Below are positions 1 through 64,000 of a DNA stretch of 64,000 nt, piece after piece (positions within the stretch are counted from its first letter, which is position 1; every line of letters starts with the position of its first letter). The notes beneath the pieces were generated by a model. That model did not search any database, was not told the DNA's origin, and was given only the letters and a program-made list of their open reading frames with translations. The position numbers were made by a program, and so were the translations under genes. Source of the DNA: Prevotella sp. (GTDB lineage Bacteria; Bacteroidota; Bacteroidia; Bacteroidales; Bacteroidaceae). The stretch covers positions 1-64,000 of the forward strand of contig JAGAXW010000020.1 of assembly GCA_017847725.1 (NCBI GenBank), written 5' to 3'.

Positions 1-1
1 A

Positions 2-838
2 CCCAAAGATGTGCCATTGCAGACCTCATACAAACAGCGAGTAATGGATTTCCTAGCAGAGAATAAAGAACTGCCAGTTATCCAGAAGATAGTGAACATG
101 GAGAAACTGACATCGGCAGACATTAGCGAACTGGAAAAGATATGTTGGAAGGAACTAGGCACTAAAGAGGACTATGAGAAATTCATTGCCAAGAGCAATA
201 TGATATGTGGTGACAGTGTAGGTGCGTTTATACGCTCACAGATAGGTGTTGACCGCCATATTGCTATGGAACGATTCTCACAGTTCCTATCAGACACCAC
301 ACTTAACACTCTGCAAGAGGAATATATCAAGAGTATCATAACATACGTTTGTGACAACGGTGATATTACCCCCAATACGCTTATGGAAGAGGAACCGTTT
401 GCACAATATGAATGGATTGATACGTTTGGTAAGAACTTCATAGCAGTGCGTAACTATGTGAATGAGATACATGACTTAGTGAGGGTTGCTAATGGCGAGA
501 GTATTAGCCAAGGCTCTTCACAACCAACAATGAAAGTCGCTTCACCATCAAGACGAGGCAAGAAAGCTGATGAGGTTCGTTTCATTGCTTCTGGTTCAAT
601 GTTAGCCAACATACCTGATGATAATGATGTTCGTAAGCTGATTCACAACATGATGGAACTGGAAGATGGCACAACCATTGAGACCATTTATCTAGAGTGC
701 ATACGTGAATTCCAAGAAAAGTATTTTAGCATGAAACCTAATGAGTGGCGGCATCTGGTACGTGATTACGTAAGAGAGGTGACAGAACGCCCAGACTTGG
801 AAGATACAGAGTTGTTCACATATAAGTCTGCAATATAA
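2..838 (+). CDS. hsdR: Type I restriction enzyme R subunit, C-terminal part (cut by window edge)
   Basis: The frame is open from the first bases of the window, so only the last 279 or so residues are visible and the start lies outside. The segment LEKICWKELGT followed by GAFIRSQIGVDR and, about 50 residues on, ITYVCDNGDI resembles the C-terminal domain of EcoEI-type HsdR proteins, which contacts the HsdM/HsdS part of the complex. The DEAD-box and nuclease domains would lie upstream. About 100 further residues after that domain form a tail with a basic stretch (PSRRGKKADE) and an acidic, helix-like end. HsdR is the ATP-driven translocating and cutting subunit of a type I restriction-modification complex. 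A GTG at position 11 is an internal codon, not the start. Family assignment is by motif reading, without a search. Confidence 0.72.
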   Translation, partial: PKDVPLQTSYKQRVMDFLAENKELPVIQKIVNMEKLTSADISELEKICWKELGTKEDYEKFIAKSNMICGDSVGAFIRSQIGVDRHIAMERFSQFLSDTTLNTLQEEYIKSIITYVCDNGDITPNTLMEEEPFAQYEWIDTFGKNFIAVRNYVNEIHDLVRVANGESISQGSSQPTMKVASPSRRGKKADEVRFIASGSMLANIPDDNDVRKLIHNMMELEDGTTIETIYLECIREFQEKYFSMKPNEWRHLVRDYVREVTERPDLEDTELFTYKSAI

Positions 839-846
839 GCAAGCTT

Positions 847-954
847 ATGGGATTCTTCGACAACAAACCAAAGAAAAAAGATGGGCTATTCGATCATACA
901 TCTGGTCACGAAGATCAAGAAGAACATGAAGAATTCACTGATGAACCTCTATGA
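847..954 (+). CDS. Short acidic ORF downstream of hsdR, probably a chimeric gene stub
   Basis: A 35-codon ORF begins 8 bp after the hsdR stop. It starts MGFFDNKPKKKDG and continues with a strongly acidic tail (EDQEEHEEF). From about position 890 the DNA is also the 3' part of an IS982-family transposase in another frame, so the acidic tail is probably an accidental reading of the IS sequence. The likeliest explanation is the first dozen codons of a gene that once followed hsdR, truncated by the insertion element. It could also be purely fortuitous. No function can be given. Confidence 0.25.
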   Translation: MGFFDNKPKKKDGLFDHTSGHEDQEEHEEFTDEPL

Positions 955-1156
955 CAAGCTCATGCTAAGGAAACGCTCTGTTATTGAGACAGTGAATGAC
1001 GAGTTGAAGAATGTATGCCAGATTGAGCATACCAGACACCGCTCCATTGACAACTTTGCCACAAACCTGTTCGCTGGGCTTATTGCCTACAACCTGCTGC
1101 CAAAGAAGCCTGAAATGAATTTAGAAATCATCGACAAAAGTAGACTTATTGCGTAA
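881..1156 (+). pseudogene. IS982-family transposase, 3' remnant
   Basis: About 88 codons match the C-terminal end of IS982-family DDE transposases: HLVTKIKKNMKNSLM, then LRKRSVIETVNDELKN with the catalytic Glu region, then IEHTRHRSIDNF and LIAYNLLPKKP. A full IS982 transposase is roughly 290 residues, so the N-terminal two thirds with the first two catalytic Asp residues are missing. The homology begins near 890; codons before that do not look like transposase. The remnant lies directly after hsdR and its end abuts a structured repeat (1184-1609), with which it shares a 12-base terminal sequence. It cannot encode an active enzyme. Confidence 0.8.
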
Positions 1157-1165
1157 GGCTTACGT

Positions 1166-1194
1166 CGAACTCACGTATTATTAACGTGAGTTCG
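1166..1194. repeat. Inverted repeat: IS982 end facing repeat end
   Basis: CGAACTCACGT (1166-1176) and ACGTGAGTTCG (1184-1194) are perfect inverse complements separated by the 7 bases ATTATTA. The first arm lies 10 bp after the IS982 transposase stop and is most simply read as the outer end of that IS. The second arm is the left end of repeat copy A. Two mobile-element ends therefore sit head to head with a 7-bp spacer, which is in the size range of IS982 target duplications. Confidence 0.6.
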
Positions 1195-1609
1195 ATGAAA
1201 AAAGTAGTTTCATAAATAGTTGTATGCCATTGGTGTTTAACGAGATACGTGTGAAACTATGTTTTTGGTATGTCACGTCTGTATCATCTCCCATAATAGT
1301 CTATTTCATATTGTGCGACGCTTGCATCGTATCGTGCGACGGCTGTCGCACATATCTACCACGGCCGTCGCACGATATGAAGTAAGGCTCTCCGGACGGT
1401 GATAAACCAGGAATAGATGATGGTTCAGCCTATTTTGGTAGATATGCACACATGGACTGCATGCCTGTGTCTTCCAAAACTTAGTTTCACACCTAAAGTT
1501 CAGTTACACAGACAAATAAGGGTTGTTGTGAATCTTATTTTTTTTCGAGAGTTCGGCGTTTACATCAATATACTTTATGTGGAACTACGCGAATTTGCCG
1601 AACTCACGT
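1184..1609 (+). repeat. Structured dispersed repeat, copy A (MITE-like, non-coding)
   Basis: From 1184 to about 1492 this copy matches the reverse complement of 32574-32950 almost base for base. It begins with the terminal sequence ACGTGAGTTCGATGAAAAAA, has a subterminal arm TTAACGAGATACGTGTGAAACTA split over 1237-1259, and a central GC-rich palindromic core around 1321-1378 containing GTGCGACGGCTGTCGCAC. After about 1492 it diverges from copy B: the mirror arm is replaced by unrelated AT-rich sequence. The terminal motif GAACTCACGT reappears at 1600-1609, inside a second inverted repeat (GAGTTCGGC near 1552 against GCCGAACTC near 1597). There is no credible reading frame. Terminal inverted repeats and lack of coding suggest a miniature inverted-repeat element. 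Confidence 0.75.
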
Positions 1610-1724
1610 GAGCCTTATTCTTCAACGATGACGATGTCGTGTTCTTGATGGATGAGGCGACCTTCTGTGCCGCCAACAGGCTGCAAACGGCAGTCAGTAT
1701 GAGGGATAGGTAAAGTCTTTTCAT
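1575..1724 (-). pseudogene. 5' stub of a secreted-protein gene ending in repeat DNA
   Basis: A 49-codon minus-strand ORF starts MKRLYLSLILTAVCSLLAA, a textbook signal peptide with a likely cleavage after AA before QKVASS. It keeps its own promoter (-7 element at 1749-1756). The reading frame runs into the end of repeat copy A, so the last residues (HVSSANSRSST) are encoded by the repeat terminus and the stop is accidental. The body of the original gene is not here. It may still make a secreted peptide of about 30 residues, but a truncated, dead gene is the simpler reading. Confidence 0.55.
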
Positions 1725-1748
1725 CGCTTTGTATTGGAAAATTCTCGG

Positions 1749-1756
1749 CAAAGATA
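1749..1756 (-). promoter_or_regulatory. Promoter -7 element (TATCTTTG) of the secreted-protein stub
   Basis: On the minus strand TATCTTTG fits the Bacteroidota TAnnTTTG -7 consensus and lies 24 bases upstream of the ATG at 1724, after an A/T-rich stretch. Confidence 0.6.
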
Positions 1757-1799
1757 CAATTTTTTTTTGCTTTTTTGTCGCATTTTACCGCTGATTGTG

Positions 1800-1807
1800 T
1801 ATTTTTG
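1800..1807 (+). promoter_or_regulatory. Promoter -7 element (TATTTTTG) of the M18 aminopeptidase gene
   Basis: TATTTTTG fits TAnnTTTG, with a TTTG about 22 bases upstream as a possible -33 element. It lies 26 bases before the ATG at 1834. This argues against starting the gene upstream at 1795, inside the promoter. Confidence 0.6.
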
Positions 1808-1833
1808 CAGTAGGAAATCTAAAACGAAGTGTT

Positions 1834-3120
1834 ATGATAAAGAGATTACTGAACTTTCTGGATGCCTCGCCAGTGAACTTCCTGGCAGTAAGGAATATCG
1901 TGAACGAACTGGAGCAGGCCGGATACCGCCGCATGGACCCGTGTGAGGCCATCGGCCAGGTGAAGGCCGGCGACAAGCTGTATGTCACCAAGAACGACTC
2001 GTCGGTATATGCGTTCCACATCGGGCGCAAGAGCCTTGCCGACGCCGGATTCCGCATGATATGCGCCCACTGCGACTCGCCCACGTTCCGCATCAAGCCC
2101 AATGCCGAGATGGCGTGCGAGGGTGGCATCGTCAAGCTGAACACCGAGGTGTATGGCGGGCCTATCATGTCGACCTGGTTCGACCGTCCGCTGACGCTTG
2201 CCGGCAGGGTGATACTGCGCGGAGACGACGAGATGAGTCCCAAGACGATGCTGCTGCACGTGAAACGCCCGCTGATGCAGATCAGCAACCTGGCCATCCA
2301 TTTCAACCGGCAGGTGAACGACGGTGTCAAACTGAGCAAGCAGAAGGATGTGCTGCCCATACTCGGCATCGTCACGGACGAACTGGAGAAGGGCAATATG
2401 CTGATGAACCTCATCTGCAGTGAGCTCGCTGTCCGTCAGGACGACGTGCTCGACTTCGACCTCTACTTGGCCGATGCGACACCCGCCTGCACCTTCGGCC
2501 TGCACGACGAGTTCATCTCGTCAGGCCGGCTGGACGACCTCTCGATGTGTCATGCCGGACTGCAGGCACTCCTCGACACGCCCGATACGGACACGACGAA
2601 GGTGCTGGCCATCTTCGACAACGAGGAGACGGGCTCGCAGACCAAGCAGGGTGCCGGCAGCCCCTTCCTGGCTGGCGTGCTGAAGCGTATCGCCCTGGCG
2701 CAGGGCGGCACGGAGGAGGCCTTCTATCAGGCCGTGGAGCGGGCTTTCATGATTTCTGCCGACAACGCCCATGCCTGGCATCCCAACTACAGCGAGAAGT
2801 ACGACCCCACCAACCATCCCGTGCTAGGCGGCGGTCCCGTCGTCAAGTTCAACGCTGCACAGAAGTATGCCAGCGATGCCGTCTCGGCAGCCGTGTTCTC
2901 AGAGATTTGCCGCAAGGCAGGCGTGCCCTGCCAGCGCTTTGTCAACCACTCCGATGTGGCTGGCGGCAGCACGCTGGGCAACATCCTGGCCTCGTCGATA
3001 CCGCTCAGGGGTGTCGACATGGGCAATGCCATCCTGGCCATGCACAGTTGCAGGGAGACGGGCAGCGTGGCCGACCAAGTCTATACGGTAAAGGCTTTCA
3101 CGCAGTTTTTCGGCTCTTGA
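1834..3120 (+). CDS. apeB: M18 family aminopeptidase
   Basis: A 428-residue cytosolic zinc exopeptidase of the aspartyl aminopeptidase (M18) family, which removes N-terminal, often acidic, residues from peptides. Visible family motifs are AHCDSPTFRIKP (zinc-binding His/Asp), DNEETGS (catalytic Glu and metal ligand), SADNAHAWHPN and NHSDVAGGSTLGN (metal-ligand His). Length is normal for the family. ATG 1834 is chosen because the in-frame ATG at 1795 would lie in the promoter and add non-homologous residues. The gene stands alone on the plus strand; its 3' end overlaps the convergent lnb gene by 23 bp. The symbol follows the common bacterial name of the family. Confidence 0.9.
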   Translation: MIKRLLNFLDASPVNFLAVRNIVNELEQAGYRRMDPCEAIGQVKAGDKLYVTKNDSSVYAFHIGRKSLADAGFRMICAHCDSPTFRIKPNAEMACEGGIVKLNTEVYGGPIMSTWFDRPLTLAGRVILRGDDEMSPKTMLLHVKRPLMQISNLAIHFNRQVNDGVKLSKQKDVLPILGIVTDELEKGNMLMNLICSELAVRQDDVLDFDLYLADATPACTFGLHDEFISSGRLDDLSMCHAGLQALLDTPDTDTTKVLAIFDNEETGSQTKQGAGSPFLAGVLKRIALAQGGTEEAFYQAVERAFMISADNAHAWHPNYSEKYDPTNHPVLGGGPVVKFNAAQKYASDAVSAAVFSEICRKAGVPCQRFVNHSDVAGGSTLGNILASSIPLRGVDMGNAILAMHSCRETGSVADQVYTVKAFTQFFGS

Positions 3121-4282
3121 GGTGCAGGAAGCACTGTAGCAGCAGGCAGAGGGCTATGGCCTGAATGCCTGCTGCATAGCTCTGGAAGCAACCACCCACG
3201 AGGAAGAGCACGGCGAGGACGGCCGTGATGCTCCAATAGCGGGTGGGGCGATGGCGCACGACGGGCCACAGGTAGAGCCAGGGCAGGGGATTGAGCAGCA
3301 GGAACTGCAGGTTGACGCTGACGGTGGGATGCTGGGAGAAGAGCATCAGGAAGAGTACGATGCCGAAGGTGCCCGTGACGACCATCAGCGCGACGTCCCA
3401 GAACAGAAAGATGCGGCGGGTGCGCCACTGCACCGCAAAGAGGATGACGGCGACACCGGCCAGTATTATACCGCACTGAAGGGGCGAGAGCGGAAACCCG
3501 TGCTGCACCGTCTGCACACCAGGCGGAACGACGACGCGGCGCTCCTTGACCAGTGGGCGGTACTGCCCGTCGTGACAGATCCGGGCGTGGTCGAAGTCGT
3601 ACATCAGGTGGTCGGGCAGAAACTCCTGCTGGCGTCTCGTCGTCTGCATATCGGCCTTGATGCCCAGCAGCAGGTCGTTGCCGAATCGGGCCCACGGATG
3701 GCGCTCCGTCATCTTGTGTATGGTGCTCCGGTAACTGTCTGTAACATCCTCGCCGCCAGCATATTCTATCTTTCCGTTGATGCATCTCTCGATGATGTCC
3801 CGTGCCTGTGTCGTGCAGTTGTTGTAGAAGTAGTTGTAGCGATACACAGCGTTCTCTGGAAGCAGGTTGACGCAGAGCGAATTGTACACTTGCTGCTTCT
3901 CGTCGCTGGTCAAGTTGAGCACCTGTTCGGTGACCATGCTGCCATAGTGCCTGTACTCCTTCTGGAAGATGCTGAAGGGGAAGCCTCCCAGCTCGTAGTC
4001 GGTAAGCCCGAAGACGAAGCGCGCCACAAAATGAGGGGCCTTGAAGTTGAAGACGCCCCAGTTGAAGGCGATGTCGGTCTCCTCGTCGTGCAGGTCGTGC
4101 CAGCGCAGTGCCGTGTGGCCATAGAGGCTGTATATCTCGTCGTGAGGCTGGCAGGTGAGCAGGCTTACTTCTACGGAGTCAAGATATTCGGCGGTGAACG
4201 TCTGGTCGGCCCTGGCGGTACTTGCCAGAAAGGCTGCAGACAGGCTTAAAAGAACTTTAAAAATAATTTTAAAATGTTTCAC
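3098..4282 (-). CDS. lnb: Lnb-type lipoprotein N-acylation protein (DUF4105)
   Basis: A 394-residue protein with a signal peptide or anchor (KHFKIIFKVLLSLSAAFLA), a periplasmic DUF4105 (Lnb N-terminal) domain and a C-terminal block of about four membrane helices (from about residue 270). The domain shows YSLYGHTALR with the conserved His, FNWGVFNF, and YNYFYNNCTTQARD with the conserved Cys expected to carry the acyl intermediate. In Bacteroidota this family N-acylates mature lipoproteins, replacing the missing Lnt. That role is family knowledge; the motifs are seen. The start is GTG at 4282; no ATG is available before the signal sequence. A TAATTTTG element only 5 bases upstream hints at an almost leaderless message. 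Confidence 0.78.
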   Translation of the reverse strand: MKHFKIIFKVLLSLSAAFLASTARADQTFTAEYLDSVEVSLLTCQPHDEIYSLYGHTALRWHDLHDEETDIAFNWGVFNFKAPHFVARFVFGLTDYELGGFPFSIFQKEYRHYGSMVTEQVLNLTSDEKQQVYNSLCVNLLPENAVYRYNYFYNNCTTQARDIIERCINGKIEYAGGEDVTDSYRSTIHKMTERHPWARFGNDLLLGIKADMQTTRRQQEFLPDHLMYDFDHARICHDGQYRPLVKERRVVVPPGVQTVQHGFPLSPLQCGIILAGVAVILFAVQWRTRRIFLFWDVALMVVTGTFGIVLFLMLFSQHPTVSVNLQFLLLNPLPWLYLWPVVRHRPTRYWSITAVLAVLFLVGGCFQSYAAGIQAIALCLLLQCFLHLKSRKTA

Positions 4283-4286
4283 GATG

Positions 4287-4294
4287 CAAAATTA
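4287..4294 (-). promoter_or_regulatory. Possible -7 element (TAATTTTG) directly upstream of lnb
   Basis: Minus-strand TAATTTTG fits TAnnTTTG but ends only 4 bases before the GTG start at 4282. Used as a promoter it would give a leaderless or near-leaderless transcript. It may be coincidental in this A/T-rich stretch. Confidence 0.35.
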
Positions 4295-4339
4295 ACCTAT
4301 ATTTTCCACTTATCGTGCGTTTATTTCGTTTTTTTTCAA

Positions 4340-4347
4340 TAATTTTG
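4340..4347 (+). promoter_or_regulatory. Promoter -7 element (TAATTTTG) of the outer-membrane protein/lptC cluster
   Basis: TAATTTTG lies 33 bases upstream of the ATG at 4381, preceded by a T-rich stretch. It would drive the overlapping genes 4381-7585. Confidence 0.6.
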
Positions 4348-4380
4348 CAGGCTGAAATCGAAATGTTTAAACATAATTAG

Positions 4381-5670
4381 ATGAAGAGAGAACTATTTTG
4401 TGGTCTGCTGGCCGGCACGATGCTGCTGCCCGCCAAGGCTCAAGTGAGCAGTACGCTTTCGCCCTACAGCCAGTTCGGCTTAGGTGTATTGGCAGACCAG
4501 TCGCAGGGCTTCAACCGCGGTATGGGCGGTGTGGGTATCGGCTTGCGCAACGGAAAATACGTGAACATGCAGAACCCCGCATCCTATTCTTCGGTAGACT
4601 CGCTGACCATGATATTCGACGCCGGCGTGATGGGGCAGATTACCAACCTGAAGGAGGGTGGTAAGAAGGTCAATGCCAAGACGGGCAACTTCGACTATGT
4701 CGTAGCCGGTTTCCGCCTGCTGCCCAAGGTGGGCGTGAGCTTTGGCGTCGTCCCATACTCGAATATCGGCTACAACTACTATAGCGCCGACTATATCGGC
4801 AGCAGTGCCAGCTATACCAACGAGCGCCATGAGGGCGACGGCGGCTTCTCGCAGGTGTTCCTCGGTGCCGGCTGGGAGTTTATGAAGGGATTCTCCGCAG
4901 GTTTCAACGTGTCGTACTTCTGGGGCAAGTGGGAGAAGACAACGTCCGTCATCAGTTCCGACACCTATGTCAACACCCTGACCAAGGGCTACTCGACGTC
5001 CGTGAAGAGCTACAAGCTGGACTTCGGTGTGCAGTGGCAGAAACAGATAAACAAGAACGACGTGCTGACGCTGGGTGCCACGGTGGGACTCGGCCACGGC
5101 CTGAACAATACGGCAGAGATGCTGACCGCCAACGTGGACAATCAGACCGGCGTGATAACGTCGGACACCATCCGCCTGGACAAGGCACTGTCGATTCCCT
5201 TTTCCTTTGGCGTCGGCGCCAGCGTGGTCCACAAGCGCAGCCTGACGCTGGCCTTAGACTACCGTATGCAGAGGTGGGGCTCGCTGGACTATCCCATGTT
5301 CAATCCGCAGAACGACCACTACGAACTGGTGGGCGGACAGATGAAGGACCGCCATCAGGTGGCGCTGGGTGCCGACTGGATTCCCAGCCTGACAAGTCGC
5401 CGATTCCTCAGCCGCGTGCACTACAAGGCAGGTATATCCTATGCTACACCTTATTATAAAGTACAGGGGCAGAACGGTCCCAGCGAACTGTGCCTCTCGG
5501 CAGGCTTCGGCATCCCCATCATCAATGGCTGGAACAATCGTTCGACGCTGAACATCAGTGCCCAGTGGGTGCATGCATCGGCCAAGAATCTGGTGACGGA
5601 GAACACGTTCCGCATCAATATTGGGCTGACGTTCAATGAACGCTGGTTTGCTAAATGGAAGGTCGACTAA
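4381..5670 (+). CDS. Outer-membrane beta-barrel protein (FadL/OmpP1-like)
   Basis: A 429-residue protein with a clear signal peptide (MKRELFCGLLAGTMLLPAKA, cleaved before QVSS). The mature part is rich in alternating aromatic and small residues, typical of a barrel: SPYSQFGLGV, NPASYSSVDSL, SFGVVPYSNIGYNYYS, and a C-terminal strand ending RWFAKWKVD. The N-terminal FGLG...MGGVGIG and NPAS motifs are those of Bacteroidota FadL/OmpP1-like porins. The cargo is unknown. The gene overlaps lptC by 16 bp and heads a cluster with lptC, a CNNM/CBS protein and PpiD, so it probably belongs to envelope biogenesis. I am sure of the outer-membrane location and unsure of function. Confidence 0.75.
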   Translation: MKRELFCGLLAGTMLLPAKAQVSSTLSPYSQFGLGVLADQSQGFNRGMGGVGIGLRNGKYVNMQNPASYSSVDSLTMIFDAGVMGQITNLKEGGKKVNAKTGNFDYVVAGFRLLPKVGVSFGVVPYSNIGYNYYSADYIGSSASYTNERHEGDGGFSQVFLGAGWEFMKGFSAGFNVSYFWGKWEKTTSVISSDTYVNTLTKGYSTSVKSYKLDFGVQWQKQINKNDVLTLGATVGLGHGLNNTAEMLTANVDNQTGVITSDTIRLDKALSIPFSFGVGASVVHKRSLTLALDYRMQRWGSLDYPMFNPQNDHYELVGGQMKDRHQVALGADWIPSLTSRRFLSRVHYKAGISYATPYYKVQGQNGPSELCLSAGFGIPIINGWNNRSTLNISAQWVHASAKNLVTENTFRINIGLTFNERWFAKWKVD

Positions 5671-6329
5671 TACCTATATTCTTGTTGACGGCCTATCTCT
5701 GCCTGAGCGCCTGTTCGGAGCAGAAGTCGCATACGGCACCCGCCGTGCACGACCGCGACTCTGCGTCGATGATGGTGAGCTACGGTGTGAACACGCTCAT
5801 CTCCGACTCGGGCGTCATCAAGTACAGAATCGTGACCGAGCGATGGGACGTCAACACCATCAAGAATCCGCCGCGCTGGACGTTCGAGAAGGGCATCTTC
5901 ATGGAGCAGTTCGACCCGTCGTTCCATATCGAGGGCTACATACAGGCCGACACGGCGTGGTATTATGACCAGCAGAAACTGTGGGAACTGCGAGGCCGCG
6001 TGTATATCCGCAACGTCAACGGACTGGTGTTCCGCAGTGAGGAACTCTACTGGGACGGCATCCGCCACGAATTCTATTCTTATAAGTTCTCCAGGGTGAC
6101 TACGCCCGAGCGCACCATGGAAGGCACCTTCTTCCGCAGCGACGAGCACATGACGCGCTACGAGGTGACCAACTCGGTGGGCTCGTTCCAGCAGTCGGAC
6201 ATGGAGGGCGAAGAGGAGCAGGCCGAAGCACCGGCGACAGCGACGCCAGCCGACACGGCGGCGGCACCGCCCGTCAGAAAGGCTGCCACACGACGTGCGG
6301 CGACTCAGAAATCAACTTACCAGCAATGA
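5655..6329 (+). CDS. lptC: LPS export ABC transporter periplasmic protein LptC
   Basis: A 224-residue lipoprotein-like protein (lipobox LSAC after a hydrophobic start) with the LptC jelly-roll pattern: MVSYGVNTLISDSGVIKYRI, WTFEKGIFMEQFD, IQADTAWYYDQQKLWELRG and VYIRNVNGLVFRSEELYWD. LptC takes lipopolysaccharide from LptB2FG at the inner membrane and hands it to LptA. Bacteroidota LptC proteins are often lipoproteins, as here, rather than helix-anchored. A low-complexity Ala/Pro/Thr/Glu tail of about 45 residues follows the fold. The start overlaps the upstream barrel gene by 16 bp and the end overlaps the CNNM gene by 4 bp (ATGA), so all three are probably co-translated. Confidence 0.82.
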   Translation: MEGRLIPIFLLTAYLCLSACSEQKSHTAPAVHDRDSASMMVSYGVNTLISDSGVIKYRIVTERWDVNTIKNPPRWTFEKGIFMEQFDPSFHIEGYIQADTAWYYDQQKLWELRGRVYIRNVNGLVFRSEELYWDGIRHEFYSYKFSRVTTPERTMEGTFFRSDEHMTRYEVTNSVGSFQQSDMEGEEEQAEAPATATPADTAAAPPVRKAATRRAATQKSTYQQ

Positions 6330-7585
6330 CAAATCTTATCATAGGACTCATCGTGACAATGGTCTTCTCGGCCTTCTTCTCCGGCATGGAGATTGCCTTC
6401 GTGTCGAGCAACCGGCTGCGGGCCGAGATGGAGCGAGAGAAGGGTGGGCTGGCGCAGCGCGCAATAGAGGTGTTCTACCGCCATCCCAACAACTTCGTGT
6501 CGACGATGCTTGTGGGCAACAACATCGCACTGGTGGTCTACGGCATCCTCTTTGCCCGTATCTTCGACGCCACGCTCTTCTATCCGCTGGCCGACGGTGC
6601 ACGAGTGACTGCCGACACGCTGCTGTCTACGGTCATCGTGCTCTTCACAGGCGAATTCCTGCCCAAGACGGTTTTCAAGTCGAACCCGAACACCATGCTG
6701 ACGGTCTTCGCCGTGCCGGCCTATGTCTGCTACGTGGTGCTTTACCCCATCTCCCGCTTTGCCACCCTGTTGTCGAGGGGACTGCTGCGGCTGGTAGGCG
6801 TCAGACTGCCGAAAGAGTCCGAAGACAAGGAGTTTACGAAGGTAGACCTCGACTATCTGGTGCAGTCGAGCATCGACAATGCGCAGAACGAGGACGATAT
6901 CGAGGAGGAGGTCAAGATATTCCATAATGCGCTCGACTTCTCCGACACCAAGGTGCGCGACTGCATGGTGCCCCGCACGGAGATTGACGCCATCGACATC
7001 GACGACTGTACCATCGACGAACTGAAAAACAAGTTTGTGGAGAGTGGCCACTCCAAGATTGTGGTGTATCGGGAGGACATCGACCATATCATCGGCTATG
7101 TCCACTCTTCAGAACTGTTCAAGCAGTTTTCCGACATCACCAAGCATATCCAGCAGATGCCCTATGTGCCCGAGACGATGGCCGCCCGCAAAATGATGCA
7201 CATCTTCCTGCAGCAGAAAAAGTCGCTGGGCGTCGTCGTCGACGAGTTTGGCGGTACCAGTGGACTGGTGTCGCTCGAGGACATCGTCGAGGAGATATTC
7301 GGCGACATCGAGGACGAGCACGACAACCAGAAATATGTGGCCAAACAGCTGGAAGACGGCGAGTATCTGCTCTCGGCCCGTCTGGAGATAGAGAAGGTCA
7401 ACGAACTGTTTGGCCTCGACCTGCCGGAGAGTGACGACTACATGACCGTAGGAGGCCTTATCCTGCACGAGTATCAGTCGTTCCCCAAACTCAACGAAGT
7501 GGTGAGAATAGGGCGCTTTGAGTTTAAAATTATCAAGAATACCATGACAAAAATCGAATTAGTGAGACTAAAAGTCGTTGAATAG
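6326..7585 (+). CDS. CNNM/CBS-domain membrane protein (HlyC/CorC family, GldE-like)
   Basis: A 419-residue membrane protein. The N-terminal 180 residues form the CNNM (DUF21) domain with three to four helices (LIIGLIVTMVFSAFFSGMEIAFVSSNR is its signature start). A CBS pair follows from about residue 200 (VRDCMVPRTEIDAID and VVVDEFGGTSGLVSLEDIVEEIFG), then a C-terminal CorC/HlyC domain (YLLSARLEIEKVNELF, DYMTVGGLIL). Family members are implicated in magnesium or cobalt efflux; Bacteroidota versions are also annotated as gliding-motility-associated GldE. With no gliding genes here, a divalent-cation role is more likely. It overlaps lptC by 4 bp. Confidence 0.82.
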   Translation: MTNLIIGLIVTMVFSAFFSGMEIAFVSSNRLRAEMEREKGGLAQRAIEVFYRHPNNFVSTMLVGNNIALVVYGILFARIFDATLFYPLADGARVTADTLLSTVIVLFTGEFLPKTVFKSNPNTMLTVFAVPAYVCYVVLYPISRFATLLSRGLLRLVGVRLPKESEDKEFTKVDLDYLVQSSIDNAQNEDDIEEEVKIFHNALDFSDTKVRDCMVPRTEIDAIDIDDCTIDELKNKFVESGHSKIVVYREDIDHIIGYVHSSELFKQFSDITKHIQQMPYVPETMAARKMMHIFLQQKKSLGVVVDEFGGTSGLVSLEDIVEEIFGDIEDEHDNQKYVAKQLEDGEYLLSARLEIEKVNELFGLDLPESDDYMTVGGLILHEYQSFPKLNEVVRIGRFEFKIIKNTMTKIELVRLKVVE

Positions 7586-7629
7586 GGCATTTTTTTGCAA
7601 AAAGATGTCGGTATTTCGCACAAATTTTG

Positions 7630-7637
7630 TAATTTTG
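7630..7637 (+). promoter_or_regulatory. Promoter -7 element (TAATTTTG) of the PpiD-like gene
   Basis: TAATTTTG lies 52 bases upstream of the ATG at 7690, in the 104-bp A/T-rich gap after the CNNM gene, and gives this gene its own promoter. Confidence 0.55.
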
Positions 7638-7689
7638 TCGGCTGAATTTTGAAATTAAGAATACAAAGAAAATAAATAAAAAGAAAACA

Positions 7690-9834
7690 ATGGCAGCAAT
7701 TGGAAAAATCAGAAGCTGGGGACCAGTACTCGCTACAGTGATTGGTCTGGCCCTTTTTGCATTTATTGCCGAAGAGATGTTCCGCTCGTGCGAAGCTACG
7801 GGCAACGAGCGTCGTCAGCAAGTCGGCGAAGTGTTAGGTAAGAAAATTTCAGTGCAGGACTTCCAGGCACTGGTCGACGAGTATCAGGAGGTCATCAAGA
7901 TGACCCAGGGTCGCGACAACCTCAGTGAGGACGAGCTCAATCAGGTGAAGGACCAGGTGTGGCAGCAGTTTGTCAACAACGCCATCCTGGAGGAGGAGAC
8001 CAGCAAGCTGGGTCTGACCGTCACCGACGAGGAGTTGCAGAACGTGCTCAAGGCCGGCACCAACCCCATGCTGATGCAGACTCCTTTTGTCAATCGGCAG
8101 ACTGGTCGTTTCGAGGTGAGCCAGCTCACGAAATTCCTGAACGACTACAAGAAGCAGCAGTCGCAGGGTGGCAATGCCCAGATGATGGAGCAGTATACCC
8201 GCATCTATAACTACTGGAAATTTGTGGAGAAGAACCTCCGTCAGCAGATTCTGGGCGGCAAGTACCAGACGCTGCTCTCACAGTGCCTCTTCAGCAATCC
8301 CGTGTCGGCTCAGATGGCTTTCATGGACCAGAACGAAGAGAGCGACATACTGTTGGCCAGCATCCCCTACAGCTCTATTAAGGATGCCGACGTGGAGGTG
8401 AACGACGCCGACCTGAAGGCAAAGTATGACGAGCAGAAGGAGATGTACAAGCAGTATGCAGAGAGCCGTGATATCAAATACGTAGACTTCCAAGTGGTGG
8501 CATCCAAGGCCGACCGCGATGCCTTGATGAAGACCATGAAGGAGGCCCAGCAGCAGCTGGAGGCTGGCGTGGTGCCTGCCGAGGCCATTCGTAAGGCTCA
8601 GTCTCAGATTGCCTATACAGGTATTGCTGCCACCCGCAGCGCCTTCCCTGCCGACATCGCCGCTAAGCTGGATTCGATGCACGTAGGACAGGTGACGGCT
8701 CCCTTTGAGACGGCATACGACAATACGCTTAATGTCGTCAAGCTGATTGCCAAGACACAGATGCCCGACTCGGTGGAGTACCGCCAGATTCAGGTGGTCG
8801 CCGAGAGTGCTGATGCCGCAGCCAAGCGTGCCGACAGCATCTATACAGCCCTTCAGGGTGGTGCCGACTTCGAGCAGCTGGCCAAGAAATATGGTCAGAC
8901 GGGCGAGAAGCAGTGGATGACATCAGCTATGTACGAGCGTGCACAGACCATTGATGCTGACACTAAGACCTATCTCAACACGCTGCAGACGCTGGGTGCA
9001 GGCGAAACGAAGAACCTCCAGTTCTCACAGGCCAGCATCGTGCTGCAGGTGACTGCCCGCCGCGCCATGGTCGACAAGTACGACGCTGCCGTGGTGAAGC
9101 ATACCATCGATTTCTCTAAGTCGACCTATTCGACGGCCTATAATAACTTCAGCCAGTATGTCAGTGAGAACAAGGACATCGAGTCGCTCGAGAAGAACGC
9201 ACAGAAGTTCGGCTTCCGTGTCCAGGAGCGCAGCGACATCTACAACTCCGAGCACAACGTAGCTGGTCTGCGCGCCACCCACGACGCCATGAAGTGGGTG
9301 TTTGATGCCAAGGTCGGCGATGTGTCACCGCTCTATGAGTGTGGCAACAACGACCATCTGCTGGTCATCGCTCTGACCAAGGTGCACCCCGTAGGCTTTC
9401 GTGATCTGGCTGATGTCAAGGAGGACGTGAAGCAGCAGGTGATTCGTGACAAGAAGTTTGAGAAGGCTGCCGAGAAACTGGCAGGTGTCAAGGATATCGC
9501 CGCCGCCAAGCAGAAGGGTGCCACCGTCGACAGCGTGCGTCAGATTACCTTCTCTGCTCCTGTCTTCGTACAGTCGGCAGGTGCCAGCGAGCCCGCACTG
9601 AGCGGTGCCGTCAGTGGTGCCAAGAAAGGTGAGTTCCACGCTACTCCTGTCAAGGGCAATGGCGCAGCCTATGTGTTCCAGGTGCTGGATAAGAAGCAGC
9701 GTCCGGGCGTGACCTTCGACGTGAAGCAGCAGAGCCAGCAGTTGCAGCAGCAGGCCATGCAGGCTGCCAGCCGCTTCCTGAACGAGCTCTACCTGAAGGC
9801 TGATGTCGTAGACAATCGCTATCTCTTCTTCTGA
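7690..9834 (+). CDS. Peptidylprolyl isomerase, PpiD/SurA-like periplasmic chaperone
   Basis: A 714-residue protein anchored by one N-terminal helix (WGPVLATVIGLALFAFIAEEMF, about residues 10-31) with the rest periplasmic. A SurA_N-type helical region follows (GEVLGKKISVQDFQALVDEYQ to about residue 230). A parvulin rotamase domain sits near residues 355-455 (EYRQIQVVAESADAAAKRAD, GGADFEQLAKKYGQTG). A long C-terminal half ends in a Gln-rich helix (QQSQQLQQQAMQAASRFLNE). Such proteins fold outer-membrane and exported proteins at the inner membrane. It sits 3' of the outer-membrane protein/lptC cluster, consistent with envelope biogenesis, and a perfect terminator follows. Confidence 0.82.
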   Translation: MAAIGKIRSWGPVLATVIGLALFAFIAEEMFRSCEATGNERRQQVGEVLGKKISVQDFQALVDEYQEVIKMTQGRDNLSEDELNQVKDQVWQQFVNNAILEEETSKLGLTVTDEELQNVLKAGTNPMLMQTPFVNRQTGRFEVSQLTKFLNDYKKQQSQGGNAQMMEQYTRIYNYWKFVEKNLRQQILGGKYQTLLSQCLFSNPVSAQMAFMDQNEESDILLASIPYSSIKDADVEVNDADLKAKYDEQKEMYKQYAESRDIKYVDFQVVASKADRDALMKTMKEAQQQLEAGVVPAEAIRKAQSQIAYTGIAATRSAFPADIAAKLDSMHVGQVTAPFETAYDNTLNVVKLIAKTQMPDSVEYRQIQVVAESADAAAKRADSIYTALQGGADFEQLAKKYGQTGEKQWMTSAMYERAQTIDADTKTYLNTLQTLGAGETKNLQFSQASIVLQVTARRAMVDKYDAAVVKHTIDFSKSTYSTAYNNFSQYVSENKDIESLEKNAQKFGFRVQERSDIYNSEHNVAGLRATHDAMKWVFDAKVGDVSPLYECGNNDHLLVIALTKVHPVGFRDLADVKEDVKQQVIRDKKFEKAAEKLAGVKDIAAAKQKGATVDSVRQITFSAPVFVQSAGASEPALSGAVSGAKKGEFHATPVKGNGAAYVFQVLDKKQRPGVTFDVKQQSQQLQQQAMQAASRFLNELYLKADVVDNRYLFF

Positions 9835-9855
9835 TTACAGAAGTACGAAATATAG

Positions 9856-9897
9856 AATCACGACAGGATAATTTGGTATCCTGTCGTGATTTTTTTT
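9856..9897 (+). terminator. Rho-independent terminator after the PpiD-like gene
   Basis: A perfect 15-bp inverted repeat (AATCACGACAGGATA at 9856-9870 against 9877-9891, 6-base loop) is followed by a run of T to 9897. Confidence 0.92.
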
Positions 9898-9929
9898 ATC
9901 ATTGTGATTGATTATTGTTTTTTTTTTTG

Positions 9930-9937
9930 TACCTTTG
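9930..9937 (+). promoter_or_regulatory. Promoter -7 element (TACCTTTG) of lepA
   Basis: TACCTTTG is a near-ideal Bacteroidota -7 element 24 bases before the lepA ATG, directly after the upstream terminator. Confidence 0.7.
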
Positions 9938-9961
9938 CAACGCTATATATTTTAAGGTAAA

Positions 9962-11743
<1,782 letters not shown>

Positions 11744-11782
11744 AAATACAACGAACCTAAAACCTAATTAACTAAAAAGCAA

Positions 11783-12388
11783 ATGACAACAATTGGACTG
11801 ACTACAAGAGATGTGGCACGCGAGCTGGCACGACGATATAGCACGATGACGCACGACGAATTGGACGTGTTGGAAAGCATACTGGTGCCTATGAAATTTC
11901 AGAAGGGAGAACTGATACTGAAGGAAGGCGAGGTGGCCAGCAATATCTATTGGGTGGTGAAGGGCCTGATACGCCAGTTCTACTACAAGAATGGAAAAGA
12001 GCTGACAGAGTATATGGCTACGGAGAATATGATATGTATGAGTATCGAGAGCCTGTTTAAGGAACAGCCCAGCCGTCTGCAGATTCAAGCTATCGAGCCG
12101 ACGATAGTCTTTGCCATGCCGAAGTCCAGACTGGAGCGTGAGGCTGTGAGAAATGTGAATATACAGATGCTTTACCGTAAGATACTGGAAGAGTCGCTGA
12201 TACTCTCGCAGATACGTGCCGACATGCTACGTTTTGAGTCGGCGCCGGAGCGTTATGCCAAATTGGTGAAGCGTGCTCCCCAACTGGTGTTGCGTGCTCC
12301 GTTGGTGTATATCGCCAGCTACTTGCAGATGACACCGGAAACATTGAGCCGTGTCCGTACGTCGGCACTGCTGGACGACAAGGACTAA
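11783..12388 (+). CDS. Crp/Fnr-family transcriptional regulator
   Basis: A 201-residue protein with a cyclic-nucleotide-binding fold (about residues 20-130: FQKGELILKEGEVASNIYWVVKGLIRQF, YMATENMICMS) and a C-terminal helix-turn-helix (VYIASYLQMTPETLSRVR, about 174-191). The N-domain lacks the canonical cAMP-contacting RSA motif and has no cysteines suited to an Fe-S cluster, so the ligand is unknown. This is common for Bacteroidota Crp-like proteins. Its 3' end overlaps the convergent ispE by 4 bp. No target site could be identified nearby. Confidence 0.8.
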   Translation: MTTIGLTTRDVARELARRYSTMTHDELDVLESILVPMKFQKGELILKEGEVASNIYWVVKGLIRQFYYKNGKELTEYMATENMICMSIESLFKEQPSRLQIQAIEPTIVFAMPKSRLEREAVRNVNIQMLYRKILEESLILSQIRADMLRFESAPERYAKLVKRAPQLVLRAPLVYIASYLQMTPETLSRVRTSALLDDKD

Positions 12389-13218
12389 AGTCGTCCGACG
12401 AATGTAAACATCCCAGGGAATATGTGCTGAATCTCTGTCGGAGATTCCTTGAATAGTCCAAACAGGGCGCTACCAGAGCCGGACATGGCGGCATAGGTGG
12501 CGCCTATTTCGTATAACTTGTCTCTGACGGCCTTGATTTCGGGATGCAGGGCGAATACGCTCTCTTCAAAGTCGTTGGTCAGTAGTCCGCGCCAGGTCTC
12601 TACGGGCTGTGCCACCACTTCACGGCAGTTTTTTGTAGGATATTTCGGCTGAATCAGTGAGAAGGCTTCTCTCGTCGGAACGGGAATGTCGGGACGTACC
12701 ACCACAATATGCCAGTTGCTGAGGTCGAGGCTGATGGGTGTGAGGCGTTCCCCGATGCCCTCGGCATAGCAGGGCTCGCTGAGAATGAAGAAGGGACAGT
12801 CGGCACCTAAACGGGCAGCATACTGAATCATCTGTTCTGTGGTAAGCTGCAGGTCGAACGACTGGTTGAGCAGTCGTATCATGTAGGCGCAGTCGCTGGA
12901 ACCACCACCCATTCCGGCTTGTGTGGGGATGTTCTTACAGAGGTGGGCGCGCAGAGGAGGCAGGGTAGGGTAGTCTTCCTTCAGAAGTCGATAGCCCTTG
13001 ACGACAAGATTCTGCCGTACGTCGCCCTCAATATGAATATTCGTCACTGTTAAATCGCAGTCGTCTGCATCCTCGTCGCCTGCGTCCACAGGGCTTATCT
13101 CCAGCAGGTCTCTGATGGGGACAGGATAGAAGACGGTCTGCAGGTTGTGGTATCCGTCGGGACGTTTCTCTACGATGTTGAGTCCAAGGTTAATCTTGGC
13201 AATGGGATATGTCTTCAT
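12385..13218 (-). CDS. ispE: 4-diphosphocytidyl-2-C-methyl-D-erythritol kinase
   Basis: A 277-residue GHMP kinase that phosphorylates CDP-methylerythritol in the non-mevalonate isoprenoid pathway. It starts MKTYPIAKINLGLNI with the substrate-binding Lys and shows RPDGYHNLQTVFYP, the ATP-binding loop IPTQAGMGGGSSDCA, LGADCPFF, and the C-terminal glycine motif MSGSGSALFGLF. An in-frame extension of 37 codons upstream to 13329 lies inside the preceding gene and lacks homology, so ATG 13218 is used. It lies 4 bp behind a small secreted-protein gene, probably in one transcript. Confidence 0.95.
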   Translation of the reverse strand: MKTYPIAKINLGLNIVEKRPDGYHNLQTVFYPVPIRDLLEISPVDAGDEDADDCDLTVTNIHIEGDVRQNLVVKGYRLLKEDYPTLPPLRAHLCKNIPTQAGMGGGSSDCAYMIRLLNQSFDLQLTTEQMIQYAARLGADCPFFILSEPCYAEGIGERLTPISLDLSNWHIVVVRPDIPVPTREAFSLIQPKYPTKNCREVVAQPVETWRGLLTNDFEESVFALHPEIKAVRDKLYEIGATYAAMSGSGSALFGLFKESPTEIQHIFPGMFTFVGRL

Positions 13219-13222
13219 AGCT

Positions 13223-13645
13223 TTAATGTCTGATAAGTTCGATGGTCTTAGGCAGTTTCTGCCATTTTCCGTTTTGGGGTATTTTGATGGTGCTGCCTTT
13301 GCCCTGCCGCAAGATGTACAGGGAGTCATTCTCGCGTGTCAGCGTCGCTTGCAAGTCTTCGCTGCCAAAATCGTTGATGAGCTGTAACTCAGCCTTTTTG
13401 TCGCTCAGGACCTTGCAGGAGGTAATCACCCAGCAGAAGGAGTTGTGCCGCTTCCGCAGATATCCGGGCAGTTCGCCATAGAGTTCCTGTCCGGGAATGG
13501 TGATGTTCTGTGCATAGAAGTCTATATGCAGATAGATGTCGTATTCTTTATTAATAAGGTACGCACGAAAAGGCGTGTCTGAACGCTGTGCTTGTACGCC
13601 TAATACGGAGAGCACGATGACGGCGATGACTATCAATCTTTTCAT
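13223..13645 (-). CDS. Small secreted protein of unknown function
   Basis: A 140-residue protein from ATG 13645 (an alternative start 9 bases earlier adds MTF). It has a clear signal peptide (MKRLIVIAVIVLSVLGVQA, cleaved before QRSD). The mature part of about 120 residues looks beta-rich (DIYLHIDFYAQNITIPGQ, NSFCWVITSCKVLSDKKAELQLIND, SLYILRQGKGSTIKIP) and has two cysteines close together (CWVITSC). No family is recognised. It lies directly upstream of ispE with 4 bp between them. A role in the envelope is all that can be inferred. Confidence 0.7.
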   Translation of the reverse strand: MKRLIVIAVIVLSVLGVQAQRSDTPFRAYLINKEYDIYLHIDFYAQNITIPGQELYGELPGYLRKRHNSFCWVITSCKVLSDKKAELQLINDFGSEDLQATLTRENDSLYILRQGKGSTIKIPQNGKWQKLPKTIELIRH

Positions 13646-13749
13646 AAATGTCATATATTTTAGGCAAAGGTAATAAATCTACGTCAAAAAAAGCATTTTT
13701 TTCTTGAAAAATAAATGCCTTATCATGTTAGTATTTAAAAAAAATTAAG

Positions 13750-13757
13750 TAACTTTG
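13750..13757 (+). promoter_or_regulatory. Promoter -7 element (TAACTTTG) of the glycogen operon
   Basis: TAACTTTG lies 23 bases before the glycogen synthase ATG, within an A/T-rich intergenic region. Confidence 0.65.
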
Positions 13758-13780
13758 TAGCCGTAATACATGTATTAAGA

Positions 13781-15454
13781 ATGGAACGAGATTATTTAAG
13801 GCCTGATTACATCTTTGAGTCAAGCTGGGAAGTATGTAATAAAGTAGGAGGAATTTATACTGTACTTTCCACTCGCGCAAAGACACTACAGGAAGCCATG
13901 AAGGATCATATCATTTTTATTGGTCCTGATTTCTGGAAGGAAAATGAAAGTCCGTATTTTCGAGAAGAAAAGTCGCTTTTTGCCGATTGGCAGTGGGAGG
14001 CCAAGGAACATGGTATCAACGTCAGAATAGGGCGTTGGACTGTTCCGGGCGAACCGGTGGCTATTCTCGTGGACTTCATTCCCTTTTTCGAGAAGAAAAA
14101 TGAGATATATGGTTGGCTGTGGGAAAAATATGGTGTAGACTCTCTTCATGCCTATGGCGACTACGACGAGGCTTCTATGTTCTCTTATGCCGCTGCTCTG
14201 GTTGTAGAGAGTTTTTATCATTATTTCCTGAACGACCAGCAGCGTGTGGTCTATCATGCCAACGAGTGGATGTGCGGACTGGGTGCGCTCTATATCAATT
14301 ATCGGCTGCCCCAGATAGGTACTGTCTTCACGACTCATGCCACCAGCATAGGCCGTTCGATTGCCGGTAATCAGAAGCCGCTGTACGACTATCTCTTCGC
14401 CTACAATGGCGACCAGATGGCTGAGGAACTGAACATGCAGAGCAAGCACTCTATAGAGAAGCAGACTGCCATGTATGTGGACTGCTTCACGACGGTCAGT
14501 GACATCACTGCCAATGAGTGTAAGGAGCTGCTCGACAAACCTGTCGACGTCGTTCTTCCCAACGGCTTTGACAATAGTTTCGTACCCAAGGGAGCAGCAT
14601 TTACACGAAAGCGCCATGCAGCTCGTCGCCGCCTGCTGCAGGTGGCACAGGCTTTGACGGGCGACCGGTTTGACGACGATACGCTGATAGTATCTACCAG
14701 TGGACGCTACGAGTTCCGCAACAAAGGCATCGACGTGTTTGTCGAGGCCATGAACCGCTTGCTGCGTGACAAGAACCTGAAGAAAAAAGTTGTGGCATTC
14801 ATCGAAGTGCCCGGGTGGGTTGGTGAACCTCGCAAGGACTTGCAGGAGCGTCTGCAAAGTGACAAGGTATATGATACGCCGCTTGACATTCCGTTGATTA
14901 CACACTGGCTGCACAACATGAGTCATGACAACGTGCTGAGCATGCTGAAGTATTACGATATGCACAACCATAAGGACGATAGTGTAAAGGTTATCTTCCT
15001 GCCGTGCTATCTGGACGGAAAGGACGGCATTGTCAACATGACCTATTACGATGTGGTATTGGGCAACGACCTTTGCGTATATCCCTCGTACTACGAGCCG
15101 TGGGGCTATACGCCTCTGGAGGCCATCGCTTTCAAGGTGCCTTGTATCACAACTGACTTGGCTGGCTTTGGACTCTGGGCCAATAAGGAGTTCGGTCATA
15201 ACGGCAATATCGTGGATGGCGTGAGTGTAATACATCGCACCGACTATAACTATTCGGAGGTGGCCGATGCCATCAAGGACACGGTGGCAGCGTTCTCTGC
15301 CATGAGTGATAAAGAAGTGGAGGCTTGTCGCAAGAAGGCCGAAGCCCTGTCAAAGAAAGCGCTGTGGAGTGAGTTTATCAAATACTATGAAGAGGCTTAC
15401 GATATAGCATTGAGAAAAGCGGAACAAAGAAAAAAATCAATAGGAATTTTATAG
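13781..15454 (+). CDS. Glycogen synthase, GT3 family (eukaryote-type)
   Basis: A 557-residue cytoplasmic glycosyltransferase resembling fungal/animal glycogen synthase rather than bacterial GlgA. It starts PDYIFESSWEVCNKVGGIYTVLSTRA and contains HANEWMCGLGALY, FTTHATSIGR, VVLPNGFD and the donor-site Glu motif YYEPWGYTPLEAIAFKVP. GT3 enzymes build alpha-1,4-glucan from a nucleotide-glucose. Bacteroidota commonly use this type. It precedes a glycogen phosphorylase by 9 bp, so synthesis and breakdown enzymes share one operon. No branching or pyrophosphorylase gene is in the window. Confidence 0.9.
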   Translation: MERDYLRPDYIFESSWEVCNKVGGIYTVLSTRAKTLQEAMKDHIIFIGPDFWKENESPYFREEKSLFADWQWEAKEHGINVRIGRWTVPGEPVAILVDFIPFFEKKNEIYGWLWEKYGVDSLHAYGDYDEASMFSYAAALVVESFYHYFLNDQQRVVYHANEWMCGLGALYINYRLPQIGTVFTTHATSIGRSIAGNQKPLYDYLFAYNGDQMAEELNMQSKHSIEKQTAMYVDCFTTVSDITANECKELLDKPVDVVLPNGFDNSFVPKGAAFTRKRHAARRRLLQVAQALTGDRFDDDTLIVSTSGRYEFRNKGIDVFVEAMNRLLRDKNLKKKVVAFIEVPGWVGEPRKDLQERLQSDKVYDTPLDIPLITHWLHNMSHDNVLSMLKYYDMHNHKDDSVKVIFLPCYLDGKDGIVNMTYYDVVLGNDLCVYPSYYEPWGYTPLEAIAFKVPCITTDLAGFGLWANKEFGHNGNIVDGVSVIHRTDYNYSEVADAIKDTVAAFSAMSDKEVEACRKKAEALSKKALWSEFIKYYEEAYDIALRKAEQRKKSIGIL

Positions 15455-15463
15455 GTTTATATT

Positions 15464-18043
15464 ATGAAGATTAAAGCTGATTATGTAAATGCTCCCCAGT
15501 GGAAGGAGTTGACTGTCAAGTCAAGTCTTCCCGAGCAATTGAAGTGTCTGGACGAGATTGCCCATAACATGTGGTGGGTATGGAATTTCGAGGCGCGCGA
15601 CCTGTTCCGTGACCTTGATTCAGAGATTTACCATGACGTGAAGCACAATCCCGTGATGTTGCTGGAGCGACTGAGCTTTGCCCGCAAGGAGGAAATCCTG
15701 AAGGACAAGGCGCTGATGAAGCGCGTCAAGGACGTTTATGCACAGTTCCGTGCCTACATGGACGTGGAGCCTGACAAGACTCGTCCTTCAGTGGCCTACT
15801 TCTGCATGGAGTATGGCATCCATTCAGCCCTGAAGATCTACTCGGGCGGTCTGGGTATGCTGGCCGGCGACTACGTGAAGGAGGCTTCCGACTCTAACGT
15901 CGACATGTGTGCCGTAGGTTTCCTGTACCGTTTCGGATATTTCACACAGAGCCTCTCGATGGACGGACAGCAGATTGCCAACTACGAGGCCCAGAACTTT
16001 GGCTCGCTGCCCATCGAGCGTCAGCTTGACAAGGACGGCAATCCGATGGTTATCGACGTGCCTTACACCAACTACCAGGTGCATGCATATGTGTGGCGTG
16101 TCAATGTAGGTCGTGTGAAGCTCTATCTGCTGGACACCGACAACGAGATGAACTCTGACTTCGACAAGCCCATCACCCACAGCCTCTACGGTGGCGACTG
16201 GGAGAACCGACTGAAGCAGGAGATTCTGCTGGGCATCGGCGGTATGCTGCTGCTGAAGAAACTGGGCATTAAGAAGGACATCTATCACTGCAACGAGGGT
16301 CACGCAGCACTCTGCAACCTACAGCGCCTGTGCGACTATATCGAGAACGACGGTCTGACATTCAACCAGGCGCTCGAACTGGTTCGCGCCTCTGGCCTGT
16401 ACACCGTCCACACACCTGTTCCTGCCGGTCACGACTACTTCGAGGAGGGCCTGTTCGGCAAGTACATGGGTGGCTATCCCCAGAAGCTGGGCATCACCTG
16501 GGACGAGTTCATCGGCATGGGCCGTACCAATCCTGAGGACAAGGGCGAGAAGTTCTGTATGTCAACCTTCGCCTGCAACACCTGTCAGGAGGTTAACGGC
16601 GTGTCCAAGCTGCACGGATGGGTTTCCCAGAAGATGTTCGCACCTATCTGGAACGGATACTATCCTGAGGAGAACCACGTGGGCTATGTGACCAACGGCG
16701 TGCACTTCCCCACATGGGCTGCCGCCGAGTGGCGCGCCCTCTATGCCAAGTATTTCGACGCGAAGTTCCTGAGCGACCAGTCGAACGAGGAAATCTGGCA
16801 TGGCATCTACAATTGTCCCGACGAGGAGATATGGGCTACTCGCAAGGCGCTGAAAGCCAAGTTGTTCGATTATATCACCATACAGTTCCAGGAGACCTGG
16901 CTGAAGAACCAGGGCGATCCTGCACGCATCGTGAAGCTTGTTGAGCGTTTCAATCCCAACTCACTGGTCATCGGCTTCTGCCGCCGCTTTGCCACCTACA
17001 AGCGTGCCCACCTGCTGTTCACCGACCTGGATCGCCTCTCCAGGATTGTCAACAACCCCGAACGTCCCGTCATCTTCCTGTTTGCCGGCAAGGCTCATCC
17101 TGCCGACGGTGCTGGCCAGGGCCTTATCAAGAAGATTTTCGAAATCTCACAGCGTGACGAGTTCCAGGGCAAGATTATCTTCCTCGAGGACTACGACTTC
17201 CTGCTGGCGCGCCGCCTGGTATCCGGTGTCGACATCTGGATGAATACGCCGACACGTCCGCTCGAGGCATCAGGTACATCTGGTGAGAAAGCCGAGATGA
17301 ACGGTGTCGTCAACCTGTCCGTCAAGGACGGCTGGTGGCTGGAGGGCTATCGCGAGGGTGCCGGATGGGCACTCACCGAGAAACGCACCTACCAGAACCA
17401 GGGCTATCAGGACCAGCTCGACGCTGCTACCATCTATCACCTGCTGGAAGACGAGATTGTGCCGCTCTACTACGACACCGACAAGAAGGGTATCTCCAAG
17501 GGTTGGATTAAGGTGCTGAAGAACTCTATCGCACAGATTGCTCCTCACTACACCATGAAGCGCCAGCTGGACGACTACTATTCTAAGTTCTACGAGAAAC
17601 AGGCCAAGCGCTTCAAGGAACTGTCGAAGAACGACAACCGTATAGCCAAGGAAATTGCACAGTGGAAGGAAACCGTTGCCGAGCGCTGGGATGCTATCAA
17701 CGTGGTGAGCTGCGAGTGGAACTTCCCTGTAAACGGCTGCGAGGCAGGCAAGGAGTACAACATCAAGTACGTCATCAACGAGCAGGGCCTCGATGATGCC
17801 ATCGGTCTGGAGAAAGTGAACCTCTGCTCCGACAAGAACGGCGAGGAGCGTGTGTTCTCGGTAGAACCGTTGAAGATGACTGGTCACGAGGGCAACAACT
17901 ATACCTTCGAGGCTACGCTGGCTCCGCGCCAGTTCGGTCAGTACCACTCGGCCATCCGTATGTATCCCAAGCACAAGAACCTGCCTCACCGTCAGGACTT
18001 CTGCTATGTGAAGTGGCTGGAACTACCTAACATTAACATGTAA
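15464..18043 (+). CDS. glgP: Alpha-glucan (glycogen) phosphorylase, GT35
   Basis: An 859-residue phosphorylase that releases glucose-1-phosphate from glycogen. It has the N-terminal DUF3417 region ([14 protein letters not shown]) and then the GT35 core: [59 protein letters not shown], and the pyridoxal-phosphate region [14 protein letters not shown] with the conserved Lys. The common TSGMK is TSGEK here. About 180 C-terminal residues form an additional domain ([18 protein letters not shown] to the end). It follows glycogen synthase by 9 bp, and a bidirectional terminator follows. Confidence 0.93.
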
Positions 18044-18049
18044 CATAAA

Positions 18050-18088
18050 AATAATCTCTTGGGAAATCCCAAGAGATTATTTTTTTTA
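18050..18088. terminator. Bidirectional terminator between glgP and the TlpA-like gene
   Basis: AATAATCTCTTGGGA (18050-18064) pairs with 18067-18081, followed by T-rich sequence on the plus strand and preceded by A-rich sequence for the minus strand. It separates two convergent transcripts. Confidence 0.9.
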
Positions 18089-18101
18089 TTGTGTAATTTC
18101 T

Positions 18102-19205
18102 TTATTTAAGATATTCAGCAATATATTCCTGAAGGGCCTCACCACGTAATCCGCGACGCAGAATCTTGCCGGTATTGTCTACAACAATGGTGTGAGGGAT
18201 ACCGGTAATGTTGAACTGCTGGGCTGCAGCATTGTCCCATCCTTTAAGGTCGCTCATCTGGGGCCACTTGATACCAAGTCTATCTATAGCCATCATCCAG
18301 TCGTCTTTGTCTTGGTCGAGAGAAATGCCCACGATGCCCAGGCCAGAGTCCTTGAATTTGTCATACATTTCAACCATGATAGGCATCTCCTGTCGACAGG
18401 GACCACACCATGATGCCCAGAAATCGATGATGGTAATCTTGTTCTTCCTAATCTCCTCCATGATGCTCAACTGACTGCCTTCGGGAGTTGCCTGTGAGAA
18501 GTCGTTGATGGTTGAGCCTTCGGATGTCTTGGCACTCGCTTCTATGCTCTTCTTGATGTCCTGGATGCCGGGGCGTTGCTTCATGGCGTCAGGCAGTTTC
18601 TCTATGAGACGAGCACGTGTGGCGTTGTTGATAACCTCCTCAGGATAGTAGACCAGTAGGAAATAGCCAAACTCATTGTCGATGTTTTCCTCTGCGGCAT
18701 TGACAACAATGTCAGAAAAGCGCTTGTTGAGCTTGTCGATTTTCTCCATGCCTTTCTTCTGCTCTTCCTCACTGACGGTATTACCATAGATGTGCTCGGC
18801 AATATGGTTGATTTCCTTGCCGATGGCCATTACCGAGTCGTTCAGCTTCTGCCACTCGTTGTTGCATTTCGTACCGCCGACACGTGACATTCCTACCGTC
18901 TCAGAGAGTGAGATGGTGATGGTTCCCGGCTCAACAAAAAATGGGGCGTTGATTTCATTGCGTGCAGCATAATACACCATTGCCAGATACACGGAGTCTG
19001 TCTCGCTTTCGAATGTAAACTTGCCGTCCTTGACAACCAGTGTGTCTGAGGGTATGCCTGTTTGCATGTCTGAGGTGAGGTAGAGGGTGTCTCCATCCTC
19101 CATTCCAGAAACCGACCCCTGTATTTTATAGGTGTTGGACTGACATGCTGTTAGTGCCAAGAAGGCAATGGCACTATACAATATACTGGTCGGAAATACT
19201 TTCAT
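18102..19205 (-). CDS. TlpA-like thioredoxin-fold lipoprotein
   Basis: A 367-residue periplasmic lipoprotein (MKVFPTSILYSAIAFLALTAC lipobox). The N-terminal DUF4369-type domain (YKIQGSVSGMEDGDTLYL, DTLVVKDGKFTFE) is followed by a helical linker and a C-terminal thioredoxin domain with active site WASWCGPCRQEMP near residue 265 and the cis-Pro region TGIPHTIVVD. Such Bacteroidota proteins reduce or oxidise disulphides at the envelope. The start at 19205 overlaps the 3' end of prs by 32 bp. An upstream in-frame start at 19250 would deepen the overlap and displace the lipobox, so it is not used. Confidence 0.85.
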   Translation of the reverse strand: MKVFPTSILYSAIAFLALTACQSNTYKIQGSVSGMEDGDTLYLTSDMQTGIPSDTLVVKDGKFTFESETDSVYLAMVYYAARNEINAPFFVEPGTITISLSETVGMSRVGGTKCNNEWQKLNDSVMAIGKEINHIAEHIYGNTVSEEEQKKGMEKIDKLNKRFSDIVVNAAEENIDNEFGYFLLVYYPEEVINNATRARLIEKLPDAMKQRPGIQDIKKSIEASAKTSEGSTINDFSQATPEGSQLSIMEEIRKNKITIIDFWASWCGPCRQEMPIMVEMYDKFKDSGLGIVGISLDQDKDDWMMAIDRLGIKWPQMSDLKGWDNAAAQQFNITGIPHTIVVDNTGKILRRGLRGEALQEYIAEYLK

Positions 19206-20112
19206 TATTGATGACTCTTCTGATGGTTTCTGCAAACATGTCGGCAACACTCAGCTGCTTGACCTTTTTACAATTCATGTTGTAGGGAATGGAGTCGGTG
19301 AAGACGATTTCTTCCAGGGCAGACTCCTGAACGCGTTGGCTGGCAGGACCGCTCATGACGCAGTGGGATGCACAGGCACGCACCGTCTTGGCGCCAGCCT
19401 CCTTCATGATGTCGGCAGCTTTGGTAATAGTACCGGCAGTGTCTACCATGTCGTCGATTATGACGACGTTCTTGTCTTTGACATCACCGATAATCTGCAT
19501 GGTTGCTATCACGTTGGCGCGAGCACGTGTCTTATTGCAGAGCACCAGGGGACAACCCAGGTATTTGGCATAGGTGTTGGCACGCTTTGAACCACCTACG
19601 TCGGGTGAGGCTATCACCAAGTCTTCCAGCTGCAGACTCTTCAGGTAGGGCAGGATGACGCCAGAGGCATACAGATGGTCGACGGGAACATTGAAAAAGC
19701 CCTGAATCTGGTCTGCGTGCAGATCCATCGTGATGACGCGGTCGATACCTGCAGTGCTCAGCAAGTCGGCCACCAGCTTGGCACCGATACTGACGCGTGG
19801 CTTGTCTTTCCTGTCTTGGCGGGCCCATCCGAAATAGGGGATGACGGCGTTTATCGAACGCGCCGATGCACGCTTGGCTGCATCAATCATGAGCAGCAGT
19901 TCCATCAGATTGTCAGAATTGGGGAATGTGCTCTGAACCAGGAAAATGTCGCGCCCTCGGATGCTCTCTTCGTAAGATACGGCAAACTCTCCATCAGAGA
20001 ATTTCGTAATTTGTAACTGTCCAAGCGGACATCCCAGACTTTGGCAGATTTTCTCTGCGAGGTACTTTGTGGCCGTACCAGAAAAGACCATGTATGAGTT
20101 AGGGTTTTCCAT
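19174..20112 (-). CDS. prs: Ribose-phosphate pyrophosphokinase
   Basis: A 312-residue PRPP synthase that makes 5-phosphoribosyl pyrophosphate from ribose-5-phosphate and ATP for nucleotide, His, Trp and NAD synthesis. Motifs: FSDGEFAVSYEESIRGRDIF, PYFGWARQDRKDKPR, TMDLHADQIQGFF, and the PRPP loop VVIIDDMVDTAGTI. Length is normal. It lies in a minus-strand run pheS-thiE-like-prs-tlpA-like, and its last 10 codons overlap the start of the TlpA-like gene, suggesting translational coupling. Confidence 0.96.
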   Translation of the reverse strand: MENPNSYMVFSGTATKYLAEKICQSLGCPLGQLQITKFSDGEFAVSYEESIRGRDIFLVQSTFPNSDNLMELLLMIDAAKRASARSINAVIPYFGWARQDRKDKPRVSIGAKLVADLLSTAGIDRVITMDLHADQIQGFFNVPVDHLYASGVILPYLKSLQLEDLVIASPDVGGSKRANTYAKYLGCPLVLCNKTRARANVIATMQIIGDVKDKNVVIIDDMVDTAGTITKAADIMKEAGAKTVRACASHCVMSGPASQRVQESALEEIVFTDSIPYNMNCKKVKQLSVADMFAETIRRVINNESISDQYIV

Positions 20113-20141
20113 TGTTGTTGATATGTTGTTTATTATCCTAT

Positions 20142-20750
20142 TTATCCTATTGCTTTCCTTAATTTCCCAAAATGGTCTATCAGTGCTTGATAGTCCAGTT
20201 CCTGATGGATGTTAAATCGGTTCCATAGGTCTCTGCAGATGACGACGCCTCCAAACCCCAGGTCCTTGGCTATCTTGATGTTCTCGAGGTTCATGCCGCC
20301 TAATGCATATACGTGGCGGTCTATCAGGCCGCGGCGGGAGGCCTCCTTCAGTTCATCAAGAGTAAAAGTAGCTTTTCGGTCTGGCTCTGTCTGACTGTCG
20401 AAGATATACTTTAGGAAGACATAGTCGGCATTGCGCTTGGCTTCCTTCAGCAGTTCCAGATGGGTACAGGTACGGCTTATGCGCCCCTTGTATCCTTTAG
20501 GTACAGGCGCGACCTCGTCATTCAAGTGAATTCCTTTTAACTTGTATTCTTCCTTCAGGTAGAAATTGTCGTGTACGGTAATCTTATTGTAGTATTCTTC
20601 GTGAAGCAACGTTAGGAGTCGCTCTGAATACATAGGTGAAGAGTCTGGCTTGAACAGGTGTAGGTCGTCCAGTCCCTCATCGAATAGTGATGTAAGAATC
20701 TTGTCTTCTTCCACGAAAAACGTGGGTTGTGTCATTACAACAAGTTTCAT
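20142..20750 (-). CDS. Thiamine phosphate synthase family protein (ThiE/TenI-like)
   Basis: A 202-residue TIM-barrel protein similar to thiamine-phosphate synthase and TenI: KITVHDNFYLKEEYKLKGIHLND, SRTCTHLELLKEAKRNADYVFL, HVYALGGMNLENIKIAKDLGFGGVVI. ThiE joins the pyrimidine and thiazole halves of thiamine, while TenI is an aromatase-like relative. The GxSxH-type and phosphate-binding patterns of ThiE are altered (SRTCTH; GGVV at the phosphate end), so catalysis is uncertain. It lies 6 bp after pheS and 29 bp before prs, away from other thi genes, which also weakens the thiamine assignment. Confidence 0.7.
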   Translation of the reverse strand: MKLVVMTQPTFFVEEDKILTSLFDEGLDDLHLFKPDSSPMYSERLLTLLHEEYYNKITVHDNFYLKEEYKLKGIHLNDEVAPVPKGYKGRISRTCTHLELLKEAKRNADYVFLKYIFDSQTEPDRKATFTLDELKEASRRGLIDRHVYALGGMNLENIKIAKDLGFGGVVICRDLWNRFNIHQELDYQALIDHFGKLRKAIG

Positions 20751-20756
20751 ACTCTT

Positions 20757-21815
20757 TTAGTTGGCTGATTCAAACTCTTTTAGGAAACGTACATCGTTTT
20801 CAGAGAACATGCGCAGGTCGCTTACCTGATATTTCAGATTGGTAATGCGCTCTACGCCCATGCCAAACGCATAGCCGCTATATATCTTAGAGTCAATGCC
20901 GCATTGTTCAAGAACGTTCGGGTCGACCATGCCGCATCCTAAAATCTCCACCCAACCGGTGTGCTTGCAGAATCCGCATCCTTTGCCACCACAGATAAAG
21001 CAGGAAATATCCATTTCTGCACTGGGTTCTGTGAATGGGAAGTAGCTGGGGCGCAGACGGATTTTTGTGTCGGCACCGAACATCTCGCGGGCAAACGACA
21101 GCAGAACCTGCTTCAAGTCGGTGAAGCTCACATTCTTGTCAATGTAGAGGCCCTCCACCTGATGGAAGAAGCAGTGGGCACGGGCTGTGATGGCTTCGTT
21201 GCGATATACTCGTCCAGGGCAGATGACGCGGATGGGCGCAGTCAGCTTTCCGTCTTCAGTGTGCATGTGCTCCATGACCCTTGCCTGAACGCTGGAGGTA
21301 TGGGAACGCAACAGGATGTTTTTCGTCACATCGTTGGGGTGCTGACTGATAAAGAAGGTGTCTTGCATGTCGCGAGCAGGATGGTCGGCTGCGAAGTTCA
21401 TCTTTGTGAAGACATGCAGGTCGTCTTCCACTTCAGGGCCGTCGGCCAGCACAAAGCCCATGCGTGAGAATATGTCGATTATCTCGTTGGTGACAATCGT
21501 CAGAGGATGGCGTGTACCCAGTTGAATGGGGTAGGGAGTCCGTGTAAGGTCAATACCTGTGTTGTCACTCTCTTGAGTCTCGGTTTGTTCTTTCAGTTGG
21601 TTGATACGGTCCTGAGCCATCTGCTTCAGTTCGTTAATCTTGATACCAACCATCTTTTTCTGGTCTGCAGCCACATTTCTGAAATCGTTCATGAGCGCAG
21701 TAATCTCACCCTTTTTGCTCAGGTATTTCAACCTTAGCTGTTCTACTTCTTCAGCATTCTGGGCGCTTAATGTCTCAACTTCTTTGAGTAACTCATTTAT
21801 TTTATCAAGTATCAT
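20757..21815 (-). CDS. pheS: Phenylalanine--tRNA ligase alpha subunit
   Basis: A 352-residue class II synthetase subunit charging tRNA-Phe together with PheT, which is not in the window. The N-terminal coiled coil (LDKINELLKEVETLSAQNAEEVEQLRLKYL is its span) is followed by motif 1 (HPLTIVTNEIIDIFSRMGF), motif 2 (RVYRNEAITARAHCFFHQVEG), and motif 3 (YAFGMGVERITNLKY). A Cys-containing loop (CFICGGKGCGFC) lies between motifs 2 and 3. ATG 21815 is used: the in-frame extension to 21854 overlaps the promoter. The gene heads a minus-strand run of four. Confidence 0.95.
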   Translation of the reverse strand: MILDKINELLKEVETLSAQNAEEVEQLRLKYLSKKGEITALMNDFRNVAADQKKMVGIKINELKQMAQDRINQLKEQTETQESDNTGIDLTRTPYPIQLGTRHPLTIVTNEIIDIFSRMGFVLADGPEVEDDLHVFTKMNFAADHPARDMQDTFFISQHPNDVTKNILLRSHTSSVQARVMEHMHTEDGKLTAPIRVICPGRVYRNEAITARAHCFFHQVEGLYIDKNVSFTDLKQVLLSFAREMFGADTKIRLRPSYFPFTEPSAEMDISCFICGGKGCGFCKHTGWVEILGCGMVDPNVLEQCGIDSKIYSGYAFGMGVERITNLKYQVSDLRMFSENDVRFLKEFESAN

Positions 21816-21843
21816 AATCAGGTAGAATAGATAAATTTTGATG

Positions 21844-21851
21844 CAAAGGTA
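21844..21851 (-). promoter_or_regulatory. Promoter -7 element (TACCTTTG) of pheS
   Basis: Minus-strand TACCTTTG lies 28 bases upstream of the pheS ATG, back to back with the divergent promoter at 21895-21902. Confidence 0.68.
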
Positions 21852-21894
21852 CAAAATTATTGAGAATAATGAATTATGAATTGTGATTTATTTG

Positions 21895-21902
21895 TATCTT
21901 TG
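21895..21902 (+). promoter_or_regulatory. Promoter -7 element (TATCTTTG) of the DUF4348 lipoprotein/murB run
   Basis: TATCTTTG lies 41 bases before ATG 21944 and is divergent from the pheS promoter. Confidence 0.66.
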
Positions 21903-21943
21903 CATCAAAATTTGAGAGAAGACAGTTATAATTCATAGAATTC

Positions 21944-22777
21944 ATGAAGCGATTTTTAGTGGCTTTGCCTTTAGTGGTATTGTTCATGATGTCATGCGAT
22001 GGCAACAAGACGACTCGTAATAACGACGAAGATGTCCTCGACGACTCTGTACAAATGGTTGATTCCGATTCTCTCGCCAAATCTGTTGACGACATTCCGA
22101 TGCCCAAGGCAGCTGATGAGTTGTTTGATGATTTCATCTTCAATTTCTCCGCCAATCAGAAGCTGCAGAAAGAGCGCATCGTTTTCCCCTTGACAGTGAC
22201 AGGCGAAAAGAAGACCAAGCACATTCATAAAAAGGAGTGGAAAATGGAGAACTTCTTTATGCGCCAGGGATATTACACACTGCTGTTCGATAATGAGAAA
22301 CACATGGAAATCGTTAAGGACACAAGTGTCAGCCATGCTGTCGTAGAGAAGATCTATTTCAAGTCGAAGCAGGTCAAACAGTACGTCTTCGATCGTATTC
22401 GTGGCTCATGGATGCTTACGTCCATTCAGACCATCCCCTTTGACAAGGCCTTGAATTCGACCTTCCTTCCTTTTTATTATCAGTTTGCTACCGACAAGGA
22501 CTTCCAGCAGCACCATCTTAGTGAGACCGTTAGTTTCGTCGGACCGGATCCTGATGATGATTTCAGTCAGATGGAGGGCATTATTACGCCTGACACATGG
22601 GAGGCATTTGCCCCCCAGCTGCCCTCAAAGATGATTTACAATGTCATCTATGGCAACCCCAAGTTTGAGGGCGACCATAAGGTGTTTGTCCTGAGAGGCA
22701 TCGCTAACGGTTTGGAGCTTCAGATGACCTTTAAGCGGAAAGGCGGCGTGTGGAAACTTACAAAGCTTACAACATAG
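21944..22777 (+). CDS. DUF4348 lipoprotein
   Basis: A 277-residue lipoprotein: hydrophobic start, lipobox FMMSC, then an acidic linker rich in Asp (NNDEDVLDDSVQMVDSDS). The mature domain (DELFDDFIFNFSANQKLQKERIVFPL, YFKSKQVKQYVFDRIRGSWML, KRKGGVWKLTKL) matches the Bacteroidota-specific DUF4348 family, whose function is unknown. The stop is directly followed by the murB ATG with no gap, so the two are probably co-translated. Context suggests an envelope role, nothing more precise. Confidence 0.78.
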   Translation: MKRFLVALPLVVLFMMSCDGNKTTRNNDEDVLDDSVQMVDSDSLAKSVDDIPMPKAADELFDDFIFNFSANQKLQKERIVFPLTVTGEKKTKHIHKKEWKMENFFMRQGYYTLLFDNEKHMEIVKDTSVSHAVVEKIYFKSKQVKQYVFDRIRGSWMLTSIQTIPFDKALNSTFLPFYYQFATDKDFQQHHLSETVSFVGPDPDDDFSQMEGIITPDTWEAFAPQLPSKMIYNVIYGNPKFEGDHKVFVLRGIANGLELQMTFKRKGGVWKLTKLTT

Positions 22778-23779
22778 ATGAAAGATATTCAGGACTATAG
22801 CTTGATAAGGCACAACACATTCGGCATTGACGCCAAGTGTCGTCGTTTCTTGGAATACGAAAATACCCAAGAGGCCGCGTGTGTGGCAAAGATGCTTCGT
22901 GAGTCGGATACTCCCTATATAATAATAGGTGGTGGCAGTAATCTGCTCTTGACTCAAGATTTTGAGGGCATTGTCGTCCACTCGGCCGTCAAGGGGTTTT
23001 CCGTCGACGGGTGTCGTGCCCGTTGCGGCAGTGGCATGGCGTGGGACCATGTCGTGGAACAGAGCCTGAATGTCAGTCTCTATGGTGCCGAGAATCTTTC
23101 TCTTATCCCTGGTGATGTAGGGGCAAGCGCAGTGCAGAATATCGGCGCATACGGAGTCGAGGCCAAGGACCTTATCGAGAGTGTTACTGCCGTTGAAATC
23201 ACTACCGGGCGCGAGTTGACCATTGGGCGTGACGAATGTCGGTATGGCTATCGTGACAGTCGCTTTAAGCACGAATGGAAGAATCGCTTCTTGATAACGA
23301 ATGTCACCTATCGTTTCTCCCGCGAATTTATCCCTCATCTCGACTATGGAAACATCCGCTCAGAGCTTGAGCGCCGTGGACTTGTGAATCCTACGGCTAT
23401 GCAGCTTCGTCAGGTGATCATAGACATACGGCGTGCAAAATTGCCGGATCCGGAGGTGGTCGGCAATGCCGGTAGCTTCTTTATGAATCCTGTCGTCAAT
23501 AAGGCTAAGTTCGACGAATTGATGGAGAAGTACCCTCAGATGCCCTATTATACAATAGACGAGAACCATGTGAAGATTCCAGCCGGATGGATGATAGACC
23601 AGTGTGGATGGAAGGGAAAGTCGTTAGGCCGTGCCGGCGTTCATGACAAGCAGGCGCTGGTCCTGGTCAATCGCGGTGGCGCAGAAGGCCGTGACATCGT
23701 ATCCCTCTACCAAGCCATACAGTCTGATGTAAAGGAGAAGTTCGGTATAGAGATATTTCCAGAAGTAAATGTAATATGA
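22778..23779 (+). CDS. murB: UDP-N-acetylenolpyruvoylglucosamine reductase
   Basis: A 333-residue FAD enzyme that reduces UDP-GlcNAc-enolpyruvate to UDP-MurNAc in peptidoglycan synthesis. FAD-binding motifs PYIIIGGGSNLLL and PGDVGASAVQNIGAYGVE, the YRDSRFK region, the catalytic Ser in VVGNAGSFFMNP, and the C-terminal catalytic Glu in IFPEVNVI are present. The extra Tyr-containing region marks the type I (E. coli-like) form. The ATG follows the previous stop directly, and the 3' end overlaps the MBL-fold gene by 4 bp. Confidence 0.95.
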   Translation: MKDIQDYSLIRHNTFGIDAKCRRFLEYENTQEAACVAKMLRESDTPYIIIGGGSNLLLTQDFEGIVVHSAVKGFSVDGCRARCGSGMAWDHVVEQSLNVSLYGAENLSLIPGDVGASAVQNIGAYGVEAKDLIESVTAVEITTGRELTIGRDECRYGYRDSRFKHEWKNRFLITNVTYRFSREFIPHLDYGNIRSELERRGLVNPTAMQLRQVIIDIRRAKLPDPEVVGNAGSFFMNPVVNKAKFDELMEKYPQMPYYTIDENHVKIPAGWMIDQCGWKGKSLGRAGVHDKQALVLVNRGGAEGRDIVSLYQAIQSDVKEKFGIEIFPEVNVI

Positions 23780-24540
23780 AACTGACTTTCTTAGGGACAG
23801 GAACCAGTTGTGGAGTACCCACCATCGGTTGTCAGTGTTATACATGCACCAGTCCGGACATTCACGACAAGCGGCTGCGTTGCTCGGCGCTCATAGAAAC
23901 GGGGCAGACGCGCATCCTGATAGACTGCGGTCCGGACTTCCGCCAGCAGATTATGCCCCAGCCGTTCCGGCGGATTGACGGTATCCTCGTCACCCATGCC
24001 CACTACGACCATGTGGGTGGTATGGACGACATCCGTCCTTTCTGTCAGTTTGGCGAGGTGAACGTCTACGCCGACCCTCTTGCGTGTCATGGCATGTTGG
24101 AGATGTTACCCTATTGTTTTGCAGAACATCGCTATCCGGGAGTTCCTGCCATTAGGTTACATGAGATCCATAAGCACGAGCCGTTTCGTATAGGCGACCT
24201 GGACATCATGCCGTTTGAGGTGATGCACCACGACCTGCCAATCATGGGTTACCGGATAGGGCGCTTAGCCTATATAACAGACATGAAAACCATTGCAGAG
24301 ACAGAGATTCCTTATATTGAAGGCTGCGACACTTTGATAGTCAATGCGCTGCGCCTGTCGCCCCACCACTCGCACCAGACGCTCGACGAGGCTGTCAGAT
24401 TTGCCGGCCGTATTGCTGCCCGGCAGACGTGGCTGATTCATAGCAGTCACGACATTGGCCGCCATGCCGAGGTGAATTCTGGGTTGCCTGGGAATATTCA
24501 GTTGGCTTACGACGGGCAGGTCATAGAGGTGAAAGCATAA
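23776..24540 (+). CDS. MBL-fold metal-dependent hydrolase (PhnP-like)
   Basis: A 254-residue metallo-beta-lactamase-fold protein. Visible features are LGTGTSCGVPTIGCQCYTC with clustered Cys of the PhnP-like subgroup, DCGPDFRQQ, the metal motif THAHYDHVGGMDD, later HHDLPIMGYR, and SSHDIGRHAEV near the end. PhnP-type enzymes are cyclic phosphodiesterases; the exact substrate here is unknown. It overlaps murB by 4 bp (ATGA), so it is translated from the same message. A hairpin terminator follows directly. Confidence 0.83.
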   Translation: MKLTFLGTGTSCGVPTIGCQCYTCTSPDIHDKRLRCSALIETGQTRILIDCGPDFRQQIMPQPFRRIDGILVTHAHYDHVGGMDDIRPFCQFGEVNVYADPLACHGMLEMLPYCFAEHRYPGVPAIRLHEIHKHEPFRIGDLDIMPFEVMHHDLPIMGYRIGRLAYITDMKTIAETEIPYIEGCDTLIVNALRLSPHHSHQTLDEAVRFAGRIAARQTWLIHSSHDIGRHAEVNSGLPGNIQLAYDGQVIEVKA

Positions 24541-24542
24541 GA

Positions 24543-24572
24543 AAAAGGAACTGATGTCGTTCAGTTCCTTTT
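24543..24572. terminator. Bidirectional terminator
   Basis: AAAAGGAACTGA (24543-24554) pairs perfectly with TCAGTTCCTTTT (24561-24572) around a 6-base loop. The right arm overlaps the stop codon of the convergent 84-residue gene by 2 bases. Confidence 0.85.
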
Positions 24573-24825
24573 ACTTTTTCTTGTGTCTGCCGAAGATGGA
24601 GCCATAGCTTTTCAAGAGTTTCCTGACCATCAGGAATGCATCAATCGCTGTGATGCTGTTGCCGATAAGGTTGGCAATCTGTTCTCCTTTGGTGTCGGCT
24701 TTCTGAGCCATAAACACTTCATGCCACAGAGAATTGATTTTGTTGCTCTTCTGCGTGATTTCAGCCTTCACCTCTTCCTTGTGAAGCCGAATATCCTCAA
24801 TGCTATGATATTGGACTGCTTTCAT
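24571..24825 (-). CDS. Small protein of the YtxH/holin-like triad
   Basis: An 84-residue, largely helical protein with an amphipathic, coiled-coil-like first half (EDIRLHKEEVKAEITQKSNKI) and a moderately hydrophobic segment (IGNSITAIDAFLMVRKLL). It ends in a basic tail (GRHKKK). No signal peptide is visible. It is the third gene of a tight minus-strand set YtxH-holin-like-this, 3 bp from its neighbour, which makes it a probable partner of the membrane protein. Function is unknown. Confidence 0.72.
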   Translation of the reverse strand: MKAVQYHSIEDIRLHKEEVKAEITQKSNKINSLWHEVFMAQKADTKGEQIANLIGNSITAIDAFLMVRKLLKSYGSIFGRHKKK

Positions 24826-24828
24826 AAT

Positions 24829-25182
24829 CTAACCGTGTAAGATTTTTACAAGGAAGCCGACGAGTGGTCGCTCTATCCATCTCTTCCTGTTGATGACAAC
24901 GAGTAGCAGCAGCAAAAGAAAGAAGGCGGCGACAATAAGAAATGCCTTGGCCATGCCCATTGTCGGGGCTATCACATATACGAAAGCGAAAGAACAGTAG
25001 AATAATATTGCTACACCCAAGAGGATGATGACCAGCAGCAGGGTAGAGGCAGTAACAAGGTGTACTACCTTCTCAATGGCGCTGAGCCTCAGGTGTTCTT
25101 TCTGAAGTCCGACATAGTCCTTTAGCGCCTCTATGAGTTGAGCAATAGACTCTACGTTCTTGTCGCTTGATAACATAGGCAT
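24829..25182 (-). CDS. Holin-like membrane protein (phage_holin_3_6 family)
   Basis: A 117-residue protein. The N-terminal 40 residues are soluble and helical (ESIAQLIEALKDYVGLQKEHLRL); two strong membrane helices follow (LVTASTLLLVIILLGVAILF and KAFLIVAAFFLLLLLLVVI) with a basic turn (NRKRW). This matches the Bacteroidota 'phage holin family' DUF (PF07332). Despite the name it is a chromosomal envelope protein usually found with YtxH-domain proteins, as here. There are no phage genes nearby. The start lies directly after the YtxH stop. Confidence 0.78.
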   Translation of the reverse strand: MPMLSSDKNVESIAQLIEALKDYVGLQKEHLRLSAIEKVVHLVTASTLLLVIILLGVAILFYCSFAFVYVIAPTMGMAKAFLIVAAFFLLLLLLVVINRKRWIERPLVGFLVKILHG

Positions 25183-25398
25183 TTACTGTGCTTCGGGGGC
25201 TGCTTCGGCAATGTCGTCGACCAGGTCGTTCACGTCCTTGCGGCTCAGTTTGATGTTATGCTTCTTCATAAAGTCGTCCACGGCGTCCGTGATTTTAACA
25301 CGGGTGTCCTCTCCTTTTTCAGGAGCCAGCAGGAGTCCAATGACAGCTCCGGCGAGAGCACCGCCGAAGAATGCACCTAAGTAACCTAAACTTTTCAT
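25183..25398 (-). CDS. YtxH domain-containing protein
   Basis: A 71-residue protein with one Gly/Ala-rich N-terminal membrane helix (YLGAFFGGALAGAVIGLLLAPEKG), the hallmark of YtxH proteins, followed by a charged helical tail (DAVDDFMKKHNIKLSRKDVNDLVDDIAE). YtxH proteins are linked to general or envelope stress in other bacteria. It is the first gene of a three-gene minus-strand set with a holin-like protein and an 84-residue protein. Confidence 0.8.
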   Translation of the reverse strand: MKSLGYLGAFFGGALAGAVIGLLLAPEKGEDTRVKITDAVDDFMKKHNIKLSRKDVNDLVDDIAEAAPEAQ

Positions 25399-25542
25399 AC
25401 GTTTTATATTTATTGGTTTAACATGTTGTATTTCCTACGCAAATGTACAAAAAATAATTTAAAGAACAGTTTTCTAAGCCTGTTTTTTTGTTAAAAGCCT
25501 TACTTTTTTCCCATTTAACAAACTTTATGTGGGTTTTGTGAC

Positions 25543-25550
25543 TACTTTTG
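25543..25550 (+). promoter_or_regulatory. Promoter -7 element (TACTTTTG) of the SPOR lipoprotein operon
   Basis: TACTTTTG fits TAnnTTTG and lies 71 bases before ATG 25622, leaving an A/T-rich leader. The rest of the 223-bp gap from 25399 holds only A/T-rich sequence and the likely start region of the divergent YtxH set. Confidence 0.5.
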
Positions 25551-25621
25551 CCTAATATTTTGTAATTTCGCACTGAAAAACAAAATCGCAAAAATTTTAA
25601 TTAGTAATATTCGAAAAAATT

Positions 25622-26125
25622 ATGAGAAAGTACACAGTTATTTGCACAGTTCTTGGGGCTGCTATGATTTTCACTGGATGTAAGTCGAGCGAGAGTGCAT
25701 ACAAACAGGCCTACCTGAAAGCAAAGCAGCAGGAAGAGATGCAGCAACAGCAGGCTACAGCGCCTCAGGCAATCGACAACAACGTAGTTGTACCGATGGT
25801 GGAGAAACCCGTTACCCAGACTCAGGTGGTTGACAATGCAGACAATGTTGCTGTAAGACAGGAGACCGTATCTGTTATCAACGGCTCTGGATTGAAGAAT
25901 TTCAGTGTTGTTGTCGGCTCTTTCTCTCTGAGAGCTAATGCCGATGGCCTGCAGCAGACCCTGAAGAACGAGGGCTACGATGCACAGGTGGTTGTCAACA
26001 ATAATGTCAGCCCTGCCATGTATCGTGTCGTTGCCACCACCTTTGATGCTAAGGCTGATGCAGCGGCCAGCCGCAACTCTCTGCAGACAAAGTTCCCTGG
26101 TGCTTGGCTGCTTTACGCTAAATAA
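25622..26125 (+). CDS. SPOR-domain lipoprotein
   Basis: A 167-residue lipoprotein (lipobox FTGC at residues 18-21) with a Gln-rich linker (KQQEEMQQQQATAPQ) and a C-terminal SPOR domain (about residues 93-167: NFSVVVGSFSLRANADGLQQ, MYRVVATTFDAKADAAAS, AWLLYAK). SPOR domains bind denuded glycan strands at division septa, so the protein probably localises to the septum or side wall. It lies 11 bp upstream of ruvX, in an operon with def and a TPR gene. Confidence 0.85.
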   Translation: MRKYTVICTVLGAAMIFTGCKSSESAYKQAYLKAKQQEEMQQQQATAPQAIDNNVVVPMVEKPVTQTQVVDNADNVAVRQETVSVINGSGLKNFSVVVGSFSLRANADGLQQTLKNEGYDAQVVVNNNVSPAMYRVVATTFDAKADAAASRNSLQTKFPGAWLLYAK

Positions 26126-26136
26126 GCTAAGCGACA

Positions 26137-26553
26137 GTGGCACGTATACTGTCAATAGACTACGGAAAGAAACGAACAGGAATAGCAGTTACCGACCCGC
26201 TGCAAATGATTGCCGGCGGGTTGGCAACTGTTTCTACCTCTGGGCTGTTCGAGTTCTTGCAGGACTATGTGGCGCGTGAGCCGGTAGAGCGCATTGTCGT
26301 CGGCGAGCCGCGCCAGCCCAACGGGGAGCCCAGTGAGAATATGCAGCGCGTGCAGCAGTTTGTCAATCGCTGGCGCAACGCGATGCCGCATATTCCAGTA
26401 GATTTTTATGATGAGCGTTTCACGTCAGTGTTGGCCCATCAGGCCATGCTTGATGCAGGTCTTCGTAAGAAAGCCCGTCAAGACAAGGCACTCGTCGACG
26501 AGATTAGCGCAACCATCATCCTGCAGGACTACATGCGAGCAAAGCATCTTTAA
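26137..26553 (+). CDS. ruvX: Pre-16S rRNA nuclease / Holliday-junction-resolvase-like YqgF
   Basis: A 138-residue RNase H-fold nuclease. It begins ILSIDYGKKRTGIAVTDP (first catalytic Asp) and contains IVVGEPRQPNGEPSE (Glu), FYDERFTSVLAHQ and DKALVDEISATIILQDY (last Asp). The family trims the 5' end of 16S rRNA and was first named as a putative Holliday junction resolvase. Start is GTG 26137, 11 bp after the SPOR gene; no ATG is available. Length is typical. Confidence 0.93.
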   Translation: MARILSIDYGKKRTGIAVTDPLQMIAGGLATVSTSGLFEFLQDYVAREPVERIVVGEPRQPNGEPSENMQRVQQFVNRWRNAMPHIPVDFYDERFTSVLAHQAMLDAGLRKKARQDKALVDEISATIILQDYMRAKHL

Positions 26554-26574
26554 AATACTTTTAAAATTTCGACT

Positions 26575-27135
26575 ATGGTATTACCTATTTATATATATGG
26601 ACAACCTGTACTCCGCAAGGTTGCTGAAGACATTCCCCAGGACTATGAGGGTCTTGACACTTTAATCCGTGACATGTGGGACACGTTGGCAGAGAGTGAG
26701 GGTATTGGTCTGGCAGCACCCCAGATTGGCAAGTCTATTCGTGTCGTGGTCATCGACCTGGATGTGATTAGCGACGACCTGCCCGAGTACAAGGATTTCC
26801 GCCATGTATATATCAATCCCCACATCATCGAGTATGATGACAGCGAAGAGTCTTCCTCTGAGGAGGGATGCCTGTCTCTGCCTGCCATCCACGAGAAGGT
26901 GGTGCGCCCCACGCGCATACACGTCCAGTGGGTCGACGAGCAGTTCGAGGCACACGACGAGTGGATAGAGGGCTATCTGGCACGTGTCATGCAGCACGAG
27001 TTTGACCATCTGGATGGCAAGATGTTTGTCGACCGCGTCTCTCCGCTTCGTAAGCAGCTGATAAAGAACAAGCTGAAAGCTCTTATTCAAGGACGTTTCC
27101 GCTGCGGATACAAGACTAAATCCATCCGTAAATAG
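26575..27135 (+). CDS. def: Peptide deformylase
   Basis: A 186-residue metalloenzyme that removes the formyl group from nascent proteins. All three motifs are intact: GIGLAAPQIG, EGCLSLP (metal Cys) and QHEFDHLDG (two metal His and catalytic Glu). An insert rich in Ser/Glu/Asp (YDDSEESSSEEG) precedes motif 2, as in type I Bacteroidota enzymes. It follows ruvX by 21 bp and precedes the TPR gene by 6 bp. Confidence 0.97.
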   Translation: MVLPIYIYGQPVLRKVAEDIPQDYEGLDTLIRDMWDTLAESEGIGLAAPQIGKSIRVVVIDLDVISDDLPEYKDFRHVYINPHIIEYDDSEESSSEEGCLSLPAIHEKVVRPTRIHVQWVDEQFEAHDEWIEGYLARVMQHEFDHLDGKMFVDRVSPLRKQLIKNKLKALIQGRFRCGYKTKSIRK

Positions 27136-27141
27136 ACGGTT

Positions 27142-29091
27142 ATGCTGAGAAGGGCAGCACTTTTCTTCTTGCTCCTGCCTACAGTTGTGTGGGCGCAGTT
27201 TAATACCGAACGCCTTCTGATGATAGGACGTTCGGCATTGTACTATGAAGATTATGTGCTCTCCATCCAGTATTTCAATCAGGCTATCTCTGCCAAGCCC
27301 TACCTTTTTGAGCCCTGGTATTACAGGGCTGTTGCCAAATATTACCTCGACGACTACGTCGGAGCAGAGACAGACTGCTCTGAAGCCATACAGCGCAACC
27401 CATACGTCGTGGGAATCTACGAATTGCGGGGCCTTTGCCGTATACAGCAGAAAAGATTCGAGGGGGCTATCAGCGACTACGACAAGGCACTGCGATACGA
27501 CCCCGAGAACCTGAACCTGTGGCATAACCGGGCACTGTGCCGAATCCAGCAGAAAGACTATACCCATGCGCTGGCCGACCTGGACACCATGTCGACCCGA
27601 TGGAGCCGCAACGCCCGTATCTATGCCATGAAGAGCGAAGCCTATTTGTCGCAGAAGGATACCGCACAGGCCATTTCCGCGTTGGAGAAGAGCCTGGAGC
27701 TCGACGCCTACAACGGCAACACGTGGGCCATGCGCTCCATGATCAGTCTGGCACGCGAGGAGTGGCATGCCGGCGAGGAGTATCTGGACAAGGCCATCCA
27801 TCTGTTGCCCAGACGCGGCGAACTGTATATCAACCGGGCCTTGGCACGATTCAATCAGAACAACCTGCGCGGAGCCATGAGCGACTACGACATGGCACTC
27901 GACTATGAGCCTAACAATTTCTTGGGCCACTACAATCGTGGACTGCTGCGCGCACAGGTTGGCGACGACAACCGTGCCATCACGGATTTCGACTTTGTGC
28001 TCAAGCTGGAGCCCGACAATCTGATGGCGCTCTACAACCGTGCCCTGCTTTTGGAAAAGACGGGCAACCCGCGTGCTGCCATCCGCGACTATAGTAAGGT
28101 GATTAGCGAGTACCCGAATTTCTGGACGGGCCTCCATCAGCGTGCCCAGTGCTATCGCAGTCTGGGCATGACGAGGCAGGCAGAGCAAGACGAGTTCCGC
28201 ATACTGAAGGCCCAGCTCGACAAGCGCATGGGCAAGCAGCCGCGCCTGTCGAAGAAACAGATGCGCAAGCGCAGCGACGAGGATATCGAGAAATACAACC
28301 AGTTGGCCGTGGCCGACGAGCAGGAGGTGGAGCACGAGTATCAGAGCGACTATCGCGGACGCGTGCAGAACCGCCGCGTCGGAATGGACTATATGCCGAT
28401 GTATGCGCTCTCTACGGAAGTGCAGCACAACAAGGTCAACCACTATGTAGCCTACGACCGCCAGGTAGAGGCACTTAATACCCATCTGCCTGTCGGCAGG
28501 CAGATGCACATCGTCTGCAATCGGTCGACGCTCAGCGAGGCTGCCACGCGCCGCTATTTCGGCCGGATTGACAGCCTGTCGGTGCTGATAGACCGCAGCC
28601 GCACGACGAAAGAGGCGCTGTCGCTGCTCTTCCAGCGTGCTGTGGCTTACAGTGTCATCCAGAATTACGGGAGTGCCATAGACGACCTCTCTACCTATGT
28701 CCAGACCGACTCTACGCAGTCCGTTGCCTTCTGGCAGCGTGCTGTCTGCCAGTCGCGTCTCAACGAGTTCAATGCCTCGCAGGGTACGGATGTGAAGTTG
28801 CAGACGGCCAATGCGCTCTCCGACCTGTCGTATGCCATACAGCTGAGTGCGAATGCCTATCTATACTATAATCGCGGCAATGTCTATGTGCAGCGTCGCG
28901 ACTACACGCATGCCATAGAGGACTATACGCGCGCCATAGCGATAGACGGCAATCTTGCCGAGGCCTATTACAACAGGGGCCTGGCCCGTATTGCTGCCAA
29001 GCAGGAGGCTGAGGGCATTAACGACCTCAGCAAGGCTGGCGAGTTGGGCCTGTATTCGGCCTACAGTATCATCAAGCGCTATCGCAAGTAG
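27142..29091 (+). CDS. Tetratricopeptide-repeat periplasmic protein
   Basis: A 649-residue exported protein (signal peptide LRRAALFFLLLPTVVWA, cleaved before QFNT). At least ten TPR units fill the N-terminal 350 residues (ALYYEDYVLSIQYFNQAISAKP, KRFEGAISDYDKALRYDPEN, NNLRGAMSDYDMALDYEPNN and similar). A charged linker follows (MGKQPRLSKKQMRKRSDED, about 365-385), then a middle domain and a second TPR block at the C-terminus (RRDYTHAIEDYTRAIAIDGNLAEAYYNRG). TPRs mediate protein contacts; the partner is unknown. It is the last gene of the SPOR-ruvX-def operon and ends 4 bp from the convergent gene. Confidence 0.83.
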   Translation: MLRRAALFFLLLPTVVWAQFNTERLLMIGRSALYYEDYVLSIQYFNQAISAKPYLFEPWYYRAVAKYYLDDYVGAETDCSEAIQRNPYVVGIYELRGLCRIQQKRFEGAISDYDKALRYDPENLNLWHNRALCRIQQKDYTHALADLDTMSTRWSRNARIYAMKSEAYLSQKDTAQAISALEKSLELDAYNGNTWAMRSMISLAREEWHAGEEYLDKAIHLLPRRGELYINRALARFNQNNLRGAMSDYDMALDYEPNNFLGHYNRGLLRAQVGDDNRAITDFDFVLKLEPDNLMALYNRALLLEKTGNPRAAIRDYSKVISEYPNFWTGLHQRAQCYRSLGMTRQAEQDEFRILKAQLDKRMGKQPRLSKKQMRKRSDEDIEKYNQLAVADEQEVEHEYQSDYRGRVQNRRVGMDYMPMYALSTEVQHNKVNHYVAYDRQVEALNTHLPVGRQMHIVCNRSTLSEAATRRYFGRIDSLSVLIDRSRTTKEALSLLFQRAVAYSVIQNYGSAIDDLSTYVQTDSTQSVAFWQRAVCQSRLNEFNASQGTDVKLQTANALSDLSYAIQLSANAYLYYNRGNVYVQRRDYTHAIEDYTRAIAIDGNLAEAYYNRGLARIAAKQEAEGINDLSKAGELGLYSAYSIIKRYRK

Positions 29092-29095
29092 CACG

Positions 29096-29716
29096 TTAGC
29101 GCTTGTCTACAAACTTGCAGTGCTTGTACTGCTCCTTGGGGAATACGAAGTAATTGTCGGGGATGTTGCCGTGTGTGAAGTCGCTTATCTTGATGGTGGT
29201 ATGGAAGATACCTATCTTTATGCGGACGTTGATGGGGTGTCTGTCCTTCTTGTCCAGCAGCACGCGGGCCTCCTTGATACCCTTCACTCCTTTCTTTGCC
29301 TTCAGGGTGATGTAGTATCCCTTGGGCGAGTCCTTGATGCTATAGTTGTAGTTGTCGGGTTCGAACTTGAACTTTGTGGCATATTTGTCGCGCTCTTCAG
29401 AGTGTGCGTCGTAGATGGTGACGGTATTCTTCTTGCGCTCCAGTCTGTAGTAGGTGACGTCGTCGTTCCATGCGATATATTTCTCGTCCATGAAGCGGCT
29501 CTTCTTGCCCTTCATCCAGATGGTGCCCTCCGTCTTGAAGATTCCGATGATGTTGACCTTGTAGTGCAGCGACGAGCCTTCGCGCCCGTACACTTTCTGG
29601 TAAACCTCGTTGAACATGCGGCGCGCCTGCTGTGCATTGGGTGTCTCGTGCTCCTGTGCCTGTATACTGACGGCTGCCATCATGCAGATGGCGATAGCGA
29701 ATAGGATTTTTTTCAT
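29096..29716 (-). CDS. LolA-like exported protein of unknown function
   Basis: A 206-residue protein from ATG 29716 with a signal peptide (MKKILFAIAICMMAAVSIQA). The mature part (ARRMFNEVYQKVYGREGSSLHYKVNIIG, GTIWMKGKKSRFMDEKYIAWNDDVT, TIYDAHSEERDKYATKFKFEPDNYNYSI) has the half-barrel pattern of LolA-like proteins seen across Bacteroidales. Bacteroidota also have a distinct lipoprotein carrier LolA, so binding of a hydrophobic ligand is an inference. The longer frame to 29791 runs through the terminator and is rejected. Confidence 0.7.
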   Translation of the reverse strand: MKKILFAIAICMMAAVSIQAQEHETPNAQQARRMFNEVYQKVYGREGSSLHYKVNIIGIFKTEGTIWMKGKKSRFMDEKYIAWNDDVTYYRLERKKNTVTIYDAHSEERDKYATKFKFEPDNYNYSIKDSPKGYYITLKAKKGVKGIKEARVLLDKKDRHPINVRIKIGIFHTTIKISDFTHGNIPDNYFVFPKEQYKHCKFVDKR

Positions 29717-29779
29717 AACGGGGTGCAAAGGTAGTGCAAAGTGGGCGAAAAACCAAAAAAAAATATGCTTTTCTAAAGG

Positions 29780-29814
29780 AAAAGGCCCCAAATCATAACG
29801 ATTTGGAGCCTTTT
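29780..29814. terminator. Bidirectional terminator downstream of rpiB
   Basis: AAAAGGCCCCAAATC (29780-29794) pairs with GATTTGGAGCCTTTT (29800-29814) with one mismatch and a 5-base loop. The T-rich arm on the minus strand ends the tkt-rpiB transcript. Confidence 0.82.
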
Positions 29815-29838
29815 TGACAGGTAGGATGTACGGTCTGC

Positions 29839-30285
29839 TTACTTGACTTCCATCTTGTCGATACGCTTCTGGTGGCGTCCGCCCTCAAAGGTCGTCTTGA
29901 AGTATTCGTCCATAATCTGGGCGGCCGTGTTGTTGTCGATGAAGCGGCCCGGCATTACCAGCACGTTGGCGTCGTTGTGCTGACGGATCATGTGGGCAAT
30001 CTCGGCACACCATGCCAGACCGGCACGGATGCCCTGGTGCTTGTTGAGCGTCATGGCCATGCCCTCGCCGCTGCCACAAATGGCGATGCCGGGGTATACC
30101 TCGCCACTCTCGATGCCCTTGGCCAGCTCGTGTGCAAAGTCGGGGTAGTCGACAGAAGTGTCGCTCCAGGTGCCATAGTCCTTATATTCGTAACCGTGCT
30201 CTTCCAGATACTGGAGAACAAACTTCTTCAAGGGATAACCTGCGTGGTCGCATGCCACGCCAATTGTCTTTACTTCCATAGTCAT
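29839..30285 (-). CDS. rpiB: Ribose-5-phosphate isomerase B
   Basis: A 148-residue RpiB/LacAB-family isomerase interconverting ribose-5-phosphate and ribulose-5-phosphate. It shows GVACDHAGYPLKK (phosphate-binding start), VDYPDFAHELAKGI, AICGSGEGMAMTLNKHQGIRAGL with the catalytic Cys, and RQHNDANVLVMPGRFI. It starts one base after the tkt stop; a second in-frame ATG 6 bases later is also possible. Pairing with transketolase places both in the non-oxidative pentose phosphate pathway. Confidence 0.95.
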   Translation of the reverse strand: MTMEVKTIGVACDHAGYPLKKFVLQYLEEHGYEYKDYGTWSDTSVDYPDFAHELAKGIESGEVYPGIAICGSGEGMAMTLNKHQGIRAGLAWCAEIAHMIRQHNDANVLVMPGRFIDNNTAAQIMDEYFKTTFEGGRHQKRIDKMEVK

Positions 30286-30286
30286 A

Positions 30287-32299
30287 TTATGCTAAAAGTT
30301 TCTTAACTTGTTTGTATACATTCTCACCGGTGTAGCCGAGCTTCTCGTCGAGCACCTTGTAGGGAGCGGAGAATCCAAAGCTCTCCAGACCCCATACACA
30401 GCCGTCGGCTCCCACCAGCCCCTCGAGGTTGACGGGCAGTCCGGCGGTCATGCCGAACTTCTTCTTGCCGGCGGGCAGCACGCTCTGCTGATACTCCTTC
30501 GGCTGGCTGCGGAACAGGCCTTCTGACGGTACGCTCACGACGCGCACCTTGACGCCGTCCTGGCGGAGCAGGGCAGCGCCGGCTTCCAGCGTAGACACCT
30601 CCGAGCCAGAGGCCAGCAGGATGACATCGTAGTCGTCGTCCGACCCAGCCACGACGTAGGCACCCTTGGTGGCCTGGCTGTAGTCGTTGCCGGCGGGCAG
30701 CATCTCGATGTTCTGACGCGAGAAGATGAGGGCCGTCGGCGTGCTGGTGTTCTCCATGGCCATGCGCCAGCATACCGTTGTCTCCTCGGCGTCGGCCGGG
30801 CGGAGCACCAGCACGCTGTTCTTGCCGTGGTGGTTCTTCAGTTTCTCCATCAGTCGGATCTGGGCCTCCTGCTCTACGGGCTCGTGGGTGGGTCCGTCCT
30901 CGCCGACGCGGAATGCGTCGTGCGTCCAGATGAACTTCACGGGCAGTTCCATGAGGGCAGCCATGCGTACAGCCGGCTTCATGTAGTCAGAGAACACGAA
31001 GAAGGTGCCGCAGGCGGGAATCACGCCGCCGTGCAGTGCCATGCCGATGCAGCAGCAGGCCATGGTGAGCTCGGCCACGCCAGCCTGGAAGAAGGCACCC
31101 GAGAAGTCGCCGCGCACCAGGTCGTGCGTCTTCTTCAGGAATCCGTTGGTATTGTCCGAGTTGGAGAGGTCGGCCGATGCACAGATCATGTTGGGCACCT
31201 GCTCAGCCAGTACGCCCAGCACGGCAGCCGATGCGCTGCGAGTGGCCGAGCCGGCTTTCTGCTCCACCTTCGACCAGTCGATGACGGGTGCTTTGCCGCT
31301 GAACCACTCCTCCAGCTGCTTGGCCTGCTCGGGATGTTCCTTGGCCCACTCAGCCTTCTGGGCGTAGCGCTCTGCCACAATCTTCTTCAGCTCTTCGCGA
31401 CGCTTGGCGTAGAGTTCCTTGACCTCGGGGAATATCTGGAAGGGGTTCTCCGGGTCGGCCCCCAGGTTCTTCATGGTCTGGATATAGTTGTCGCCTCCGA
31501 GGGGTGCACCGTGGGTGGCGCAGTTGCTCTCATACGACGAGCCGTCGGCCTTGCGTGCGCCCTTGCCCATGACGCAGTGTCCGATGATGAGCGACGGGCG
31601 GTTCTTCTCGGCCTGTGCGTTCTTGAGGGCCTCGCGAATCTGGTCGACGTCGTTGCCGTCAATCTTCTGGATGTACCATCCCCACGACTCGTATTTCTTG
31701 GCCGTGTCTTCGCTGGTCACCACCTCAGTCTTGGTGGAGAGCTGGATGTCGTTGGCATCGTAGAACATGATGAGGTTGTCCAGTCCCAGATTGCCGGCGA
31801 TACGGCCTGCGCCCTGCGAGATCTCCTCCTGTACGCCACCGTCGGAGATGTAGGCGTAGATGGTCTGGTTCATCACGTCGCCCAGGCGTGCCTTCAGGAA
31901 CTTGGCGGCGATGGCGGCGCCCACGGCAAAGGTGTGGCCCTGTCCCAGCGGTCCGGAGGTGTTCTCGATGCCGCGTGCTATCTCACGCTCGGGGTGGCCG
32001 GGGGTCACCGAACCCCACTGGCGCAGCTGCTGCAGGTCTTCCAGTTCGTATTTGCCAATCAGGCACAGCTGGGAGTACAGCATGGGAGCCATGTGGCCGG
32101 GGTCCAGGAAGAAGCGGTCGCGCCCCTCCCAAGAAGGATTCTCGGGGTCGTAGACCAGAAACTCGGAATAGAGCGTGTTGATGAAGTCTGCACCGCCCAT
32201 GGCACCGCCGGGGTGTCCAGACTTGGCTTTTTCTACCATCGAGGCAGCCAGGATTCTGATGTTGTCGGCTGCCCGATTCATAACTTTGTTATCGTTCAT
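30287..32299 (-). CDS. tkt: Transketolase
   Basis: A 670-residue thiamine-diphosphate enzyme moving two-carbon units in the pentose phosphate pathway. Motifs: KSGHPGGAMGGADF near the N-terminus, GPLGQGHTFAVGAAIAAK, DGGVQEEISQGAGRIA (cofactor-binding region), and EDGPTHEPVEQEAQIR (C-terminal half). Length fits the family. It is transcribed with rpiB. Upstream lies only A/T-rich DNA and then the remnant and repeat copy B. Confidence 0.96.
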   Translation of the reverse strand: MNDNKVMNRAADNIRILAASMVEKAKSGHPGGAMGGADFINTLYSEFLVYDPENPSWEGRDRFFLDPGHMAPMLYSQLCLIGKYELEDLQQLRQWGSVTPGHPEREIARGIENTSGPLGQGHTFAVGAAIAAKFLKARLGDVMNQTIYAYISDGGVQEEISQGAGRIAGNLGLDNLIMFYDANDIQLSTKTEVVTSEDTAKKYESWGWYIQKIDGNDVDQIREALKNAQAEKNRPSLIIGHCVMGKGARKADGSSYESNCATHGAPLGGDNYIQTMKNLGADPENPFQIFPEVKELYAKRREELKKIVAERYAQKAEWAKEHPEQAKQLEEWFSGKAPVIDWSKVEQKAGSATRSASAAVLGVLAEQVPNMICASADLSNSDNTNGFLKKTHDLVRGDFSGAFFQAGVAELTMACCCIGMALHGGVIPACGTFFVFSDYMKPAVRMAALMELPVKFIWTHDAFRVGEDGPTHEPVEQEAQIRLMEKLKNHHGKNSVLVLRPADAEETTVCWRMAMENTSTPTALIFSRQNIEMLPAGNDYSQATKGAYVVAGSDDDYDVILLASGSEVSTLEAGAALLRQDGVKVRVVSVPSEGLFRSQPKEYQQSVLPAGKKKFGMTAGLPVNLEGLVGADGCVWGLESFGFSAPYKVLDEKLGYTGENVYKQVKKLLA

Positions 32300-32430
32300 A
32301 GTTTTTATTATTGAATATGTTAGTTTTTAACAGTTGCTTTATAGTTAGCAAGTGCAAATATACGAAAAAAAAATCATAAGGAAGTCAAATGTGCGAATTA
32401 TTTTAATTTAATAACACTTGCTCAGAGGCG

Positions 32431-32535
32431 TCATAGAGCCTGTTCTTCTCGTCCCTGCAGGTCGTAGTACGTCACGCTGTCCACCTTGCCATTCTTGATG
32501 CTGATGATGGCGTTAGTATCGTCGTCATACTCCAT
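32431..32535 (-). pseudogene. C-terminal remnant of a secreted protein gene
   Basis: A 34-codon frame reads NAIISIKNGKVDSVTYYDLQGR and then loses the expected tail after a frame change. This is the start of the C-terminal signature of many Prevotella/Bacteroides secreted proteins (YDLQGR followed by a GLYI...GKKV-type end). Stops lie just upstream, so no body of a gene remains. It abuts repeat copy B, so the repeat probably inserted in or beside a surface-protein gene that later decayed. Confidence 0.45.
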
Positions 32536-32573
32536 TCTATCCCGCTATACAACATCTTAGCCCTTAATACTTC

Positions 32574-32950
32574 ACGTGAGTTCGATGAAAAAAACAGTTT
32601 CACTCGTATGTGTATATTGTTAATAATTAACGAGATACGTGTGAAACTAAGTTTTGGAGAACACAGGTATGCAGTCCGGGGGCGCGCTATCTATCAAGTT
32701 AGGCTGAATCATCATCTACGCCAGCTTTATCACCGTCTGGAGAGCCTTATTTCATATCGTGCGACGGCCGTGGTAGATATGTGCGACGGCCGTCGCACGA
32801 TACAATGCAACCGTTACAAAATATGAAATAGGCTATAATGGGAGATGATACAGACGTGATGGGACAAAAATATAGTTTCACACGTATCTCGTTAAAAATC
32901 AACGGTATATAACTACGTATGAAACTACATTTTTTTCATCAAACTTACGT
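32574..32950 (-). repeat. Structured dispersed repeat, copy B (complete MITE-like element)
   Basis: A 377-bp non-coding element with terminal inverted repeats: ACGTGAGTTCGATGAAAAAA at 32574-32593 mirrored at 32931-32950 with two mismatches. A second pair is perfect over 23 bases (32627-32649 and 32873-32895, both containing ACGAGATACGTGTGAAAC or its complement). Each end also folds on itself: AGTTTCAC...GTGAAACT (32596-32648) and TAGTTTCA...TGAAACTA (32873-32927). The centre is a GC-rich palindrome. Read on the minus strand it matches copy A at 1184-1492 closely. No ORF of note is present. With copy A it forms a dispersed family, orientated oppositely. Confidence 0.8.
32755..32802. repeat. 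Central GC-rich palindrome of repeat copy B
   Basis: TATCGTGCGACGGCCG (32755-32770) is the perfect inverse complement of 32787-32802, and inside the right arm GTGCGACGGCCGTCGCAC (32781-32798) is an 18-bp perfect palindrome. Outside them TATTTCATAT (from 32749) mirrors ATATGAAATA (ending 32830). The pattern supports a strong cruciform or RNA hairpin. Copy A keeps it with two base changes. Confidence 0.8.
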
Positions 32951-32989
32951 TAAAAGCAAAGAAACACTCCACCTAACGACTAACATGAA

Positions 32990-33019
32990 GAGGATGTGCC
33001 AATTCTTTGGCACATCCTC
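32990..33019. terminator. Hairpin downstream of htpG
   Basis: GAGGATGTGCCA (32990-33001) pairs perfectly with TGGCACATCCTC (33008-33019) around 6 bases. It lies 30 bp after the htpG stop on the minus strand. There is no long T run, so it may protect the 3' end or act as a weak terminator. Confidence 0.6.
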
Positions 33020-33048
33020 AACTTTATAATATAACTTGTAAGTGCTTA

Positions 33049-35109
33049 CTACTTGATAAGGTCTACCGAGCGCTTCAGGAACTTGTCGAGTGCCTCGCCC
33101 TTCAGCATGCCGTTCTGCAGCAGTGCCAGGTCGATGAGCTGGTGGACGATGTCGTTCTGCTTGGCATAGTCGCTGATTACTTGCTCCTTCTTCTGCTTCT
33201 GCTCCTCGACGGCCTTCTCCGTCTGGGCCTTCATGTCCTTGTCGTCCTGCGTGAGCTCCTCGGCCTTCTTCTTCTCCTGCTGCTGGCGGATGGCGGCCAG
33301 GCGGGCTTCCTGTCCCTTCAGCTCGGCCATGATGGGCTTGAGGGCCTCCTCGGTGTTGGCCTTGCAGTCGTCGAGTACGCGCTTCACCAGGGGATGGTCG
33401 GCATTGAGCACGAGATTGAGCGAGTCGGGCATCTGGGCGTAGAAGTTCATGCCCTGCTGGAACCGGCTCATCTCCTTCATGCGGCGCATCCACTCGTTCT
33501 GCGTGATGACCACGGGGCGCTGGCTCTCGCCCAGCGACTGAACCTCGACCATGAACTCGGTCTTCTCCATCTTCGGCATCTGCGACTTGAACACCTGTGA
33601 CAAATTGGCAGACTCCTCTTCTGTCAGGTTCGACTTGGGCTGGTCGTCCTTGACGATGAGACGGTCGATGATGTCAGCGTCTACGCGGGTGAAGCGAGCC
33701 TTCTCGAACTTCTGCTCCAGCATCTGGATGGCAGGCACGTCGAGCTGTCCGTCGAGCAGCAGCACGCTGTAGCCCTTGTCCTTGGCCGACTGGATGTATG
33801 AATACTGCTCTTCCTTGTCTGTGGCGTAGAGGTAGATGAGGTTGCCGTCCTTGTCCTTCTGGGCGCCCTCAATGAGGGTCTTGTACTCGTCGAAGGTGAA
33901 GAACTTGCCTTCTGTGTCCTTCAGCAGGGCAAAGTCCTTGGCCTTGTCGTAGAACGACTCCTCGGAGAGCATGCCGTAGTTGATAAACAGCTTCAGGTCG
34001 TCCCACTTCTCCTCGTATCCCTTGCGGTCTTCCTTGAAGATGCTCTGCAGGCGGTCGGCCACCTTCTTGGTGATGTAGGTCGATATCTTCTTCACCTCGC
34101 GGTCGCTTTGCAGGTAGCTGCGGCTGACGTTGAGGGGGATGTCGGGCGAGTCGATGACACCGTGCAGCAGCGTCAGGAACTCAGGCACGATGCCCTCCAC
34201 CTGGTCAGTGACGAACACCTGGTTGCAGTAGAGCTGAATCTTGTTGCGCTGCAGGTCGATGTTTGACTTGATGCGGGGGAAGTAGAGGATACCCGTGAGG
34301 TTGAAGGGGTAGTCGACGTTGAGGTGAATCCAGAACATCGGCTCGTCGTGCATGGGGTAGAGGGTGCGGTAGAACGACTTGTAGTCCTCGTCCTTCAGCG
34401 TCGACGGTGCCTTGGTCCACAGAGGCTCCACGTTGTTGATGATGTTGTCCTCCTCGGTGTCCACCATCTCCTTCTTCTCGCTCGACCACTCCTGCTTCTT
34501 GCCGAAGGCCACGGGCACGGCCATGAACTTGCAGTATTTCTGGAGCAGCTGCTGTATCTTCTCCTTCTCCAGGAACTCCTTGCAGTCGTCGTCGACATAG
34601 AGGATGATGTCAGAGCCGCGGTCGTCCTTCTCGGCCTCGTCGATTTCGTAGGCAGGGCTGCCGTCGCAGCTCCACTTCACGGCCTTGGCGCCTTCCTTGT
34701 ACGACTTGGTGATGATCTCCACCTTCTTCGACACCATGAAGCTGGAGTAGAAACCCAGTCCGAAGTGGCCGATGATGTTGTTGGCGTTGTCCTTGTACTT
34801 CTCCAGAAAGTCGTTGACGCCCGAGAAGGCTATCTGATTGATGTATTTGTCGATTTCCTCCTCCGTCATGCCGATGCCTCGGTCGGAGATGGTGATGGTT
34901 CCCTTGTCGGTGTCGAGACTCACGTGGACGGTCAGGTCGCCCTGTTCGCCCTTGAACTCGCCCTGCTGGGCCAGCGTCTTCAGCTTCTGTGTGGCGTCGA
35001 CGGCGTTGCTGACCATCTCGCGCAGGAAAATCTCATGGTCGCTATAGAGAAACTTTTTAATGACGGGGAAGATGTTCTCTGTCGTAACCCCGATGTTACC
35101 TTTTTGCAT
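33049..35109 (-). CDS. htpG: Chaperone HtpG (Hsp90)
   Basis: A 686-residue bacterial Hsp90. The ATP-binding Bergerat fold is intact: EMVSNAVDATQKL, ISDRGIGMTEEEIDKYINQ, GHFGLGFYSSFMVS. The middle domain (LDVPAIQMLEQKF, NVSRSYLQSDREVKKIS) and a C-terminal domain with a charged helix rich in Gln/Lys (KKAEELTQDDKDMKAQTEKA) follow. The enzyme remodels client proteins in the cytoplasm. It is longer than E. coli HtpG (624), mainly from the C-terminal charged insert. It is a single gene between repeat copy B and the divergent map gene. Confidence 0.96.
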   Translation of the reverse strand: MQKGNIGVTTENIFPVIKKFLYSDHEIFLREMVSNAVDATQKLKTLAQQGEFKGEQGDLTVHVSLDTDKGTITISDRGIGMTEEEIDKYINQIAFSGVNDFLEKYKDNANNIIGHFGLGFYSSFMVSKKVEIITKSYKEGAKAVKWSCDGSPAYEIDEAEKDDRGSDIILYVDDDCKEFLEKEKIQQLLQKYCKFMAVPVAFGKKQEWSSEKKEMVDTEEDNIINNVEPLWTKAPSTLKDEDYKSFYRTLYPMHDEPMFWIHLNVDYPFNLTGILYFPRIKSNIDLQRNKIQLYCNQVFVTDQVEGIVPEFLTLLHGVIDSPDIPLNVSRSYLQSDREVKKISTYITKKVADRLQSIFKEDRKGYEEKWDDLKLFINYGMLSEESFYDKAKDFALLKDTEGKFFTFDEYKTLIEGAQKDKDGNLIYLYATDKEEQYSYIQSAKDKGYSVLLLDGQLDVPAIQMLEQKFEKARFTRVDADIIDRLIVKDDQPKSNLTEEESANLSQVFKSQMPKMEKTEFMVEVQSLGESQRPVVITQNEWMRRMKEMSRFQQGMNFYAQMPDSLNLVLNADHPLVKRVLDDCKANTEEALKPIMAELKGQEARLAAIRQQQEKKKAEELTQDDKDMKAQTEKAVEEQKQKKEQVISDYAKQNDIVHQLIDLALLQNGMLKGEALDKFLKRSVDLIK

Positions 35110-35226
35110 AGTTGTATTCAGATTTTACTATTTATCTGCTCATGCCCTTTGCAAATATCGTGCCAACTTTTGCGCCGGGACTTTCGAAAAAGTCGGAATA
35201 ATTTTGGCATTTTACGCACTAATTCG

Positions 35227-35234
35227 TATCTTTG
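35227..35234 (+). promoter_or_regulatory. Promoter -7 element (TATCTTTG) of map
   Basis: TATCTTTG lies 21 bases upstream of ATG 35256. It overlaps the TTG of a longer in-frame ORF, which excludes that start. Confidence 0.68.
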
Positions 35235-35255
35235 CACCCAAATTCGGAAAAAGCT

Positions 35256-36128
35256 ATGATGAAAAGAAGATGGCGCTGCAAAGCCGGCGAGCAGCCGACA
35301 GAGTTTGACAAGCGCATCATGTACATGGAAAACAAAGGCGCTCTGGTGCCGACACGCGAACTGATAAAGACGCCGGAGCAGATAGAGGGCATCCGCCGCT
35401 CGGGCGTTGTCAACACGGGGGTGCTGGATGCCGTGGGCGAGGCCATCCATGCCGGCATGTCGACCCTGGAGATTGACCAGATATGCCGCGACTACTGCGA
35501 CCGCCACGGAGCCATACCTGCATGCCTGAACTATGGAGGCGACGAGGAGACACCGCCTTTCCCCATGTCGGTGTGTACGAGCATCAACGAGGTGGTGTGT
35601 CATGGTATTCCCAAGGCCGACGACATCTTGCAGGAGGGCGACATCATCAATGTCGACTTCACCACCATCCTGGACGGCTATTATGCCGACGCCTCGCGTA
35701 TGTATATAATAGGTAAGACGACACCCGAGAAGGAACAGCTGGTGCGCGTCACCAAGGAATGTCTCGAGATAGGCATGGAGGCTGCCAAGCCCTGGCACGG
35801 CGTCAACGAGATAGGGCGCGCCATCCAGAAGCATGCCCACAAATACCACTACGGCGTGGTGCGCGACCTGTGCGGCCATGGGGTAGGGCTCCACTTCCAC
35901 GAGGAGCCCGAGGTGTGCCACTTCAGCCAGCGCGGCGACGGCATGATACTGGTGCCGGGCATGGTGTTCACCATCGAGCCGATGATCAACATGGGCACAT
36001 GGAAGGTGTTCATCGATGCCGACGACCCATACGGCTGGGAGGTGATATCAGAAGACGAGCAGCCGTCGGCCCAGTGGGAGCATACGCTGCTGATGACAGA
36101 ACATGGCGTGGAAATCCTTACCCATTAG
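35256..36128 (+). CDS. map: Methionine aminopeptidase type I
   Basis: A 290-residue enzyme removing the initiator Met. An N-terminal extension of about 40 residues (MMKRRWRCKAGEQPTEFDKR) precedes the catalytic core, as in other Bacteroidota type I enzymes. Metal ligands are visible in NVDFTTILDGYYADASR (two Asp), CGHGVGLHFHEEP (His), and TIEPMINMG and WEHTLLMTEHG (two Glu). ATG 35256 and ATG 35259 are adjacent and either may be used. It is followed by tsaD after 15 bp. Confidence 0.95.
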   Translation: MMKRRWRCKAGEQPTEFDKRIMYMENKGALVPTRELIKTPEQIEGIRRSGVVNTGVLDAVGEAIHAGMSTLEIDQICRDYCDRHGAIPACLNYGGDEETPPFPMSVCTSINEVVCHGIPKADDILQEGDIINVDFTTILDGYYADASRMYIIGKTTPEKEQLVRVTKECLEIGMEAAKPWHGVNEIGRAIQKHAHKYHYGVVRDLCGHGVGLHFHEEPEVCHFSQRGDGMILVPGMVFTIEPMINMGTWKVFIDADDPYGWEVISEDEQPSAQWEHTLLMTEHGVEILTH

Positions 36129-36143
36129 TACGAAAATAGGACT

Positions 36144-37187
36144 ATGAGTCTCGAAGATATGACAAAACCGATATACATCCTTGGCCTGGAGTCGAGCTGC
36201 GACGACACGTCTGCCGCCGTGCTGAAGGACGGCGTCCTGCTGTCGAACGTGACGGCCTCGCAGGCCGTACACGAGTCATACGGAGGCGTGGTGCCTGAAC
36301 TGGCGTCGCGCGCACACCAGCAGAATGTGGTGCCCGTGGTTCACGAGGCCATCAAGCGGGCCGACATCACGAAGGAACAGTTGTCGGCCGTGGCCTTTAC
36401 GCGCGGACCGGGCCTGATGGGGTCGCTCCTCGTGGGCGTCAACTTTGCCAAGGGTTTTGCGCGCTCGCTGGGCATACCGCTGATAGATGTCAACCATCTG
36501 CAGGGGCATGTGATGGCCCACTTCATCAAGGAGTCGGACGACGACCAGCATCAGCCGCCCCTGCCGTTCATCTGCCTGCTGGTCAGCGGCGGCAACTCGC
36601 AGATAGTGCTCGTCCGCGCCTACAACGATATGGAGGTGCTGGGACAGACCATCGACGACGCTGCCGGCGAGGCCATCGACAAATGCTCGAAGGTGATGGG
36701 GCTGGGCTACCCTGGTGGCCCTATTATCGACCGGCTGGCGCGTCAGGGCAACCCCAAGGCATACCAGTTTGCCGAGCCGCACATCCCCGGTCTGGACTAT
36801 AGCTTCTCGGGCCTGAAGACGTCGTTTCTCTACAACCTGCGCAAGTGGGTCGAGCAGGAACCGGAGTTCATCGAGCGCCATAAGGAAGATATCGCTGCCT
36901 CGCTGGAGTGGACAATTGTCGACATCCTGATGAAAAAGCTGAAACTGGCTGTCAAGCAGACCGGCATCAAGCACGTTGCCGTAGCAGGCGGCGTCAGCGC
37001 CAACAACGGCTTGCGGAATGCCTTCCACGACTACGCAAAGCGCTATGGCTGGACGGTCTATATCCCCAAGTTCAGCTACACGACTGACAATGCGGCCATG
37101 ATAGGCATCGTGGGCTACTACAAGTTCCTGGACGGAGAGACCTGTTCCATAGACGCTCCCGCCTTTTCGAAAGTAACATTTAAATAA
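36144..37187 (+). CDS. tsaD: tRNA N6-adenosine threonylcarbamoyltransferase
   Basis: A 347-residue ASKHA-fold protein that transfers threonylcarbamoyl to A37 of ANN-decoding tRNAs with TsaB and TsaE. Motifs: LGLESSCDDTSAAV, ELASRAHQQNVVPVVHEA with the metal-binding His pair, [36 protein letters not shown] and AVAGGVSANNGLR. ATG 36159 is an alternative start. It precedes pncC by 10 bp. Confidence 0.96.
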   Translation: MSLEDMTKPIYILGLESSCDDTSAAVLKDGVLLSNVTASQAVHESYGGVVPELASRAHQQNVVPVVHEAIKRADITKEQLSAVAFTRGPGLMGSLLVGVNFAKGFARSLGIPLIDVNHLQGHVMAHFIKESDDDQHQPPLPFICLLVSGGNSQIVLVRAYNDMEVLGQTIDDAAGEAIDKCSKVMGLGYPGGPIIDRLARQGNPKAYQFAEPHIPGLDYSFSGLKTSFLYNLRKWVEQEPEFIERHKEDIAASLEWTIVDILMKKLKLAVKQTGIKHVAVAGGVSANNGLRNAFHDYAKRYGWTVYIPKFSYTTDNAAMIGIVGYYKFLDGETCSIDAPAFSKVTFK

Positions 37188-37197
37188 AATTGATAAG

Positions 37198-37710
37198 ATG
37201 GATTTTGAAAGTAAGATTATCAGTAGGGAGGTCAGCCAGCTGCTGTGGGAGATGGGAAAGACCGTGTCGACGGCAGAGAGCTGTACGGGCGGCCGAATAG
37301 CAGAGGCCATCATCTCCATTCCCGGAGCCTCCAAATATTTCAAGGGCGGCATCATCTCCTATGTCGACGAGGTGAAAATGTCACTGCTGGGCGTGAGCGT
37401 TGAGCTGCTCGAAGAGAAGACGGCCGTCTGCGAAGAGGTGGCCCGGCAGATGGTGGCAGGAGCCTGCAAGGCACTCAATACCAACTACGCCATCGCCGCA
37501 ACAGGTCTGGCCGGCCCTACGGGAGGTACGAAGGAGATACCGGTGGGCACGATATGGCTCGCCTGCGGAACACCTGATAAGCAGGTCGTCATGAAAGTCG
37601 AGGAAGACCACGGTCGCGACATCAATCTGGCCATCGCCACCAATGTCGCCATGCAGATGTTCCTGGATTTTCTGAAGACAGAACCGCAGCCAGCCGAGTT
37701 AGAAGGTTAA
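37198..37710 (+). CDS. pncC: Nicotinamide-nucleotide amidohydrolase (CinA C-terminal domain)
   Basis: A 170-residue stand-alone CinA C-terminal domain that deamidates NMN to NaMN. The signature KTVSTAESCTGGRIAEAI (catalytic Ser/Lys region) begins at about residue 20, with GGIISYVDEVK, NYAIAATGLAGPTGGTKEIPVGTIWLA and a Cys-containing end. The N-terminal molybdopterin-like domain of full CinA is absent, as in many Bacteroidota. It lies between tsaD and the ribosomal operon. Confidence 0.9.
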   Translation: MDFESKIISREVSQLLWEMGKTVSTAESCTGGRIAEAIISIPGASKYFKGGIISYVDEVKMSLLGVSVELLEEKTAVCEEVARQMVAGACKALNTNYAIAATGLAGPTGGTKEIPVGTIWLACGTPDKQVVMKVEEDHGRDINLAIATNVAMQMFLDFLKTEPQPAELEG

Positions 37711-37769
37711 AAAATATTAAGAGTTGGATAATTGTCATTTATCCATTTCCAATTATCAACAAAAATATG

Positions 37770-37777
37770 TACCTTTG
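37770..37777 (+). promoter_or_regulatory. Promoter -7 element (TACCTTTG) of the rpmB operon
   Basis: TACCTTTG lies 52 bases before the rpmB ATG. An imperfect inverted repeat just upstream (GTTGGATAATTG at 37723-37734 against CAATTATCAAC at 37750-37760) could be a terminator-like hairpin after pncC or an operator. Confidence 0.65.
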
Positions 37778-37829
37778 CACCCTGTTTGGAATAAGTTACA
37801 TTTAAGGAACAAATAAAAAGTAGATAGAA

Positions 37830-38093
37830 ATGTCGAAAATTTGTCAAATCACGGGAAAAACGGCACAGATTGGAAACAACGTGTCTCACTCAAAGCACCG
37901 CACAAAGCGCAGCTTTGACGTAAACCTGTTCAGCAAGAAATTCTACTATGTTGAAGAGGGTTGCTGGATTCAGCTGAAGATCAGCGCCGCTGGTCTGCGT
38001 ATGATTAATAAAGTAGGTCTTGACGCTGCCCTGAAGCAGGCTGTTGCTAAAGGTTATGTAGACTGGAAAGACATTAAAGTAATAGGAGACTAA
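37830..38093 (+). CDS. rpmB: 50S ribosomal protein L28
   Basis: An 87-residue L28: [24 protein letters not shown] is the typical start, followed by [24 protein letters not shown] and a short C-terminal helix. It is the first gene of the rpmB-rpmG-DUF4295 operon and probably ribosome-associated like its neighbours. The CDS ends 5 bp before rpmG. Confidence 0.96.
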
Positions 38094-38098
38094 CGATT

Positions 38099-38290
38099 AT
38101 GGCAGGCAAGAAAGCTAAGGGTAATCGCGTTCAGGTGATTCTGGAGTGCACCGAGATGAAGGAAAGTGGACTCCCCGGTACAAGCCGTTACATCACGACC
38201 AAGAACCGCAAGAATACCCCGGAGAGAATGGAACTCAAGAAGTATAACCCCATCCTGAAGCGCATGACAGTGCACAAGGAGATTAAATAA
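38099..38290 (+). CDS. rpmG: 50S ribosomal protein L33
   Basis: A 63-residue L33 ([42 protein letters not shown]). Only one of the four zinc-ligand cysteines is present, so this is a zinc-free (C-minus) form. It is co-transcribed with rpmB and the DUF4295 gene. Confidence 0.95.
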
Positions 38291-38302
38291 TCTAATTAAA
38301 GC

Positions 38303-38461
38303 ATGGCAAAGAAAACCGTTGCTACCCTCCACGAAGGTTCAAAGGATGGTCGCGCTTACACAAAGGTTATCAAGATGGTGAAGAGCCCCAAGACGGGTGC
38401 CTACATCTTCGACGAGCAGATGGTTCCCAACGAAGCCGTTAAGGACTTCTTCAAGAATTAA
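38303..38461 (+). CDS. DUF4295 small basic protein
   Basis: A 52-residue basic protein starting MAKKTVATLHEGSKDGRAY and ending EAVKDFFKN. It matches the Bacteroidota-specific DUF4295 family, which always follows rpmG. Size, charge and context suggest a ribosome-associated protein; function is unproven. It ends the operon 29 bp before a terminator. Confidence 0.88.
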   Translation: MAKKTVATLHEGSKDGRAYTKVIKMVKSPKTGAYIFDEQMVPNEAVKDFFKN

Positions 38462-38489
38462 TTAGAACATACGTAATTATCTCTATACA

Positions 38490-38522
38490 AAAGGTGGGAA
38501 AGCAATTTTCCCACCTTTTTTT
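38490..38522 (+). terminator. Terminator of the rpmB-rpmG-DUF4295 operon
   Basis: AAAGGTGGGAA (38490-38500) pairs with TTCCCACCTTTT (38508-38519), and T residues continue to 38522. In related genomes ftsY usually follows here; the terminator marks the left end of the accessory island. Confidence 0.88.
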
Positions 38523-38599
38523 GTGGTTTCTTTGGCTTATTCGCTTCCGTTCGCCGTCCCCTTGACCCTTGGTCTCTTGTCCCCTTGTGAGCAATCAGA

Positions 38600-38794
38600 T
38601 TATCGTTTTTTCCCTTTCTCGAAGATGTCGGCATGTGTGCCCGTCCGGTAAAGAGAAATGATTCGGATTTCGGTATCCTTCTCATAGAGCAGCAGCCAGT
38701 TGGGATTGATGTGGCACTCCCAGTAACCATTATAGTCGCCCGTGAGCAGGTGGTTGTGGTACTTGAGCGGCAGAGGCTCGTCTTTGCCATAGCC
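38600..38794 (-). pseudogene. YafQ/RelE-type toxin, N-terminally truncated
   Basis: The frame directly after the antitoxin stop reads PLPLKYHNHLLTGDYNGYWECHI, then NPNWLLLYE, and ISLYRTGTHADIFEKGKKR. These are the C-terminal 55 or so residues of a YafQ-like mRNA interferase, including the ECHI and catalytic-His THADIF motifs. A complete toxin is about 90 residues, so the first 35-40, with its own start codon, are gone. The break places the remnant in frame with, but after, the antitoxin stop codon TGA at 38795-38797. A shadow ORF over this stretch in another frame is meaningless. The toxin is almost certainly inactive. Confidence 0.72.
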
Positions 38795-39049
38795 TCAGAG
38801 TGATTCGCACCAAGCCTTGAAATCATCCATCGACTTCATCTCGTACACCGGCTCTTTGCCACTGCGCACGTCCTCGATAGCTTTCATTGTCTTGTCGTTC
38901 AGATACTCGCCGGTCTCCGGGTCGTAGAGGCGAGCCTTGACCTTTGAATGAGTATCCTCCCTCACCTCATAATTCCAGCCCATCTCTGCTATCAATTTCT
39001 TGAAGAAACTGACTTTGCTGTCGGGGATGTTGATAGTAATTGCCGTCAT
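38795..39049 (-). CDS. RelB/DinJ-like antitoxin, toxin partner lost
   Basis: An 84-residue protein starting MTAITINIPDSKVSFFKKLI, a ribbon-helix-helix or similar short DNA-binding start, followed by a charged, flexible C-terminus (GKEPVYEMKSMDDFKAWCESL) of the kind that wraps toxins. It is followed directly by a decapitated YafQ-like toxin. It should bind its own promoter (-7 element at 39078-39085). With no partner it is an orphan antitoxin that could still neutralise related toxins. Confidence 0.72.
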   Translation of the reverse strand: MTAITINIPDSKVSFFKKLIAEMGWNYEVREDTHSKVKARLYDPETGEYLNDKTMKAIEDVRSGKEPVYEMKSMDDFKAWCESL

Positions 39050-39077
39050 GATGCTGTTTTTTTATGGGTTATGGCTG

Positions 39078-39085
39078 CAAAGTTA
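39078..39085 (-). promoter_or_regulatory. Promoter -7 element (TAACTTTG) of the antitoxin gene
   Basis: Minus-strand TAACTTTG lies 28 bases upstream of ATG 39049, with TTTGCC about 23 bases further upstream as a good -33 element. Confidence 0.66.
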
Positions 39086-39208
39086 ATGTTTTTCGCGCAA
39101 TTGGCAAAGCAAAAGAAAAACTCTTTTTCCGCTCAGTCGAACTTACAGAAGGGGGACAGATACTGTGAGCAAGGACTTTCTTTCTTACAGCATCCCGTTT
39201 ACCCTTAG

Positions 39209-39295
39209 TCACTGTTTACCCTTTGGGGTCAGGCAGTAGAGCAGAAAGATGATGCATGGCACGCCAATCATTACGAACCCAATATAAGCTCCCAT
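39209..39295 (-). CDS. Possible 28-residue one-helix membrane micropeptide
   Basis: ATG 39295 opens MGAYIGFVMIGVPCIIFLLY, a single continuous membrane helix, followed by a short basic tail (CLTPKGKQ). The A-rich sequence upstream (AAAAGAAAC) could serve as a leader. It sits alone in the 445-bp gap between the AraC gene and the antitoxin. The hydrophobic-helix-plus-basic-tail shape is that of small regulatory membrane peptides, but a chance ORF of 29 codons cannot be excluded. Confidence 0.35.
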   Translation of the reverse strand: MGAYIGFVMIGVPCIIFLLYCLTPKGKQ

Positions 39296-39310
39296 AGTCA
39301 GTTTCTTTTC

Positions 39311-39350
39311 AGCTCACACGAGCTAGCTCACACGGGGACAAGCTCACACG
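39311..39350 (+). repeat. Three short direct repeats AGCTCACACG
   Basis: AGCTCACACG occurs at 39311-39320, 39325-39334 and 39341-39350 with 14- and 16-base periodicity. The rest of the gap 39050-39494 shows nothing else beyond the micropeptide and antitoxin promoter noted. The repeat is upstream of the micropeptide on the minus strand; its role is unknown. Confidence 0.6.
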
Positions 39351-39494
39351 GGAACAGACCCCTCTGAGGTTTGTCAATGAAACCCGTAGTTCAAAAACCT
39401 TACACCTTAATTATATATAAGCATATATTACTGTAATAAAAGGGTATTCTATCAAAAAAGAAAAAGAGTGCAGATGTCAGATGTGACAGATGGA

Positions 39495-40358
39495 CTATAA
39501 ATCGCAAGAACAACCTCTGTACTCCGTGGGGGTCATGCCTGTGGCGTTCTTGAAATAGCGGGTGAAGGAGGCCTGTTCGCTGAAGCCTAACTGATGGGCT
39601 ATCTGCTGGATGGTGAGGTCCTTGCGACCCTTGAGCATCGACTTGGCCTGGATGATGACGTACATGGTGACCCATTCCATCGGGGTGGAGCCTGTCTCCT
39701 GGCGGATGACTGCCGAGAAGTGCTTGGGCGACAGGCAGCACTTGCGGGCATAGAAGGCCACGTCGCGGTTTTCGCGGTGGTACTCTATCAGATAGTCGTA
39801 GAAGCGGCTGAACAGGCTTTCGCTTCCGGCAGCCTCGTCGGGGTAGTTGTCGATGTGGTAGCCGTAGAGCATGCAGAGCAGGATGTTCAGCAATTGTCCT
39901 AACTGCTCCAGACGGTGAGGACTGTCGGCATTGGAAATGGTGCGAATCAGGTTGACGGCATCCAGCACGCGGGTAAACTGCTCTTCCGTCAGCAGGCATG
40001 GCGGACGACGGCGGAAAACGGCCGCCTTCTGTGTGTAGGGGTAGCGCTGGATGAGCTGTTCGTAGAAGGCTCTCGACACTGCAATGTTGGTACAGCGCAA
40101 ATCCTTTGTCACCGCCATAGGCAGCATAATCTGTTCGGGCATGAGCACGGAAACGTCGTGTGTGCGCAGCTGGTATTTGGGCACTTCGTCGTTGAGGATG
40201 GCCCCGCTATGGCAGACAATAATCAGCAGGTCGTTGGCAATATAGGCCTCGCCCAACAGCGGAGGGGCGGGGATATTGTCGATGACGATCACCCCCCGTT
40301 GGGCAATCCTGTCCAACAGTTGTATGTAGGGGTGCGTTTGATTGGTCTTTGCTGACAT
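39495..40358 (-). CDS. AraC-family transcriptional regulator
   Basis: A 287-residue regulator from ATG 40358. The N-terminal 180 residues form an AraC-type sensing domain (GVIVIDNIPAPPLLG, NDLLIIVCHSGAILNDE) with no obvious ligand motif. The C-terminal domain (about residues 190-285) has two helix-turn-helix units (VAFYARKCCLSPKHFSAVIR and IQQIAHQLGFSEQASFTRYF, then NATGMTPTEYR). It is divergent from a secreted beta-helix gene with a paired direct-repeat operator between them (40416-40450). An upstream in-frame start at 40442 would run over that operator and is rejected. Confidence 0.88.
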   Translation of the reverse strand: MSAKTNQTHPYIQLLDRIAQRGVIVIDNIPAPPLLGEAYIANDLLIIVCHSGAILNDEVPKYQLRTHDVSVLMPEQIMLPMAVTKDLRCTNIAVSRAFYEQLIQRYPYTQKAAVFRRRPPCLLTEEQFTRVLDAVNLIRTISNADSPHRLEQLGQLLNILLCMLYGYHIDNYPDEAAGSESLFSRFYDYLIEYHRENRDVAFYARKCCLSPKHFSAVIRQETGSTPMEWVTMYVIIQAKSMLKGRKDLTIQQIAHQLGFSEQASFTRYFKNATGMTPTEYRGCSCDL

Positions 40359-40415
40359 TGTTGTTACTTTTTGCGTGCAAAGATAAACATAATGTCGGAA
40401 AAAACACACGCTGTC

Positions 40416-40450
40416 CGTCAAATCGTTAAACATTTGCGTCAAATCGTTAA
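40416..40450 (+). promoter_or_regulatory. Paired 14-bp direct repeats: likely AraC operator
   Basis: CGTCAAATCGTTAA occurs perfectly at 40416-40429 and 40437-40450. The 21-base step is two helical turns, the classic spacing for AraC-family monomers on one DNA face. The second copy abuts the -33 position of the promoter at 40473-40480, the layout expected for an activator touching RNA polymerase. The site is 58 bases from the divergent AraC-family gene, so autoregulation is also possible. Confidence 0.75.
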
Positions 40451-40472
40451 GGCTTTTATGCAGCGATAAGAC

Positions 40473-40480
40473 TATCTTTG
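40473..40480 (+). promoter_or_regulatory. Promoter -7 element (TATCTTTG) of the beta-helix gene
   Basis: TATCTTTG lies 33 bases before ATG 40514 and about 22 bases after the downstream operator copy. It has no good -33 sequence of its own, consistent with activator dependence. Confidence 0.68.
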
Positions 40481-40513
40481 CAGCCGATTTATTAACTCAA
40501 AACAAGTAAGGAT

Positions 40514-41830
40514 ATGAAGAAAGCACTACTCACAATGATTGTGATGGCATCAGCCATCGGAATGAACGCCCAGCCTCCTGCTGACTCGACACCCACCTAT
40601 CCGCAGGGAGCCACCTACACCCACAGCAGCGGGACGGCTACCATCACCAGCAACTACTCGTCGTCTACTCAGTATTATAATGTCATCCAGTGCACGGGTG
40701 GTACGCTGACCATGAACGGCTGCACCATCACCAAGACGGGCGACGGCAGCGGCGGCGACAACTCCAGTTTCTACGGCAACAACTCGAGCATCTACGCCGG
40801 AGCCGCCAGTAGCAGCAATTATCAGAGCACGACAGCAGCCAGCGGTGCCAAGATCGTCGCCAAGAACGTAACCGTCAACGGCAGTGCCCAGGGGGCCAAC
40901 GCCGTGATAGCCACCAACGGTGCTTCGGTAGAGATTGACGGCATCACCATTGTTAACGACAAGAGCGTCTCACGCGGTCTGCACGCCACCTACGGCGGTA
41001 TCATCACAGCCTCGAATGTCAATATAACCACCAACGAGGCAACATCTTCTACCATCGCCACCGACCGTGGCGGCGGCACCGTGACCGTCACAGGCGGAAC
41101 CGCTACTGCCAAAGGATCGAAGTCGGCAGTCATCTACTCTACTGGCACGATGTCAGCCACCAGTCTCGTTGGTACGTCAGCCAAAGGCGAGATTGCCGTT
41201 ATTGAGGGTGATAACAGCATATCGATGACTAACTGCACGATGACCAGCGGCTCCTCTGAGCGCGGTCTGCTGATGATGCAGTCAGGCTCAGGCGATGCCA
41301 GCGGTGTGAATCCCGTGATGACTATCACCGGCACATCGCTCACCATGACCGACTTAAGTGCCCCACTGCTGGAAGTAGCCACTTGTGTCACCGCTACCTG
41401 CACACTTGACAACTGCACCGTCACCGTTCCCTCTGGCATTCTGATGTATGTGATGGCCGACTCGCAGTGGTCAACCAGTGGAGCCGTCGGCAACCTCATC
41501 CTCTCCAACGGCACCTACAGCGGCATCGTGAAGTACGACACGGGCTATACCGCCAATGTCACTGTCAACGAGGGAGCCGTGTGGAACCTGACAGGCAATG
41601 CCACCGTATCTAAACTTGTCAACAATGGCACCATCAACAAGAATGGCTACACACTGACCTACAGCTCGCTCAGCGGCAGCGGTACCATCAACGAGACCAC
41701 GGGAATCGAGGAAGTAAGAAGTCGGAAGTCTGACGGAAGAGGCGAGATGTACACCCTCGACGGTCGCCAAGCCAACGCATCGGTAAAAGGCATCGTCATT
41801 CAAGATGGCAAGAAGGTTGTCAAGAAATAA
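40514..41830 (+). CDS. Secreted beta-helix surface protein
   Basis: A 438-residue exported protein (signal peptide MKKALLTMIVMASAIGMNA, cleaved before QPPA). The mature part is dominated by Thr, Ser, Gly and Val in short beta-strand repeats (GTLTMNGCTITKTGDG, GASVEIDGITIVND, GGTVTVTGGTATAKG, SISMTNCTMTSGSS), typical of a right-handed parallel beta-helix, a fold of adhesins and polysaccharide-active proteins. No catalytic residues could be assigned. It ends in the Prevotella-type C-terminal signature (MYTLDGRQANASVKGIV, then a Lys-rich tail), expected for export or surface sorting. Expression is probably controlled by the divergent AraC regulator. Confidence 0.75.
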   Translation: MKKALLTMIVMASAIGMNAQPPADSTPTYPQGATYTHSSGTATITSNYSSSTQYYNVIQCTGGTLTMNGCTITKTGDGSGGDNSSFYGNNSSIYAGAASSSNYQSTTAASGAKIVAKNVTVNGSAQGANAVIATNGASVEIDGITIVNDKSVSRGLHATYGGIITASNVNITTNEATSSTIATDRGGGTVTVTGGTATAKGSKSAVIYSTGTMSATSLVGTSAKGEIAVIEGDNSISMTNCTMTSGSSERGLLMMQSGSGDASGVNPVMTITGTSLTMTDLSAPLLEVATCVTATCTLDNCTVTVPSGILMYVMADSQWSTSGAVGNLILSNGTYSGIVKYDTGYTANVTVNEGAVWNLTGNATVSKLVNNGTINKNGYTLTYSSLSGSGTINETTGIEEVRSRKSDGRGEMYTLDGRQANASVKGIVIQDGKKVVKK

Positions 41831-41850
41831 AACCTTTAGCTGATAAAAAT

Positions 41851-41892
41851 GTGCCGTTGGTTGAATAAACTTCCAGCGACACTTTGTTTTTT
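41851..41892 (+). terminator. Terminator of the beta-helix gene
   Basis: GTGCCGTTGG (41851-41860) pairs with CCAGCGACAC (41873-41882) with one mismatch and a wobble; the tract TTTGTTTTTT follows. Confidence 0.68.
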
Positions 41893-41910
41893 ATAATTTT
41901 GCAGTAAAAC

Positions 41911-42075
41911 CCAGGAAAGACAGGCGACACGAAGCAGACAGTGCGGATGCCTGACTCATAGACCTGCTTCATTGCAGTCAGTCGCGGCTCGATGTTGGGG
42001 TGTCGTCCATCGCGCCCTTAAACTGCTCGTCGAGGGTGTTCACGGGTAACGATACCGTAACGCGTGTCAGACTAA
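41911..42075 (-). pseudogene. Remnant of a radical-SAM protein gene with a frameshift
   Basis: Reading the minus strand gives RVTVSLPVNTLDEQFKGAMDD, then after a one-base frame change PNIEPRLTAMKQVYESGIRT and VCFVSPVFPG. This is the middle of a radical-SAM TIM barrel of the SPL-like type also found in the 'radical SAM mobile pair' proteins of Bacteroidota. Neither the CxxxCxxC cluster nor the rest of the gene is present. It occupies most of the 386-bp gap between the beta-helix gene and the ATPase. The family call is moderate; the decayed state is clear. Confidence 0.5.
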
Positions 42076-42103
42076 ATCGTTCAAAAAGGATGGAATTTGA
42101 TAC

Positions 42104-42162
42104 ATTCGTTTGAAAAAATGCGTTAAAATATATAATATTCGTTTGAAAAAGTGCACTAAAAT
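42104..42162 (+). repeat. Two 26-bp direct repeats upstream of the AAA ATPase gene
   Basis: ATTCGTTTGAAAAAATGCG (start of 42104-42129) and ATTCGTTTGAAAAAGTGC (start of 42137-42162) share 22 or so of 26 bases, at a 33-base step. A third, weaker copy (AATCGTTCAAAAAGGATGG) begins near 42075. The array ends 24 bases before the -7 element at 42187-42194, in the position of an operator. Confidence 0.65.
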
Positions 42163-42186
42163 GAATGTTATTCATTGAGAAAAGTG

Positions 42187-42194
42187 TATCTTTG
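42187..42194 (+). promoter_or_regulatory. Promoter -7 element (TATCTTTG) of the AAA ATPase gene
   Basis: TATCTTTG lies 22 bases before ATG 42217, downstream of the direct repeats. Confidence 0.67.
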
Positions 42195-42216
42195 AAGCAC
42201 AAAATCGTTTTAGAAT

Positions 42217-43650
42217 ATGCTGAAAAGGAAAATAGAAGACTCTCTTACCCTGTGGAAAGACTCTGCTGGACACAAGCCTTTGGTGATAATGGGCATTCGT
42301 CAGTGTGGTAAGACATTCATAGCACAGCACTTTGCAGAAACAAACTACAAGACTGTTGTCTATATCAATTTCATAAAGCAGCCTGAGCGTATCACAGCGT
42401 TTCTTGGTGCGAAAGATGTGAACACTATTTTATTGAACTTGTCCGCACAGATTTCTGGAGTGACTTTCACTCCTGGAGAGACGTGTTTTATCTTTGATGA
42501 AATACAAGAATGCCCTGAAGCACGCACTTCACTGAAGTTCTTCAGGGAGGACGGGCGCTTCGATGTGATTGCAACAGGTTCACTACTTGGAGTGCAGGGG
42601 TATGGTGATGAACTAAAGAAACAACACCGCAGGTTGTCAAAAACGAAAGATCCTGGCATCAATTCTGTGCCAGTCGGCTCTGAAGACATCATTGAAATGT
42701 ATCCGCTGGACTTTGAAGAGTTCCTTTGGGCCAACGGCGTGAGCACAGGAGTAATAGACGCTCTCTCAAAGTGCTACGCGCAAGAATCTCCCGTTCCTGC
42801 CGGCATACATGCTGCCTTGAAGAATATGCTGAACCTTTATGTCGCTGTCGGAGGACTGCCTGATGCTGTCAATGCTTTCCTCAGGACCAATAACATGAAC
42901 GAGGTCAGAAAGGTCTATCAGTCCATCTTGAAGGAGTATCGCGATGATATGGTAAAGTATGCTCCTGACAAAGACAAGCCACATATCCGTGAGTGTTTCA
43001 ACTCCGTTCCAAAACAGTTGGCAAAGGAAAACAAAAAATTCCAGTATAGTAAGGTGAAACCAGGAGGGCGCGGAGAGACTTATGCCGGGGCGCTGCAATG
43101 GTTGGAAGATGCAGGTATTATCTGCCGCTGCTACAATACTGACATCACTGGGCTTCCGATGGAAGGCAATGCCAAGGACAATGTTTTCAAAGTCTATATG
43201 TCCGATATTGGCTTGCTCGTAGAGATGCTTGGAGAGGGAACACGCGCTGACATTCTTCAAGGCAATCTTGGCGGTTTCAAAGGTGCTATATACGAGAATC
43301 TGATGGCCGACACACTTCACAAGAAATCGCAAAACCTTTACTATTTCCAAAAGGATTCAGGATTGGAATTAGATTTTCTTGTGCGAATGAACGGAGAGTG
43401 TGTTCCGCTGGAAGTCAAGGCGAAGTCAAGCAAGTCTAAAAGCGCAAGAACTGTTTTGAACCACCCGGAGAAGTATCATGTCAAACAGATTATAAAGTTC
43501 GGTGATTACAATATCGGCAGGGAAGGGCAGTTATTGACCCTCCCCAGCTATATGCAGTTCCTGCTGAACTTGCAACCAGAAGAAATCGTGCTTGAACCGG
43601 TGGACATTGATGAAATTAACCGTATGGCATCAGAGTTCCTGGGACAATAG
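42217..43650 (+). CDS. AAA ATPase with DUF4143 domain
   Basis: A 477-residue protein of the AAA_14/DUF4143 family. Walker A reads GIRQCGKTFIA at about residue 27, Walker B IFDEIQECPEA at about 93, and a sensor region IATGSLLGVQ at about 117. The C-terminal DUF4143 domain contains YAGALQWLEDAGIICRCYN, IYENLMADTLHKKS and the nuclease-like ELDFLVRMNGECVPLEVKAKSS with a D...E..K pattern similar to PD-(D/E)XK folds. These ATPases are common, horizontally spread genes of unknown biology. It has its own promoter, operator-like repeats and terminator, so it is a self-contained cassette. Confidence 0.85.
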   Translation: MLKRKIEDSLTLWKDSAGHKPLVIMGIRQCGKTFIAQHFAETNYKTVVYINFIKQPERITAFLGAKDVNTILLNLSAQISGVTFTPGETCFIFDEIQECPEARTSLKFFREDGRFDVIATGSLLGVQGYGDELKKQHRRLSKTKDPGINSVPVGSEDIIEMYPLDFEEFLWANGVSTGVIDALSKCYAQESPVPAGIHAALKNMLNLYVAVGGLPDAVNAFLRTNNMNEVRKVYQSILKEYRDDMVKYAPDKDKPHIRECFNSVPKQLAKENKKFQYSKVKPGGRGETYAGALQWLEDAGIICRCYNTDITGLPMEGNAKDNVFKVYMSDIGLLVEMLGEGTRADILQGNLGGFKGAIYENLMADTLHKKSQNLYYFQKDSGLELDFLVRMNGECVPLEVKAKSSKSKSARTVLNHPEKYHVKQIIKFGDYNIGREGQLLTLPSYMQFLLNLQPEEIVLEPVDIDEINRMASEFLGQ

Positions 43651-43670
43651 TTTTTCGAGATTCATCAAGG

Positions 43671-43717
43671 AAACTCACGGATTTGCAAATAATCTGCAAA
43701 TTTGTGAGTTTTCTTTT
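43671..43717 (+). terminator. Terminator of the AAA ATPase gene
   Basis: A 17-bp stem (43671-43687, beginning AAACTCAC, against 43695-43711, ending GTGAGTTT, with two G-T wobbles) is followed by T-rich sequence. Confidence 0.85.
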
Positions 43718-43827
43718 TGATTTGCGGAATAATAGCTTCAAATAGGATATAGCTTCAGTCTTACTCAAACAGGCCCGTCAAATCATCTCCAGTAAAAAGA
43801 AAAGAATTGTTCTAAGAGCTCACCAAG

Positions 43828-43956
43828 ATGTCAAAGCAGGCAAATTTAAAGTTTACGTTTACCCATGTATATATACATGAAGGAGAAATAGAGGGGTATA
43901 TCAAGCCTCCATCGGGAGGGATAGTTAAATTACCACCAAACAGACCGGAAAAATAA
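43828..43956 (+). CDS. Short ORF of 42 codons, uncertain
   Basis: ATG 43828 opens SKQANLKFTFTHVYIHEGE and ends GGIVKLPPNRPEK. It lies in the 445-bp gap between the ATPase terminator and the ftsY terminator/promoter. A second overlapping frame (about 43746-43880: LLKQARQIISSKKKRIVLRA) also looks protein-like but has no start codon, so the stretch may be gene debris. No family is recognised. Apart from this and the adjacent hairpins I see nothing in the gap. Confidence 0.25.
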   Translation: MSKQANLKFTFTHVYIHEGEIEGYIKPPSGGIVKLPPNRPEK

Positions 43957-44091
43957 AAAACAGATGGAGCTTTTGATAAGAACCTCACGGGGGGCAAGTC
44001 CTCCTGTGAGCCAATAGCGATAAAATTTTGCAGAATTTAACGTAAATATTTTATCACTTGCCACCATCACATTTTTTTTGCCTACAACCAT

Positions 44092-44131
44092 AAAAATAAG
44101 GCTGCAATGTTTGGTTGCAGCCTTATTTTTT
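44092..44131 (+). terminator. Terminator just upstream of ftsY
   Basis: AAAAATAAGGCTGCAA (44092-44107) pairs with TTGCAGCCTTATTTTT (44115-44130) around a 7-base loop. It ends 3 bases before the ftsY -7 element and so insulates that gene from the accessory island. Confidence 0.88.
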
Positions 44132-44133
44132 CG

Positions 44134-44141
44134 TACTTTTG
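44134..44141 (+). promoter_or_regulatory. Promoter -7 element (TACTTTTG) of the ftsY operon
   Basis: TACTTTTG lies 20 bases before ATG 44162. It is directly behind the terminator, whose A/T-rich arm may supply the -33 region. Confidence 0.65.
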
Positions 44142-44161
44142 CAGTCGTAATATATTGCGTT

Positions 44162-45118
44162 ATGGGTATTTTCGGATTTTTTAATAAGGAAAAGAAGGAG
44201 ACACTGGACAAGGGATTGGAAAAGACCAAGACCAGTGTCTTCGACAAGATAGCCCGTGCCGTGGCCGGGAAGTCGAAAGTGGACGACGATGTGCTTGACA
44301 ATCTGGAGGAAGTGCTCGTCACGTCGGACGTCGGCGTGGAGACGACGCTCAAGGTCATCGAGCGCATCGAGGAGCGAGTGGCGCGCGACAAGTATGTCTC
44401 TACCAGCGAGCTGAACGAGATATTGCGCGACGAGATAGCCTCGCTGCTGGCCGAGAACAATTCGGACGACAACGACAACTGGGACCTGCCCGGCGACCAT
44501 AAGCCCTATGTCATCCTGGTGGTAGGCGTAAACGGCGTGGGCAAGACGACGACCATCGGCAAACTGGCGTGGCAGTTTAAAAACGCCGGTAAGAAGGTAT
44601 ACCTGGGTGCTGCCGACACCTTCCGTGCCGCTGCCGTGGAGCAGTTGTGCATCTGGGGCGAGCGCGTAGGCGTGCCTGTCGTCAAGCAGCAGATGGGGTC
44701 CGACCCCGCCTCGGTGGCATTCGACACGCTGCAGAGCGCCAAGGCCAACGGAGCCGACGTGGTGCTGATAGACACCGCCGGCCGCCTGCACAACAAGGTG
44801 GGACTGATGAACGAGCTGAAGAAGGTGAAGGAGGTCATGAAGAAGGTGTTGCCCGACGCTCCCGACGAGGTGATGCTCGTGCTCGACGGTTCTACCGGGC
44901 AAAATGCCTTCGAGCAGGCAAAGCAGTTCTCGGCCGTCACTCAGATTACGTCGCTGGCCATCACGAAGCTCGACGGCACAGCCAAGGGCGGCGTAGTCAT
45001 CGGCATCTCCGACCAGCTCAAGGTGCCCGTGAAGTATATCGGACTGGGCGAGGGCATGCAGGACCTGCAGCTATTCAATAAACGTCAGTTTGTGGACTCT
45101 CTCTTCAAGCATGACTAA
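44162..45118 (+). CDS. ftsY: Signal recognition particle receptor FtsY
   Basis: A 318-residue SRP GTPase that docks ribosome-nascent-chain complexes at the membrane. The short N-domain (LDKGLEKTKTSVFDKIARAV) lacks the long acidic A-domain of E. coli, normal for Bacteroidota. The G-domain shows VVGVNGVGKTTTIGKLA, AADTFRAAAVEQL, LIDTAGRLHNKVGLM and TKLDGTAKGG. ATG 44162 is used because the in-frame extension to 44078 crosses the terminator and promoter. It overlaps rimO by 8 bp. Confidence 0.96.
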   Translation: MGIFGFFNKEKKETLDKGLEKTKTSVFDKIARAVAGKSKVDDDVLDNLEEVLVTSDVGVETTLKVIERIEERVARDKYVSTSELNEILRDEIASLLAENNSDDNDNWDLPGDHKPYVILVVGVNGVGKTTTIGKLAWQFKNAGKKVYLGAADTFRAAAVEQLCIWGERVGVPVVKQQMGSDPASVAFDTLQSAKANGADVVLIDTAGRLHNKVGLMNELKKVKEVMKKVLPDAPDEVMLVLDGSTGQNAFEQAKQFSAVTQITSLAITKLDGTAKGGVVIGISDQLKVPVKYIGLGEGMQDLQLFNKRQFVDSLFKHD

Positions 45119-46400
45119 ACAGACGATAGACATCATCACCTTAGGCTGCTCGAAAAACCTGGTCGACAGTGAGCAGCTGATGGGGCTCTTTGAGGCCAAC
45201 GGCTATCATGTCACGCACGATGCCGAACAGCCTCAGGGTGAGATAGCCGTGGTCAACACGTGCGGATTCATCGAAGACGCCAAGCAGGAGAGTATCGACA
45301 CCATCCTCGAACTGGTGCAGGCAAAGGAGGAGGGACGACTGAAGAAACTCTATGTGATGGGATGCCTCTCGGAACGCTATCTGGCCGACCTGGAAGCCGA
45401 GATTCCGGAAGTGGACGGCTGGTACGGCAAGTTCAACTACAAACAGCTGCTGACAGACTTGCAAGAGACAAACACCTGTGAGGGTAGGCGCCATGTCACT
45501 ACGCCCAGTCACTATGCCTACGTGAAAATCTCGGAGGGCTGCGACCGCCATTGTGCCTATTGCGCCATCCCCATCATCACCGGCCGCCACAAGAGCAGGC
45601 CCATGCAGGAAATACTGGACGAGGTGCGCTGGCTGGTGGGGCAGGGTGTCAAGGAGTTTCAGGTCATCGCCCAAGAACTGACCTATTATGGAGTGGATAT
45701 CGACGGCCGTCAGCATATCGCCGAACTGATAGAGCGCATGGCAGAGATAGAAGGGGTGGAGTGGATTCGGCTACACTATGCCTACCCGGCTCACTTCCCA
45801 TGGGACCTGCTGCGCGTGATACGCGAAAAGCCGAACGTATGCAACTATCTCGACATCGCCCTACAGCACATCTCCGACCACATGCTGAGCCGCATGCAAC
45901 GCCATTTCTCCAAGCAAGAGACCTACGAACTGATAGAGAGAATACGCCGCGAGGTGCCCGGCATCCATATCCGCACGACGCTGATGGTGGGATTCCCGGG
46001 CGAGACGGACGACGACTTCAGCGAACTGATAGCGTTTACCAAATGGGCGCGCTTTGAGCGAATGGGTGCCTTTGCCTATTCGGAAGAAGACGGGACATAC
46101 AGCGCCCTGCACTACGCAGACGACGTGCCGGCTGAGGTGAAGCAGGCCCGACTGGATAAGCTGATGCGCATACAGCAGAACATCAGCGCCGAGATAGAGG
46201 CCGACAAGGTGGGGCGCCGGATGCGCATCATCGTAGACCGGCTGGAGGGCGACTATTTCGTAGGCCGCACGGAGTTCTGTTCGCCCGAGGTAGACCCAGA
46301 GGTGTTGGTGCCTGCTGCTGAAAATCTGCGGATTGGCGAGTTCTATGATGTACGCATTACGGATGCGGAGGAGTTTGATTTATACGCTACGACATTATGA
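45111..46400 (+). CDS. rimO: Ribosomal protein S12 methylthiotransferase RimO
   Basis: A 429-residue radical-SAM enzyme that methylthiolates the conserved Asp of S12. The N-terminal domain carries the auxiliary-cluster cysteines (LGCSKNLVDSEQL, VNTCGFIEDA, MGCLSERYL), followed by the radical-SAM motif EGCDRHCAYCAIP at about residue 146. The C-terminal TRAM domain ends the protein (MRIIVDRLEGDYFVGRTEF, YDVRITDAEEFDL). The start lies inside the ftsY end (8-bp overlap). It overlaps the HU gene by 4 bp. Confidence 0.95.
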   Translation: MTKQTIDIITLGCSKNLVDSEQLMGLFEANGYHVTHDAEQPQGEIAVVNTCGFIEDAKQESIDTILELVQAKEEGRLKKLYVMGCLSERYLADLEAEIPEVDGWYGKFNYKQLLTDLQETNTCEGRRHVTTPSHYAYVKISEGCDRHCAYCAIPIITGRHKSRPMQEILDEVRWLVGQGVKEFQVIAQELTYYGVDIDGRQHIAELIERMAEIEGVEWIRLHYAYPAHFPWDLLRVIREKPNVCNYLDIALQHISDHMLSRMQRHFSKQETYELIERIRREVPGIHIRTTLMVGFPGETDDDFSELIAFTKWARFERMGAFAYSEEDGTYSALHYADDVPAEVKQARLDKLMRIQQNISAEIEADKVGRRMRIIVDRLEGDYFVGRTEFCSPEVDPEVLVPAAENLRIGEFYDVRITDAEEFDLYATTL

Positions 46401-46681
46401 ATAACAAGGAGTTTATAGCAATGTTGGCCGAACGAACCGGCTATACTGCAAAGGATACCCAAAAGCTGGTGAACAACATGGTCGACGCTATGGGGGACGC
46501 TTTCCAAGACGGCAACTCCGTTATGGTACCTAATTTCGGTGTCTTTGAAACGAAGAAGAAGATGGAGCGTATCATGGTGAATCCGTCGACTGGTCAGCGT
46601 ATGTTGGTGCCGCCCAAACTGGTGCTTGGCTTTAAGCCAAACCAGGCCTGGAAGGCACAGCTGAAAGGAGGACAGGTATGA
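46397..46681 (+). CDS. HU-family DNA-binding protein
   Basis: A 94-residue HU/IHF-fold protein: NKEFIAMLAERTGYTAKDTQKLVNNMVDAMGDA forms the helical body, then GNSVMVPNFGVFETKKKMERIMVNPSTGQRM gives the DNA-binding arm with its conserved Pro, and LGFKPNQAWK the C-terminus. It overlaps both rimO and the following HU-LysM gene by 4 bp, so the two HU proteins are made together and could form a heterodimer. Confidence 0.9.
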   Translation: MNNKEFIAMLAERTGYTAKDTQKLVNNMVDAMGDAFQDGNSVMVPNFGVFETKKKMERIMVNPSTGQRMLVPPKLVLGFKPNQAWKAQLKGGQV

Positions 46682-47961
46682 TGGAGAAGTATACCATACA
46701 GGAGATAGCCAAGATACTTGTCGAGAAAAACGGGCTGTCGCAGCGCGACGCCAACAGATTCGCCACCGAGATGTTTGCCATCATCCTGGAGCAGCTGCAA
46801 CAGGGCGACTTCGTGAAGGTGAAAGGTCTTGGCACCTTTAAGATTATCAATGTCGAGGCCCGTGCCAGTGTCAGTGTGCGCACGGGGGAGCGTGTCTTGA
46901 TCGACAGTCATTCAAAGGTGAGCTTCACGCCGGATTCTACCATGAAGGAACTGGTCAATAAGCCTTTCTCGCAGTTTGAAACGGTAACACTCAATGAAGG
47001 CGTAGAATTTGACGATCTGGAAGACGATACTGACGAAGATACCTCTGTGGTCAAGGCTGTTTCCGACGATGCTCCTGTCGTGGAACCTGTTCCTGAGTTC
47101 GTTCCGGAATACGTGCCGGAGCCTGTCGTAGAACCTGTTGTGGAACCCATTCCTGAATTTATTCCGGAACCAGTTCCAGAGCCCGTTGTAGAGTCTGTCG
47201 TAGAGCCTGTTGTAGAACCCACTCCAGAGTCTGTTGTGGAACCCGTCGTAGAATCTGTTGTAGAACCCACTCCAGAGCCTGTTGTGGAACCCGTCGTAGA
47301 ACCTGTTGTGGAACCCACTCCAGAGCCTGTTGTGGAACCCAGCCCCATCGTAGAACCCATTCCCGAACCAGCTCCCGAACCGGAACCTGCTCCAGAGCCC
47401 GTCTCAGATAATAAACAGCCTCTGCTTGCAATTGACGACAATCCTCAAATATCCCGGTGGCTTTTAGTTGTAATGGGATTTGTTGGCGTTGCGGTTGCAA
47501 TGCTGTCTGCTTATGGAGGCTACCAGTATGGTATTGCCTCACAGCCATATGTGGCCGATACCGTCATGGTGAGGGATACGGTGTTCGTTCCCCTGCCGGA
47601 GGAGGAAGAGGACTCTGTAGAACAGTTTGACGTGACTGACGAGCAGCATGAGATGGCAGAAGAAGAGAAACCGCAGCCACAGCCCGAAGCCAAGACGGAC
47701 GAGGCATCGGAGATAGCTGACAAATACGCCAAGAAAGACGAGCGCGTACGACTGGGAGCATACCGCATCGTGGGCACGGCCCAAGTAGTGACGGTGAAGC
47801 CTGGTCAGACTTTCTATAGCCTGTGTAGGGCATATCTGGGTCCGGATATGGAGTGCTACGTGGAAGTGTACAACGACCTGCCCCCAGAGCCCCGCCTGAA
47901 TGCCGGTCAGACATTGAAGATACCGAAGTTGGAGCGCAAGAAGGCTCAAAAGAACAACTAA
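46678..47961 (+). CDS. Membrane-anchored HU-domain protein with periplasmic LysM domain
   Basis: A 427-residue protein with an unusual order. Residues 1-92 are an HU/IHF-type DNA-binding domain (TIQEIAKILVEKNGLSQRDA, GDFVKVKGLGTFKIINVEAR, SVRTGERVLIDSHSKVSF). Residues 105-125 are acidic. Residues 132-242 are Pro/Val/Glu repeats (many VEP and PEPVVE units). Residues 261-281 form one membrane helix (WLLVVMGFVGVAVAMLSAYG) with Arg on its N-terminal side. Residues 282-367 are a charged linker, and 369-417 a LysM domain (VTVKPGQTFYSLCRAYLG, LNAGQTLKIPKL). HU inside and LysM, a peptidoglycan binder, outside fit a bridge between chromosome and wall. Start 46678 overlaps the HU gene; ATG 46681 is an alternative. 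Confidence 0.85.
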   Translation: MMEKYTIQEIAKILVEKNGLSQRDANRFATEMFAIILEQLQQGDFVKVKGLGTFKIINVEARASVSVRTGERVLIDSHSKVSFTPDSTMKELVNKPFSQFETVTLNEGVEFDDLEDDTDEDTSVVKAVSDDAPVVEPVPEFVPEYVPEPVVEPVVEPIPEFIPEPVPEPVVESVVEPVVEPTPESVVEPVVESVVEPTPEPVVEPVVEPVVEPTPEPVVEPSPIVEPIPEPAPEPEPAPEPVSDNKQPLLAIDDNPQISRWLLVVMGFVGVAVAMLSAYGGYQYGIASQPYVADTVMVRDTVFVPLPEEEEDSVEQFDVTDEQHEMAEEEKPQPQPEAKTDEASEIADKYAKKDERVRLGAYRIVGTAQVVTVKPGQTFYSLCRAYLGPDMECYVEVYNDLPPEPRLNAGQTLKIPKLERKKAQKNN

Positions 47962-47967
47962 TATTTG

Positions 47968-48005
47968 AAAGTTTCTTAAAATGTAAGTTTTGAGAAACTT
48001 TTTTA
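47968..48005 (+). terminator. Terminator of the ftsY-rimO-HU operon
   Basis: AAAGTTTCT (47968-47976) pairs with AGAAACTTT (47993-48001), followed by T residues to 48005. Confidence 0.78.
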
Positions 48006-48050
48006 ATATAATTTATGTGTGCAGGTGCACGTAATGAGAATGGAATTGAC

Positions 48051-48058
48051 TACTTTTG
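48051..48058 (+). promoter_or_regulatory. Promoter -7 element (TACTTTTG) of the Bat operon
   Basis: TACTTTTG lies 32 bases before the moxR-type ATG 48091 and after the upstream terminator; no other promoter is evident until after 56 kb. Confidence 0.66.
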
Positions 48059-48090
48059 CATTTCGAAAAAACAAGTAAATTATAAACAAT

Positions 48091-49086
48091 ATGGCAGAAG
48101 CTATTGATATCCGTGAATTAAATATTCGGATAGAACAACAAAGTGGATTCGTTACAAATCTGGTGACGGGCATGGATCGTGTAATTGTCGGACAGAAACA
48201 CCTTGTCGACAGTCTGTTGATTGGACTGCTGAGCGATGGCAATATTCTGCTTGAGGGTGTTCCCGGACTGGCTAAGACGCTGGCCATCAAGACGCTGGCC
48301 CAGTTGATCGATGCTACCTATAGTCGTATACAGTTTACACCGGATTTGTTGCCTGCCGACGTGACAGGTACCATGATATATTCTCAGAAAGACGAGAAAT
48401 TCCAAGTAAAGAAAGGTCCGGTGTTTGCGAATTTTGTACTGGCCGATGAAATCAACCGTGCTCCGGCAAAGGTGCAGAGTGCACTGCTGGAGGCTATGCA
48501 GGAGAAGCAGGTGACGATAGGCAGTGATACCTTCGAGTTGCCCAATCCGTTCCTTGTGATGGCCACCCAGAACCCGATAGAGCAGGAGGGCACCTATCCG
48601 TTGCCTGAAGCGCAGATGGACCGCTTTATGCTGAAGGTGGTGATAGGATACCCGACCATAGACGAAGAAAAGAAGATTATCCGCGAGAATATCGCTGGAG
48701 CACTGCCAAAGGTGCTGCCTGTCACGACGGCTGAGGAGATTCTTCAGGCACGTTCCGTAGTACGTGAGGTGTATATTGATGAGAAGATTGAACAGTATAT
48801 AGCCGACATCGTGTTTGCAACCCGCTATCCTGACCGTTATGGACTCAAGGACATGAAAGACATGATTTCGTTTGGCGGTTCTCCTCGTGCCAGTATCAAT
48901 CTTGCCAAGGCTGCCCGTGCCTATGCGTTCATCAAGCGCCGCGGATATGTGGTGCCAGAGGATGTCCGTGCCGTTGCTCACGATGTGTTACGTCATCGCA
49001 TAGGACTTACCTACGAGGCCGAGGCATCAAATATTACCAGTGAGGAAATCGTCTCGAAGATTGTTAATAAGGTGGAAGTTCCTTGA
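48091..49086 (+). CDS. MoxR-family AAA+ ATPase (Bat operon)
   Basis: A 331-residue AAA+ chaperone-type ATPase. Walker A is GVPGLAKTLAIK, Walker B and sensor regions are FVLADEINRAPAK and MATQNPIEQEGTYPLPEAQMDRFM, and Arg fingers lie near SPRASINLAK. MoxR ATPases work with von Willebrand factor A (VWA) proteins, supplied here by DUF58, BatA and BatB downstream, probably to activate or insert metal into envelope complexes. It is the first gene of the Bat operon; its stop overlaps the DUF58 start (TGATG). Confidence 0.92.
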   Translation: MAEAIDIRELNIRIEQQSGFVTNLVTGMDRVIVGQKHLVDSLLIGLLSDGNILLEGVPGLAKTLAIKTLAQLIDATYSRIQFTPDLLPADVTGTMIYSQKDEKFQVKKGPVFANFVLADEINRAPAKVQSALLEAMQEKQVTIGSDTFELPNPFLVMATQNPIEQEGTYPLPEAQMDRFMLKVVIGYPTIDEEKKIIRENIAGALPKVLPVTTAEEILQARSVVREVYIDEKIEQYIADIVFATRYPDRYGLKDMKDMISFGGSPRASINLAKAARAYAFIKRRGYVVPEDVRAVAHDVLRHRIGLTYEAEASNITSEEIVSKIVNKVEVP

Positions 49087-49955
49087 TGGAGACAAGTGAA
49101 ATCCTCAAGAAAGTACGGAAGATAGAGATTAAGGCCCGTGGCCTCAGCTCGAACGTCTTTGCCGGGCAATATCATTCTGCATTCAAAGGCAGAGGTATGG
49201 CCTTCAGTGAGGTGCGCGAGTATCAATATGGTGACGACATTCGTGACATTGACTGGAATGTCACGGCTCGTTTTCACCATCCCTATGTGAAGGTCTTCGA
49301 CGAGGAGCGTGAGCTGACTGTTATGTTGCTCATAGATGTCAGTGGCTCGCTTGATTTTGGGACACAGCGCCAGTTGAAGCGTGATATGGTGACGGAAATC
49401 GCTGCCACGATTGCTTTCTCTGCCATCCAGAACAATGACAAGATAGGGGTGATCTTCTTCTCTGACCACATAGAGAAATACATCCCTCCCAAGAAGGGAC
49501 GTCACCACATCCTATATATCATCCGCGAAATGCTGAATTTCAAGCCTGAGTCTCGTCGTACGGATGTGAAGCAGGCTTTAGAGTTCCTGACCAGTGTGTC
49601 TAAGCGCCATTGTACAGCCTTTGTGCTGAGTGACTTTTACGACGATCAGGATTTCCTGCAGGCTCTTCAGATAGCTAATCGTAAGCATGACCTGGTGGCG
49701 CTTCAGGTGTATGATGTGCGTGCCAAGGAGTTGCCGGATGTCGGCCTGATGCGTGTGGTCGATGCCGAGACTGGCCACGAACAATATATTGACACGAGTA
49801 GCCGAAGTCTCCGTCAGGCGCATCAGCGCTATTGGGAAAGGCAGCAGCAGCGATTGTATGAATACATGAATAAGAGTAATGTCGACTTGGTGAGCATTGC
49901 CACTAATGAAGACTATGTAAAGGCGTTACTTATGCTTTTTAAACAGAGAAGCTAA
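49086..49955 (+). CDS. DUF58 protein (VWA-like, Bat operon)
   Basis: A 289-residue DUF58 protein: SNVFAGQYHSAFKGRGMAFSEVREYQYGDD and IDWNVTARFHHPYVKVFDEERE form the conserved core. A VWA fold follows with the metal site LLIDVSGSLDFG (DxSxS) and a second Asp region FVLSDFYDDQDF. DUF58 proteins are obligate partners of MoxR ATPases. The start is ATG 49086, overlapping the moxR stop by one base, and its own stop overlaps the next ATG by one base, so translation is coupled. Confidence 0.9.
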   Translation: METSEILKKVRKIEIKARGLSSNVFAGQYHSAFKGRGMAFSEVREYQYGDDIRDIDWNVTARFHHPYVKVFDEERELTVMLLIDVSGSLDFGTQRQLKRDMVTEIAATIAFSAIQNNDKIGVIFFSDHIEKYIPPKKGRHHILYIIREMLNFKPESRRTDVKQALEFLTSVSKRHCTAFVLSDFYDDQDFLQALQIANRKHDLVALQVYDVRAKELPDVGLMRVVDAETGHEQYIDTSSRSLRQAHQRYWERQQQRLYEYMNKSNVDLVSIATNEDYVKALLMLFKQRS

Positions 49956-50998
49956 TGAGAAGATTGTCCGTATTGATATTGTTGGTCTTCAATGTTTTGA
50001 CAGCGTTGTCGCAAGTAAACGTTGAAGCAAGGATTGATCCGATAGAAATACTGATTGGGCAGCAGGCGCAGGTAGTTCTGACGGTTCATGCCGACGAGAA
50101 TGCCAACATAGAATGGCCTATGCTGAAGCCTCGCCAGTTGTTGAATGAGGGGGTTGAGGTCGTTCATGTGCAGCATCCTACCCAACATGAAATGGTGCTG
50201 ACGGTGACAAGTTTTGACGGACGGCTCTATCACCTGGATCCTTTCTCGGTAAAGGTGAACGGGCGTGAGTACAAGACGGCTGATTTGGCACTGAAGGTGG
50301 TGGAAGTAGAGGTCGACACTACGAAACTGGACAAGTTTTATGGTCCGAGAGACGTGCAGGACAATCCTTTTCTCTGGAGCGAGTGGGCCTCTGTGTTTTG
50401 GCTCAGCCTGTTAGTCATATTGCTGTCGGTTGTCGGCTACTACCTGTTTTTGCGACTGCGTGACAACAAGCCTATTGTCGTCCGTATCAAGATGGTCAAA
50501 CGGCTGCTGCCGCACCAGAAGGCAATGAAGGAGATAGAGCAAATCAAGACAGACCGACTGGTGACCTCTGAAAATCAGAAGGCTTACTATACCAAGCTGA
50601 CGGATACGCTGCGCCGCTATATTGAGGAGCGATACGGATTCTCGGCAATGGAGATGACGAGCAGTGAAATCATCGAGCGCCTGATGGCATCCGCTGACGA
50701 ACAGTCTCTGTCAGAACTGAGCCAGTTGTTCCTGACTGCCGACCTGGTTAAGTTTGCCAAGTATTCGACCCTCATCAATGAGAACGACGCCAATCTTGTA
50801 AGTGCTGTTGACTTTATCAATCAGACCAAACTTGAGAATCAGCCTACGCAAGAGATTGTGAAACCCGAACTCTCTGCCGCCGACCAACGCACACAAAAGA
50901 CCCGTCGGCTACTGAAGGCTGTCATCTGGTTGCTGGCCATCGCTACAGTGGGGCTTTTTGCCTATATCGTTTACAGCATGTATCAACTGTTAGTATAG
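49955..50998 (+). CDS. Bat-operon membrane protein of unknown function
   Basis: A 347-residue protein with a signal peptide (LSVLILLVFNVLTALS before QVNV). A periplasmic domain (about 20-140: ARIDPIEILIGQQAQVVLTVHAD) resembles the BatD Ig-like start. Membrane helices lie near 144-166 (VFWLSLLVILLSVVGYYLFL) and at the C-terminus (VIWLLAIATVGLFAYIVYSM). The cytoplasmic middle contains YYTKLTDTLRRYIEERYGFSAMEMTSSEII, similar to the C-terminal domain of DUF4381/BatD relatives. It is translation-coupled to DUF58 and lies 10 bp before batA. It probably helps the VWA proteins; the exact role is unknown. Confidence 0.78.
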   Translation: MRRLSVLILLVFNVLTALSQVNVEARIDPIEILIGQQAQVVLTVHADENANIEWPMLKPRQLLNEGVEVVHVQHPTQHEMVLTVTSFDGRLYHLDPFSVKVNGREYKTADLALKVVEVEVDTTKLDKFYGPRDVQDNPFLWSEWASVFWLSLLVILLSVVGYYLFLRLRDNKPIVVRIKMVKRLLPHQKAMKEIEQIKTDRLVTSENQKAYYTKLTDTLRRYIEERYGFSAMEMTSSEIIERLMASADEQSLSELSQLFLTADLVKFAKYSTLINENDANLVSAVDFINQTKLENQPTQEIVKPELSAADQRTQKTRRLLKAVIWLLAIATVGLFAYIVYSMYQLLV

Positions 50999-51008
50999 AA
51001 AAAGAAAA

Positions 51009-52007
51009 ATGGAATTTGAAAATAAAGAATATCTGTTTTTACTGCTGCCGCTGATACCTTATGTAATCTGGTATCTGATGTATCGCAAGAAAAGCGAGCC
51101 AACGATACGCATGAGCAATACTCGTGTCTATCAATATGCGCCTCGCTCTTGGAAAGTCAGGCTTATGCCCATTCAGATGCTGTTGCGTATCGCTGCCATT
51201 GTACTGCTGGTTATCGTCCTGGCGCGTCCTCAGACAAAAAATTCCTGGAAGAACAAGACGATGGAAGGTATCGACATCATGCTGGCCATGGATGTGTCGA
51301 CCTCAATGCTGGCTGAAGACCTCAAGCCTAACCGACTTGAAGCTGCCAAGCAGGAAGCCGCAGAATTCGTTGTTGCACGCCCTAACGATAATATTGGCTT
51401 GACTATCTTCGCAGGTGAGGCTTTCACGCAATGTCCTATGACGACAGACCATGCTTCCTTGCTCAACCTGCTCCATAACGTGCGAACCGATATCGCACAG
51501 CGCGGTTTGATAGAAGACGGAACGGCTATCGGTATGGGCCTGGCCAACGCAATCAGTCGCCTGAAAGACTCCAAGGCTAAAAGCAAGGTCGTTATCTTGC
51601 TGACAGACGGTTCAAATAATCGTGGCGACTTGTCGCCTATGACAGCTGCCGAGATAGCGAAAAGTCTTGGTATTCGTGTGTATACAATTGGTGTCGGCAC
51701 CAACAAGGTGGCACCTTATCCTATGATAGTTGCCGGTGGTGTTCAGTATGTTAATGTACCCGTAGAAATTGACACCAAGACCCTGAGTGATATTGCTCAT
51801 GCAACAGATGGCGATTTCTATCGTGCGACGAATAACCGTGAACTACAGAAAATCTATCAGGAAATAGATAAACTGGAGAAATCAAAGCTTAATATAAAGA
51901 AATTCAGTAAGCGCTACGAAGCCTATCAGCCCTATGCAATAGCTGCAGTGCTGATACTCTTGTTAGAGATGCTGTTGCGCATTACCGTGTTCCGTAAGTT
52001 ACCATAA
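51009..52007 (+). CDS. batA: Aerotolerance VWA protein BatA
   Basis: A 332-residue inner-membrane protein: two N-terminal helices (YLFLLLPLIPYVIWYLMY and LLRIAAIVLLVIVLARPQ) and one C-terminal helix flank a VWA domain with an intact metal site (AMDVSTSMLAEDLKPNR, TIFAGEAFTQCPMTTDHASL, LLTDGSNNRGDLSPMT). Bat proteins were named from Bacteroides aerotolerance, but the biochemical function remains open. It pairs with the BatB-like protein downstream, whose sequence it mirrors. Confidence 0.92.
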   Translation: MEFENKEYLFLLLPLIPYVIWYLMYRKKSEPTIRMSNTRVYQYAPRSWKVRLMPIQMLLRIAAIVLLVIVLARPQTKNSWKNKTMEGIDIMLAMDVSTSMLAEDLKPNRLEAAKQEAAEFVVARPNDNIGLTIFAGEAFTQCPMTTDHASLLNLLHNVRTDIAQRGLIEDGTAIGMGLANAISRLKDSKAKSKVVILLTDGSNNRGDLSPMTAAEIAKSLGIRVYTIGVGTNKVAPYPMIVAGGVQYVNVPVEIDTKTLSDIAHATDGDFYRATNNRELQKIYQEIDKLEKSKLNIKKFSKRYEAYQPYAIAAVLILLLEMLLRITVFRKLP

Positions 52008-52032
52008 AAATAACGCAAATAATAGAAAGACC

Positions 52033-53751
52033 GTGTTTCGATTTGAAGATCCCATATATCTCTATTCCTTGGTACTGATCCCATTGTTGGCACTTGTTCG
52101 TTTCGCGTTGTTGCGGCAACAGAAGAAACGCTTGCGCCGTTTTGGTGACATAGAACTCTTGCGCCAACTCATGCCGGATGTTTCTCGGGTACGCCCTTCT
52201 GTGAAATTCTGGATGTTGCAGCTGGCATTGGCATTACTCATTGTCGTGATTGCCCGTCCACAGTTTGGAACAAAAATCAGCAATGAGAAGAGAACTGGTA
52301 TTGAGACGATTATTGCGATGGATGTCAGTAACTCGATGCTGGCAGAAGATGTTACACCCAGTCGACTGGACCGTGCAAAAATGATGGTAGAGAATCTGGT
52401 GGATCATTTTACGGACGACAAGATTGGTCTTATCGTTTTTGCTGGCGACGCCTTCATACAGTTGCCCATAACAAGTGACTATGTGTCGGCAAAAATGTTT
52501 CTTTCAAGCATTTCCCCCTCCATGATAGCTACACAGGGAACGGATGTCGCAGCTGCTATCAGACTGGCAACTCATAGCTTTACAAAGCAGGAGGGCGTCG
52601 GGCGTGCCATCATTGTTATCACGGATGGAGAGGACCATGAGGGAGGTGCGTTAGAAGCTGCTGAGGAAGCGAAGAGTCAAGGGATGCTCGTCTATGTCTT
52701 AGGTGTCGGATCGACAAAGGGTGCACCTATTCCTATCGGCGACGGCGACTATCTGAAGGACAATACTGGGCAGACCGTGATGACGGGGCTTAACGAGGAA
52801 ATGTGCCGACAGATAGCCCAGGCTGGCGGTGGCGCATATATACATGTGGAGAATAACAGCCGTGCCCAGGATTTGCTTGATGCAGAACTTGGCAAGTTGA
52901 CAAAAAAAGAAATTAGCAGTACCATCTATAGCGAGTATGATGAGCAATTCCAGTATGTCGGTTTATTGGCTTACCTGCTCTTATTGCTTGAGTTGTGCAT
53001 ACTGGAGATTAAGAATCCGCTGCTGAGGAATGTATCCCTCTTCAAGAGAAAAGGTACTGCGGTGCTGCTATTGCTGATAATAGGATGCTGTTTTATGCCT
53101 TCTGATTTGTCAGCACAGAATGCCCGCCAGTTGGTGCGACAGGGAAATAAACATTTTCGTGCAGGAAACTATGCAGATGCTGAGGTCGCGTATCGTAAGT
53201 CTGTAGAGAAAGATGCACGTAACGCCCAAGCTGCCTATAATCTTGGAAATGCCTTGCTTGCACAGCGTAAGGATTCTGCGGCAGTCGTCCAGTTTGAGGC
53301 TGCTGCAAAACTGGAAGAAAATCCTATCCGCAAGGCCATGGCTTATCACAATATTGGCGTTATATGTCAGGGCAAACAGATGTACTCTGAAGCCATAGAG
53401 GCTTACAAGGAGTCTTTGCGCAATAATCCTGATTCTGATGAGACCCGTTATAATCTTGAACTGTGTAAACGTCAACAGAAACAACAGCAGAATCAGCAAC
53501 AGCAGGATAAGTCTAAACAAGACAAGAATCAAAAGAATCAGCAACAGCAACAAGATAAACAGAACGATCAGAGCCAGCAAAAAAATCAAGATAAGCAGAA
53601 CAAGGAAGCGCAGCAACAGCCACGACAGATGAGTCGTGAGAATGCTGAGCAACTGCTTAATGCCGCCATTCAGGAGGAGAAATCTACCCAGGAACGTATG
53701 AAGAAGGCACAGCAGCAGGCAGGACGTCGCCGGCTCCAGAAGAATTGGTAA
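52033..53751 (+). CDS. BatB-BatC fusion protein (VWA plus TPR)
   Basis: A 572-residue protein from GTG 52033. Residues 1-335 are BatB-like: N-terminal helices, a VWA domain with metal site AMDVSNSMLAED (Asp97, Ser99, Ser101) and VITDGEDHEGG, and a helix near 307-325. Residues 338-361 (KRKGTAVLLLLIIGCCFM, DLSA) are a former signal peptide or a second membrane helix. A BatC-like TPR domain follows (GNKHFRAGNYADAEVAYRKS, KQMYSEAIEAYKESLRNNPD). Residues about 465-540 are a Gln/Lys/Asn-rich low-complexity tract. In several relatives BatB and BatC are separate genes, so this is a fusion with the TPR half presumably periplasmic. Confidence 0.88.
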   Translation: MFRFEDPIYLYSLVLIPLLALVRFALLRQQKKRLRRFGDIELLRQLMPDVSRVRPSVKFWMLQLALALLIVVIARPQFGTKISNEKRTGIETIIAMDVSNSMLAEDVTPSRLDRAKMMVENLVDHFTDDKIGLIVFAGDAFIQLPITSDYVSAKMFLSSISPSMIATQGTDVAAAIRLATHSFTKQEGVGRAIIVITDGEDHEGGALEAAEEAKSQGMLVYVLGVGSTKGAPIPIGDGDYLKDNTGQTVMTGLNEEMCRQIAQAGGGAYIHVENNSRAQDLLDAELGKLTKKEISSTIYSEYDEQFQYVGLLAYLLLLLELCILEIKNPLLRNVSLFKRKGTAVLLLLIIGCCFMPSDLSAQNARQLVRQGNKHFRAGNYADAEVAYRKSVEKDARNAQAAYNLGNALLAQRKDSAAVVQFEAAAKLEENPIRKAMAYHNIGVICQGKQMYSEAIEAYKESLRNNPDSDETRYNLELCKRQQKQQQNQQQQDKSKQDKNQKNQQQQQDKQNDQSQQKNQDKQNKEAQQQPRQMSRENAEQLLNAAIQEEKSTQERMKKAQQQAGRRRLQKNW

Positions 53752-53760
53752 GAAAGTTAT

Positions 53761-56358
53761 ATGAAATATAGAATCCACGATAGAAAAAAAAGACAGGTAA
53801 AAAGTTTCTTTATTTTTTACCTCTTATTCTTGTTACCATTGGCTACTGCCGCTCAAAAGTTAACGGGCCGCGCACCCTCACAGGTGGCTGTCGGTGAGCA
53901 GTTCCGCCTAACCTATACTATCAATACGCAGGACGTAAAAGGTTTCCGTGCTGGTAATGTTCCAGAGGAGTTTGAAGTCTTGATGGGGCCAAGTACATCC
54001 ACCCAGTCGAGTTTCCAGATGGTCAATGGGCATACATCCAGCACGTCGTCTGTCACCTATACATACATTCTTGTTGCTAACAAGCAGGGTACCTTTACCA
54101 TTCCAGCTGCTCATGCCACTGTCGACGGCAAGACAGTGCAGTCTAACGAACTGCGCATCAAGGTTGCAGGTCAGGTGCAGAGTGGAGCTCGTGGGCGGCA
54201 TCAGCAGGGCGGTTCTCAAGAGTTGCGCCCTGCAGGTTCGGCGATTTCCGGCAGCGACCTCTTTATCAAGGTTAGTGCCTCAAAACAGCACGTTCGTGAG
54301 CAGGAACCTATACTTTTAACCTATAAGGTATATACCCTTGTGGGGTTGACCCAGCTGAGTGGCAAGATGGCCGATTTGAAGAGCTTCTACTCTCGCGAGG
54401 TTCCTCTGCCTCAGGAAAAAAGTTTTAGAGTAGAAACTTTAAACGGACGCCAGTACCGTACCGTTACGTGGCAGCAGTATGTCGTGTTTCCACAGACTAC
54501 TGGAAAGTTGGAGATTCCAAGTATCACCTACGAAGGCATTGTTGTTCAGCAGAATCGCAATGTCGATCCGTTTGAAGCTTTCTTCAATGGCGGGTCTGGC
54601 TATGTGGAAGTTAAGAAACAGATAAAAGCTCCTGGCATTACTATTCAGGTGGATCCATTGCCTCAGCGTCCTGCTGATTTCTCTGGTGGAGTGGGGCGCT
54701 ATACGATCTCTGCTCAACTGGAGCGCAACGAGGTAAAGGCTAATGATCCTATCAAGTTACGTGTTGTCGTAAGTGGTTCTGGTAATATGAAGTTGCTGAA
54801 GCAGCCTGTGGTAAAATTCCCAAAAGACTTTGATAGTTATGATGCAAAGGTGACCGACAAGACCAAATTGACAGTCAACGGAATTGAGGGATCTATTGTG
54901 TATGACTTCTTAGCCGTTCCTCGTCATCAGGGAAAGTACGAAATTCCTGCTATCGAGTACGTTTATTTTGACACCCAGAAAGGCACATACAACACAGTAA
55001 AGACAGAATCCTTTACACTCAATGTTGCCAAGGGAGACGGAAACAGTTCCTCTACCGTCTACACAGCACAGGAGGACATTAAGCAATTGGCTCATGATAT
55101 TCGTTATATTCATACAGGGAATACTGAACAGCGTGCCGTTGATGATTTCTTCTTTGGATCATCTGCCTATTGGACAACGATAGCGTTGCTGCTTGTCACA
55201 TTTGTCTCGCTGTTTGTTATTTTCCGGCACAGGGCTATCGAACATGCCAATATCATGAAACAACGTGCCGGAAAGGCTAACAAGGTGGCCGTCAAACGAC
55301 TGAAGAAAGCTGACAAACTGATGCATGCCGGTCGCGAAGGAGACTTCTATGATGAGGTGTTGCGCGCATTATGGGGGTATGTCGGCGACCGATTGAGCAT
55401 GCCTGTCGAGCAGCTCTCACGTGACAATGTCAGCCAGCAGTTGGAAAATCACGGAGTCAGTGAAGAGGTCATCCGGCAGTTTATTGGTGCCCTTGAGGAA
55501 TGTGAATATGCGCGCTTTGCTCCAGGTGATGCAAAAGGAAATATGAAGAAAGTTTATGATGCTGCTTTAAGTGCCATCACTCAAATAGCCTCAACGATGA
55601 AGAAAAAGAGTCATTCGTCCCGTCCTGTGACACTGTTGCTTCTCATGCTGTTACCTATTGCAGCTTCTGCTGTAACTAAATCACAGGCAGACAGTCTCTA
55701 TGCTGCCGAGCATTATCAGCAGGCTGCACAAATGTATGAGAAACTACTGAAAAAGGGAACTTCTGCAGATCTTTATTACAATCTGGGGAATGCCTACTAT
55801 CGTATGGACAATATTACACAGGCAGTTATTGCTTACGAACGTGCATTGCTGTTGGCACCAGGAGACAATGATATTCGCCAAAACCTTCAGCTGGCACGCT
55901 CAAAAACAATAGATAAGATGGTGCCAGAGTCTGAGATTTTCTTCCTCACATGGTATCGTTCGATAGTCTCGTTACTTGATACCGACAGTTGGGCATATAT
56001 AGCCGTTTTTGCACTATTGTTAGTAATACTTTTGGCATTGGCATATCTCTTCGCAGAACCTGTGTGGTTGCGTAAGGTAGGCTTCTTCGGTGGAATCTCC
56101 TTCTTGTTTGCCTTCCTGCTGTGCAATCTTTTTGCATGGCAGCAGAAACAGATGATAGACAAGCGTACGGGCGCTGTGGTTATTCAGTCGGCTATCAATG
56201 TAAAAAGTACCCCGGCAAAAAATGGTACTGACCTTTTCATCCTGCATGAGGGCACAAAAGTGACGGTCGTTGATGCCTCCATGAAAGAGTGGTGCGAGAT
56301 ACGCGTTGCTGACGGCAAACAAGGATGGGTGGAGAGTAAACAAATAGAGATAATTTGA
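53761..56358 (+). CDS. BatD-BatE fusion protein
   Basis: An 865-residue protein. Residues 1-612 are BatD-like: signal peptide (FFIFYLLFLLPLATAA), Ig-like periplasmic domains (GRAPSQVAVGEQFRLTYTIN, SKQHVREQEPILLTYKVY), a membrane helix near 474-492 (TTIALLLVTFVSLFVIFRH) and a cytoplasmic end (VLRALWGYVGDRLSMPVEQLS). Residues 613-865 are BatE-like: a second signal sequence (MKKKSHSSRPVTLLLLMLLP), TPRs (YNLGNAYYRMDNITQAVIAYE), two helices, and a C-terminal SH3-like domain (VTVVDASMKEWCEIRVADGKQGWV). No stop separates the halves. ATG 55597 could also start a free BatE. It is the last gene of the Bat operon. Confidence 0.87.
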   Translation: MKYRIHDRKKRQVKSFFIFYLLFLLPLATAAQKLTGRAPSQVAVGEQFRLTYTINTQDVKGFRAGNVPEEFEVLMGPSTSTQSSFQMVNGHTSSTSSVTYTYILVANKQGTFTIPAAHATVDGKTVQSNELRIKVAGQVQSGARGRHQQGGSQELRPAGSAISGSDLFIKVSASKQHVREQEPILLTYKVYTLVGLTQLSGKMADLKSFYSREVPLPQEKSFRVETLNGRQYRTVTWQQYVVFPQTTGKLEIPSITYEGIVVQQNRNVDPFEAFFNGGSGYVEVKKQIKAPGITIQVDPLPQRPADFSGGVGRYTISAQLERNEVKANDPIKLRVVVSGSGNMKLLKQPVVKFPKDFDSYDAKVTDKTKLTVNGIEGSIVYDFLAVPRHQGKYEIPAIEYVYFDTQKGTYNTVKTESFTLNVAKGDGNSSSTVYTAQEDIKQLAHDIRYIHTGNTEQRAVDDFFFGSSAYWTTIALLLVTFVSLFVIFRHRAIEHANIMKQRAGKANKVAVKRLKKADKLMHAGREGDFYDEVLRALWGYVGDRLSMPVEQLSRDNVSQQLENHGVSEEVIRQFIGALEECEYARFAPGDAKGNMKKVYDAALSAITQIASTMKKKSHSSRPVTLLLLMLLPIAASAVTKSQADSLYAAEHYQQAAQMYEKLLKKGTSADLYYNLGNAYYRMDNITQAVIAYERALLLAPGDNDIRQNLQLARSKTIDKMVPESEIFFLTWYRSIVSLLDTDSWAYIAVFALLLVILLALAYLFAEPVWLRKVGFFGGISFLFAFLLCNLFAWQQKQMIDKRTGAVVIQSAINVKSTPAKNGTDLFILHEGTKVTVVDASMKEWCEIRVADGKQGWVESKQIEII

Positions 56359-56370
56359 TACAAGTTTTTT

Positions 56371-57027
56371 ATGGAAGAATTGATACATTTTGATAAACAA
56401 CTGCTATTATGGTGCAACGGCAGTGATTCGTTGTTCATCGACTATATGGTGACGACGCTGACAAATGCTAAGACCTGGATACCGCTTTATATAGCATTGT
56501 TATATGTCGTTGTGAAGAATAACAAGAGTGCTAAGGAGGTCTTTTATATCGTAGCAGCAGCCGGGCTCTGTGTTTTCTTGGCTGGAGGACTCGACGACAT
56601 GATCGTGAAACCTCTCGTCGCCCGTTGGCGTCCCACGCACGATCCGGAGATTGGCATGCTTGTTGATGTCGTTGACGGGTATCGGGGTGGAAATTATGGC
56701 TTCTTTTCAGCCCATGCATGCAATACTTTTAGTATAGCGGTGTTTTTCTCGTTGCTCATGCGCTTCCGTCCCCTTGTCGCAGCGATGATTCTTTGGTCGT
56801 TGACCAACTGTTGGACGCGTCTTTATCTGGGCGTCCATTATCCTGGTGATATTACTGTCGGACTTATTTGGGGCGGAATAGTTGGCTATGTAGTCTACCG
56901 TCTTTATTGCCGTGTGACAACACCGGCAGTATATCCTGCAAAACTTTGTTACATTCCTATCATCGTACTTGCGTTACTCTTCCTCTATGCTATCGTTCGT
57001 GGGATGGTAACTGCTTATGTTCTGTAA
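56371..57027 (+). CDS. PAP2-family phosphatase
   Basis: A 218-residue polytopic membrane phosphatase. The three PAP2 signature parts are visible: KPLVARWRP (motif 1), FFSAHACN (motif 2, SAHA in place of the usual PSGH) and TRLYLGVHYPGD (motif 3, Thr in place of Ser before Arg). About six helices are present. PAP2 enzymes dephosphorylate undecaprenyl pyrophosphate or lipid phosphates. The substrate is unknown and the motif-2 variant makes the class uncertain. It lies 12 bp after the BatD-BatE gene and 18 bp before queA. Confidence 0.82.
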   Translation: MEELIHFDKQLLLWCNGSDSLFIDYMVTTLTNAKTWIPLYIALLYVVVKNNKSAKEVFYIVAAAGLCVFLAGGLDDMIVKPLVARWRPTHDPEIGMLVDVVDGYRGGNYGFFSAHACNTFSIAVFFSLLMRFRPLVAAMILWSLTNCWTRLYLGVHYPGDITVGLIWGGIVGYVVYRLYCRVTTPAVYPAKLCYIPIIVLALLFLYAIVRGMVTAYVL

Positions 57028-57045
57028 CCTTTTAGAAATAATGCC

Positions 57046-58263
57046 ATGAATGTAAAAGAAATATCGATAAAGGATTATCAATATGACTTGCCTGATGAGC
57101 GTATTGCAAAATACCCAAAGGCTGAGCGAGATCACTCCAAACTACTTGTGTATAAAAATGGTGAGGTAGCGGAGGATATCTTTTATAATCTGCCTAAGTA
57201 TTTACCGGCGAAGGCCCTGATGGTGTTTAACAATACCAAGGTCATTCAGGCACGTTTGCATTTTCGTAAAGAGACGGGTGCACTGATTGAAATTTTTCTA
57301 CTTGAGCCATCACAGCCTGCTGACTATGAGCAGATGTTTCAGACAACAAACCATTGTTCCTGGTTGTGTCTGGTGGGTAATCAAAAGAAATGGAAGGGTG
57401 GTCCGCTCGTCCATCATGATGACTCGTTCATGATTCAGGCTGTGCGGAAAGGCGAGGTAGGTACCAGCCAGCTCATAGAATTCCAATGGCAGGCCGCCGA
57501 GGGTCACCCTCCTCTCTCGTTTGCTGAGGTTATCGACAAGATGGGCGAGTTACCCATACCTCCATATCTTAATCGTGAAACGCAGGAGAGTGACAAAACT
57601 ACCTATCAGACGGTCTATTCAAAGATTAAAGGTAGTGTGGCTGCTCCTACTGCAGGTCTTCATTTCACGAATCGAGTGCTGCAGGCTATAGATGAACATG
57701 GGATTGAACGCGAGGAACTGACGCTCCATGTCGGAGCGGGTACTTTCCGTCCAGTCAAAAGCGACACCATTGGTCAGCACCCTATGCATACGGAATATGT
57801 GGCAGTTCATCGGCATACTATTGAGCGACTCATTGCCTATGGCGGATCTGCTATTGCCGTTGGCACCACCAGTGTGCGTACGCTCGAGAGTCTCTACTAT
57901 ATGGGACTAAAACTGATGAAAAACCCGGATCTTTCGGAAGAACAGTTACATATCAATCAATGGGAACCTTATGAGAATAATGGCGAAACCCCTCAATCGG
58001 TTGTGGTCTTACAGGCACTGTTAGACTGGATGTCCCGTCATGAACTCAATGTGCTCCATTCCTCGACGCAAATTATTATCGCGCCCAGCTATGAATATAA
58101 GATTGTCAAGATGCTTGTTACGAACTTCCACCAACCGCAGTCAACACTACTGCTTTTGGTCAGTGCTTTCGTGAAAGGTGACTGGCGTAAAATCTACGAC
58201 TATGCGCTGGCACACGATTTCCGCTTCCTCAGTTATGGTGATTCTTCACTGCTGATGCCATAG
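57046..58263 (+). CDS. queA: tRNA preQ1(34) S-adenosylmethionine ribosyltransferase-isomerase
   Basis: A 405-residue QueA, which transfers the ribosyl part of SAM to preQ1 in tRNA during queuosine synthesis. Motifs: YDLPDERIAKYP, MVFNNTKVIQARL, GELPIPPYLNR, YQTVYSKIKGSVAAPTAGLHFT, LHVGAGTFRPVKSDTI, MHTEYVAV and TNFHQPQSTLLLLVSAF. It is about 50 residues longer than E. coli QueA because of insertions in the middle (NHCSWLCLVGNQKKWKGG) and before the C-terminus, as in other Bacteroidota. It is the second gene after the Bat operon on the same strand. Confidence 0.95.
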   Translation: MNVKEISIKDYQYDLPDERIAKYPKAERDHSKLLVYKNGEVAEDIFYNLPKYLPAKALMVFNNTKVIQARLHFRKETGALIEIFLLEPSQPADYEQMFQTTNHCSWLCLVGNQKKWKGGPLVHHDDSFMIQAVRKGEVGTSQLIEFQWQAAEGHPPLSFAEVIDKMGELPIPPYLNRETQESDKTTYQTVYSKIKGSVAAPTAGLHFTNRVLQAIDEHGIEREELTLHVGAGTFRPVKSDTIGQHPMHTEYVAVHRHTIERLIAYGGSAIAVGTTSVRTLESLYYMGLKLMKNPDLSEEQLHINQWEPYENNGETPQSVVVLQALLDWMSRHELNVLHSSTQIIIAPSYEYKIVKMLVTNFHQPQSTLLLLVSAFVKGDWRKIYDYALAHDFRFLSYGDSSLLMP

Positions 58264-58295
58264 TTATAATAGTAGGATAAATAAATGAAATAAAT

Positions 58296-60218
58296 ATGAA
58301 GTACGGATTTATCAAGGTGGCTGCTGCCGTTCCGGCTGTCAAAGTGGCTGATGTCGATTACAATGTACAGGAGATGGAACGGCTTATAGCTGTGGCAGAT
58401 GGAGCTGGTGTGGAAGTCATCTGCTTTCCTGAACTTTCGCTGACTGCCTATACGTGTCAGGATCTTTTTAAGGAACAGCTTCTGCTGACAAGGGCAGAAG
58501 AGGGCCTTATCCGCCTGTTGGAGTTTACGCGCAAACTCGATATTGTCTGTGTCGTCGGGCTGCCTATTCAGGTGGGTGGCCTGTTGCTCAATTGTGCGGC
58601 AGTCATCCAGAGCGGAACGCTGCTGGGTGTAATCCCCAAGACCTACTTGCCCAACTATAGCGAGTTCTACGAGAAACGCTGGTTTGCATCCAGTCAGGAC
58701 CTTAATCCCACAGAAATCTATCTGGCCGGTACACCCGTGCTTCTGTCTTCCGAACCCAAACTGTTTCAGACTGTTGACGGTGCTAAGATAGGTGTGGAGA
58801 TTTGTGAAGACGTTTGGGCACCGATTCCTCCCAGCAACCAGTTGACGATGGCAGGAGCCGATATCATACTTAATTTGTCTGCCAGTGACGAACTTATCGG
58901 CAAGCACAACTATCTCCGTTCGCTGTTAGCCCAGCAGAGTGCTCGCACGATGAGCGGCTATGTCTATGCCTCAAGTGGCTTCGGCGAGTCGACACAGGAT
59001 GTGGTGTATGGTGGTAATGCCATGATTTTCGAAAATGGAACCATGCTGGCAGAGGGTGAACGCTTCTCATTCCAACCTCAGATGCAGATTGCTCAGATAG
59101 ATGTGGAGCGTTTGCGTACAGAGCGATACAGCAACTCCACCTTCATCAATGCTCAGCGCAATGCTTCTGCAAAAATAATCAATCTAAAAGGATCGGGGAA
59201 GCAAGATTTTAAACTCTCCCGTTATATTGACCCGCATCCTTTTATTCCGACAGATGATGACATGACGGCTACTTGTGAGGACATTCTTAACATCCAGACG
59301 GCAGGCCTCGCCAAACGACTGCTGCATACTAAGTGTCAGCATGTCGTGGTGGGAATCAGCGGCGGGCTCGATTCTACGCTGGCTTTGTTGGTATGTGTCC
59401 GAACCTTCGATAAACTCGGCTATGACCGTCATGGAATAGTTGGCGTAACCATGCCAGGATTTGGAACGACAGACCGTACGCATGATAATGCCACGTCTCT
59501 TATGCAGTCGTTGGGTATTTCACAGATGGAGATTCCCATAGCCAAGTCTGTTACACAACATTTCGAAGATATCGGCCACGACGCGTCTGTCCACGATGCA
59601 ACTTATGAAAACTCACAGGCACGTGAGCGCACTCAGATACTGATGGATTTGGCCAACAAACTGAATGCCCTTGTCGTCGGCACAGGTGATTTGTCAGAAC
59701 TGGCTCTTGGCTGGGCTACCTATAATGGTGATCACATGTCTATGTATGGTGTCAATGCAGGTATCCCTAAGACACTTATCCAGTACCTTGTGCGTTACGT
59801 TGCCCAACTGCAACAGTTTGCCGCTGAGCGTGACACCCTCATCGATATTGTCGACACCCCGATATCTCCTGAGCTGACCCCTGCTGATGAAGAAGGTAAT
59901 ATACAGCAGAAGACCGAAGATTTGGTTGGTCCTTATGAACTTCACGACTTCTTCCTCTATTATTTCCTTCGCTTTGGCTTCCGTCCTGTAAAGATTTTTG
60001 TGATGGCGCAACATGCTTTTGCCAAGACTTACGATTCGGAGACCATCAAGAAATGGCTTACCATCTTCTTCCGTCGTTTCTTCTCCCAGCAGTTCAAGCG
60101 TTCTTGTCTGCCTGATGGTCCCAAAGTTGGTAGTGTGTCACTCTCTCCACGAGGAGATTGGCGTATGCCGAGCGATGCCTCTAGTGCACTGTGGCTCAAA
60201 GAATGTGAATCGATATGA
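58296..60218 (+). CDS. nadE: Glutamine-dependent NAD+ synthetase
   Basis: A 640-residue two-domain enzyme. The N-terminal nitrilase-type glutaminase has its triad in CFPELSLTAYTCQD (Glu), PKTYLPNYSEFYEKRWF (Lys) and GVEICEDVWAP (Cys). The C-terminal NAD synthetase has the ATP loop VVGISGGLDSTLALLV and GTGDLSELALGWATYNGDH. The glutaminase releases ammonia that is channelled to amidate NaAD to NAD+. Length is typical. It overlaps the downstream methyltransferase gene by 4 bp (ATGA). Confidence 0.96.
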   Translation: MKYGFIKVAAAVPAVKVADVDYNVQEMERLIAVADGAGVEVICFPELSLTAYTCQDLFKEQLLLTRAEEGLIRLLEFTRKLDIVCVVGLPIQVGGLLLNCAAVIQSGTLLGVIPKTYLPNYSEFYEKRWFASSQDLNPTEIYLAGTPVLLSSEPKLFQTVDGAKIGVEICEDVWAPIPPSNQLTMAGADIILNLSASDELIGKHNYLRSLLAQQSARTMSGYVYASSGFGESTQDVVYGGNAMIFENGTMLAEGERFSFQPQMQIAQIDVERLRTERYSNSTFINAQRNASAKIINLKGSGKQDFKLSRYIDPHPFIPTDDDMTATCEDILNIQTAGLAKRLLHTKCQHVVVGISGGLDSTLALLVCVRTFDKLGYDRHGIVGVTMPGFGTTDRTHDNATSLMQSLGISQMEIPIAKSVTQHFEDIGHDASVHDATYENSQARERTQILMDLANKLNALVVGTGDLSELALGWATYNGDHMSMYGVNAGIPKTLIQYLVRYVAQLQQFAAERDTLIDIVDTPISPELTPADEEGNIQQKTEDLVGPYELHDFFLYYFLRFGFRPVKIFVMAQHAFAKTYDSETIKKWLTIFFRRFFSQQFKRSCLPDGPKVGSVSLSPRGDWRMPSDASSALWLKECESI

Positions 60219-61003
60219 ATGAAATCGTCAGTAGCCTTCAGAATCCAAAGGTAAAACGGCTGATGCTGCTTCAACAAAAGTCGCAGGAACGTCGTTCTCG
60301 CGGTCTGTTCGTCGTGGAGGGACGCCGTGAACTGGAGCGTTGTTTGGCCTGTGGCTATCATCTTGATACGGTATTCTACTGTCCGGAAATATATGGCTCT
60401 CACTGGAAAGGAGAGGGGAGAGTCGTTCAGTTGACGCCCGATGTCTATAACAAGGTCGCCTATCGTGGTGGGACTGAGGGCGTTATTGCCGAGGTCGAAG
60501 TACGCACACGTACACTTGATAGCCTGTCACTGTCAGACAGGCCGCTTGTTGTCGTCTTGGAAAGTGTTGAAAAGCCTGGTAATCTTGGCGCTGTACTTCG
60601 CTCTGCCGATGCTGCTCAAGTTGATGCCGTTATCGTCTGTGATCCACTTACCGACATCTATAACCCTAATCTCATCCGTTCGTCTACAGGGGCTTTTTTC
60701 AGTGTACCTTGTGTGACTTGTACGTCAGCAGAATGTATCACCTATCTAAAGCAGCATGCTATTCAGATACTCACAGCCCAGCTGCAGGACTCCAATCCTT
60801 ATTATGCCACCGATATGAGAATTGGCACTGCAATCGTCATGGGAACCGAGTCGACAGGACTCACAGAACAGTGGCGTCAGGCTGCTGATGCACATATCCG
60901 TATCCCTATGCTTGGCATTGTTGACTCGCTCAATGTAAGTGTGTCTGCTGCTATCCTTATGTTTGAAGCTGTGCGTCAGCGACAGTGCAGAGATGAAGAT
61001 TAG
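60215..61003 (+). CDS. SpoU-family RNA 2'-O-methyltransferase
   Basis: A 262-residue SPOUT methyltransferase. The N-terminal substrate-binding part (NEIVSSLQNPKVKRLMLLQQK) is followed by motif 1 (VVLESVEKPGNLGAVLRSADAA), motif 2 (MGTESTGLTEQW) and motif 3 (IPMLGIVDSLNVSVSAAILMFE). The family methylates ribose 2'-OH in rRNA or tRNA (RlmB/TrmH-like); the target here is unknown. It is translation-coupled to nadE and ends one base from the convergent ruvC. Confidence 0.9.
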   Translation: MNEIVSSLQNPKVKRLMLLQQKSQERRSRGLFVVEGRRELERCLACGYHLDTVFYCPEIYGSHWKGEGRVVQLTPDVYNKVAYRGGTEGVIAEVEVRTRTLDSLSLSDRPLVVVLESVEKPGNLGAVLRSADAAQVDAVIVCDPLTDIYNPNLIRSSTGAFFSVPCVTCTSAECITYLKQHAIQILTAQLQDSNPYYATDMRIGTAIVMGTESTGLTEQWRQAADAHIRIPMLGIVDSLNVSVSAAILMFEAVRQRQCRDED

Positions 61004-61004
61004 C

Positions 61005-61559
61005 TTATCCCTTCACCTTGTCTTTGTTCTTTAATACAAAGTCTTTCCAGCCCTTGTAGTGCACCTGCGACTCAGGACGGTTCATCTGCATGTAGTGGCA
61101 GTAGGCTGCCCCCAGTGCGTCGGTGGCATCCATAAATTTAGAGAGCGATTCTTTATCGAATTTCAGGATGCGCTGCAACATACCCGCCACCTGCTCTTTC
61201 GATGCTGCACCATTGCCCGTGATGGCCATTTTGATTTTCATAGGGGCATATTCGTGGATAGGTACGCCATGGTGGATTGCTGCCGCAATAGCTGTTCCTT
61301 GTGCGCGCCCTAGTTTGAGCATGGTCTGTACGTTCTTTCCGAAGAAAGGTGCTTCGATAGCCATCTCGTCGGGAAGGTAGGCATTGATGATGCCGGTGAC
61401 TCGTTCAAAGATATGTCCCAACTTTAAGTAGCCGTCACTAAACTTACGTAAGTCGATGACGCCCATGGTAATCAGTTCTGCCTTATTGTCTTTTACACGG
61501 ATGATTCCGTATCCCATGATGTTGGTTCCGGGGTCGATGCCCAATATTATTTTTTCCAT
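61005..61559 (-). CDS. ruvC: Crossover junction endodeoxyribonuclease RuvC
   Basis: A 184-residue Holliday-junction resolvase. Catalytic residues are visible in [16 protein letters not shown] (Asp), [13 protein letters not shown] (Glu) and [14 protein letters not shown] (two Asp). RuvC cuts junctions with RuvAB during recombination. It is slightly longer than E. coli RuvC (173). It starts one base after the GHL10 gene stop on the minus strand, so they share a transcript. Confidence 0.94.
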
Positions 61560-61560
61560 A

Positions 61561-63195
61561 TTACCTTTTCACGATGAAATATCCCAATCGGTGCTGAATA
61601 CCTTTCTTATGTCTGGAGCGTAATTGGTAGATTCCGTCTTTCAGTGACGATATGTTGATTTTCGGATGGTTGATGATGGTCCGTATCTCGCGTCCTTGAA
61701 TATCGGAAATGACGAGCAGACCAGCATCAAAGGCTGCTTGTGGAACAGCGAGAGTCTCACCGTCATTCGGTATAAATGCGGGCGTTTTTTTGTTGGCTTC
61801 ATTCTTCGGCAGGATGGCAGAACGCACAGGATTGCTTTCGTTGCCATAGCGGTCAATCGCTGTTATGGCATATTGCAGAGTTTGCCCATTGGCAGCTGAA
61901 TGTCGAACAAAAAGTTGTGTATCCGTTTGGCGTGATGCTATCAGGTTGACGGGATTCTCGATGTCTACGGTCTCATCGTTTGCAGCATATACATTATATA
62001 AAAGGTTAGGGGCGTCGCTGCGGTTTTGTGCGCCATACCATATCAGACGGTCACCTTGCGGAGTACGTTCGACATATAAGGCCGTTGGTGCCGACGGTGG
62101 AATGCTATGCGCCCATGTCATGGGTGGAATGAGAGAAGGATATTTGTCGAAATCCTCAACAAGTCGGAAGACGCCTTTTATGTTGTCCAGCAGGAATTTG
62201 GCGCGGAAATAGCAGTGACCCAAACCCAGCTGTCGCGTCACATTCAGCTGTCGTTCTATTTCTGTTATCGGCCAGTTGCGCTCTTTGGGGTGCAACATGT
62301 AGATACCCAGTCCGGACACAATGGTACGCCCGTAGCTCTGTTCCTTCCAGTCGATGGCGAAGGGGTAGAAATTGTTTCCTTGAAAATACATCATGGGGTA
62401 CAACTGATCCATCAGTCCCTGTCGCAGCCAACCTTGGGCATCTTGTGCCACTGTTCCGTTAGCACTCCATCCTCGGGCGCTATATCTGCTCAGATTGTCA
62501 TATTTCCCGATAGGCGAACAACTTATCTTGACCCATGGCTTGTAAGATTTCACGGTGTCGTGAATCTTTCTGACAATCTGGGTGATGTAGCCGGCTTGCT
62601 TGAAGCCTCTCCATGTCTCAGGATATCGGATGTAGTCGAGGTGGATACCGTCAATGTCATACCTATATGTAATTTCCCTGCAGATGTCCGACAAGTAGTC
62701 GGCTGTCTGGCTGGCTTCAGGGGTCAGGTAACCTTCTCCACCGATGTGCTTGACCATAGCAGGGTAGCGCCTGCGTAGCATCTGGCAGCCATAACTTTTC
62801 CAATTGCCGATGGGTAGTGTGACCACCCATGCATGCAGCTCCATTCCACGCTTGTGGCATTCGTCGATAGCAAATTGCAGTGCATCATACCCAGGTGAAA
62901 CGCCAGGTTTTCCCGAGAGACACCCATCCCAGGGCTCTATATCAGAAGGATAGATGGTTGTTGCACGTATTCTGGTTTGCAAGAGCACTGTATTCACATG
63001 GATGGATTTTAGTTGGTCTAAAATCTGCCGAAGTTGCTGTTGCTGTGCTTCAATGCCCATTCGGTCGTGAGCGTATGATGCTGGCCAGTCGATGCCACCG
63101 ATAGTTGTAATCCAAACCGCTCTAACCTCATATTTTGAGCCTGCACGAGCTACCAGCGGTAATATAAAAATTAAAAAAAATATAATTCGCTTCAT
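61561..63195 (-). CDS. Secreted glycoside hydrolase-like protein (GHL10, DUF187)
   Basis: A 544-residue protein with a signal peptide ([18 protein letters not shown]). The GHL10 TIM-barrel domain (about residues 20-330) begins [19 protein letters not shown] and continues [33 protein letters not shown] and [16 protein letters not shown]. An Ig-like/fibronectin region (about 365-465) and a C-terminal sorting-like tail ending RLGYFIVKR follow. GHL10 proteins are predicted to act on glycans such as denuded peptidoglycan or polysaccharides; the substrate here is unproven. Its own promoter is divergent from cstA. Confidence 0.86.
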
Positions 63196-63203
63196 TTTGG
63201 CTG

Positions 63204-63211
63204 CAAAGGTA
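63204..63211 (-). promoter_or_regulatory. Promoter -7 element (TACCTTTG) of the GHL10-ruvC transcript
   Basis: Minus-strand TACCTTTG lies 8 bases upstream of ATG 63195, which implies a very short leader; it is back to back with the cstA promoter. Confidence 0.55.
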
Positions 63212-63254
63212 CAAAAATCTCTTAACTTTTCACTTGTAAATCTTAACTTTTTCG

Positions 63255-63262
63255 TACCTTTG
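63255..63262 (+). promoter_or_regulatory. Promoter -7 element (TACCTTTG) of cstA
   Basis: TACCTTTG lies 27 bases before ATG 63290, preceded by a T-rich -33 region. Confidence 0.65.
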
Positions 63263-63289
63263 CACGTAGAATTATTAACATAAGAAAAA

Positions 63290-64000
63290 ATGATATCATT
63301 TCTTTTGAGCCTGTTGGCTCTTGTTTTAGGTTATTTTTTTTACGGTAAATTTGTAGAGAGGGTTTTCGGGCCAGATGATCGTGCTACGCCAGCAGTGACA
63401 AAGGCCGATGGCGTTGACTTTATGGTACTTCCTTCGTGGAAGATTTTCATGATTCAGTTCTTGAACATTGCGGGTACAGGTCCTATTTTTGGTGCTATTA
63501 TGGGTGCCCAGTTTGGCCCTGCCGCCTATCTGTGGATTGTTTTTGGCTGTATTTTTGCCGGAGCTACGCATGACTATCTGTCTGGCATGCTCTCCATCAG
63601 GCATGGAGGTGCCAATCTGCCGGAAATAATCGGCCAATATCTTGGTAATGTCACCAAGCAGGTGATGCTGGTGTTCTCCGTTTTCCTATTGATAATGGTT
63701 GGCGTAGTCTTTGTCTTCAGTCCAGCCAAAATACTGGGCGGTATCTGGGAACCCGCATTTTTCACGGAACATTTTGGTCAGTATGTCTTCTGGATAGCTA
63801 TCGTGTTTATCTATTACCTTATTGCCACGATGTTGCCTATAGACAAGGTTATTGGCAAGATATATCCTATCTTCGCTTTTTCACTGCTTTTTATGGCCGC
63901 CGCCCTTTTTGGCGTATTGATGGTCAAACAACCCAACATTCCGGAACTGTGGACAGGTGTGAGTGGTGATCTGCTTACTTCCGACAAGTTGTTCCCCTGT
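63290..64000 (+). CDS. cstA: Carbon starvation protein A, N-terminal part (cut by window edge)
   Basis: The first 237 codons of a membrane transporter that runs off the right edge. It starts ISFLLSLLALVLGYFFYGKF, an N-terminal membrane helix, then ERVFGPDDRATPAVTKADGVDF, WKIFMIQFLNIAGTGPIFGAIMGAQFG and GATHDYLSGMLSIRHGG, all typical of CstA. At least five helices are seen. CstA-type proteins take up peptides or pyruvate and are induced in starvation. The start is ATG 63290. The motif set and start are clear; the C-terminal two thirds are not visible. Confidence 0.92.
   Translation, partial: MISFLLSLLALVLGYFFYGKFVERVFGPDDRATPAVTKADGVDFMVLPSWKIFMIQFLNIAGTGPIFGAIMGAQFGPAAYLWIVFGCIFAGATHDYLSGMLSIRHGGANLPEIIGQYLGNVTKQVMLVFSVFLLIMVGVVFVFSPAKILGGIWEPAFFTEHFGQYVFWIAIVFIYYLIATMLPIDKVIGKIYPIFAFSLLFMAAALFGVLMVKQPNIPELWTGVSGDLLTSDKLFPC

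Follow-up and report, generated by a model that had tools for sequence, protein, structure and literature searches.

An HU-helix-LysM protein and its HU neighbor in Prevotella: a conserved gene pair that might tether the nucleoid to the cell wall

Introduction

To our knowledge, the means by which Bacteroidota hold and place their chromosomes are little understood, and a conserved two-part protein running from DNA to the wall would offer a direct, testable handle on chromosome placement in this phylum. Among described systems, the closest in plan is HU-SPOR, reportedly set out by Burroughs et al. in 2017 as a chain of HU-CCDC81_bac_1/2 domains, a helix and a SPOR domain, and said to have a predicted role in chromosome partition. 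In layout, HU-SPOR resembles the protein examined here, with an HU domain, a single membrane helix, a wall-binding domain predicted to lie in the periplasm and an occurrence in Bacteroidota, but it differs in having two HU-CCDC81 domains per chain and SPOR in place of LysM. Because this known relative follows the same plan, the design of HU plus helix plus wall-binding domain is not new, and HU-LysM is a variant of it.

A second point of comparison is the HU/IHF group itself. Both arms of IHF carry a proline. IHF alpha/beta and Escherichia coli HU alpha/beta are given in the main text of PMC5683647 as heterodimers of two HU-fold subunits. The pair proposed here would resemble them in consisting of two HU-fold subunits, but unlike IHF one of its arms is altered or shortened and one of its subunits is predicted to span the membrane. 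The same 2017 survey (PMC5683647) describes HU_bacL, a Bacteroidetes HU clade with long charged C-terminal extensions (mean 238 residues); the strings “membrane”, “LysM” and “peptidoglycan” are absent from its main text. By that description, HU_bacL and the protein described below are both HU proteins of Bacteroidetes whose C-terminal extension is long and charged, and the clade may overlap the HU-LysM family. The passages on HU_bacL mention no second HU gene as a partner. Our searches of open-access literature turned up no description of an HU-LysM protein, a form that the first-pass annotation of this DNA had called apparently little described.

Results and Discussion

Layout and conservation of the anchored protein

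The window (the whole 64,000-nucleotide stretch of Prevotella sp. DNA analyzed here) encodes a protein in which an HU domain is followed by a spacer, a membrane helix and a LysM domain:

46678..47961, + strand: anchored HU-TM-LysM protein, 427 aa, a single ORF
46693..46959, + strand: HU domain of the anchored protein, aa 6-94 (Pfam PF00216, 69.4 bits; cut-off 22.4)
46846..46920, + strand: beta-arm of the anchored HU, aa 57-81, with Val67 at the position of HU's intercalating Pro
46957..47004, + strand: post-HU motif NKPFSQFETVTLNEGV, aa 94-109 (N94, P96, F97 and F100 each in 80/80 family ORFs)
47062..47415, + strand: Pro-Val-Glu spacer, aa 129-246, assigned by composition
47461..47517, + strand: membrane helix, aa 262-280, assigned by hydrophobicity, with a Lys/Arg bias on its flanks in the family
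47791..47925, + strand: LysM domain, aa 372-416, below the Pfam cut-off and recognized through a family profile

The arm and proline positions in the anchored HU are presumed ones, assigned from the known HU structure. Conservation was assessed in 80 ORFs from the window's family, comprising the 30 matches with the best scores (one of which, L005, is the window's own copy) and a second set of 50 from Prevotella, Segatella, Hoylesella and further members of the Prevotellaceae; short peptide patterns, PDMECYVE among them, contributed to the choice of the second set, which biases conservation in favor of those peptides. Rows for a plain HU (L002), for the window again (L004) and for loci without a query match (L001 and L003) were left out, and the 145/151 matches of the first family search mix in plain HU and so do not tell how many anchored proteins there are. 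A helix was present in 79/80 family ORFs (L005 counted), as was a match to the LysM profile, the latter being partly circular given that the profile was partly built from the same ORFs. The sole ORF lacking both was L017, which is truncated (177 aa) and was also left out of the spacer, charge and topology counts (n = 79). The HU domain gave a full-domain PF00216 match in 76/76 members of set A2 (which omits L017 as truncated, and L023, L025 and L027 as running off their loci). Within it, Lys47, Arg62, Ser64, Gly70, Ile75, Phe83 and Pro85 were each found in 80/80 ORFs, and position 80 was Lys in 78 and Arg in 2.

The layout that the first-pass annotation had read at 46678-47961 was borne out, being intact in 79/80 family ORFs and recurring in the distant family f24. 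Its figure of 110 residues for the spacer was close to the 118 measured (P 30%, V 27%, E 23%). Between aa 96 and the helix, 79 family ORFs had a median of 137 aa (64-340), with D/E making up 33%. Spacer length as a conserved trait is ruled out by that range of 64-340 aa.

Pairing with HU2 and distribution

Three genes lie 5' of the anchored gene, on the same strand and in overlapping frames:

44078..45118, + strand: ftsY, upstream neighbor, a listed ORF with a provisional start (Pfam SRP54 258 bits, SRP54_N 55.6 bits; the name is that of the first-pass annotation)
45111..46400, + strand: rimO, overlapping upstream neighbor (Pfam Radical_SAM, UPF0004 and TRAM_2, which fit the name given earlier)
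46397..46681, + strand: HU2, a 94-aa HU protein (PF00216 84.5 bits; cut-off 22.4) and candidate DNA-gripping soluble subunit

Positions 46678-46681 are common to the HU2 stop and the start of the anchored gene, 46397-46400 to the rimO stop and the HU2 start, and 45111-45118 to the end of ftsY and the start of rimO. HU2 stood immediately 5' of the anchored gene, on the same strand, in 80/80 family loci (window's copy counted), and was present in all 50 of the more distant loci inspected, half of them from elsewhere in the order Bacteroidales and half from the distant family. Among 246 genomes sampled across the order, 37 scored 4.3e-23 or better against the anchored profile. HU2-type matches (3.6e-20 or better) occurred in those 37 and in G011, where both proteins form one open frame, and the HU2 match lay 8-35 nt 5' of the anchored match on the same contig and strand in 37/37. 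The score cut between HU2-type and ordinary HU is narrow (3.6e-20 versus 3.3e-19 in the next genome), and adjacency is the firmer evidence. Both 37 and 38 are lower bounds, with the pairs at L159-L161 falling under both cuts; in G643 a frame of 156 aa matched the anchored profile at 2.3e-19. As judged from the comparison within the window's family, the layout is not a chance arrangement, because helix, LysM profile and upstream HU2 recur together at these frequencies.

The majority of the 246 order genomes were without a strong match, and the system is therefore dispensable in the order. In a sample of 392 genomes from across the phylum, the strong long-frame matches listed came from the window's family, from one more family of the order and from f24, which lies outside the class. 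HU2 adjoined a long HU protein in 25/25 inspected f24 loci, and by eye the long proteins of all 25 combine acidic sequence with a hydrophobic segment and an end resembling LysM. The f24 proteins (L095-L119) carry an extra C-terminal stretch after LysM that is absent from the window's family, and L160 and L161 look similar by eye. Among viral contigs, 27 stretches fit a pattern and 0 encoded a relative.

A single open frame covers both HU2 and the anchored protein in 19 genomes from two families: 5 of genus g11 in the window's family (L155, L205-L208) and 14 of family f71 (L162, L209-L211, L213, L214, L222-L225, L227, L230, L234, L243). Both HU domains were recognizable by profile in the one-frame proteins of g11 and g353; in the g352 loci inspected by eye, all that was left of the anchored HU was its final strand and a related form of the post-HU motif. 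Such joining is the usual sign of proteins that work together, and here it points to a pair acting as a dimer; the one-frame forms recall entry 2iie, which we take to be single-chain IHF. Since HU2 and the anchored gene keep each other's company across genomes and repeatedly share an open frame, the functional unit is likely the pair of HU2 and anchored HU.

Arm asymmetry and a proposed tether

The two HU proteins differ in the arm. In the window's family HU2 has N62, P63, K54, P72, P73 and K74 each in 80/80, with the intercalating proline of HU and IHF present throughout, whereas in the anchored HU the proline position is taken by Val (75) or Ile (5) in all 80 ORFs. Arm net charge had a median of +5 (4 to 7) in HU2 versus 0 (-3 to 2) in the anchored HU. 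Beyond the family, where HU2 tips were placed via an ungapped offset, unfused loci of the order kept the HU2 tip proline in 25/25 (20 NP, 5 HP) and unfused f24 loci in 23/23 usable rows (leaving out L113 and L117, whose best match was the anchored HU, and L094, from another family). In the distant family the NP tip was also kept by most anchored HU domains. The asymmetry is therefore not universal, and it probably arose later, inside the order.

The reading we prefer, and hold at a little under even confidence, is that the products of the two overlapping genes form an asymmetric HU heterodimer that tethers the nucleoid to the wall. HU2 would grip the chromosome via its basic, proline-tipped arm, and the anchored HU would serve mainly as dimer partner and dock. 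From this dock the long acidic spacer would lead to a single inner-membrane helix, N inside and C outside, and the periplasmic LysM domain would hold the pair to the wall by sitting on peptidoglycan. Such a tether could position the chromosome or hold it against the envelope. It builds on the computed domains, family conservation, HU2 pairing, arm asymmetry (in the window's family) and shared frames elsewhere, from which we infer dimerization, DNA binding, topology, peptidoglycan binding and a cellular role for the pair. If it is true, an HU subunit has been converted from DNA binder to anchor. The first-pass annotation had likewise proposed a link from nucleoid to wall, with the anchored HU itself on the DNA; the layout, the membrane span and the predicted link of that proposal gain support from conservation, but its DNA-binding part fits poorly with the lost Asn-Pro tip and neutral arm of the anchored HU.

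Outside the 80-ORF set the anchored arm was shortened, from 29 to 9-19 positions in 11 loci (L155-L157, L159, L162, L205-L208, L210, L211; the L155 distance was taken by eye, the script having anchored on another motif, and several rows of the arm survey were unscorable). In L156 and L157 of g11 the shortened anchored arm sits beside a separate HU2 with a full-length arm, the proline of the L157 HU2 also being changed. The HU2 arm was weakened as well in one-frame and reduced lineages: in one set of these, 6/16 loci had the tip proline and the median arm charge was 0.5, with values down to -3 in genus g352; in another such set the proline was present in 6/8 loci and charges ranged from 0 to 7. 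HU2-type arms without proline and basic charge (L205-L220) are unexplained by a simple DNA-tether model.

These arms bear on an alternative that we judge unlikely, in which the HU parts are mainly protein-protein adaptors and the complex ties non-DNA cargo, or DNA indirectly, to the wall. Eukaryotic CCDC81 is a proposed protein-protein adaptor. An adaptor would sit well with an anchored arm that is neutral and, in 11 loci, shortened even though the post-HU motif is retained, as well as with the loss of proline and charge from HU2 in one-frame and reduced lineages; against it, HU2 of the window's family keeps in 80/80 the arm features that a DNA binder should have. It is doubtful that HU2 grips DNA in the classic HU manner in lineages with one-frame or reduced loci, and since the HU2 arm is weakened there, joining backs the pairing rather than a strong DNA grip in those genomes. 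A dock for a DNA-holding HU2 is best supported in the window's family, where HU2 is intact, and in derived lineages an adaptor role is as plausible.

Less likely still is that the anchored HU homodimerizes and binds DNA itself, with HU2 merely a neighboring paralogue. The HU domain does score well, Lys47 and Arg62 are invariant and position 80 is always basic (Lys 78, Arg 2), and most distant-family anchored HUs retain the NP tip. However, the Val or Ile at the proline position in 80/80, the neutral arm and its shortening in 11 loci would ill suit a DNA binder, and a mere neighbor would not be expected from the 37/37 pairing with HU2 or from the shared open frames.

LysM domain and membrane topology

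The LysM domain of the window's protein scored 17.4 bits, under the Pfam PF01476 cut-off of 20.9, so from the window's sequence alone it is unproven; at an E-value of 0.01 Pfam LysM was found in 23/76 family members and in 0/9 more distant relatives. A profile built from 41 C-terminal domains matched many solved LysM chains, among them Kbp (2.8e-14), ECP6 (2.3e-13) and LytE (2e-8), and at the level of sequence profiles this 41-row alignment settles the LysM homology of the C-terminal domain. The likeness to Kbp, LytE and ECP6 lies in that homology; the matched chains are not described as HU proteins, and the Kbp match is in a 157-residue chain. Kbp is a cytoplasmic potassium binder, whereas LytE and ECP6 are peptidoglycan and chitin binders. 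Because the best solved match is thus a cytoplasmic protein, LysM alone is no proof of wall binding.

The window's anchored protein has a single hydrophobic segment, at aa 262-280. There was no strongly hydrophobic N-terminal stretch (the highest 19-mer in the first 108 residues scored 1.23), and no second hydrophobic stretch above 1.6 was found from residue 101 on in any of 79 family ORFs. Lys and Arg near the helix numbered 165 on the N side versus 97 on the C side in those ORFs; by protein, 50 were N-heavy, 13 C-heavy and 16 equal (n = 79), a modest bias among related rows. The lack of an N-terminal or second hydrophobic stretch, together with the N-side excess of Lys/Arg, supports a placement with HU inside and LysM outside, in the predicted periplasm.

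A LysM domain that is not on peptidoglycan, in a protein that senses ions or envelope state and signals to the nucleoid, would be in keeping with Kbp as best solved match and with the sparse Pfam hits. We regard this as improbable, in that the other matches include the peptidoglycan and chitin binders LytE and ECP6 and the domain's predicted place is the periplasm.

The ftsY-rimO neighborhood

Further 5', rimO was present in 80/80 family loci and ftsY in 50/50 loci long enough to reveal it. Farther out, rimO was found in 8/25 more distant loci of the order and 0/25 distant-family loci, all inspected with flanks of ~1.5 kb. By these counts the ftsY/rimO linkage is local to the window's family, and a looser link beyond the ~1.5-kb flanks is possible. 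The first-pass annotation had described the anchored gene as translation-coupled to HU2 and to ftsY/rimO, and the overlaps are borne out. As a functional partner, ftsY/rimO is weakened by the loss of linkage in the more distant loci. That the locus serves transertion, the coupling of transcription and membrane insertion near the SRP receptor, as the constant rimO and ftsY linkage within the family could suggest, is highly improbable given the rimO counts of 8/25 and 0/25, even with a looser link beyond the ~1.5-kb flanks possible. Downstream, at 48091-53751 of the window, lie MoxR-type AAA, DUF58 and BatA/VWA domains, as in the aerotolerance (bat) operon, and many relatives also have a moxR match 3' of the anchored gene.

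A T10 run at the helix end in family f71

In relatives from genera g326, g352 and g353 of f71, an invariant CTTTTTTTTTTC marks the end of the membrane helix (L162, L209-L215, L217-L220 and 24 of L221-L250). The helix-end codons were CTT TTT TTT TTC in 29/29 loci, which had been collected for that feature, and the four third positions of the run codons were invariant while neighboring third positions varied. Independently of that selection, a LysM frame was obtained from 24 of 30 g352 loci, and the run was present in all 24. In ten genomes (G841, G848, G863, G866, G878, G882, G894, G914, G916, G917) the LysM frame is +1 to that of HU and helix, and both frames overlap at the run. The run was absent from the other f71 loci (L120-L122, L175-L204), from control loci below L120 and from the window's gene. 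The T10 run looks like a candidate for programmed transcriptional slippage or frameshifting that makes LysM optional. Homopolymer sequencing error as the cause of the split frames is not favored, given that the run is T10 in loci with agreeing frames as well as in those with disagreeing ones; errors elsewhere in those genes are possible.

A wider reading, which we put forward as doubtful, would make this a dedicated asymmetric HU pair of DNA holder and membrane/wall dock that elsewhere was joined, had its second arm shortened and came to have LysM optional through slippage at T10, tuning the wall-tied share of the nucleoid. If that is true, slippage could set how much of the nucleoid is tied to the wall.

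HU-SPOR in the same genome

The HU-SPOR of related design to which the first-pass annotation had alluded is present in the window's own genome, which encodes one copy (L148, on G000:C17; PF18174 97.6 bits, PF18175 88.2, SPOR 39.7). By the same profiles the anchored protein is not an HU-SPOR: PF18175 reached 14.7 bits (cut-off 35), and PF18174 and SPOR were absent at an E-value of 1. PF18174 was found in 224/246 order genomes, over its cut-off in 217. Replacement of HU-SPOR by HU-LysM is ruled out by those 224 genomes, the window's own included. Among the 20 genomes listed as lacking PF18174 were 6 of the 37 HU-LysM genomes; 2 further genomes without it are unlisted. Just 3' of the L148 HU-SPOR lies an FHA-domain ORF (PF00498, 44.9 bits).
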